27,090 bases of DNA from Candidatus Parcubacteria bacterium (lineage in GTDB: Bacteria; Patescibacteriota; Patescibacteriia; PEXW01). This document shows positions 1 to 27,090 of the stretch, piece after piece. The notes under the pieces are model-generated. The model saw nothing but the letters and a program-made list of their open reading frames with translations. It was not told the origin of the DNA and made no database searches. The DNA lies in the NCBI GenBank assembly GCA_003597955.1, contig QZJU01000002.1, positions 1-27,090 of the forward strand, read 5' to 3'. The first letter of the stretch is position 1, and every line of letters starts with the position of its first letter. The position numbers and the translations under genes were made by a program.

Positions 1-147
1 ACTTAGATGCTCGTGCACCGTGGCCAAAGAAGACAGCTTAAATGCTTTGGCGATTTCCGACAAAGTCGGAGCATAACCGTGATTTTTAATATAATGCTTT
101 AAATAATCGAGAATCGCTCTTTTTTGTTTGTGCAAGATAGGGGTCAT
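1..147 (-). CDS. lexA: LexA repressor, N-terminal part (cut by window edge)
   Basis: The minus strand from the ATG at 147 reads 49 residues (starting MTPILHKQKR) and runs off the window. The piece matches the LexA N-terminal winged helix: a first helix (KQKRAILDYL), then GYAPTLSEIAKAF and LSSLATVHEHL, the helix-turn-helix of the SOS repressor family. LexA binds operators of DNA-damage genes and is inactivated by RecA-stimulated self-cleavage; the protease domain lies outside the window. No SD precedes the ATG, but a good sigma70-type promoter lies 47-75 bases upstream. The imperfect palindrome AGTTTTGGAACT (156-167) in the leader is a possible autoregulatory site, though it does not match the classic Gram-positive or enterobacterial LexA box. 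The family call is fairly safe; an unrelated winged-helix regulator is the alternative. Confidence 0.8.
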   Translation of the reverse strand, partial: MTPILHKQKRAILDYLKHYIKNHGYAPTLSEIAKAFKLSSLATVHEHLS

Positions 148-193
148 AGAGTAATAGTTTTGGAACTGATAGCTTGATTTTTTTGGTATTGAC

Positions 194-222
194 AGTATAA
201 CCGAAATAAAACCGAAAATCAA
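194..222 (-). promoter_or_regulatory. Promoter of lexA
   Basis: On the minus strand TTGATT (222-217) and TATACT (199-194) are separated by exactly 17 bases, a near-consensus sigma70 promoter pointing at lexA. The predicted start is near 187, giving a leader of about 40 nt that contains the AGTTTTGGAACT palindrome. The 11-mer TTGGTATTGAC overlapping this promoter (184-194) recurs at 371-381. Confidence 0.65.
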
Positions 223-286
223 ATAAATGAAAATATAACATTTATTGGCTTTTTTAAAATAAACTTTTTTATTTTAATAACTTGGT

Positions 287-370
287 TGTGGATAACTTTT
301 TGGCTAAGGTTAGCCTAAATTAGGCTATTATTTTGAAAAAAGCCTAAAAAAACAAATTATTTGTGGATAA
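287..370. promoter_or_regulatory. AT-rich control region with two DnaA boxes and TTAGCC palindromes
   Basis: The perfect DnaA 9-mer TGTGGATAA occurs at 287-295 and again at 362-370. Between them lie GGCTAAGGTTAGCC (302-315) and the overlapping palindrome TAGCCTAAATTAGGCTA (311-327). The surrounding 180-360 is very A/T-rich. Two DnaA boxes are too few to call an origin, so this reads better as a regulatory region upstream of lexA or of an unseen + strand transcript. Confidence 0.4.
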
Positions 371-592
371 TTGGTATTGACTAAACCTTTTGCCCAATCT
401 ATTATGTAAATCCAAAACAAACGAGAACACTTTAAAAAAGCACGGCGGTAACGCCATATTCACAAGTCGGTCGGAACATTTTAGGACAAATGCCTCTAAA
501 CCAGGCTCGTCCAAACGCGTTTCATCCCACCCTTGTTTCTGAAGCAGCTTATGTTGCTTTTTCAAACTGTGGACGGTTATAAACGCGTCCAA
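344..592 (-). CDS. Doubtful ORF or gene fragment, 82 aa
   Basis: An open frame on the minus strand starts at TTG (592) and stops at 344, with no SD. The residues look protein-like (a basic QKQ stretch, then WDETRLDEPGLEAF, then a hydrophobic end), and the frame stays open upstream to about position 691 without any usual start codon. Its last codons overlap the DnaA box at 362-370 and the TTGGTATTGAC repeat. I recognise no family. It may be the remains of a longer gene or chance; I give it only because the stretch is otherwise empty. Confidence 0.25.
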   Translation of the reverse strand: MDAFITVHSLKKQHKLLQKQGWDETRLDEPGLEAFVLKCSDRLVNMALPPCFFKVFSFVLDLHNRLGKRFSQYQLSTNNLFF

Positions 593-640
593 GAATGTTG
601 CCCGAGCATTGCTCGAGTTTTTGCCTGCTTCTTGCTTGGC

Positions 641-800
641 TATATATCCCTGTTTCCGGCTTTTGCCGGTGGCGCATACATCTGGGTGTAACTACCCAAT
701 TCTTGCTTGCCCAAAAGGGCACGTGCACACCAGCACATTAGCAGACACCGACCTTCTTTATTGGGGCGATCCATTCATTTGGACGCCCCTCTTTTTATTT
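641..800 (+). ncRNA. Possible structured small RNA
   Basis: Four compact hairpins follow one another: CCGGC-tttt-GCCGG (656-669), TGGGT-gtaact-ACCCA (683-698), TGCCC-aaaa-GGGCA (708-721) and GTGC-acacca-GCAC (723-736). A strong intrinsic terminator follows at 763-800. A weak promoter-like pair, TTGCCT (621-626) and TATATC (643-648) spaced 16, would start a transcript of about 140 nt at the first hairpin. No SRP RNA, 6S, tmRNA or RNase P signature was found. A + strand reading frame exists across it but does not look like a protein. Confidence 0.3.
763..800 (+). terminator. Strong intrinsic terminator before the sugar kinase gene
   Basis: GGGGCG (763-768) pairs with CGCCCC (784-789) and TCCA (770-773) with TGGA (780-783), around the loop TTCATT, with one bulged A at 769. 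A run beginning TCTTTTTATTTT follows. It ends a + strand transcript that must start upstream, where no convincing gene is present. Confidence 0.75.
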
Positions 801-825
801 TATTATTTTAAAAAAATAAAAAAAT

Positions 826-833
826 GCTAAACT
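826..833 (+). promoter_or_regulatory. Extended -10 box just before the sugar kinase start
   Basis: TGCTAAACT gives TG (825-826) plus TAAACT (828-833), an extended -10 only eight bases before the ATG at 842. Transcription would begin about two bases before the start codon, so the message would be practically leaderless; no SD is present. Confidence 0.4.
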
Positions 834-841
834 GAATTCAT

Positions 842-1759
842 ATGCAACAACCTCTTTGGTTCTTGGGCATTGATGGCGGCGGCACAAAAACCGAAGCGGT
901 TTTGGGTACAACGCGCAAGAAGTTGTTTTGGGCCAAAGCCGGTCCGTCCAATCCATTCGCTGTAGGTTTGAATATTGCGCTTAAAAATATTGCGGCCGCA
1001 TTAGCTCGCGTCGAAAAGAATTCCGGTTCGCGACGGCCCTATGCAGCCGTGATTGGTTTAGCGGGCATGGATAATCAGGCGGATTTTAAGGTAATGCGCA
1101 AAGCGATTTCCCAAAAGTTCTCCAGAGCACTTAAATTAAATTGGCGCTTGCTTAATGACATTCAAATCGCATTAGCGTCTGGCACCCAAGAAAAATTCGC
1201 GGCGGCAATAATTGCGGGTACGGGTTCAAACGCTTTTGCCCGGGGCCCAAAAGGCCAAGCCTCCGCCGGGGGCAAAGGGCATATTTTGGCGGATGAAGGT
1301 TCGGGTTATGACCAGGGCTTGCGGGCTTTGCAAGCTGTGACGCGGGCGGTTGACGGCCGCGGCCGAAAAACCCTCTTGACCAAATATGTTTTTCAGCATT
1401 TTAAAGTTCGGAATTTTGGGGCATTGGCAAAGATCGTCCATGCCCCGGGTTTTGGCAAACCGCAAATTGCGCAATTGGCCCTAGCCGTTCAAAAGGCCGC
1501 GGAAAATGGAGACCAAATCGCCAGAACAATTTTAGCGCAGGCCGCTGGAGCTTTAGCTGATTTGGCGATTACCGTCATTAAAAAAGCGGGTTTAACTAAC
1601 CGGAGATTTGATTTGGTTTGCGTTGGCGGCATATTTAAATGCCCAGTGGTTTTAACCAAAATTTTTCGAGCCAGGGTTAAAGCTAATGCGTCGAAAGTCG
1701 TTTTTGTTTTTCCCAAATATCCGCCCGCCTTTGGCGCTTGGCTTTTAGCTCAACAGTAG
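842..1759 (+). CDS. BadF/BadG/BcrA-type ATPase, N-acetylglucosamine kinase-like
   Basis: A 305-residue ASKHA-fold sugar kinase. Residues 10-17 (IDGGGTKT) form the first phosphate loop, D106 in LLNDIQIAL is the expected catalytic aspartate, AGTGSN (125-130) is the second phosphate loop, and GGKGHILADEGSGY (143-156) is typical of the GlcNAc kinase branch. VGGIF near residue 268 is probably the adenosine loop. Family members phosphorylate N-acetylglucosamine or related amino sugars in the cytoplasm, so recycling of wall sugars or salvage is plausible; the sugar cannot be read from sequence. The length fits the family (about 300). It leads a run of + strand genes, with the next gene 16 bases downstream, and has an extended -10 right before its ATG. 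Confidence 0.8.
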   Translation: MQQPLWFLGIDGGGTKTEAVLGTTRKKLFWAKAGPSNPFAVGLNIALKNIAAALARVEKNSGSRRPYAAVIGLAGMDNQADFKVMRKAISQKFSRALKLNWRLLNDIQIALASGTQEKFAAAIIAGTGSNAFARGPKGQASAGGKGHILADEGSGYDQGLRALQAVTRAVDGRGRKTLLTKYVFQHFKVRNFGALAKIVHAPGFGKPQIAQLALAVQKAAENGDQIARTILAQAAGALADLAITVIKKAGLTNRRFDLVCVGGIFKCPVVLTKIFRARVKANASKVVFVFPKYPPAFGAWLLAQQ

Positions 1760-1775
1760 TTGGTCGGTTTCTTGC

Positions 1776-2531
1776 ATGAAGAAATTTGCCGCAATAATTG
1801 TTTTTCTCGGTCTGATAATTTTGGGCGCGAGTCAACTAAGCGTAAGTTTTAAGCAAAGAACCATGCCGCAGCGAGTAAGTTTTCAAACTGAAGATAATGT
1901 CACAATTGTCGGGGATTTTTACAACGCCGGAAGCGACAGCGTGGCTTTGCTTTTGCACATGATGCCCGCGACCCGTTCCAGCTGGCGGACCTTCGCCCAG
2001 GCTTTGGTCAAGCAGGGGATTAGCGTTTTGGCCATTGATTTGCGGGGGCACGGCGAAAGCTTGGAGCAGGGCGGCGAAAGACTGGATTATCTGAAGTTTG
2101 AACCCAAAAGCCATCAAGCCAGCCAAAAAGATGTCGAAGCTGCTTTGTTTTGGCTTCAGAACCAGGGCTTTGCATTAACCCGGACAGCCTTGGTGGGCGC
2201 CAGTATTGGCGCGAACCTGGTTTTGCAGGCATTCGGCTATCATCCCGACTGCCCTTTAGCGATTGCAATTTCTCCGGGATTGGATTATCGTGGCATTCAG
2301 CCGGGACCGTTTATCACCGCTTACCGCCCGGAACAGAAATTATTCTTAATTGCTAGTCGGGAAGACGCAGGCAGCGCAATTGCCGCGCAAGAAATGCAGA
2401 AACAATCTTCGGCGCAGACTGAACTGGAAATGCTGGCCGGAGCCGGCCATGGCACCCAGATTTTTGAAAGCTCACCCGAAACCCTGCAAAAGGCCGTTGC
2501 CTGGCTTAAGCTGAATTTTTTAAACAAATGA
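1776..2531 (+). CDS. Alpha/beta hydrolase with N-terminal membrane anchor
   Basis: 251 residues. An uncleaved signal anchor (about residues 4-22) is followed by an alpha/beta-hydrolase domain. The oxyanion region is LLLHMMPAT (58-66), LAIDLRGHGES (85-95) is a classic strand-4/helix-B motif, and GASIG (141-145) is the nucleophile elbow with S143. D197 (ASREDAG) and H225 (AGHGT) complete a Ser-Asp-His triad. The domain therefore probably lies outside the membrane and hydrolyses an ester or similar bond; the substrate is unknown. The ATG at 1776 lacks an SD and sits 16 bases after the sugar kinase stop, so the two are probably co-transcribed. Its stop overlaps the next start (ATGA), which implies coupled translation. 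Confidence 0.8.
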   Translation: MKKFAAIIVFLGLIILGASQLSVSFKQRTMPQRVSFQTEDNVTIVGDFYNAGSDSVALLLHMMPATRSSWRTFAQALVKQGISVLAIDLRGHGESLEQGGERLDYLKFEPKSHQASQKDVEAALFWLQNQGFALTRTALVGASIGANLVLQAFGYHPDCPLAIAISPGLDYRGIQPGPFITAYRPEQKLFLIASREDAGSAIAAQEMQKQSSAQTELEMLAGAGHGTQIFESSPETLQKAVAWLKLNFLNK

Positions 2532-2854
2532 TATTACACGATTTAAATCAAAAAATTATCAACGAGGTTAGCGGTTTTTTCATGCAGGCTCTGGGCAATG
2601 TCGCAGCAGACCGACCCAACGTGGAAAAGGTTCGTGAAGCTTTGGCCAGTGATGCTAAGCGGTACAGCCTAACCTTGCCGCGGGATTTCCGCCCAGCGGT
2701 CGAATTATGGTTCACCCAGGATGCTAACCAGAACATAATTTTTACTTTTTACATCCCCACGGATTTGCCCAAGTCCGATTTGGAGAAAGCCGAGGCCGCC
2801 AAGGCAATTTTTGACAAAACCCTTCAGCAATATCTGGTGGATTACTATATCTAG
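2528..2854 (+). CDS. Conserved-looking small protein of unknown function, 108 aa
   Basis: The ATG at 2528 overlaps the hydrolase stop by four bases (ATGA), a standard sign of a real, coupled gene. The product is soluble and acidic: a first helix (LNQKIINEVSGFFMQAL), a second helix rich in Lys/Arg/Ala, a beta-like stretch (AVELWFTQDANQNIIFTFYI, residues 57-76) and a final helix ending YLVDYYI. I recognise no family and no catalytic motif. Its position suggests a job tied to the hydrolase, but nothing in it tells which. Confidence 0.6.
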   Translation: MILHDLNQKIINEVSGFFMQALGNVAADRPNVEKVREALASDAKRYSLTLPRDFRPAVELWFTQDANQNIIFTFYIPTDLPKSDLEKAEAAKAIFDKTLQQYLVDYYI

Positions 2855-2905
2855 GTAAATGTGTTAATTTAGATATAGGCCGCAAATTTTTTAAAAATAA
2901 CCTCA

Positions 2906-3313
2906 ATGCTAAAATTTCCGAATAGAATTATTAAAGCCACGGTACTAGTACTCATACTGGGCGGTTTGACCATGGGCCTGAATGCCTGCCAAAAGTCCGG
3001 AAGCAACCAGAACACCAACGGCCAAACTAATGCCGTGACGCAGAATCTGCCCCCCAGTCCAGGTCTGATCTTAAGCGTTCAGCCCGCTAAAGGCCCGGTT
3101 AGCGGCGGAACGGCAGTTAAGATAATCGGGGAAAATTTCACGGGCCAGCCGAAAGTGCTGTTCGGCGAAACCGAAGCCGTACAGGTGACGGTTAAAAGCG
3201 CAACCGAAATGGAAGTTAAAACCCCGGCAGGCAAAAAGGGTAAAGTGGATGTGGTTTTGAAAAATTCGGCCGGCACGGTTTCAGCCCTGCAAGAAGGCTT
3301 TCTTTACGAATAA
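2906..3313 (+). CDS. Lipoprotein with an IPT/TIG domain
   Basis: 135 residues. A signal peptide (1-27) ends in a lipobox, LNAC with C28 as the lipidated cysteine. An Asn/Thr/Gln-rich linker (about 30-50) leads to one IPT/TIG immunoglobulin-like domain (about 54-135), recognisable by VQPAKGPVSGGTAVKIIGENF, VLFGETEA and the closing GTVSALQEGFLYE. TIG domains usually bind or present ligands at the cell surface. Here a single domain hangs from a lipid anchor, so it is probably an extracellular binding or structural protein. No SD precedes the ATG. The adjacent processive-type GT2 may act on the same envelope material, but this is inference only. Confidence 0.75.
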   Translation: MLKFPNRIIKATVLVLILGGLTMGLNACQKSGSNQNTNGQTNAVTQNLPPSPGLILSVQPAKGPVSGGTAVKIIGENFTGQPKVLFGETEAVQVTVKSATEMEVKTPAGKKGKVDVVLKNSAGTVSALQEGFLYE

Positions 3314-3387
3314 ACTTTTGGCTGCTGGCCAGCTAAATCACTTTAAGCCGTTTTCTTTAAGATCCTGGCAGTTTTAGCATCCGCACT

Positions 3388-4884
3388 ATGCTTTCAAAAA
3401 AAGCCGCATATCGTTTATATCGAATTCTAGAAATAATTCCCGGTGCGCTGGTTTGGGCGACTTTCGCCATCGCCTTGGTCTTGTCATTTGTAAATCCGCT
3501 TTTCGTCATTGCCTTCATAATAATCTTTGATGCGCTTTGGCTTTCCCGCATCACTTATCTTTTGGTCCACCTCTTGACCTCTTTTCGAAAATTCCGGCGG
3601 GAAAGCCGAAAGGACTGGCTGAGTTTGGCCGAAAAGCAAACGGGCTTCGGTGAAATACTGCATTTAATTTTTCTGCCGACTTTCAAAGAACCCATCGAAG
3701 TCGTGCGTCAGACTTTGCAGGGTTTAACCCAGATCAATTATCCGGTCAACCGACTGTTTGTCGTTTTGTGCGGCGAAGAAAGGGATGAAGCTAATTTTTT
3801 AGGAGTTGCCAGGCAGATGGAAGCGGAATTCGGCCAGACCTTTTTTCGGTTTTTTGTGAGCGTCCATCCGAAAGATGTGCCCGGGGAGGTGGCGGGCAAA
3901 GGCGCGAATATCGCTTATGCTGGCCGCCAAGTTCAAAAGCAAATTGACGAATTGGGTTTAGCTTACGAAAAAATCCTGGTCAGCTCCTTTGATATCGACA
4001 CCGTGGTTCACCCGCAGTATTTCGCCTGTTTAACATATCATTTTTTAACCGTGCCCGACCCTCAACATGCCAGTTACCAACCCTTGGCGCTTTATAACAA
4101 CAATGTCTGGGATTCGCCATTTTTGATGCGGGTGGTGGCCATGTCCACGACTTTTTGGCTGATGACCGAGCAGATGCGGCCTGAACGGCTGTTTACTTTT
4201 TCTTCGCATTCCATGCCGTTTAAGGCTTTGGTGGAAGTGGGCTTCTGGCAGAGCGACATTGTCACGGAAGATTCACGCATTTTCGTGCAGGGTTTAATTG
4301 AATACGACGGAAATTACCGGGTGGTGCCCTTGTTTATCCCATTGTCTATGGACACCGTCATGAGCCAGACCTTGAAGCAAAGCATAGCCAACCAGTATAA
4401 ACAGCAAAGGCGCTGGGCTTACGGCGTGGAAAATTTTCCATTCATGGCCTGGAATTTTTGGGGCAATAAGAATATTCCATTTTTGAAAAAATTCCGCTAC
4501 ATCTTTAATCAACTTGAGGGTATTTATTCCTGGGCCACCGCACCGATTTTGATCTTCGTACTGGGCCGGCTGCCGATCGCCGTTGCCAACGCTCGGAATT
4601 TGACTTCGGCCATTATCCAAAACACCCCCCACATCCTTTCCATAATGATGACGATTTCCATGATTGGCTTGGTGGCCTCGGCTTTCATCAGCCTGACTTT
4701 GCTCCCGCCGAAGCCCTCTCATGTTCCGCGCTGGCAGTGGGTGGTAATGTTCGCGCAATGGATAGTTTTTCCCGTCACCATGATCGCCTTCGGTTCGATA
4801 CCGGCCACGGACGCGGTGACTCGGCTGATGTTGGGCAAGTATTTGGGTTTTAATGTGACGGAAAAATTCCGCAGAAAGTTTTAA
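3388..4884 (+). CDS. Processive-type family 2 glycosyltransferase (membrane)
   Basis: 498 residues. Two membrane helices (about 15-34 and 36-58) precede a GT-A domain with FLPTFKEP (95-102), the metal-binding SFDIDT (D202, D204), the catalytic-base motif TED (293-295) and QQRRW (339-343). D,DxD,TED,QxxRW is the signature of cellulose synthase/hyaluronan synthase-like enzymes that extend a polysaccharide at the membrane and may export it. Further helices follow at about 378-398, 415-440 and 448-470. No PilZ domain is present. The sugar donor and product are unknown; a surface polysaccharide is the likely role. It ends in a terminator shared with the opposing gene. Confidence 0.85.
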   Translation: MLSKKAAYRLYRILEIIPGALVWATFAIALVLSFVNPLFVIAFIIIFDALWLSRITYLLVHLLTSFRKFRRESRKDWLSLAEKQTGFGEILHLIFLPTFKEPIEVVRQTLQGLTQINYPVNRLFVVLCGEERDEANFLGVARQMEAEFGQTFFRFFVSVHPKDVPGEVAGKGANIAYAGRQVQKQIDELGLAYEKILVSSFDIDTVVHPQYFACLTYHFLTVPDPQHASYQPLALYNNNVWDSPFLMRVVAMSTTFWLMTEQMRPERLFTFSSHSMPFKALVEVGFWQSDIVTEDSRIFVQGLIEYDGNYRVVPLFIPLSMDTVMSQTLKQSIANQYKQQRRWAYGVENFPFMAWNFWGNKNIPFLKKFRYIFNQLEGIYSWATAPILIFVLGRLPIAVANARNLTSAIIQNTPHILSIMMTISMIGLVASAFISLTLLPPKPSHVPRWQWVVMFAQWIVFPVTMIAFGSIPATDAVTRLMLGKYLGFNVTEKFRRKF

Positions 4885-4913
4885 AAAACCCGCGAAAAAA
4901 TTCACGGGTTTTT
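4884..4913. terminator. Bidirectional terminator between convergent genes
   Basis: AAAAACCCG (4884-4892) pairs with CGGGTTTTT (4905-4913). The stem has A and T runs on both sides, so it can stop the glycosyltransferase transcript (+) and that of the secreted repeat protein (-), whose stop lies 16 bases away. Confidence 0.7.
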
Positions 4914-4928
4914 GGAAAGAGGGCGGGG

Positions 4929-5657
4929 TTATTTGTGTTTTTGCAGCTGTTTTTGCGCGTTGGCCGCGGCTAAAGTGCCGGGGTAATCGTCCAGGATTTT
5001 TTCCCACTCCAGTTTTGCCAAAATCAAAGCGGTTTGGGAGTCAGGGGAGAGCTTCAGGCTTAACTTGGCCTGGTTTAAGCGGATATTGCCCAAAATTTCC
5101 GGCGTAAAGAAATCAGTTTCGGCTGAATTTTGCTTTTTTCCGGCTTCCGCCAAATTAAGCAACTTTTCAAAAATCTTCCGGCTTCTTTGCCAGTAATACT
5201 CTTTGTTCGGCAGCTTGTTGGCTTCCGCAAAAAGGTTGGCGCTTAAGAATTGCACCACTTTATTTTCCGGATGAACCAGGGCAAAAGTGTCGCACTCCGC
5301 GAACGCGACTAATACTTTCTGACGAGTTTTGCCAAAAGCTTTTTGCAGGAAGCTGTCCTCCCGGGCGCGCAAAGCTCGGGCGATCCGCAAATATATCTGG
5401 GTTTCAGGCTTGGGAGAAATTGAAACGGCTTGCTCTAAGTACCAAATGGCCGAATCCGCGTCCTTTTTCGGATTTTTGGCATGGTTTAGGAAAATTCGGT
5501 TGGTGAACAAAATCCCGATTTTTTCCCAGGCGGCTGAATCCCGGGGGAGAGCCAGAATTAATGAATCCGCCTGCGGACCGGTAATGGTACAGATAGTGCC
5601 CTGGGCGTCAGCTGCAACCGGACAGAGCAAAAGCAAAAACCAAAAGGTAATTTTCAT
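4929..5657 (-). CDS. Secreted helical-repeat (TPR-like) protein
   Basis: 242 residues from ATG at 5657. A signal peptide (MKITFWFLLLLCPVAADA, 1-18) with a likely cut after ADA precedes paired helices resembling tetratricopeptide repeats: AIWYLEQAVSISPKPETQIYLRI, a longer block at about 120-170, and a final pair ending ILDDYPGTLAAANAQKQL, a motif common in TPR proteins. TPRs bind partner proteins, so this is probably an extracytoplasmic scaffold. It stands alone on the minus strand, divergent from the membrane-protein/trpS run. No SD is obvious. The repeats are degenerate, so the TPR call is moderate. Confidence 0.65.
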   Translation of the reverse strand: MKITFWFLLLLCPVAADAQGTICTITGPQADSLILALPRDSAAWEKIGILFTNRIFLNHAKNPKKDADSAIWYLEQAVSISPKPETQIYLRIARALRAREDSFLQKAFGKTRQKVLVAFAECDTFALVHPENKVVQFLSANLFAEANKLPNKEYYWQRSRKIFEKLLNLAEAGKKQNSAETDFFTPEILGNIRLNQAKLSLKLSPDSQTALILAKLEWEKILDDYPGTLAAANAQKQLQKHK

Positions 5658-5763
5658 GTTTCAGAAGCCTTTCTATGGTAAGAGCTTTTTTCGTATTTTG
5701 AAACCAACCTTAACAAGAATTTTCAAACTAGTCAAGAAATTAAAAAACTTATACCATTAAATT

Positions 5764-6804
5764 ATGCGCAGGTTTTTGGGCATCATCATCATAATTTTAA
5801 GTTTTGTCTTAGGCCTGGTCGTCCTGCTGGGCTGGTCTGTCCGGCTTTCGATTTTAAAAAGCGAGCCCTGGAAGCAAGCCTTGGTTCAGGCGAAAATTTA
5901 CGATAATTTACTGAGCGATTTGACCGCTCAAGTTCTGGAAAACGGGGAATTTAAGACTGAAAATTTGGCAAATTTGCCCATCACCACCACGGAAATCACC
6001 CAAGCCCTGAATTCAGTTGTCACCCCGGCCTTTTTACAGACCCAGGCTGAAGCCATTTTAGATTTGACCTTTGAACTGCTGCTTAGTCGGACCACTTTAA
6101 ACCAAGCCAGCCTGATCATTCCTTTGCAGGATCTAAAAAACCGGGCGCCAATAGTGGTGCAGGAAATTCTGGTGGAAAAAATCCGCAAGTTGCCAATCTG
6201 CACTGAAGCGAAACTGAAAGAGTTCGCAAAATACCAAAATTTGGATGCAGGCTTGCCGCCTTGCCGGCCCCAGGACCTGGATCCCCAAAAGATTGTCGGC
6301 GAATCATTGAAGATTGAAGAAATAACCAAGCAAGTCCCGGATTCGATTGACTTGATAAAGGAAATCCAGAAAGCGCCGGCCAATTCGGAAAACCCGAATT
6401 TTTCTCAAACCATTGCTCAAGTTCAAAAATTCGCGCGCCAGGCCTTGCAATACCATGTCCTGGCCACTTTGGTTTGGGTAGTACTTTTGTTGGGTCTGTT
6501 CGCCTTGTTTTTGCCCAGCCTCCGCCGGAGTTTTCGGTGGTTTAGCATCGCGGTGTTTTTGCCGACTTTCGGTTTGTTGGTCGGCAGCTTCGTTGCCCGC
6601 GACCAGATTGGCAAAGTTGTCTTCAGCCAAGAGTTTTCTGCTAACCTTGCGGGCAAAAGCCTGGAGCTCGTAATCCAGAATCTCGCCAGCCAATTGATAA
6701 CCCAAATTCAGATTGTCGCGGGCTTAGGCCTGGTTGTCAGCGTGGTTGCTTTTGCGATACAATTCGTTTGGCCACCGCTAAAAAAATCCGCTTCAAAACC
6801 TTAA
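5764..6804 (+). CDS. Membrane protein with large extracytoplasmic domain, unknown function
   Basis: 346 residues. One N-terminal helix (about 5-25) is followed by a roughly 200-residue helical segment (30-230) predicted outside the membrane with two cysteines (in LPICTEAK and LPPCRP) that could form a disulfide. Three helices close the protein (about 235-253, 260-277 and 315-335), with a basic tail. I recognise no family. It begins a compact run with the next membrane protein (9 bases away) and trpS. A TATACC box lies 8 bases before the ATG, so the leader would again be very short. Confidence 0.65.
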   Translation: MRRFLGIIIIILSFVLGLVVLLGWSVRLSILKSEPWKQALVQAKIYDNLLSDLTAQVLENGEFKTENLANLPITTTEITQALNSVVTPAFLQTQAEAILDLTFELLLSRTTLNQASLIIPLQDLKNRAPIVVQEILVEKIRKLPICTEAKLKEFAKYQNLDAGLPPCRPQDLDPQKIVGESLKIEEITKQVPDSIDLIKEIQKAPANSENPNFSQTIAQVQKFARQALQYHVLATLVWVVLLLGLFALFLPSLRRSFRWFSIAVFLPTFGLLVGSFVARDQIGKVVFSQEFSANLAGKSLELVIQNLASQLITQIQIVAGLGLVVSVVAFAIQFVWPPLKKSASKP

Positions 6805-6813
6805 GCAAAATTT

Positions 6814-7275
6814 ATGGAAATTCCCAATGCGCTGAATCCAAATTTACCGGCAAAAAAAGCCCGGTTTTCAAGATTTAAATTTCACGCCAGCTGGTTTTTG
6901 CTTCTGGTTGTAGTCGTAGCTATTATTGGTTTATGTTTTTTAAAACAGCTCTGGCAAGAAGTGAGCCGTGATAAGTATTTTCAAGCCGTACATTTGACTA
7001 ATGGCCAGGTTTTTTTTGGCAAGCTTAATTCCTGGAACCGCGAACAAGTGCTTTTGACCCAGGTTTACTATTTACAGAATACCCAAGCCGCGCAAACCGA
7101 CCAGAACACCAATACTACAGCCGAGTCCCAATTTTCTTTGGTGAAATTGGGCAATGAGCTGCACGGGCCATTGGATCGGGTCTACATTTACCGCAAGCAA
7201 ATTGTTTACACCGAGGATTTAAAAAACGATTCGCAGGTCGTAAAGGCGATTTTACAAAATCAGCAGCAGCCTTAA
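6814..7275 (+). CDS. Single-pass membrane protein of unknown function
   Basis: 153 residues. A basic N-terminus, one strong helix (about 27-44), then an outside domain opening with YFQAVHLTNGQVFFGKL (55-71), an Asn/Thr/Gln stretch (about 90-105) and a second conserved-looking half (LVKLGNELHGPLDRVYIYRKQI). The pattern TNGQVFFGKL resembles small membrane proteins I associate with Patescibacteria, but I cannot name a family. It lies between a membrane protein and trpS with gaps of only 9 and 13 bases, so it is probably co-transcribed with both. Confidence 0.65.
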   Translation: MEIPNALNPNLPAKKARFSRFKFHASWFLLLVVVVAIIGLCFLKQLWQEVSRDKYFQAVHLTNGQVFFGKLNSWNREQVLLTQVYYLQNTQAAQTDQNTNTTAESQFSLVKLGNELHGPLDRVYIYRKQIVYTEDLKNDSQVVKAILQNQQQP

Positions 7276-7288
7276 AAAATCTTAAATA

Positions 7289-8308
7289 ATGGCAAAAAAG
7301 ATTTTACTCACGGGCGACCGGCCCACTGGCAAACTGCATTTGGGCCACTATGTCGGCAGTTTGGCCAATCGCGTTAAATTCCAAAAAGAATACGACTGTT
7401 TCTTTATCATTGCCGATTACCAGGTTTTAACCGATCATATTCAGGATACCAAGCAAGTTCCCCAAAATGTTGAGGAAGTAATTTTGGATTGGCTGTCGAT
7501 TGGTCTTGACCCAAAGCAAAGCACATTTTTCATCCAATCAGCCGTGCCGCAATTAGCTGAACTGACCATGTATTTTTCTATGCTGGTGACGATCGCGCGT
7601 TTGCGCCGAAATCCAACCATCAAGTCCGAAGCGCAAAATGTCAGAGTTGATTCGGACAAAGACAATATTACTTACGGTTTTTTGGGCTATCCAATTTCCC
7701 AAGCCGCGGACATTCTATTATTCCAACCGGATATCGTGCCAGTAGGAGAAGACCAATTGCCGCACATTGAACAGACTCGGGAGATAGCGGAAAAATTTAA
7801 TTCCCTATTTGGCAAGGTTTTTAAATTACCCAAAGCCATTGTCAGTGAAAATTCCAGGCTACCCGGCCTGGATGGTAAGAGCAAAATGAGTAAGAGCTTA
7901 AATAACGCTATTTACCTTTCGGATTCCGCTGATGAAGTCAAGAAAAAAGTCATGACCGCATTTACAGACCCAACTCGGATTCGAGCCACTGATCCCGGTC
8001 ATTTGCAGGGGAATGTAGTCTTTACCTATTTAGACGCCTTTCACCCCGACTCGAAAGAACTGGATTTACTGAAGGAGCGTTATCAGAAAGGCGCGGTCGG
8101 GGATGTCGAGGTAAAAAAGCTATTGATTGAAGTTTTGAATAATTTTTTGGAACCCATCCGCATCAAGCGAAAAGAATTTGCCAAGGATAAAAAATATCTG
8201 CATAAGATAATTACGGCAGGCTGCGAAAAGGCCAGGGGAGTGGGAGAAAAAACTATGCAAGAGGTGCGTCGGGCTGTGCATTATGATTACCCGGGACTGT
8301 TGGGATAG
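7289..8308 (+). CDS. trpS: Tryptophanyl-tRNA synthetase
   Basis: 339 residues, the usual length for bacterial TrpS. The class I signature HLGH is at 17-20 (after TGDRPTGKL), KMSKS is at 199-203, and the tryptophan/tRNA region PVGEDQLPHIEQTREIA (151-167) is intact. The enzyme charges tRNA-Trp in the cytoplasm using ATP. No SD precedes the ATG. It is the third gene of the run starting at 5764, with a terminator downstream at 8389-8416. Nothing looks broken. Confidence 0.97.
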   Translation: MAKKILLTGDRPTGKLHLGHYVGSLANRVKFQKEYDCFFIIADYQVLTDHIQDTKQVPQNVEEVILDWLSIGLDPKQSTFFIQSAVPQLAELTMYFSMLVTIARLRRNPTIKSEAQNVRVDSDKDNITYGFLGYPISQAADILLFQPDIVPVGEDQLPHIEQTREIAEKFNSLFGKVFKLPKAIVSENSRLPGLDGKSKMSKSLNNAIYLSDSADEVKKKVMTAFTDPTRIRATDPGHLQGNVVFTYLDAFHPDSKELDLLKERYQKGAVGDVEVKKLLIEVLNNFLEPIRIKRKEFAKDKKYLHKIITAGCEKARGVGEKTMQEVRRAVHYDYPGLLG

Positions 8309-8388
8309 GGTAATTGTTAATAAATCGATTTATCATTCCTAAAAAGAATTGATTTTTTGGGCTTGCTTAAGATTTTATTTGGAAAAAT

Positions 8389-8416
8389 AAAACCCCAGGA
8401 ATTATCTTGGGGTTTT
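8389..8416. terminator. Bidirectional terminator overlapping the RNase III-like stop codon
   Basis: AAAACCCCA (8389-8397) pairs with TGGGGTTTT (8408-8416). On the minus strand the stem is followed by TTTTATTTTT. The minus-strand gene's stop codon (8402-8404) lies inside the loop, so that gene ends within its own terminator. A separate perfect palindrome, ATAAATCGATTTAT, lies at 8320-8333. Confidence 0.7.
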
Positions 8417-9106
8417 GGAAATGGCATTGGCAATTTTTAAATCACCGTTAAGTTTGAAATGGATAGCGCATAAGGCGTTATAGCAGGCAAAATGTAAAGC
8501 TTCCTTTTTAGTTCTTCCGGCCGTTATAATGTCAAAATCTTTGCCGATGACAACCCGGCTGAAATAATTAGCCTTGACGAACGGATGGCTTTTTATATGG
8601 CAGAATTTGGGACGAGGCAGTTTGAGCTCTTGACATCTTTTGACCAGCTCAATTTCCGGGTATTTTATTTTTTCCATTATTTCAACGAAGACATCGGCAT
8701 ACTTTTTGAGTATTACGTTACCTTGGTCAAAGCTGGGCTGAATTTCTTTTTGGAAGTATTCTTTGGCTTTTTCAAAACCAAATTGCCAGTATACAGCGCC
8801 AACCAGGGCTTCCAGAACCGTACCCAGCTCATGATCTTCATAATGCTTACCTTTGGGCAGCAGTCCAATCAGATTGCTTTTTTTCACTAAGGAAGCAAAA
8901 ACCATGTTTGAAACCAAAAAGTTAACCAGAAATTGCGGGTATTTTCCGCGCACATGAAGTTCCCTTATAAACAGGCCAATTAAGGAATCGCCCAAAAGCG
9001 CTAAATCCTTTTGCAAAGAATCAAATAAATTTGGGTTGCAAAATACTATGTTTTGCAATTTGGGATTAAGTTCTGGCAGGTTTATCTGGATTTCAGCAAC
9101 ATCCAC
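8402..9106 (-). CDS. RNase III-family protein with Mini-III-like active site and dsRBD-like tail
   Basis: 234 residues from a GTG at 9106, chosen because GGAG lies six bases upstream. Residues 28-121 match the RNase III domain: LALLGDSLIGLFIREL for the first signature and GTVLEALVGAVYWQFGFEKA for the second. Residues 150-215 look like a double-stranded-RNA-binding domain (LPRPKF, then AGRTKKEALHFACYNAL). Of the four acidic metal ligands of classical RNase III, D40 and E99 remain, while the other two positions are A36 and T96. The same A and T occur in Mini-RNase III (LAYIGD and TAFEAL), which lacks a dsRBD. It may mature or cleave rRNA, or bind RNA without cutting. It is a stand-alone gene. 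Confidence 0.7.
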   Translation of the reverse strand: MDVAEIQINLPELNPKLQNIVFCNPNLFDSLQKDLALLGDSLIGLFIRELHVRGKYPQFLVNFLVSNMVFASLVKKSNLIGLLPKGKHYEDHELGTVLEALVGAVYWQFGFEKAKEYFQKEIQPSFDQGNVILKKYADVFVEIMEKIKYPEIELVKRCQELKLPRPKFCHIKSHPFVKANYFSRVVIGKDFDIITAGRTKKEALHFACYNALCAIHFKLNGDLKIANAISKTPR

Positions 9107-9198
9107 ATCTAACTCCTTTTAGTTGTAAAAGACCTTTGTTTAATTGAAAGCAGCTTATCAAAGCAGGTTAGCGCTGGCAAGGGAATGAGTTGATTCTT

Positions 9199-9291
9199 AT
9201 GCAAAATAAATCCTATCAGGCTTTTTTAGTATTATTTGTGGTTTCGACTTTAGTCTTGCCATGCTTTTTTAAATATGTCAGGATGATTTAA
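9199..9291 (+). CDS. Possible 30-aa single-helix membrane peptide
   Basis: ATG at 9199 to TAA at 9291 encodes MQNKSYQ followed by a hydrophobic helix (AFLVLFVVSTLVLPCFF) and a basic end (KYVRMI). This positive-inside small-membrane-protein shape is suggestive. The upstream GGGAATGAG is a poor SD. It lies in the leader of the 9323 gene and could be a leader peptide or chance. Confidence 0.25.
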   Translation: MQNKSYQAFLVLFVVSTLVLPCFFKYVRMI

Positions 9292-9322
9292 ATTCGTTCT
9301 TTGAAAACCGAGGAGAAATATC

Positions 9323-9895
9323 GTGAACAATATCCTAGTATTTACCTTTCCACCCGAAAACGCGCATTGCGGCAAGGTTGAAATTGATTTAAGGTCCTTG
9401 AAAATGACCGAGCTGCATGATTTCCGACCGATCGTCCTGGCCTGTCGTTCGCCAGCCTATTGCGCTTTCCTCTTTGAAAAATTTTTTAAGGATCGGCCAA
9501 TTCGTGCTTATGTCAACATCGATGAATCCGAGGAAGTGCCAAAACTCAGCGTGTTCCTACAAGTCCTGGTGGATCCGCCCAGAGAGTTGACCGATCGGGA
9601 TAGGTATTTCTTGCGTAAAATCGCGGATTTACTATGTTTGCCTGAAAACGGATTAGTCGCTCAGGCGATTTACGGCACGGTGATACCAACATCACCCGAG
9701 AACATTAGCGAAATTAAGAGCAATTTTCAAACTTCTGGAGTTTTGTTGGTTGGCATAGGCGCAATTGATATGCCTGGATTTTTGGTCTTGATGCCTGACG
9801 AAGTGCAGGTCGCCCGGACAGACTATTATACAACGCAACTCAATTTCGACTTCTTAATTGAAGTTTTTTCCTTGCCGAACAAAGCTTGGAAGTGA
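9323..9895 (+). CDS. Protein of unknown function, 190 aa
   Basis: Starts at GTG (9323), set by GAGGAG eight bases upstream. The product is soluble, mixed alpha/beta and slightly acidic, with an N-terminal strand (NILVFTFPP), a central VPKLSVFLQVLVDPPRELTDRDRYFLRKIADLL and a C-terminal beta-rich half (VLLVGIGAIDMPGFLVLMPDEVQ). No membrane segment, metal site or known motif is visible. The GTG start with a clear SD contrasts with the dcw genes downstream. It is a single-gene unit closed by a strong terminator. I cannot assign a function. Confidence 0.6.
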   Translation: MNNILVFTFPPENAHCGKVEIDLRSLKMTELHDFRPIVLACRSPAYCAFLFEKFFKDRPIRAYVNIDESEEVPKLSVFLQVLVDPPRELTDRDRYFLRKIADLLCLPENGLVAQAIYGTVIPTSPENISEIKSNFQTSGVLLVGIGAIDMPGFLVLMPDEVQVARTDYYTTQLNFDFLIEVFSLPNKAWK

Positions 9896-9901
9896 ATTAA
9901 G

Positions 9902-9933
9902 CCCACTCTTAAAAATAAAGAGTGGGTTTTTTT
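9902..9933 (+). terminator. Intrinsic terminator after the 9323 gene
   Basis: CCCACTCTT (9902-9910) pairs with AAGAGTGGG (9918-9926) and is followed by seven T. It insulates the dcw promoter region just downstream. Confidence 0.9.
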
Positions 9934-9996
9934 AGTTATCCACAGATTTTTTTGTTAAATCAATAAGCTTGTCAAAAAAGCCAAAAATTGTCATGG

Positions 9997-10025
9997 TTGA
10001 CCAGAGCGTTAAAGTGGTGTAAAAT
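9997..10025 (+). promoter_or_regulatory. Promoter of the dcw operon (mraZ)
   Basis: TTGACC (9997-10002) and TAAAAT (10020-10025) are spaced 17 bases, a good sigma70-type promoter. The -10 box is shared between the first two MraZ repeats, so MraZ binding would block RNA polymerase. Confidence 0.8.
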
Positions 10026-10060
10026 GGAATAGCAGGGTGAAAAGTGGATAAAAGTGGGGA
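10011..10060 (+). promoter_or_regulatory. MraZ operator: five 10-bp direct repeats
   Basis: Five adjacent 10-mers run without gaps: AAAGTGGTGT, AAAATGGAAT, AGCAGGGTGA, AAAGTGGATA and AAAGTGGGGA. Three carry a perfect AAAGTGG core and the other two are degenerate. MraZ in mollicutes binds repeated AAAGTG-type boxes with three-base spacers, and E. coli MraZ binds TGGG-type direct repeats; this array fits that pattern and lies directly before mraZ. Autoregulation of the dcw operon is the natural reading. Confidence 0.85.
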
Positions 10061-10102
10061 TAACCCTTAAGCACTGTGGATAACTTAATTATCAAAATTC
10101 TA

Positions 10103-10534
10103 ATGTTTATCGGTGAATACCACCATGGGATTGATGAAAAGGGCCGGTTAGCCATACCAGTCAAATTTCGTGAGCGGCTGATGCACGGCGCCGTGGTCAC
10201 GCGGGGGATTGATAAGTGTCTTTTTGTTTACCCCCATCGGGATTGGATGCAATTGGCCGACAAATTAGCCAAGCTGCCGATTTCCCAAGCCAACACCCGA
10301 GCTTTTTCCAGATTGATGCTGGCTGGGGCCATGCAGCTGGAAATTGATAAGCAAGGCCGGGTGGTTGTGCCGGACTACCTCCGAAAATACGGCGGAATAA
10401 AGAAGAAGGTTGTGGTGGCTGGTTTATATAATCGTTTGGAAATTTGGGACGAAACGGTTTGGGAAAGATACAAAGCCGGGACGGAAAAAACCTCTGGGAC
10501 CATCGCGGAAAATCTCGGGGCTTTAGGCGTTTAA
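10103..10534 (+). CDS. mraZ: Transcriptional regulator MraZ
   Basis: 143 residues. I start it at the ATG at 10103 (MFIGEYHHGID), where the family normally begins, not at the in-frame GTG at 10076 that lies inside the DnaA box. Two AbrB-like halves are clear: DEKGRLAIPVKFRERL near the start and DKQGRVVVPDYLRKY in the middle, each the swapped-hairpin DNA-binding unit. MraZ forms a ring that binds direct repeats ahead of the dcw operon and controls it, usually as a repressor of its own promoter. The matching operator is present at 10011-10060. No SD is visible. rsmH follows 14 bases after the stop. Confidence 0.95.
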   Translation: MFIGEYHHGIDEKGRLAIPVKFRERLMHGAVVTRGIDKCLFVYPHRDWMQLADKLAKLPISQANTRAFSRLMLAGAMQLEIDKQGRVVVPDYLRKYGGIKKKVVVAGLYNRLEIWDETVWERYKAGTEKTSGTIAENLGALGV

Positions 10535-10548
10535 AGGTTAGGGGACCC

Positions 10549-11544
10549 ATGCCTGCCCCGAACCACTCGCTTCGCTCGGATTCAGGGCGGGCCCCTCAAC
10601 ACACACCTGTTCTTTTAGAAGAAGTACTAAAACTTACTCAACCCCAAAGCGGTGATACGGTGATTGATTGCACCCTGGGTTCGGGCGGTTATGCGAAAAG
10701 GTTTTTGGAAGCGACCGAGCCGACCGGAAGGTTGTTGGGTCTGGACCGCGATGCGGTCGCCATCCAACTGGCCAAAACGAAATTGGGCGAATATCAGGCA
10801 AGAATGATTTTGAAACATGGCAGGTTCGGCGCTTTGAAAAGTTTAATCGGCGATTTTCCCCGGCCGGACATTATCGTGGCCGACCTGGGTTTATCCAGTT
10901 TCGCGCTGGATGACGAGCAAAGAGGGTTTGCTTTTCAAAAGTTTGGGCCATTGGATATGCGAATGGATCAGACTTCTGGAAAAACCGCGGCGGAACTTTT
11001 AAACACCCTGGAGCTAAGGGAGCTGGAAAGGATTTTAAAAAATTTCGGCGAAGAGCGCCAAGCCGGCAAAATCGCCAGGGCGATTGTTGAACGGCGGAAA
11101 ACCAAAAGTTTTTCCACCACCCAGGATCTGGTTCAAATAGTCGAAGCAGTTTACCGAGAAGTTTTAAAAGCCCAGCCTGGCCAGAAAATTTGGCTCAAGC
11201 GCCAAATTCACCCGGCCACCCAGACCTTTCAGGCTTTCCGCATCGCGGTTAATGACGAAATTTCCGAACTGGAAAAATTTCTACCCCAAGCCTTTGAAAT
11301 TTTAAAACCCGGCGGCCGGTTAGCAATCGTTTCCTTCCATTCTTTGGAAGACCGCCTGGTGAAAAATTTTTTTCGCAATCAGGCCAAGATTTGTTCATGC
11401 CCGGCTGAGCAATTGCAATGTACTTGCGACCGCATCCCGGCTGGAAAACTTTTAAACAAAAAACCCATTCAGCCCAATTCTGCCGAGATCCAAATAAACC
11501 CGCGGGCCCGCAGCGCCAAGCTCCGAATCATTCAAAAAAACTAA
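10549..11544 (+). CDS. rsmH: 16S rRNA m4C1402 methyltransferase RsmH
   Basis: 331 residues from ATG 10549, which has AGGGGA just upstream. Conserved blocks are HTPVLLEEVL (about 18-27), the SAM-binding DCTLGSGGYAKRF, GPLDMRMDQ, RQIHPATQTFQAFRIAVNDE and FHSLEDRLVKNFF. The enzyme N4-methylates C1402 of 16S rRNA in the decoding centre. The reading frame overlaps mraZ further upstream, but that part is not family-like. The first 17 residues (MPAPNHSLRSDSGRAPQ) are encoded by a GC-rich hairpin and are absent from typical RsmH. It is the second gene of the dcw operon. Confidence 0.95.
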   Translation: MPAPNHSLRSDSGRAPQHTPVLLEEVLKLTQPQSGDTVIDCTLGSGGYAKRFLEATEPTGRLLGLDRDAVAIQLAKTKLGEYQARMILKHGRFGALKSLIGDFPRPDIIVADLGLSSFALDDEQRGFAFQKFGPLDMRMDQTSGKTAAELLNTLELRELERILKNFGEERQAGKIARAIVERRKTKSFSTTQDLVQIVEAVYREVLKAQPGQKIWLKRQIHPATQTFQAFRIAVNDEISELEKFLPQAFEILKPGGRLAIVSFHSLEDRLVKNFFRNQAKICSCPAEQLQCTCDRIPAGKLLNKKPIQPNSAEIQINPRARSAKLRIIQKN

Positions 11545-11545
11545 A

Positions 11546-11905
11546 ATGTCCAAGTTCACTAAATTTTTTAAGAAACACCCCTTCAAGCCCCAGCCCAGAG
11601 ATTCCGAAAACCGGGAAGCGCTTTGGCGCGCGAACAACTTGCCGATGGTATTAGGTTTTTTAATCGTGATTTTGGCCATTGGTTATCTTTTCCAAATCAA
11701 CCGCAGTTCTACCAAAAGTTTTACTGTTCATGCTTTAGTCAAGAAACAAAATGCCTTGCTGGAGCAGAGGCGCGCCCTGGAGCTTCAGCAAGCCGAACTT
11801 TCCGCACTGACGAATCTGGAGAATTCTCCGGTCATAACCGGAATGGTGGCCAGCACGAATGCCGAATACCTGTTGCCGCCAACGGCTGATGTGGCGCGAA
11901 AATAA
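11546..11905 (+). CDS. ftsL: FtsL-like cell-division protein
   Basis: 119 residues with a basic cytoplasmic start, one membrane helix (about 34-50) and a coiled coil (about 62-92, rich in Leu/Glu/Gln/Ala) outside. This is the FtsL/FtsB layout of the septal complex that links FtsI and FtsW to the divisome. Sequence similarity is low in this family, so the call rests on topology and on its position between rsmH and ftsI, the standard dcw order. It starts two bases after the rsmH stop, implying coupling. The tail after the coil is short and polar. Confidence 0.75.
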   Translation: MSKFTKFFKKHPFKPQPRDSENREALWRANNLPMVLGFLIVILAIGYLFQINRSSTKSFTVHALVKKQNALLEQRRALELQQAELSALTNLENSPVITGMVASTNAEYLLPPTADVARK

Positions 11906-11920
11906 TTTAAGCATTTTGCC

Positions 11921-13666
11921 ATGGTGAAACGGCTCCGTCCACGGACTTCGCCGCACCGCTACGACCGTCTGGGTATATTTCAGGCGATCGTGGTTGGTTT
12001 TGCCGCGATTATCGCGATCCGGCTTTTTACTTTGCAGATTCTCCGCCATGAAGCCTATGCCTCGATCGCGGAAAACCAGCACAATCTTAGTTCCAAATTA
12101 ACCCCGAACCGCGGGGATATCTTTGTCAAAGACCGCGCCAATCCGGACGAGCTTTTTCCTTTAGCCACCAGCCGGGACGAACCTTTGGTTTATGCGGTTC
12201 CGGACACGATTACCGATCCTCAAGCAACAGCCACGGCTCTGGCGCCGATTTTGGGCATTTCCAGCGAGGAATTAATCCCGAAATTAAGCAAGCCCAAAGA
12301 TGTTTATGAGGTTTTAAAACGCCGTTTACAGCCCACCGAGGTGGCCGCGATTGAAGGCTTGCAGCTGAAAGGCATAAAGTTCGAAAACGAAAGATGGCGC
12401 TATTATCCGGAAAAAAATCTGGCCAGCCACCTGATCGGTTTTGTCGGCTACCAAGGCGATGACAAAAAAGGCGTTTACGGCGTTGAAGCTGCGTTGGATG
12501 AAGTTTTGGCTGGTACGGCCGGCAAATTACAGGAAGAATCTTCGGCTCGGGCTTTTTTGCCGGTGGGCGCTGGTTTTTTTGCCGAGGCCATTAACGGCGC
12601 AAATGTGATTTTAACTTTGGATCACACCGTGCAATACCAAGCGTGCAGCAAATTGGCAACAGCGGTTTCCAAGCACGGCGCGGACGGAGGAGCTTTGGCG
12701 ATCATGGAAGTTCAGACTGGCCGGCTTTTAGCCGTGTGCGGCCAGCCGGATTTTGATCCCAACGAATACAATAAGACTGAAAATCCCTCGGCTTTCAACA
12801 ACCCCGTGGTTTTCGGCGCTTACGAACCCGGTTCGGTTTTTAAAGCAATAACCATGGCCACGGCTTTGGACCTGGGCAAAGTCACGCCCCAAAGCACCTA
12901 TGTCGATACGGGCCAGGTGAAAATCGGCTCTTTTACCATTCGCAACTCTGACGAAAAAGCGTACGGCACCCAAACTATGGTTCAGGTTCTGGAAAAATCT
13001 TTGAACACCGGCGCCATTCATGCGGCTGAATTGGTGGGCCGGCCGAGTTTTTCCAAGTATGTAAAAAATTTCGGTTTTGGGGAAAAGACCGGCGTAGAAT
13101 TGAGCGGCGAAGTGGAGGGCAATATCAGCTCCTTGACCAAATCCGGAGACATTTTTTTGGCGACGGGTTCGTTCGGCCAAGGCTTGACCGTAACGCCGAT
13201 TCAGCTGTTGGCGGCTTTTGGTGCGATCGCCAATAGTGGCAAACTGCTCAAACCTTATTTGGTTGACGAAATCCGCTATCCTGACGGTAAAGTTGAAAAA
13301 AATGAAATCCAGGTCGTGCGCCAAGTCATCCGTCCAGACACAGCCTCGACTTTGGCCGCCATGCTGGTAAATGTGGTGGAGCGCGGCCACGGTCAGCGTG
13401 CCGGGGTCAAGGGTTATTATGTTGCCGGCAAGACCGGCACCGCCCAGGTCCGCGCGACAACTGGCTCGGGTTATGACCCGCACAAAACCATTGGCACTTT
13501 TGCTGGTTTTGCGCCGGTTGAGAGTCCTCGATTTGCCATGGTGGTCAGGATAGATGTGCCCAAGGATGTGCAATTTGCCGAGAGCTCGGCTGCCCCGTTA
13601 TTTGGGGAGGTTATGGACTTTCTCTTAAAGTATTACGATATCGCGCCGACCCGACTAACGCCTTAA
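11921..13666 (+). CDS. ftsI: Septal peptidoglycan transpeptidase FtsI (class B PBP)
   Basis: 581 residues. One membrane anchor (about 19-40) leads to the PBP dimerisation region (NRGDIFVKDR, then HLIGFVGYQGDDKKGVYGVE) and a transpeptidase domain with the three active-site motifs: SVFK (305-308, catalytic S305), SLN (360-362) and KTGT (504-507). It cross-links septal peptidoglycan outside the membrane with FtsW. No PASTA domain is present. The length is typical. It follows ftsL by 15 bases; a 37-base gap with a small hairpin (ACAGC/GCTGT) separates it from murF. Confidence 0.93.
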   Translation: MVKRLRPRTSPHRYDRLGIFQAIVVGFAAIIAIRLFTLQILRHEAYASIAENQHNLSSKLTPNRGDIFVKDRANPDELFPLATSRDEPLVYAVPDTITDPQATATALAPILGISSEELIPKLSKPKDVYEVLKRRLQPTEVAAIEGLQLKGIKFENERWRYYPEKNLASHLIGFVGYQGDDKKGVYGVEAALDEVLAGTAGKLQEESSARAFLPVGAGFFAEAINGANVILTLDHTVQYQACSKLATAVSKHGADGGALAIMEVQTGRLLAVCGQPDFDPNEYNKTENPSAFNNPVVFGAYEPGSVFKAITMATALDLGKVTPQSTYVDTGQVKIGSFTIRNSDEKAYGTQTMVQVLEKSLNTGAIHAAELVGRPSFSKYVKNFGFGEKTGVELSGEVEGNISSLTKSGDIFLATGSFGQGLTVTPIQLLAAFGAIANSGKLLKPYLVDEIRYPDGKVEKNEIQVVRQVIRPDTASTLAAMLVNVVERGHGQRAGVKGYYVAGKTGTAQVRATTGSGYDPHKTIGTFAGFAPVESPRFAMVVRIDVPKDVQFAESSAAPLFGEVMDFLLKYYDIAPTRLTP

Positions 13667-13703
13667 AATGACAGCTTCTAGAAATGCTGTTAAGGTTTAA
13701 ATT

Positions 13704-14990
13704 ATGAAGCGTTTCTTCTTAAAAATTTTGGAATTTAAATTGGTTTTTTTTGCCAAGCGGGTTTTGAGCCGCTACCAACCCAAAATTGTGGCCGTAGCCG
13801 GTTCTGTCGGCAAAACTTCCACGGTGCAGGCCATTGCTTTGGCTTTGGCCAAAGATTTCCGGGTCGGGCAGACTCTGCGCAGCTACAATCAGGAATTAGG
13901 CGTGCCTTTGTCCATCTTGCGCCAAGAAACCGGCTACCGGTCTTTGTGGCGCTGGCTGAAGATTTTTTTACGCGCAGCGGGTTTGGCTTTTGGTCGGAAG
14001 AAATCAGATTTTCCCCAAGTTTTAGTTTTGGAGCTGGGCGCGGACAAGCCTGGCGATTTGGAGCGCTTGTTAAATTGGGTTAAACCGGAAATTGGCGTGT
14101 TAACCTCAGCCACGGTCGAACATGTGGAATTTTTCGGTTCGATTGAAGCGGCGATTGCCGAAGAGCAAAAATTAGTGAAGTCTTTGCCCAAAAATGCCGT
14201 TGCGGTTTTAAATGCGGATGATCCGAATGTAGTCGCGGCAACCCCGCAAATAAGAGCAAAAATAATTCGTTACAGCCAAAATCAGTCAGCCGAAGTCCAA
14301 GTCAATAATGCCGCGATCCTGGGCGAGAATGTAAAAAATCTCCAAGGGGTGAGCGCCAAAATTAGCGTCAGTGGCAGTTCCATACCCGTAGTCATCCAAG
14401 ACACTGTTGGCCGGCATTCTTTATACGCTGTTGCCGCGGCTTTTGCCGTGGCGCACGCTTTGCAGGTAAATCTCTCCAATGTTTCCGAACAGCTGCGCAA
14501 GTATCAGCCACCGGCCGGGCGCATGCGTTTGTTAAAAGGCGTAAAAGACACTTTGATTATTGACGACACTTACAATTCTTCGCCAGCCGCGGCGAAAGCG
14601 GCCCTGGACACTTTGGCCGAGCTCGAGACGCCCGCCAAAAAATACGCGATCCTGGGCGACATGCGGGAGCTGGGGCCGGTCAGCGAAGAAGAACACGTTA
14701 AGATCGGCCAATATGTTTTGGGCAAAGCCGATTATTTGATCACCGTCGGTGAGCAAGCCAAGCACATTGCCAACGGTGCCAAGTTCGCCGGTTTCCCTAT
14801 CGATCGGATTTTGAGCTTTGACAAGCCTGAAGGCGTTGGGAATTTCCTTCAAGATCGTTTATTAGCCCAGGATTTGATTTTGGTGAAAGGTTCCCAAGGC
14901 ATCCGCTGCGAAAAAGTGGTTAAAGAAATTATGGCAGAACCCGAAAGAGCCAGCGAATTGCTAACCCGCCAGTATTGGCCTTGGATTTAA
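13704..14990 (+). CDS. murF: Mur ligase, MurF-type, lacking the usual N-terminal domain
   Basis: 428 residues. The ATP-binding P-loop GSVGKTST is at 33-40; NAVAVLNADDPNV, DDTYNSSPAAAKAAL and AILGDMRELG are MurF signatures of the central and C-terminal domains. MurF adds D-Ala-D-Ala to the UDP-MurNAc-tripeptide. In E. coli MurF the P-loop comes only after a substrate-binding domain of about 100 residues; here that domain is replaced by a short basic/hydrophobic stretch (FFLKILEFKLVFFAKRV) that could lie on the membrane. The substrate may thus differ. It is the last gene of the cluster; murE, which often sits between ftsI and murF, is missing. Confidence 0.8.
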   Translation: MKRFFLKILEFKLVFFAKRVLSRYQPKIVAVAGSVGKTSTVQAIALALAKDFRVGQTLRSYNQELGVPLSILRQETGYRSLWRWLKIFLRAAGLAFGRKKSDFPQVLVLELGADKPGDLERLLNWVKPEIGVLTSATVEHVEFFGSIEAAIAEEQKLVKSLPKNAVAVLNADDPNVVAATPQIRAKIIRYSQNQSAEVQVNNAAILGENVKNLQGVSAKISVSGSSIPVVIQDTVGRHSLYAVAAAFAVAHALQVNLSNVSEQLRKYQPPAGRMRLLKGVKDTLIIDDTYNSSPAAAKAALDTLAELETPAKKYAILGDMRELGPVSEEEHVKIGQYVLGKADYLITVGEQAKHIANGAKFAGFPIDRILSFDKPEGVGNFLQDRLLAQDLILVKGSQGIRCEKVVKEIMAEPERASELLTRQYWPWI

Positions 14991-14992
14991 AA

Positions 14993-15031
14993 ATACCCCC
15001 GAAAAAGTTTTTAGCTTTTTTTGGGGGGTAT
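14993..15031. terminator. Bidirectional terminator closing the dcw cluster
   Basis: ATACCCCC (14993-15000) pairs with GGGGGTAT, extended by AAAAAG against CTTTTT. On the minus strand the stem is followed by five T. It separates murF (+) from the membrane protein gene (-). Confidence 0.8.
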
Positions 15032-15131
15032 CTTTGAAAAATCGGCTGGCTTTTATTAGGCAGAAGTTTTCGGATGGTAAAAGGCATGAACAATTCATGT
15101 TCCCCCCTGATTTTCAGTCAGTTAATCTTAA

Positions 15132-15584
15132 TCAGGTCAATCGGTGCGAGCGGCATTTCGGTTTATGAAAAAGAGATTTCAGCGCATGCCGACAGGCATG
15201 CAGTTTTTTGGAGATTTCAGTCAGTAGGAAAGGCAGGGTCATTGCCAAGCATGTTTCCAGCATTTTCCGGGGCAGAATAAATTTCTGCGGAAAAAGGAAA
15301 ACCAGGACATACATGATCAGCAAAGTGCACCACCAGGCGACGAAAAAGTATTCGCCCTGACGCTTTTTCCAGAATTTGCCCAGCCACCGGTCAATTTCTT
15401 TGCGGCAGAAATACGTAAAAATCAGAACTGCGTAGATGAAAGGCAGGCTTCGGGGTGTGGTAAAAGCGTCGAATTTCAGAAATTCCATTACGCACATTCC
15501 CAGCACAGATACGCTCCAAATCGCGCACAGCCAGAAAAGCGCGGAGGTTTTGGCAAAATGTTTCGCGAGCTTTAGCTGTTTCAT
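15132..15584 (-). CDS. Small multi-pass membrane protein, unknown function
   Basis: 150 residues from ATG 15584, supported by GAGGTGA seven bases upstream. Four hydrophobic helices are visible (about 13-34, 45-62, 80-97 and 106-122) with a basic C-terminal tail (KKLHACRHALKSLFHKPKCRSHRL). I recognise no family. The tail is encoded over a perfect hairpin, GCATGCC-gaca-GGCATGC (15184-15201), flanked by the 10-base direct repeat GAGATTTCAG (15173-15182 and 15211-15220); this may be a small insertion that extended the gene. The strong SD groups it with the accessory genes to its right rather than with dcw. Confidence 0.65.
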   Translation of the reverse strand: MKQLKLAKHFAKTSALFWLCAIWSVSVLGMCVMEFLKFDAFTTPRSLPFIYAVLIFTYFCRKEIDRWLGKFWKKRQGEYFFVAWWCTLLIMYVLVFLFPQKFILPRKMLETCLAMTLPFLLTEISKKLHACRHALKSLFHKPKCRSHRLT

Positions 15585-15719
15585 CTTAAATCACCTCACA
15601 AATAAAAACTCACGAACCTTCTGCGAAGCAGGCCGTTTTTCAAGGAAGCTTTTTTAGCTTGTGTATTCGATTTTCCGATCCCAGCTTAAATCACAATAAA
15701 TTGGCTGTCAAGAGGCTGA

Positions 15720-15815
15720 TATAATCCAAAGAATTGGCAACATGGTAAGTTTGGTGAATTATTTTTCATCAACTATAATGCTGAATTTGACATTTTGGCT
15801 GATTAGAGATAATAT
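15720..15815 (+). promoter_or_regulatory. Stacked promoters of the three-small-gene operon
   Basis: Three promoter-like sites follow each other. An extended -10, TGATATAAT, has TATAAT at 15720-15725. TTGGTG (15751-15756) and TATAAT (15774-15779) are spaced 17. TTGACA (15787-15792) and TAATAT (15810-15815) are also spaced 17, the best promoter in the window. The rest of the 15585-15909 gap holds small hairpins (CTGC-gaa-GCAG near 15620, AAGCT/AGCTT near 15650) and a leader of about 90 nt with a T7 run near 15870 that could attenuate. Confidence 0.7.
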
Positions 15816-15909
15816 GGTTTTACAATAAAATAAAGTTGTTTTTAAAACAGCACCTTGAAAAAGCGCGTTGTTTTTTTGTGAAAAACATTTGGAAGAAGGA
15901 GACAGTAAT

Positions 15910-16221
15910 ATGAAGGTGTTAAAACAAGAAATGCATCCGTTTGAATCTTTTTGGCCAAATCATAAATGGGTGTGTGGTGGATGTAAAAAAAAATTCCTTG
16001 GTTTTTTTCCTTCTAAAAATCGTTGGATTGGCGGTTATGGAATTTGTGAAAAATGCCAAGACCTCTTGATATCCAGCGATGCAAAATTAAAAGCTGCATT
16101 GGTTTCCACCCAAGCTCATATTGCCTCAGCGCACGGATTTACTAATGAACTATTAGAGAAAGCCCACAGGTTTCAAAACACACCTGGCTGGTGGAAAAGC
16201 TCATTGCCCAAATCAAAGTAA
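15910..16221 (+). CDS. Small zinc-ribbon-like protein, 103 aa
   Basis: I start it at the ATG at 15910 (MKVLKQEM), which has AAGAAGGAGA at ideal distance; the longer frame from 15868 has no SD. CGGC and CEKC, 25 residues apart, form a CxxC...CxxC pair, probably a zinc ribbon. Trp/Phe-rich surroundings (PFESFWPNHKWVCGGC) and a C-terminal helix (LKAALVSTQAHIASAHGF) follow. I know no family for it. It is the first of three small genes behind a stack of strong promoters; DNA, RNA or protein binding is plausible, but unproved. Confidence 0.6.
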   Translation: MKVLKQEMHPFESFWPNHKWVCGGCKKKFLGFFPSKNRWIGGYGICEKCQDLLISSDAKLKAALVSTQAHIASAHGFTNELLEKAHRFQNTPGWWKSSLPKSK

Positions 16222-16270
16222 TCAGTATCGGATGACAAAAAATACCAACTAATTACAGAAGGGGATTTAA

Positions 16271-16537
16271 ATGAAAGATATTTCTTTTGGAAGACTCAGA
16301 TTTTCTGGGATGTGTTATTGCGCCCGGTGCGGTAAAGAGACTTTTTCTGATGGACGGACATACGGTCAGGGCGGCGGATATTGTCCTGAATGCGAAAAAA
16401 AACGAGATGAAGAATTTGTTAAAAGCATGTTAGCAAAACCGATCGTTTTTGAAATCGGTGCTTCTTCCGTAAAAATGACACCTGACGAATATGCAAAGGT
16501 TATGCGAAGGTCCATAAAGTATCCTTTTCGCGGATAA
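16271..16537 (+). CDS. Small zinc-ribbon-like protein, 88 aa
   Basis: ATG 16271 follows AGAAGGGGA at good distance. CARC and CPEC, 19 residues apart with a Gly-rich turn (YGQGGGY) between, form a compact zinc ribbon (residues about 15-41). A helical basic tail follows (DEYAKVMRRSIKYPF). It is the second gene of the small operon. It is not clearly related to the first beyond the paired CxxC. Function unknown. Confidence 0.6.
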   Translation: MKDISFGRLRFSGMCYCARCGKETFSDGRTYGQGGGYCPECEKKRDEEFVKSMLAKPIVFEIGASSVKMTPDEYAKVMRRSIKYPFRG

Positions 16538-16597
16538 GCGATTTAATTTTGCTTTAGCGAAAGATTAACTTTCAAATAAAAGGAGGTGAATGGGGAG

Positions 16598-16819
16598 ATG
16601 GCGGATAACAATGTGTGCTGGGATCCGAACTTTGGTTCCGGAATGATTATCGCCGATCTAAAAACAGGAACTATTGAGGGGTTTAGTATGCAGGGGGCGG
16701 TTGGCATTTCGCCGCAGATGAGCTCAGTTTTTTACGCTGACTCTGCCGGTCATTTGGCAACCTTGGGCGGCTTAAAGTCAGACGAGATCGATTTTCTGTC
16801 TTTTAAGCATTCCACGTAG
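16598..16819 (+). CDS. Small protein of unknown function, 73 aa
   Basis: The perfect SD AAAGGAGGTGA lies at 16579-16589. I choose the ATG at 16598 (MADNNVCWDP); a GTG at 16586 in the same frame lies inside the SD and is less likely. The product is soluble, Gly/Ser/Met-rich and acidic, with one cysteine, predicted beta-strands in the first half (MIIADLKTGTIEGFSM) and a helix at the end. No family is recognised. It is the third gene of the operon and is closed by a strong terminator. Confidence 0.6.
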   Translation: MADNNVCWDPNFGSGMIIADLKTGTIEGFSMQGAVGISPQMSSVFYADSAGHLATLGGLKSDEIDFLSFKHST

Positions 16820-16863
16820 GCCGGGAAACCTTTTTGTTCATTGTTAAAAAGTTCTTAACTTTA

Positions 16864-16899
16864 AAAAATGCCTAGCTTGAGGTCGCTAGGCATTTTTTT
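16864..16899. terminator. Strong terminator after the small-gene operon
   Basis: AAAAATGCCTAGC (16864-16876) and GCTAGGCATTTTT (16885-16897) form a 13-bp perfect stem with an 8-base loop and a T7 tail, with A runs on the other side, so it may work both ways. Confidence 0.9.
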
Positions 16900-16932
16900 G
16901 CAATGTTTTCGTTTAATTTTAAAGATAAGGAG

Positions 16933-16941
16933 TGGTATAAT
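16933..16941 (+). promoter_or_regulatory. Extended -10 predicting a leaderless DUF2207 message
   Basis: TGGTATAAT (TG at 16933-16934, TATAAT at 16936-16941) is a perfect extended -10. The ATG at 16948 lies exactly six bases after it, so the expected transcription start is the A of the start codon. No clear -35 is present, as is usual for extended -10 promoters. Confidence 0.6.
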
Positions 16942-16947
16942 TTTTAT

Positions 16948-18657
16948 ATGCCTAGACTTCTGAAAACCGCGATTTTTATATCAATCTTTTGGCTGTTGCC
17001 GGTTTTGGCTAATGCCCAAATAACACCCGAGCAGGTAAAGGATTTTAAGGCCGAGATTGCCTTGGCGGCAAACAGCGAAGCCAGGGTCAAAGAAACCATT
17101 GTCTACGATTTCGGCGCCACGCCCCGGCACGGCATTTACCGCAATATCCCATATAAATACCAGCGCCAGGGCGTTAACTACAAGCTCCGTTTAAAGGTTG
17201 AAAGCGTGACGGATGAAAAAGGCGAGTCGCAGAAATTCTCTCGGAGTTTTTCCGAAGGTTATTTAAAACTGAAAATTGGCGATCCGGACAAAACCATTAC
17301 CGGCACCAAGACCTACGTTATAAACTACACCGTCGGCCGGGCTGTAAATTATTTTGAAGACCACGATGAATTTTTTTGGAATGTGACGGGCAACGAGTGG
17401 ACCGTCCCGATCCAATCCGCTTCGGCCACGGTGAAATTACCCGGCCAAACCGAGTTTAAGGATTTGGCCTGCTACACCGGCGAATACGGCTCGGACCTTT
17501 CCAACTGCACCAAGCAGAAAAGGCTGGACAAAAGCGCGGAATTCATCGCCCAAGCCCTGCAAGAATCCGAAGGCTTAACCCTGGTGGCGAGTTTTGCCAA
17601 AGGCGTTATCGCCGAACCTGACTTTTTCCAGAATTTTCGGTATTTCGCCGCTGACAATTGGTATTTCTTTTTGCCGCTGGCGGTCTGGGCGGCATTGCAT
17701 TACTGGTGGCTGACGCGAGGCCGCGACCCCAAAGGCCGGGGCACGGTCGTGCCTTTTTACGAACCGCCAGCCAATCTCGGTCCGGCCGATCTGGGGACCT
17801 TGTGGGACGAAAAAGCCGACAGCAAAGAAGTTTCGGCCACGATCATAAACCTGGCGGTTAAAGGATATTTGAAAATCAAGGATTTAGGCGATAAAAATTA
17901 TGAATTCCGCCGATTGCAAAGCGACAATTCAAAACTAGATTCCATCGAGAAGCAGGTGATCGAAGCGCTTTTTGATAGCACCGGGCAAAAAGACAGCGTG
18001 GATTTGAAAAGCTTGAAAAACAAATTTTATCTCAAGCTTCATATCATCACTAATGACTTATACGCCCAAGTCGCGAAAAACGGATATTTTGCGGAAGACC
18101 CGCAGAAAGTCAAAAAGAAGTTCATCGGCGTGGGCGGCGCTTTGACCGTCATTGCCTTTGTCATCATTCAGATCAGCAATCAGTATTTCTCCTTCGCCAT
18201 CCTAATCCCATTTTTATTGAGCGCCTTGCTTTTCGTTATCTACGGCCGGATCATGCCGCAAAAAACCGTGAAAGGCGCTATTACCCAGGAAGAAATCAAG
18301 GGCTTTCGGTGGTTTTTGTCCGTGACCGAAACCGAGCGCCTGAAATTCCATAACGCTCCGGAAAAAAAGCCGGAGCAGTTCGAGAAATTCTTGCCCTATG
18401 CCATGGTTTTGGGGGTGGAAAAAGAATGGGCCAAGCAATTTGAGGGCATGATGCTGTCTCAACCCGGCTGGTACGAAGGCCAGCCCGGCGCTACCTTTAA
18501 CGCCATATACTTTGGTTCAATAATGTCGCATATGAATAGCAATATGAGCTCGGCCTTTGTTTCACGGCCATCCAGCGCCGGCAGCGGCGCTTCGGGTTTT
18601 GGCGGGGGCGGTTTTTCCGGCGGCGGTTTTGGCGGCGGCGGCGGCGGGAGTTGGTGA
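16948..18657 (+). CDS. DUF2207-type membrane protein with Gly-rich tail
   Basis: 569 residues. I use the ATG at 16948 (MPRLLKTAIF) because a cleavable signal peptide starts there (ends about LANA); the longer frame from 16903 would cross the promoter. An outside beta-rich domain (about 25-220: VYDFGATPRHGIYRNIPYKY, VGRAVNYFEDHDEFFWNVTG) is followed by membrane helices (about 236-253 and a pair near 395-435), a cytoplasmic winged-helix-like region between them, and a C-terminal tail of glycine runs ending in GSW. This is the DUF2207 predicted-membrane-protein layout, widespread but of unknown function. A second copy of the tail end appears at 20966-21010. Confidence 0.85.
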   Translation: MPRLLKTAIFISIFWLLPVLANAQITPEQVKDFKAEIALAANSEARVKETIVYDFGATPRHGIYRNIPYKYQRQGVNYKLRLKVESVTDEKGESQKFSRSFSEGYLKLKIGDPDKTITGTKTYVINYTVGRAVNYFEDHDEFFWNVTGNEWTVPIQSASATVKLPGQTEFKDLACYTGEYGSDLSNCTKQKRLDKSAEFIAQALQESEGLTLVASFAKGVIAEPDFFQNFRYFAADNWYFFLPLAVWAALHYWWLTRGRDPKGRGTVVPFYEPPANLGPADLGTLWDEKADSKEVSATIINLAVKGYLKIKDLGDKNYEFRRLQSDNSKLDSIEKQVIEALFDSTGQKDSVDLKSLKNKFYLKLHIITNDLYAQVAKNGYFAEDPQKVKKKFIGVGGALTVIAFVIIQISNQYFSFAILIPFLLSALLFVIYGRIMPQKTVKGAITQEEIKGFRWFLSVTETERLKFHNAPEKKPEQFEKFLPYAMVLGVEKEWAKQFEGMMLSQPGWYEGQPGATFNAIYFGSIMSHMNSNMSSAFVSRPSSAGSGASGFGGGGFSGGGFGGGGGGSW

Positions 18658-18786
18658 GATTTGCAGGGAGATTCATGTAGATATTTTGAAAAAATTTAAT
18701 ATCCACAAAAGGCCAAGAAGTTATTGGTTTTGCGCGAAGATCTCTGGAAAATAAATTTTCTTGTGTCAAGTCGCTCTCCCGATAAA

Positions 18787-18815
18787 TTGACGCGTGATTG
18801 ATTTTTTGTTAGTAT
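18787..18815 (+). promoter_or_regulatory. Promoter of the radical SAM gene
   Basis: TTGACG (18787-18792) and TAGTAT (18810-18815) are spaced 17. The expected start near 18822 leaves a leader of about 50 nt with GGAGG (18859-18863) eight bases before the ATG at 18872. Nothing else was seen in 18658-18786. Confidence 0.75.
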
Positions 18816-18871
18816 CAGAAGGTTTAATGAACTTTGAAAAAATACAAATGAAGTGAATGGAGGAATGAAGG

Positions 18872-20347
18872 ATGAGGACAATAAGTAAGCTCGTTGCCGT
18901 CATGCAGAAATTGGATGCGGGCGTCATAAGTGATAGCACTGCACAGGAGGCTTTTAGTTACGAGTTAATCAAACAGAGGTATTTGGAAATGGACGATTTG
19001 CAATACCTCTATAACCTCTTTAGGATTTATTTTCAAAATCCGACTACACCCGCCAGCACGATTTTGAAGAGCCTAAACATTAGCCTTGAGAAATTGGTGG
19101 ACCTGCAGAGAGTACTCCAAGAGGCGTCAGTCATCGCAGATTTATGGATAAGTTTACTTTATCCGCGTTCGCTTCTGATGCGCTATGCGTATCAACTGAC
19201 TCGCTATCTGCATTTGAATCCAGAGTTCCTGAGTTCTGCGCACCAAGACTCCGCCCAGCCGCATATTTATATGCTAGAAATTCACCCAACGAACGGTTTA
19301 TGTATTTATGCATGTAAAATGTGCCTTTGGTGTGGTGGCGGGCAACTGAAGGCACGCCAGATACGTGCTAGTGCTGGCATTGATGTGCTACCGACACGTA
19401 GTTGGATCAGCGTCTTGGATGAGGCGAAAGATCTGGGAGTTGAGCGGATAATTGTTTCTGGTGGAGGGGAAACGCTCTTGGATCAGGTGAAATTCAGGGA
19501 GGTAGTATTGGCCGCGGTCAGAAATGGTATTGAAGTCTTGGTTTACACCAATGGTCGCCTTCTCTCTCGTGTAGACGAAGAAACCCTGGATGTTATTTTA
19601 CATACTGGGTGGTTGCGGGTGAGTTGCCATGCTGCAACATCCGAGGTGTATGCACGGCTGGTCAACCGGCCCGTAGATAGTAATGATTTTCAGATTGTGC
19701 AAGCGGGCGTGCGAAGACTCATTGAACGCCGGAATGCAGTACATGCACGTCTAAAGGTCGGACTTGGGACAGTGTTGCAGGAGGTGAACTTTTCGCAACT
19801 ACCGTTAATTGTGACGCTTTGTGAAAATCTGGGTGTTGACTTCCTGGACCTACGCGCGGATTGCATTGGTATCTCACAGGCACTCAAGGCTGAGCAGAGC
19901 GTACTGTTATTGAATGATTTACGGGTAATACGCGGAAGGTACTTAGATGGCGGGTTGCCATTTCATCTGACAATTGCTGATGATCTTCAGTTTAAAATTA
20001 GCCAATGGTCAAAGATGGAACTCACACCTTCAAAAAGGTGCTGGATTCCGTTCCTCCGGCCAGCTATCGACCCGTTCGGGACAGTATGCGCATGCGATTC
20101 AATTGGCGAACCTTATACGCGGTCGGTTTCACCCGCGAAGTATGTTTTTGGATCATGTAGGGATGATTCGCTTCGGCAGCTCATCTCGAGAGCCTCGCAG
20201 GAAACGTTAGGTGTTTGGTGTCAACATTGCATGCCGGGGCAGGTTGCGCTGAATGCACTTTTCGAAAAAATAGTTGCCGACTTCAAAATTGGCATTCGCC
20301 CGTGCGATCAGCCTTTTTTCCACCGGAATATTGAGGGATCCAATTAG
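18872..20347 (+). CDS. Radical SAM enzyme with SPASM-like C-terminal cysteines
   Basis: 491 residues. C144, C148 and C151 form the CxxxCxxC that holds the SAM-cleaving 4Fe-4S cluster, with an extra C154; GGGE (197-200) is the SAM-binding GGE motif. The C-terminal part has C390, C406, C408, C429, C450 and C453 around IDPFGTVCAC, as in SPASM/twitch domains that hold auxiliary clusters. The first 130 residues are helical and unrecognised. SPASM enzymes often modify ribosomal peptides or proteins; the substrate here is unknown. Codon choice looks different from the dcw genes (more CTA, GTA, CGT), hinting at transfer. It overlaps the opposing Nudix gene by four bases. Confidence 0.85.
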   Translation: MRTISKLVAVMQKLDAGVISDSTAQEAFSYELIKQRYLEMDDLQYLYNLFRIYFQNPTTPASTILKSLNISLEKLVDLQRVLQEASVIADLWISLLYPRSLLMRYAYQLTRYLHLNPEFLSSAHQDSAQPHIYMLEIHPTNGLCIYACKMCLWCGGGQLKARQIRASAGIDVLPTRSWISVLDEAKDLGVERIIVSGGGETLLDQVKFREVVLAAVRNGIEVLVYTNGRLLSRVDEETLDVILHTGWLRVSCHAATSEVYARLVNRPVDSNDFQIVQAGVRRLIERRNAVHARLKVGLGTVLQEVNFSQLPLIVTLCENLGVDFLDLRADCIGISQALKAEQSVLLLNDLRVIRGRYLDGGLPFHLTIADDLQFKISQWSKMELTPSKRCWIPFLRPAIDPFGTVCACDSIGEPYTRSVSPAKYVFGSCRDDSLRQLISRASQETLGVWCQHCMPGQVALNALFEKIVADFKIGIRPCDQPFFHRNIEGSN

Positions 20348-20886
20348 GGTCTCTCATTTTTTTGAAAAAAAATATTCAAGCACGCAAGTGAGATTCCGCA
20401 TTGTATCTTATTCAGAGCAATTAGCTTTTTTATTTTTGTGAGCGGTATTAGCTGAATTTTATTAATTACCTCGTTGGATGGAGTGGTTCTTTTCTTGGCT
20501 TCTGTACAATTCGAAGCCACGAACAGATTTGCTTGAATGCTTTCATGTCCAGGAGCAATAAAGAATGAACCATACTTTTTCCATATTTTTGCTCGGTAAC
20601 CAGTTTCCTGGAGTAACTCCCGTTGTGCTGCATGTAAATCACCTTCGTTCACATTAGTTGTTCCGGCCGGTAACTGTAAAATAATTTTTTTTATCGGATA
20701 TCTATATTCGTTGATAAAAAGTATTTTGTTTTTAATTTGTGCAATTACAAAATTTACGTGTGGCCGTTCCACTATACCATATATCCCCCTTTTTCCGTCA
20801 GGTCTTTTGACCGCGTCTTCTCGTACACGAAACCAAGGATTGTGATAGACAATTTGAGATTTGATTGTTTTCCATCCAACGCGCAT
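20344..20886 (-). CDS. Nudix hydrolase, ADP-ribose pyrophosphatase-like
   Basis: 180 residues from ATG 20886. The Nudix box G75-x5-E81-x7-R89-E90-L-L-Q93-E94-T-G96-Y97 matches the consensus except that the first Glu of the EE pair is Gln. VFR-type start (NPWFRVREDAVKRPDG) and QLPAG before the box fit the ADP-ribose pyrophosphatase branch, which splits ADP-ribose to AMP and ribose 5-phosphate. The Q93 change hits a usual metal ligand, so activity may be weak or altered. An extended -10 (TGTTATAAT, minus strand, 20929-20921) precedes it; no SD. It meets the radical SAM gene tail to tail with a four-base overlap. Confidence 0.85.
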   Translation of the reverse strand: MRVGWKTIKSQIVYHNPWFRVREDAVKRPDGKRGIYGIVERPHVNFVIAQIKNKILFINEYRYPIKKIILQLPAGTTNVNEGDLHAAQRELLQETGYRAKIWKKYGSFFIAPGHESIQANLFVASNCTEAKKRTTPSNEVINKIQLIPLTKIKKLIALNKIQCGISLACLNIFFQKNERP

Positions 20887-20920
20887 TTTTTTAAAAAAAA
20901 TCTAGGTTTTAATTGAAGTT

Positions 20921-20950
20921 ATTATAACATACGGCCATCAACCGTGGAAA
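20921..20950 (-). promoter_or_regulatory. Promoter of the Nudix gene
   Basis: On the minus strand TATAAT (20926-20921) is preceded by TG in extended -10 position, with TTTCCA (20950-20945) 18 bases further upstream. A T8/A7 tract lies between promoter and ATG. Confidence 0.55.
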
Positions 20951-20965
20951 CGACAAAATACGACA

Positions 20966-21010
20966 TGAAAACAATCGGCATCAGCATCAGCGGCGGCGGG
21001 AGCTGGTGAG
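20966..21010 (+). pseudogene. Remnant resembling the tail of a DUF2207 gene
   Basis: ATG AAA ACA ... reads MKTIGISISGGGSW and stop. The last part matches the end of the DUF2207 gene at DNA level: 21 bases at 18640-18660 against 20992-21012 with two mismatches, including the TGG-TGA stop context. It may be the last scrap of a second copy, or one end of a duplication flanking the radical SAM/Nudix pair. The match is short and low-complexity, so this is tentative. Confidence 0.3.
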
Positions 21011-21018
21011 GTCAGGGT

Positions 21019-21281
21019 GGGAAACCTACGGTTTCCCCCTCCTGTGCTCCCCCTTTCCCTTAACGGAGTCGCTGCGTCAGGGTTCGGACAAAGCAAGTTT
21101 GATCCTCACCCTTCCTTGCGACGGTTTTGTTTTTAGGGTGGAAAACCTTTGAAAAGAAGTTTGAATTTTTCATTAGGAAGAACGCCTACCTCTTGGCGTG
21201 AAATGGCCGTGGCAACTTGTATCTTCTGTCATCCTGAACTTGCCCGCCACGCTTCGCTTGGCGAGGCCGGGGTTTCAGGAT
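21019..21281. repeat. Extragenic palindromes in the 20887-21502 gap
   Basis: GGGAAACC-tac-GGTTTCCC (21019-21037) is a perfect 8-bp hairpin; a related AGGGTGGAAAACCT occurs near 21137. At 21231-21281 ATCCTGAA and TTTCAGGAT enclose CGCCA-cgcttcgct-TGGCG, a nested palindrome of the common extragenic type. No gene was found here; the one open frame (21149-21364) runs through these palindromes and has no protein character. Confidence 0.6.
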
Positions 21282-21309
21282 CCAATTTCGCAATGGCATT
21301 TAGGATTGA

Positions 21310-21415
21310 CCCCGCACCACTTTCCAAATTAAGCCTTAAGTTTAGCGTAAGGTTATTTGCTTAATTGAATATCATTGTGCTATGTGTAGGCGTTTTGTTG
21401 GAAAGTGGTGCGGGG
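21310..21415. mobile_element. MITE-like element, 106 bp, with 18-bp terminal inverted repeats
   Basis: CCCCGCACCACTTTCCAA (21310-21327) is repeated exactly in inverse at 21398-21415. TTGA flanks it on both sides (21306-21309 and 21416-21419), as expected for a 4-bp target duplication. Inside, AATTAAG/CTTAATT and CCTTA/TAAGG can pair, so the whole folds into a long hairpin. It encodes nothing, so a transposase elsewhere would have to move it. Confidence 0.6.
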
Positions 21416-21502
21416 TTGACAAAACTTAATAATCTGCTAGCTTTATCTCAAGCGCCGTCGTGGAATCAGAGCCGTCGCGAAAAAATTAAATAACTTAGGT
21501 TT

Positions 21503-22525
21503 ATGGCTAAAAGCCTGCCAAAAATCTGCCTGATGTTTGCCGGTGGTTCAACCCTTCAGATTGAAGAGGGGAAAGTAATGACTGTGAATTCAGCTGGCGA
21601 TATTAGGGCTTGGATGGATCAGGTTCCGGAACTTGCTTTAATCGCTCAAGTCGAGCCGGTTTTTATTTGGCCTGACGGCAAGCACATCGAAATACCAGAT
21701 TGGAATGTTTTAGCGAAATACATCAATCAAACCTACGAAAGGTTTGATGGTTTTGTAATACTGCAAGGCGTGGACACCATACTCTACACCAGCGCCTTTT
21801 TTTCTTATACATTGCAGGGTTTAGCCAAGCCCATTGTCCTAACCGGTTCGCCTTTGACTCCAGCTTTGCAGGCTAGCAAGGCGGCGGAAAAAGCAACTTT
21901 GAATTATCGCAACCTTGGCGTAAGAGCAAATTTGATAAACGCCATCCAAGTCGCCACCTTTAATGTTCCGGAAGTTATTATCGCGTTTGGGAATCAGATA
22001 ATGCGCGCCAATCGCGCCAGTAAATCGACGACAATTTCTTTCAACATGTTTAATGCTGAAGAGAGGGATATTCTGGGTCGGGTGGATTTCGGCATTAAAC
22101 TAAAAAGCGAGAGTGAAAAAAAAGTTGAGCAGAAAAGAATTCATGTTACGGAAGTTAAGCCGGCGAACATTAAAGTCATTACCCTGCACCCAGGTTTCGA
22201 ACCCGCGGAATTGGCTGAAGCCATACAAACTCTGCCGGACGGAATTTTAGTTCAAACATTTTTGCAGGAAGGCTGGCCCGAGAATTTGCGTCAGATTTTA
22301 AAAATCGCCAATGCCAAGGGAGTTCCAGTCGTCGTGCTGAATCCATATTTCGCGCTTGAGACCGAATGGGCGAATGTCAAGATCGTTTCCGGCATAACTT
22401 TAGAAGCGCTTTATGCTAAGTTTCTTTGGGCGCTGGCAAAAGCCAAAAACCCGCAAGTGGTTTTGCAGTTAATCAGCCAAAACCGCGCGGGCGAATTTGG
22501 TCTGACGGAGAAAAAGGCAAAGTAG
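21503..22525 (+). CDS. Asparaginase-fold protein lacking both catalytic threonines
   Basis: 340 residues spanning both domains of the type I/II L-asparaginase fold, including NAIQVATFNVPEVIIAFG and a C-terminal domain with ITLHPGF and ILVQTF. Aligned on E. coli AnsB, the nucleophile motif TGGTI reads AGGST (T12 becomes A13), and the second triad motif HGTDT reads QGVDT (T89 becomes V90). D91 and K174 of the second triad remain. Active members hydrolyse L-asparagine, so this protein is probably inactive or has another role such as ligand binding. The ATG at 21503 has only a weak SD. It leads a tight three-gene operon, with the next start one base after its stop. Confidence 0.8.
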   Translation: MAKSLPKICLMFAGGSTLQIEEGKVMTVNSAGDIRAWMDQVPELALIAQVEPVFIWPDGKHIEIPDWNVLAKYINQTYERFDGFVILQGVDTILYTSAFFSYTLQGLAKPIVLTGSPLTPALQASKAAEKATLNYRNLGVRANLINAIQVATFNVPEVIIAFGNQIMRANRASKSTTISFNMFNAEERDILGRVDFGIKLKSESEKKVEQKRIHVTEVKPANIKVITLHPGFEPAELAEAIQTLPDGILVQTFLQEGWPENLRQILKIANAKGVPVVVLNPYFALETEWANVKIVSGITLEALYAKFLWALAKAKNPQVVLQLISQNRAGEFGLTEKKAK

Positions 22526-22526
22526 T

Positions 22527-23129
22527 ATGCGTATCTACTTTTTCCAAGCTCCGTCCGACAAGGCTCGCTTCGAGAATGTCCGTCAGGAAATTCTTGATAT
22601 TTTGGAAATGAAGAAAATTTTCTATGTCACCTCTGACGGCAGAAATAGCTTTGACATTCCAGCTGAAGAATTGGAAGCCTTGAACGAGAGCGGAGGTTCA
22701 ATGCTGGATAAAATGGATGCTTTGATAATTGAAGGCTCCACCCCGAATGCCGATATTGGTTATTTGCTGGCTTACGCCATGAGCCTGCGCCGTCCCGTGC
22801 TGTATTTGTACGATAAAGATATTTCCAACAAAGGCGTTTTAAAATTTTTAGGCAACCGCCAAATTCCATCAAATATTCACGTTAAGTCATACAGTGGGGG
22901 ACAAGCGAAAGAAATTGTCGAGAAATTCCTAACCGGTCTTCAGGGCGAGGAAGCGCAGGCCTTGCCGACCATTAAATTTACATTAAGAATTACGCCGCAG
23001 ATGGAAAGGTATTTGCAGTGGAAGGCAAAAAAATTTAAGATGACCAAGGCCGATTTCTTGCGGGAAAAGATTTCCGAAGAAATCATGAAAAACGACGAGG
23101 AATATAAAAGGTATTTAGGAAGGAAATGA
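22527..23129 (+). CDS. Deoxyribosyltransferase-like domain fused to a ribbon-helix-helix domain
   Basis: 200 residues. Residues 1-138 resemble nucleoside 2-deoxyribosyltransferases: an opening strand (MRIYFFQAP), then ALIIEGSTPNADIGYLLAYA (65-84). In the family the segment reads like TPSxGVGYELGxA, where the Glu of YEL is the nucleophile; here it is L80. E69 remains. Residues 148-190 look like a ribbon-helix-helix DNA-binding unit: strand KFTLRI, helix TPQMERYLQWKAKKF, turn KMTKADF, helix LREKISEEIM. A nucleotide-sensing regulator is the simplest reading. It starts one base after the asparaginase-like stop and ends one base before the next gene. Confidence 0.7.
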   Translation: MRIYFFQAPSDKARFENVRQEILDILEMKKIFYVTSDGRNSFDIPAEELEALNESGGSMLDKMDALIIEGSTPNADIGYLLAYAMSLRRPVLYLYDKDISNKGVLKFLGNRQIPSNIHVKSYSGGQAKEIVEKFLTGLQGEEAQALPTIKFTLRITPQMERYLQWKAKKFKMTKADFLREKISEEIMKNDEEYKRYLGRK

Positions 23130-23130
23130 T

Positions 23131-24516
23131 ATGAAATATGTAATTTTATTGGCGGCGATATTGAATTTTATCCTAGCCATGTCGGTTCGCCGAAGATCCG
23201 TAAACCGAATTCAAAGAAATTTTTCAAATTTTATTTTTTTAATTGCGGTTTGGGTTTTGGTAAATTTTATTTATTTTAACCTTCCGAAATACCCATTTGT
23301 GCATTTAAGTTATAGCATTGGCGCAATAGTGATTGCCGCCATATTTTTCTGGACAATTAAGTTTACTAAGACAAAAATTACCCGCTTTGTTAGAAACTCA
23401 GTTTTATTGATCACAGTTTTGCTAATCGTGGGTACGCTTATTCCAAGCGCTTTCTTAGGTACACACTTGACCTTTACGAAATTAGGATTTGAAATTACAG
23501 CTGGACCACTTTTTAACATCTATTCAATTTTAGCGAGTTGTATACTATTGGTGTCTATTGCATTATTAGCTAAAGCATTTTTAAAGGCAAAGGGACTCGA
23601 ACGCCTAAGGATGTCATATGTGGCCTTAGGTTTTATTGTTCCGATAATAATTGTCGTGATTTTTGATTTTATATTGCCAATTTTTGGAATTTTTGTGTTT
23701 GCAAGCTTGGATAGTATCACTTCTTTTATTTTTGCTTTTGGCGTTGCTTACGCAATAACGCGTTACCAATTTTTTGATATCAAGATCGTTTTCCAAAAAA
23801 GCTTTGTGCAGTTGATGACTTTTGTGATATTATTCGCGATTTATGCTTACGTTCTAATCTTGGTTCAAAATCTTTCCAGCAAGTCAGTTGCCTTAAATAA
23901 CAATACCGGCTTATTAATCACCATCTTTATAATCGCATTGACCATTGAGCCTCTGCGCAAATGGATTTATAAAGTTATCGACGGGATTTTTGAAAATAAA
24001 GAAAAGCAAAGGCAGCTAAGTTTGAAAAAGATTGAGTTAATTACAAAATCTACTTTGCAGTTTCAGACCCTTTTGACAAAAACCAAAAAAGAATTAGAAG
24101 AGATTTTCGGGCCCGAGATTGATTTTTATCTGGCCGAAAGGAAGACTGGCAATTTTATTCAATATCCGAAAGGTGGGAAGAAACTGATGATTGAAAGTCC
24201 GACCGGAATCAAAATATTGTCCGGCAACGTTTTAATAACCGATGAACTTCTTTTTAGGATTGAAAACGGCGAAAGCGCTTTTGTTCACGCTTTAGATTGG
24301 CTGAAACAAAATAATTATTCGGCAGTCATTCCTATCGGCTCGGGCGATGAAATGGTCGGCATATTTTGCCTGAGCCAAAACCTAAAGCAGCAAAAATTTA
24401 TTACCGCAGACACAGTGGGATTTTTAAAGGAATTCCAAGAGCAAATCTTTTTCCCGTTTGCTAGTGCGTATGCTTATAAATTGGCTATTGAAAGAATCAC
24501 GAGCGATAAGCACTAA
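23131..24516 (+). CDS. Multi-pass membrane sensor (7TM histidine-kinase-type N-terminus) with GAF-like tail
   Basis: 461 residues with an SD (GGAAGGA). About nine hydrophobic helices fill residues 4-273 and resemble the histidine-kinase N-terminal 7TM region; AFGVAYAITRYQFFDIKIVFQKS (about 200-222) is typical of it. A linker helix (about 280-320, ENKEKQRQLSLKKIELI) leads to a GAF-like domain (about 325-455: FGPEIDFYLAER, YSAVIPIGSGDEMVGIFCLSQ). No phospho-accepting His box or ATPase domain follows, so it is a sensor without a kinase. It is the third gene of the operon, with one base between genes. Confidence 0.75.
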   Translation: MKYVILLAAILNFILAMSVRRRSVNRIQRNFSNFIFLIAVWVLVNFIYFNLPKYPFVHLSYSIGAIVIAAIFFWTIKFTKTKITRFVRNSVLLITVLLIVGTLIPSAFLGTHLTFTKLGFEITAGPLFNIYSILASCILLVSIALLAKAFLKAKGLERLRMSYVALGFIVPIIIVVIFDFILPIFGIFVFASLDSITSFIFAFGVAYAITRYQFFDIKIVFQKSFVQLMTFVILFAIYAYVLILVQNLSSKSVALNNNTGLLITIFIIALTIEPLRKWIYKVIDGIFENKEKQRQLSLKKIELITKSTLQFQTLLTKTKKELEEIFGPEIDFYLAERKTGNFIQYPKGGKKLMIESPTGIKILSGNVLITDELLFRIENGESAFVHALDWLKQNNYSAVIPIGSGDEMVGIFCLSQNLKQQKFITADTVGFLKEFQEQIFFPFASAYAYKLAIERITSDKH

Positions 24517-24519
24517 GCA

Positions 24520-25053
24520 CGAAATTCTAAATTCTAAATAAATTATAATGATTCAAATTTCAAATTCTAAGAAAATACGATTTGGAAGATAGAACACTGA
24601 AATTTGCGAACGAGGTTATTCAATTTATTGCCAAAGTTCCAAGAAATATTTCTTGTATTGAAATCACCAAACAACTTGTCAGGTCAGCCGGATCAGTCGG
24701 CGCTAATTATATTGAAGCCAATGAGTCTTTGAGTAAAAAAGATTTCTTAATGCGAATTAGAATTTGCAAAAAAGAAGCCAAGGAAACGCGTTATTGGTTA
24801 AATTTACTTGAAGTTGCGGAAACATTGAATAAAGTGAAGACATATTTAATTCAAGAGGTTACCGAATTTATGAAAATTTTCGGCGCGATAATTGAAAAAA
24901 GCAAATAACTGGAAGGGTAAATCTGAAATATAAATTCCAAAAATCCTAAACAAACATTAAGGTTCTACAAACGAATTTCTAATGCGTTTAAGGAATTAGA
25001 ATTTGATATTTGAGTTTTGTTTAGAATTTAGATATTAGAATTTAGGATTTCGA
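24520..25053. repeat. Inverted-repeat unit enclosing the four-helix-bundle gene
   Basis: The left arm (24520-24571) contains CGAAATTCTAAATTCTAA and TCAAATTTCAAATTCTAA. The right arm (24991-25053), read on the minus strand, contains CGAAATCCTAAATTCTAA and TCAAATATCAAATTCTAA, each with one mismatch and in the same order. RNA from this unit could fold with the gene in the loop, as in 23S rRNA intervening sequences. No rRNA sequence is seen around it. Confidence 0.6.
24582..24908 (+). CDS. Four-helix bundle protein (23S rRNA intervening-sequence family)
   Basis: 108 residues from TTG 24582. EDRTLKFANEVIQFIAKVP, QLVRSAGSVGANYIEANESLSKKDFLMRIRICKKEAKETRYWLNLL and the closing helices are unmistakable for the TIGR02436 four-helix bundle (S23/IVP) family, which occurs in 23S rRNA insertions and as free genes and is related to Avd of diversity-generating retroelements. 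The function is not established; RNA or protein scaffolding is suspected. Homologues usually begin with M-K-K-Y-D-L-E; here RKYDLE is present in frame upstream of the TTG, but no standard start precedes it (the frame is open back to TGA at 24549), so the start may be ATT or may be lost. Confidence 0.8.
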   Translation: MEDRTLKFANEVIQFIAKVPRNISCIEITKQLVRSAGSVGANYIEANESLSKKDFLMRIRICKKEAKETRYWLNLLEVAETLNKVKTYLIQEVTEFMKIFGAIIEKSK

Positions 25054-25093
25054 AACTGTCAATTTCAATAAGTTCGTCACCTTTCGTTAAAAA

Positions 25094-25107
25094 GGCTAAG
25101 ATTAGCC
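25094..25107. promoter_or_regulatory. Palindrome GGCTAAGATTAGCC
   Basis: This 14-bp palindrome differs by one base from GGCTAAGGTTAGCC at 302-315. It lies about 140 bases before the 25236 gene and about 85 bases before a further pair of half-sites at that gene's promoter. Confidence 0.45.
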
Positions 25108-25134
25108 AAAAACACCTATTTCTTTAAACAACCC

Positions 25135-25156
25135 CGCCGTCGCGACGGCGCTGTTT
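25135..25156 (+). terminator. GC-rich palindrome with T tail
   Basis: CGCCGTCGCGACGGCG (25135-25150) is a perfect palindrome with AAACA before it and CTGTTTTA after it, giving an extended stem and a short T run: a probable intrinsic terminator for the transcript of the upstream block. The rest of 24909-25235 holds the right repeat arm and the GGCTAA-type sites. Confidence 0.5.
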
Positions 25157-25179
25157 TATCGTGGATAACTAAGAGTTTT

Positions 25180-25214
25180 TTGGCTAAAATCTGTGCTAGC
25201 ATTAAATTAGCCAA
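25180..25214 (+). promoter_or_regulatory. Promoter of the 25236 gene overlapped by TTGGCTAA/TTAGCCAA arms
   Basis: TTGGCT (25180-25185) and TAAATT (25203-25208) are spaced 17. The perfect inverted arms TTGGCTAA (25180-25187) and TTAGCCAA (25207-25214) sit on the -35 and on the downstream edge of the -10, an arrangement typical of an operator. A one-mismatch DnaA box (CGTGGATAA) lies at 25160-25168. Confidence 0.5.
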
Positions 25215-25235
25215 TAAATTAAGCCCAAAATCCGT

Positions 25236-25940
25236 ATGGAATTAAATAATCCTCAAAATAAGCCACAAATACCCCCCAAAAAGGGCAATTCACCTACCCT
25301 CTGGGTAGTCCTCATTATCGTCCTCCTGGTAGCTATTGCTGTTGCCGTGTACTCGTACTGGAATAAGAACCAGAACAGTAATACCAATGTGAACCAGAAT
25401 ACGAACGTTGCGGTAAATAGTAATGTGAATACACCACTGAACCAGAACGTAAATACAGTCAATACGAATAGCTCAACAAACGCCAATGTCGCTGTGGATA
25501 CATCAAATTGGAAAACCTATTCTAATACAAAGTATCAATACAGCTTCAAGTATCCAAAGGACTTCGGCCTTCTTGATTCACCAAATTCTTCAGTTCCCGA
25601 CACGCAATCGCCAACAATTGGATTTGGAACTACTGAAATGAGTTTTCGGGTTAGTATACAAACCGTCGAAGCTTGTGATTCCCTCTCAACATGTGTGCAG
25701 AAGTATCCTTACAGTAATGCCTCTCTAGGTGTGAGTACTGGCCTGAATCAAACCGAAATTGACGGACACCAAGCACTGACAGAAACTATCAATCGGCCAC
25801 AGACGGGGAACTGGATTCATCATGTCTGGTACGTCTTAAATGGGCAGAAACTGTCGACTTTTTCAACAGTCTCGTCAGTTTCATTCGACACTCAAGCTCT
25901 CGCAACATACAACGCAATTATTGCCTCAATTCGGTTTTGA
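25236..25940 (+). CDS. Membrane-anchored surface protein with Asn/Thr-rich linker
   Basis: 234 residues. A short Pro/Lys-rich cytoplasmic start, one membrane helix (about 22-41), a linker of about 50 residues made mostly of Asn, Thr, Val and Ser, and an outside domain (about 90-234) opening with WKTYSNTKYQYSFKYPKDF, a pattern I associate with PsbP-like surface domains in Gram-positive and Patescibacteria proteins. Two cysteines (C142 and C147 approximately) may bridge. The linker style is shared with the IPT/TIG lipoprotein at 2906 and the 6814 protein. No SD. The partner is unknown. Confidence 0.7.
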   Translation: MELNNPQNKPQIPPKKGNSPTLWVVLIIVLLVAIAVAVYSYWNKNQNSNTNVNQNTNVAVNSNVNTPLNQNVNTVNTNSSTNANVAVDTSNWKTYSNTKYQYSFKYPKDFGLLDSPNSSVPDTQSPTIGFGTTEMSFRVSIQTVEACDSLSTCVQKYPYSNASLGVSTGLNQTEIDGHQALTETINRPQTGNWIHHVWYVLNGQKLSTFSTVSSVSFDTQALATYNAIIASIRF

Positions 25941-25964
25941 AATCTAGCCACAAACCCATATTGC

Positions 25965-25981
25965 TTCATCCACGGGATGAA
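25965..25981 (+). other. Hairpin in the leader of the M23 peptidase gene
   Basis: TTCATCC-acg-GGATGAA is a perfect 7-bp stem with a 3-base loop, followed by AGGGGGATAAT rather than T, so it is not a terminator. TTGACA at 26007-26012 has no good -10 behind it. Confidence 0.3.
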
Positions 25982-26055
25982 AGGGGGATAATGCAAAAAA
26001 GTTTTATTGACAACTAATCACCAAACACAAACCCAAACTAAGAAGGAGGTCGGCT

Positions 26056-27090
26056 ATGAAGCTGACGAAAATGTTATTGTTGCTCTTGCTTATCGTAGGA
26101 GCGCAGCTCGAGGTTCTTTTAGCTGCAGAGGGACCTGCGATGTTACCAATCTTCGGGAAACACTCCCGATGCGTTACGGCAAATGGTGACTGTGGTTGGC
26201 AGTTCACGCAAAACGCAGATGGTTACAGCCCGCCAGTTACCTGGGTCTATCATCCCGGCTGGGATTTTAATCTCTCAGTCCCAGATGACCAGGGACAGAA
26301 CGTCTACGCAATTGCGGACGGAACCGTCGTCCTCGATGCGGGCCACGTCGTCAATGGTATTGCCAATTACTGGGGCGTGTTAGTCGTTGAACACAACATC
26401 AACGGCCAGAACTTCTATTCCCAGTACGGACATGTAAAGGAAATTTACGTCTCCAACGGTCAACAGGTAAAGAAAGGAAACCGTATTGCAAAGGTTGGTA
26501 ATGTTGGGTCTGGTGCCTATCATCTTCACTGGGAAATTCGTGCAGACAACCATCCGGCTCCAACTTCACAGGGTTACTGGAGTACGACGTTACAAACGCT
26601 TTCCAATGTTACCTCCTGGTACCGCAACCCCGAGCGCATGGTAGTCCGCCTGGACATTGATGCCGAAAGGGTTGCCCAAGGTGAGGGGAACTACGGCAGC
26701 CTCGTGCAGGACAACGACTGGTTCATTCCCCTGAACGATGACGCCCCGTATAACGGTGACAACACCCCGAAGACCTGTTACGTCCAGAAGTGGTCCGGCG
26801 GTGCGTTCGGCCCCTGCGGTGTCATCTTTGACGCTCTCGGCGGCACGCGCACCGCGTACACTGTCCGCAACGGTTTTTGGGGGACCTGGAACGGCGCGGG
26901 TGGCCCGTCGAGTTCCATTGGCATACCCATCACCAATGAGTATGGTCAAGGCGGTTCTACCTCACGGCAGGACTTTCAGAAGGGTTACCTGTACTGGAAC
27001 GGCAGCTCGGTGTCTGTGAACTACTATCCGAACTGTGCGCCTGGCTGGACTAACTCTGGCTGGAACAACCAATATTCGTACCTTTTTGCC
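26056..27090 (+). CDS. Secreted M23 metallopeptidase with LGFP-like region (cut by window edge)
   Basis: At least 345 residues, open to the window end. ATG 26056 follows AGAAGGAGGT. A signal peptide (about 1-24) precedes an M23/LytM domain with all zinc and catalytic residues: H66 and D70 (HPGWD), H126 (YGHV), and H156 and H158 (HLHWE). M23 enzymes cut peptide cross-bridges of peptidoglycan. After a linker (about 195-255), residues 258-315 resemble an LGFP repeat (GTRTAYTVRNGFWGTWNG, SIGIPITNEY, RQDFQKGYLYW), a wall-binding unit. From about 26600 codons become clearly richer in G and C (GAC, AAC, GGC, ACC) than in neighbouring genes, suggesting transfer. It could remodel the cell's own wall or attack a neighbour's. 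Confidence 0.85.
   Translation, partial: MKLTKMLLLLLLIVGAQLEVLLAAEGPAMLPIFGKHSRCVTANGDCGWQFTQNADGYSPPVTWVYHPGWDFNLSVPDDQGQNVYAIADGTVVLDAGHVVNGIANYWGVLVVEHNINGQNFYSQYGHVKEIYVSNGQQVKKGNRIAKVGNVGSGAYHLHWEIRADNHPAPTSQGYWSTTLQTLSNVTSWYRNPERMVVRLDIDAERVAQGEGNYGSLVQDNDWFIPLNDDAPYNGDNTPKTCYVQKWSGGAFGPCGVIFDALGGTRTAYTVRNGFWGTWNGAGGPSSSIGIPITNEYGQGGSTSRQDFQKGYLYWNGSSVSVNYYPNCAPGWTNSGWNNQYSYLFA

Follow-up and report, generated by a model that had tools for sequence, protein, structure and literature searches.

Paired degenerate enzymes with a ribbon-helix-helix tail and an operator-like element: a probable self-regulating gene-control circuit in Patescibacteria

Two adjacent genes, one coding for a type I asparaginase fold with an eroded active site (gene A) and the other for a DNPH1/Rcl-like domain that has lost its catalytic Glu and carries a ribbon-helix-helix (RHH) tail (gene B), were found to recur as a pair in Patescibacteria together with a paired GCCGTC element. 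Joined in some genomes by a kinase-less seven-transmembrane (7TM) protein (gene C), they probably make up a self-regulating gene-control circuit in which B would be the autoregulator, A its dead-enzyme partner and C a membrane input. Read directly from the compared sequences are the architecture, the loss of catalytic residues, the pairing of A with B, the element, and the link between that element and B. The window analysed here is a stretch of 27,090 nucleotides from a Candidatus Parcubacteria bacterium (contig QZJU01000002.1), and the three open reading frames of the operon lie where an earlier sequence-only reading had placed them (Table 1), with one base between A and B and between B and C.

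Table 1. Coordinates of the operon, its domains, catalytic positions and upstream elements in the window
Feature	Position	Strand	Remarks
Possible -35 hexamer, TTGACA	21416..21421	+	from end of dispersed repeat; strong -10 absent
Operator-like element, GCCGTC-N11-GCCGTC	21454..21476	+	26 bp 5' of A start codon
Gene A	21503..22525	+	340 aa, type I asparaginase fold, degenerate active site
S16 codon of A	21548..21550	+	aligns with first catalytic Thr (TGGT motif)
V90 codon of A	21770..21772	+	aligns with second catalytic Thr (GTDT motif)
K174 codon of A	22022..22024	+	aligns with catalytic Lys; retained in window A
Gene B	22527..23129	+	200 aa; RHH tail follows DNPH1/Rcl-like domain
Rcl/DNPH1-like domain of B	22527..22955	+	about residues 1-143; Foldseek and profile
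L80 codon of B	22764..22766	+	site of DNPH1 catalytic Glu; GYELG vs GYLLA alignment
RHH tail of B	22968..23096	+	about residues 148-190; KFTLR stretch then two helices
Gene C	23131..24516	+	461 aa, kinase-less 7TM protein, GAF-like domain
7TM region of C (HisKA_7TM)	23131..23781	+	
GAF-like region of C	24223..24447	+	PF01590 E 0.013, 16.5 bits vs cut-off 22.4

Queries against 95 genomes matched B in 22 and A in 24, part of the A matches being ordinary asparaginases with B absent. A profile search with B gave strong full-length matches in 70 of 380 genomes of the class, which we infer to be ABY1, and the named B-bearing records were mostly Kerfeldbacteria, Buchananbacteria and unplaced Patescibacteria. 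A adjoined B in 64 of the 68 parsed class loci, on the same strand every time, and was located immediately 5' of B in 58, with a short ORF intervening in six. By profile count A was present at 67 of 71 B loci; it was the profiles, not ORF picking, that detected B at L051 and L060 and A at L118. These are mostly draft assemblies with mechanically assigned gene starts, and the family members are related, so that the locus counts are of non-independent events. Recurrence of the A-B pair, which spans many families, is far above chance. Neither outcome that the sequence-only reading had named as counting against it was seen, since the homologues lack intact catalytic sets and the order is not unique to the window genome. 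The three-gene make-up that it proposed was retained only in part, since A-B forms the conserved core while C is optional and most A-B loci have no adjacent 7TM gene.

Both A and B were absent from the other sampled members of the genus and family of the window genome (three drafts, 77-90% complete), and the distribution of the pair is therefore patchy. Taxonomic families grouped as clades in a tree of A, which suggests mostly vertical descent of the pair. A DNA-pattern search of named genomes returned zero relatives of A. No description of an A-B(-C) system was found in the open papers searched, and by that limited search the circuit is apparently undescribed.

Gene A matched PF00710 (E 1.4e-31), as did 20 of 20 A family members scanned, and the best Foldseek matches of its model (pLDDT 83.7) were type I asparaginases (asparaginase I, E 2e-22). 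The catalytic positions of the window protein are occupied by S16, V90, D91 and K174, the Asp and Lys thus being retained. Among the 67 members aligned, the first catalytic Thr position was T in 30, S in 9 and another residue in the remainder, the second was Thr or Ser in only seven and mostly Thr in control asparaginases, and the Lys was retained in 12. Counting Thr or Ser as retained at both Thr positions, 13 members kept none of the four positions, 29 kept one, 13 kept two, 12 kept three and none kept four, and the full Thr-Thr-Asp-Lys set occurred in 0 of 67. Six asparaginase-like genes from the same class served as controls, and all but one had the catalytic set whole or nearly so; a supported branch of the tree splits all pair-type A from these six and one gene of another class. 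Pair-type A also has conserved residues of its own (E43 and Q149) and an insert ahead of the NLINA motif. The earlier description of an asparaginase fold without its threonines stands insofar as S16 and V90 replace both, with the reservation that the Ser could in principle serve as nucleophile. The window protein is among the less eroded members, and residual activity is possible as it keeps Ser, Asp and Lys. The E. coli type I asparaginase is described as allosteric in the record title of 2HIM/2P2D, which makes ligand sensing by A plausible.

Gene B itself had no Pfam match above cut-off, and its family profile matched Rcl/DNPH1 (E 3.6e-7). Searched against the PDB with Foldseek, the B model (pLDDT 81.7) had DNPH1/Rcl throughout its top 50 matches listed. 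The catalytic Glu of the GYE motif was present in 0 of 71 B members; Leu takes its place in 43, and Val, Phe, Ile, Trp, Met or Gln in the others. The loss of Glu claimed by the sequence-only reading was thus borne out in every member, while the fold it had assigned to the deoxyribosyltransferases is closer to DNPH1/Rcl than to deoxyribosyltransferase proper. DNPH1 is a deoxynucleotide N-hydrolase that binds deoxynucleoside monophosphates, and a nucleotide-like ligand for B is therefore plausible.

In the RHH tail proposed for B, residues K150, T152, R154, A175 and R179 are invariant in 71 of 71 members, and the K, T and R of the KFTLR stretch are the DNA-facing positions of the RHH strand. The monomer model has tail helices at 157-169 and 174-188, the strand itself forming only in a dimer. 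Weak matches to NikA-like, HicB, RHH_1, RHH_3 and CopG models were obtained, with the window member below cut-off, and a profile of the tail alone matched zero RHH proteins of known structure. Other classes of the phylum also have NDT/Rcl domains with RHH-like tails, the Glu being intact in some, and A was not near these genes with the sole exception of L173. A tandem pair of NDT-RHH genes in L188 (6433-7589) has the catalytic Glu intact in the first, and the same tail is joined to GAF domains in two genomes of another class (L192 5373-5924, L193 3527-5464). These NDT/Rcl-RHH and GAF-RHH fusions support the view that the tail is a portable output module for DNA binding.

Gene C matched HisKA_7TM (PF16927, E 1.9e-12) with zero matches to HisKA or HATPase domains, which together with the weak GAF match agrees with its earlier description as a kinase-less membrane protein with a GAF-like domain. 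Homologues of C adjoin A-B in other taxonomic families, and 25 of 68 loci, spread over seven families, have a C-type 7TM protein no more than three genes away from B, where about 1-2 were expected from the 188 such genes in 70 genomes (the 7TM search model was itself built from A-B loci). L051, from an eighth family, has three 7TM proteins in a row. The partners are of two kinds: 7TM-only proteins of about 230 aa, encoded 5' of A, and C-like ones of about 460 aa, encoded 5' or 3'. By this distribution across the compared loci, C is a recurrent yet optional partner and A-B the core.

Several features of the surrounding genes were noted. In L133-L135, L138, L140, L148 and relatives the cluster consists of 7TM+GAF, 7TM, A, B, alpha/beta hydrolase and AMP-binding ligase genes, some adding an acyltransferase and HAD gene, with a 7TM-GAF histidine kinase downstream; this cluster looks like one for lipid use. 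In the window, an ORF resembling the 23S rRNA-intervening-sequence (four-helix) proteins is located directly 3' of C (24582-24908), and L057, L119 and L120 also have four-helix-type ORFs that either adjoin A and B or separate the two. A NUDIX hydrolase gene (20344-20886) and a radical SAM/SPASM-like gene (18872-20347) lie just 5' of the window operon, and division and cell-wall genes (10444-14990; MraW, FtsI-like, Mur ligase) about 6.5 kb 5' of it. A-B is directly or nearly 3' of a division/cell-wall cluster in L052, L054, L063-L066 and others.

A conserved operator near the operon had been suggested, and a paired GCCGTC element was identified at the operon start. In a wider pass covering up to 4.5 kb upstream of B, a perfect pair was present in 44 of 68 loci, the window locus among them, where even base composition would predict about 0.3. 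A stricter count at operon gene starts gave a perfect pair in 36 of 64 loci compared with 1 of 6,400 shuffles, and a pair at any spacing of 8-34 was found near the A start in 21 of 67 loci compared with 0.1% of shuffles. The motif and spacing were chosen after 35 of the 68 upstream regions had been inspected by eye, so that those 35 are non-independent; the element was found in 18 of the 33 loci left out of motif discovery. Spacing in the 44 loci was 18 bp in 26, 17 in 10, 19 in five and 16 in three, and the arrangement was direct (FF16 and RR15), inverted (FR12) or everted (RF1). In 31 of 44 loci, compared with about 14 in shuffles, the 26 bp 5' of the element contain a TATAAT-like hexamer (no more than one mismatch), the element often lying 9-12 bp 3' of the hexamer, and where a 7TM gene heads the operon the element precedes that gene. 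A promoter scan of the window operon gave none above threshold. A palindromic repeat of about 110 bp is located 5' of A in the window (21307-21420, GACCCCGCACCACTTTCC ... GGAAAGTGGTGCGGGG), and one of its genome copies precedes an ssb gene. This long inverted repeat was rejected as the operator because it is dispersed through the genome in many copies.

The class was scanned with the pattern AGCCGTCN{10,13}GCCGTC, which needs a leading A and so misses the window site and all inverted pairs. The pattern was present in 53 of 70 genomes with B compared with 51 of 310 without (Fisher p 2e-21), and 58 of the 78 sites in B genomes were within 15 kb of B where 2.2 were expected; with related genomes not independent, the p-values of these comparisons are too favourable. 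Zero GCCGTC pairs were found at 51 Rcl/NDT control loci outside the pair type, some of them only 2-3 kb long. In the window genome the operon site was the only promoter-like copy, two other copies lying within coding-looking sequence, and the element was absent at the one ssb gene examined there.

Elsewhere, 19 loci featured two pairs 60-140 bp apart, 3' of a strong promoter, and in most of them a DnaA-box-like sequence follows the second pair (L052, L054-L059, L107, L108, L111, L112, L115-L118, L121, L274, L284, L289). The double pair was located within 0.4 kb 5' of ssb in families f42 and f34 and in one locus each of f22, f52 and f94, and 0.7-2.4 kb upstream of ssb in some other loci; ssb was not seen beside it in f13, f43, f73 and f75. 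In four f43 loci (L107, L108, L111, L112) a terminator-like hairpin was judged by eye to lie between the pairs. The double-pair promoter region is possibly a small RNA or leader. A replication origin before ssb, considered for the DnaA-box-like sequences, was dropped as dnaA was located on other contigs. Six f6 genomes had a single inverted pair between an rnhB-like gene and an ssb gene that was not beside A-B, and many genomes have two ssb genes. In families f6 and f67 the element also precedes five genes whose RHS core domain scored above cut-off (G008 has three of them, G185 and G277 one each), as well as a YD-repeat gene of G335, a draft genome where B was not found. RHS-core genes were present in 10 of 15 genomes checked, and the other first genes 3' of element sites were varied.

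Taken as a mechanism, B would bind through its RHH tail the paired GCCGTC half-sites just 3' of the -10 box of the A-B operon, most likely as a repressor, autorepression being the simplest reading for an RHH protein with a likely operator overlapping its own transcription start. A nucleotide-like ligand or a protein partner of the dead DNPH1/Rcl-like domain most likely shifts DNA binding, and A, made in step with B, most likely binds or tunes B with perhaps an amino-acid-like ligand as its own input. Where present, C or other kinase-less 7TM proteins would supply a membrane input without phosphotransfer, and for a route from C to B the Mlc-PtsG pair may serve as the nearest working analogy. 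Candidate targets are the operon itself, the ssb gene in several families and secreted RHS proteins in two families. The transcription-linked circuit of the sequence-only reading is partly supported: it gains from the conservation of two degenerate enzymes, the operator-like element and the 7TM enrichment (25 of 68 loci), and loses in that C is optional. Binding of B to the element, repression, contact between A and B, the nature of the ligands and signalling from C are what we infer from these patterns. A broader proposal, that a 7TM sensor, a dead asparaginase and a dead RHH-tailed deoxynucleotide hydrolase read nutrient- or host-derived signals without phosphotransfer and switch ssb and secreted RHS proteins together, is tentative and on balance doubtful.

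Pattern matches in 51 of the 310 genomes without B, and a single promoter-like copy in the window genome, count against the operator reading; its principal weakness is the clade of f41, f44, f62 and f69, which has A-B and the invariant KxTxR strand with the GCCGTC pair absent at the operon. GAF-RHH loci share the same strand residues and also lack the element, so that the RHH strand alone does not predict it. Both observations would fit a different regulator that travels with A-B and binds GCCGTC, with A and B as effectors or sensors under it and the RHH tail directed at another target. We consider this unlikely, as B has a DNA-binding fold and the element lies where an autoregulator would usually have its site, at the beginning of the operon that encodes B. 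The repeat could also act in RNA as a leader element and not as a DNA operator, given that it is located within the probable 5' leader and inverted copies could fold as a hairpin. Both direct orientations were, however, as common as the inverted one (FF16, RR15, FR12, RF1), which an RNA reader should not tolerate, and Rfam matched only tRNA in the loci scanned, so little credence is given to this explanation.

It is conceivable that A and B are enzymes of altered chemistry, with Ser for Thr in A and another acid in B, forming an amino-acid and nucleotide salvage pair with an autoregulatory RHH tail as in PutA. The S16, D91 and K174 of window A and the Glu retained in some NDT-RHH proteins of other classes are consistent with this, but the four A positions vary freely over 67 members, 13 of which retain none, and B has Glu in 0 of 71 with mostly aliphatic substitutes, which makes a salvage pair improbable. 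A pair of toxin-antitoxin-like or defence type, with A neutralised by the RHH protein, would account for the tight two-gene spacing, the patchy distribution and an RHH protein that probably autoregulates its operon. This is very unlikely given zero PADLOC matches, the degenerate active site of A, the mostly vertical descent suggested by the family clades, and unlinked element sites such as those 5' of ssb. A self-regulating circuit with B as autoregulator is the reading we prefer.

To our knowledge gene regulation in uncultured Patescibacteria is nearly unmapped. Here sequence alone points to a regulator family, its probable operator and a few candidate targets, which makes binding and regulation testable with purified proteins and short DNA. 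The pair would also exemplify the joint loss of catalysis in two different enzymes that serve as control partners, with a hint that DNA handling and secreted RHS proteins fall under one circuit.

The individual parts resemble known proteins. A shares its fold with type I L-asparaginase (AnsA), and differs in that no A has the full catalytic set and in E43, Q149 and the pre-NLINA insert. B shares the fold of the 2'-deoxynucleoside 5'-phosphate N-hydrolase DNPH1/Rcl over residues 1-143, adds the RHH tail and has lost the Glu (71 of 71). C has the 7TM input and GAF-like part of 7TM sensor histidine kinases (PF16927) without HisKA or HATPase. For the system as a whole, the closest likenesses are PutA, NrtR and the ROK repressors. 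PutA combines an RHH repressor with an active proline dehydrogenase and autoregulates; B likewise joins an RHH part to a metabolic-enzyme domain, but that domain lacks the catalytic Glu, has the DNPH1/Rcl fold and has a second dead enzyme, A, as a fixed partner. NrtR is a Nudix-derived transcription regulator in which a nucleotide-binding enzyme fold is the ligand sensor of a DNA-binding protein, combining a winged helix with Nudix where B combines RHH with Rcl, and only B has an asparaginase-fold partner. The ROK repressors Mlc and NagC, with PtsG, have an inactive enzyme-type fold controlled by a membrane partner, a working scheme similar to that of A-B-C, although sequence kinship is absent, the folds are different and the membrane step of A-B-C is a proposal.
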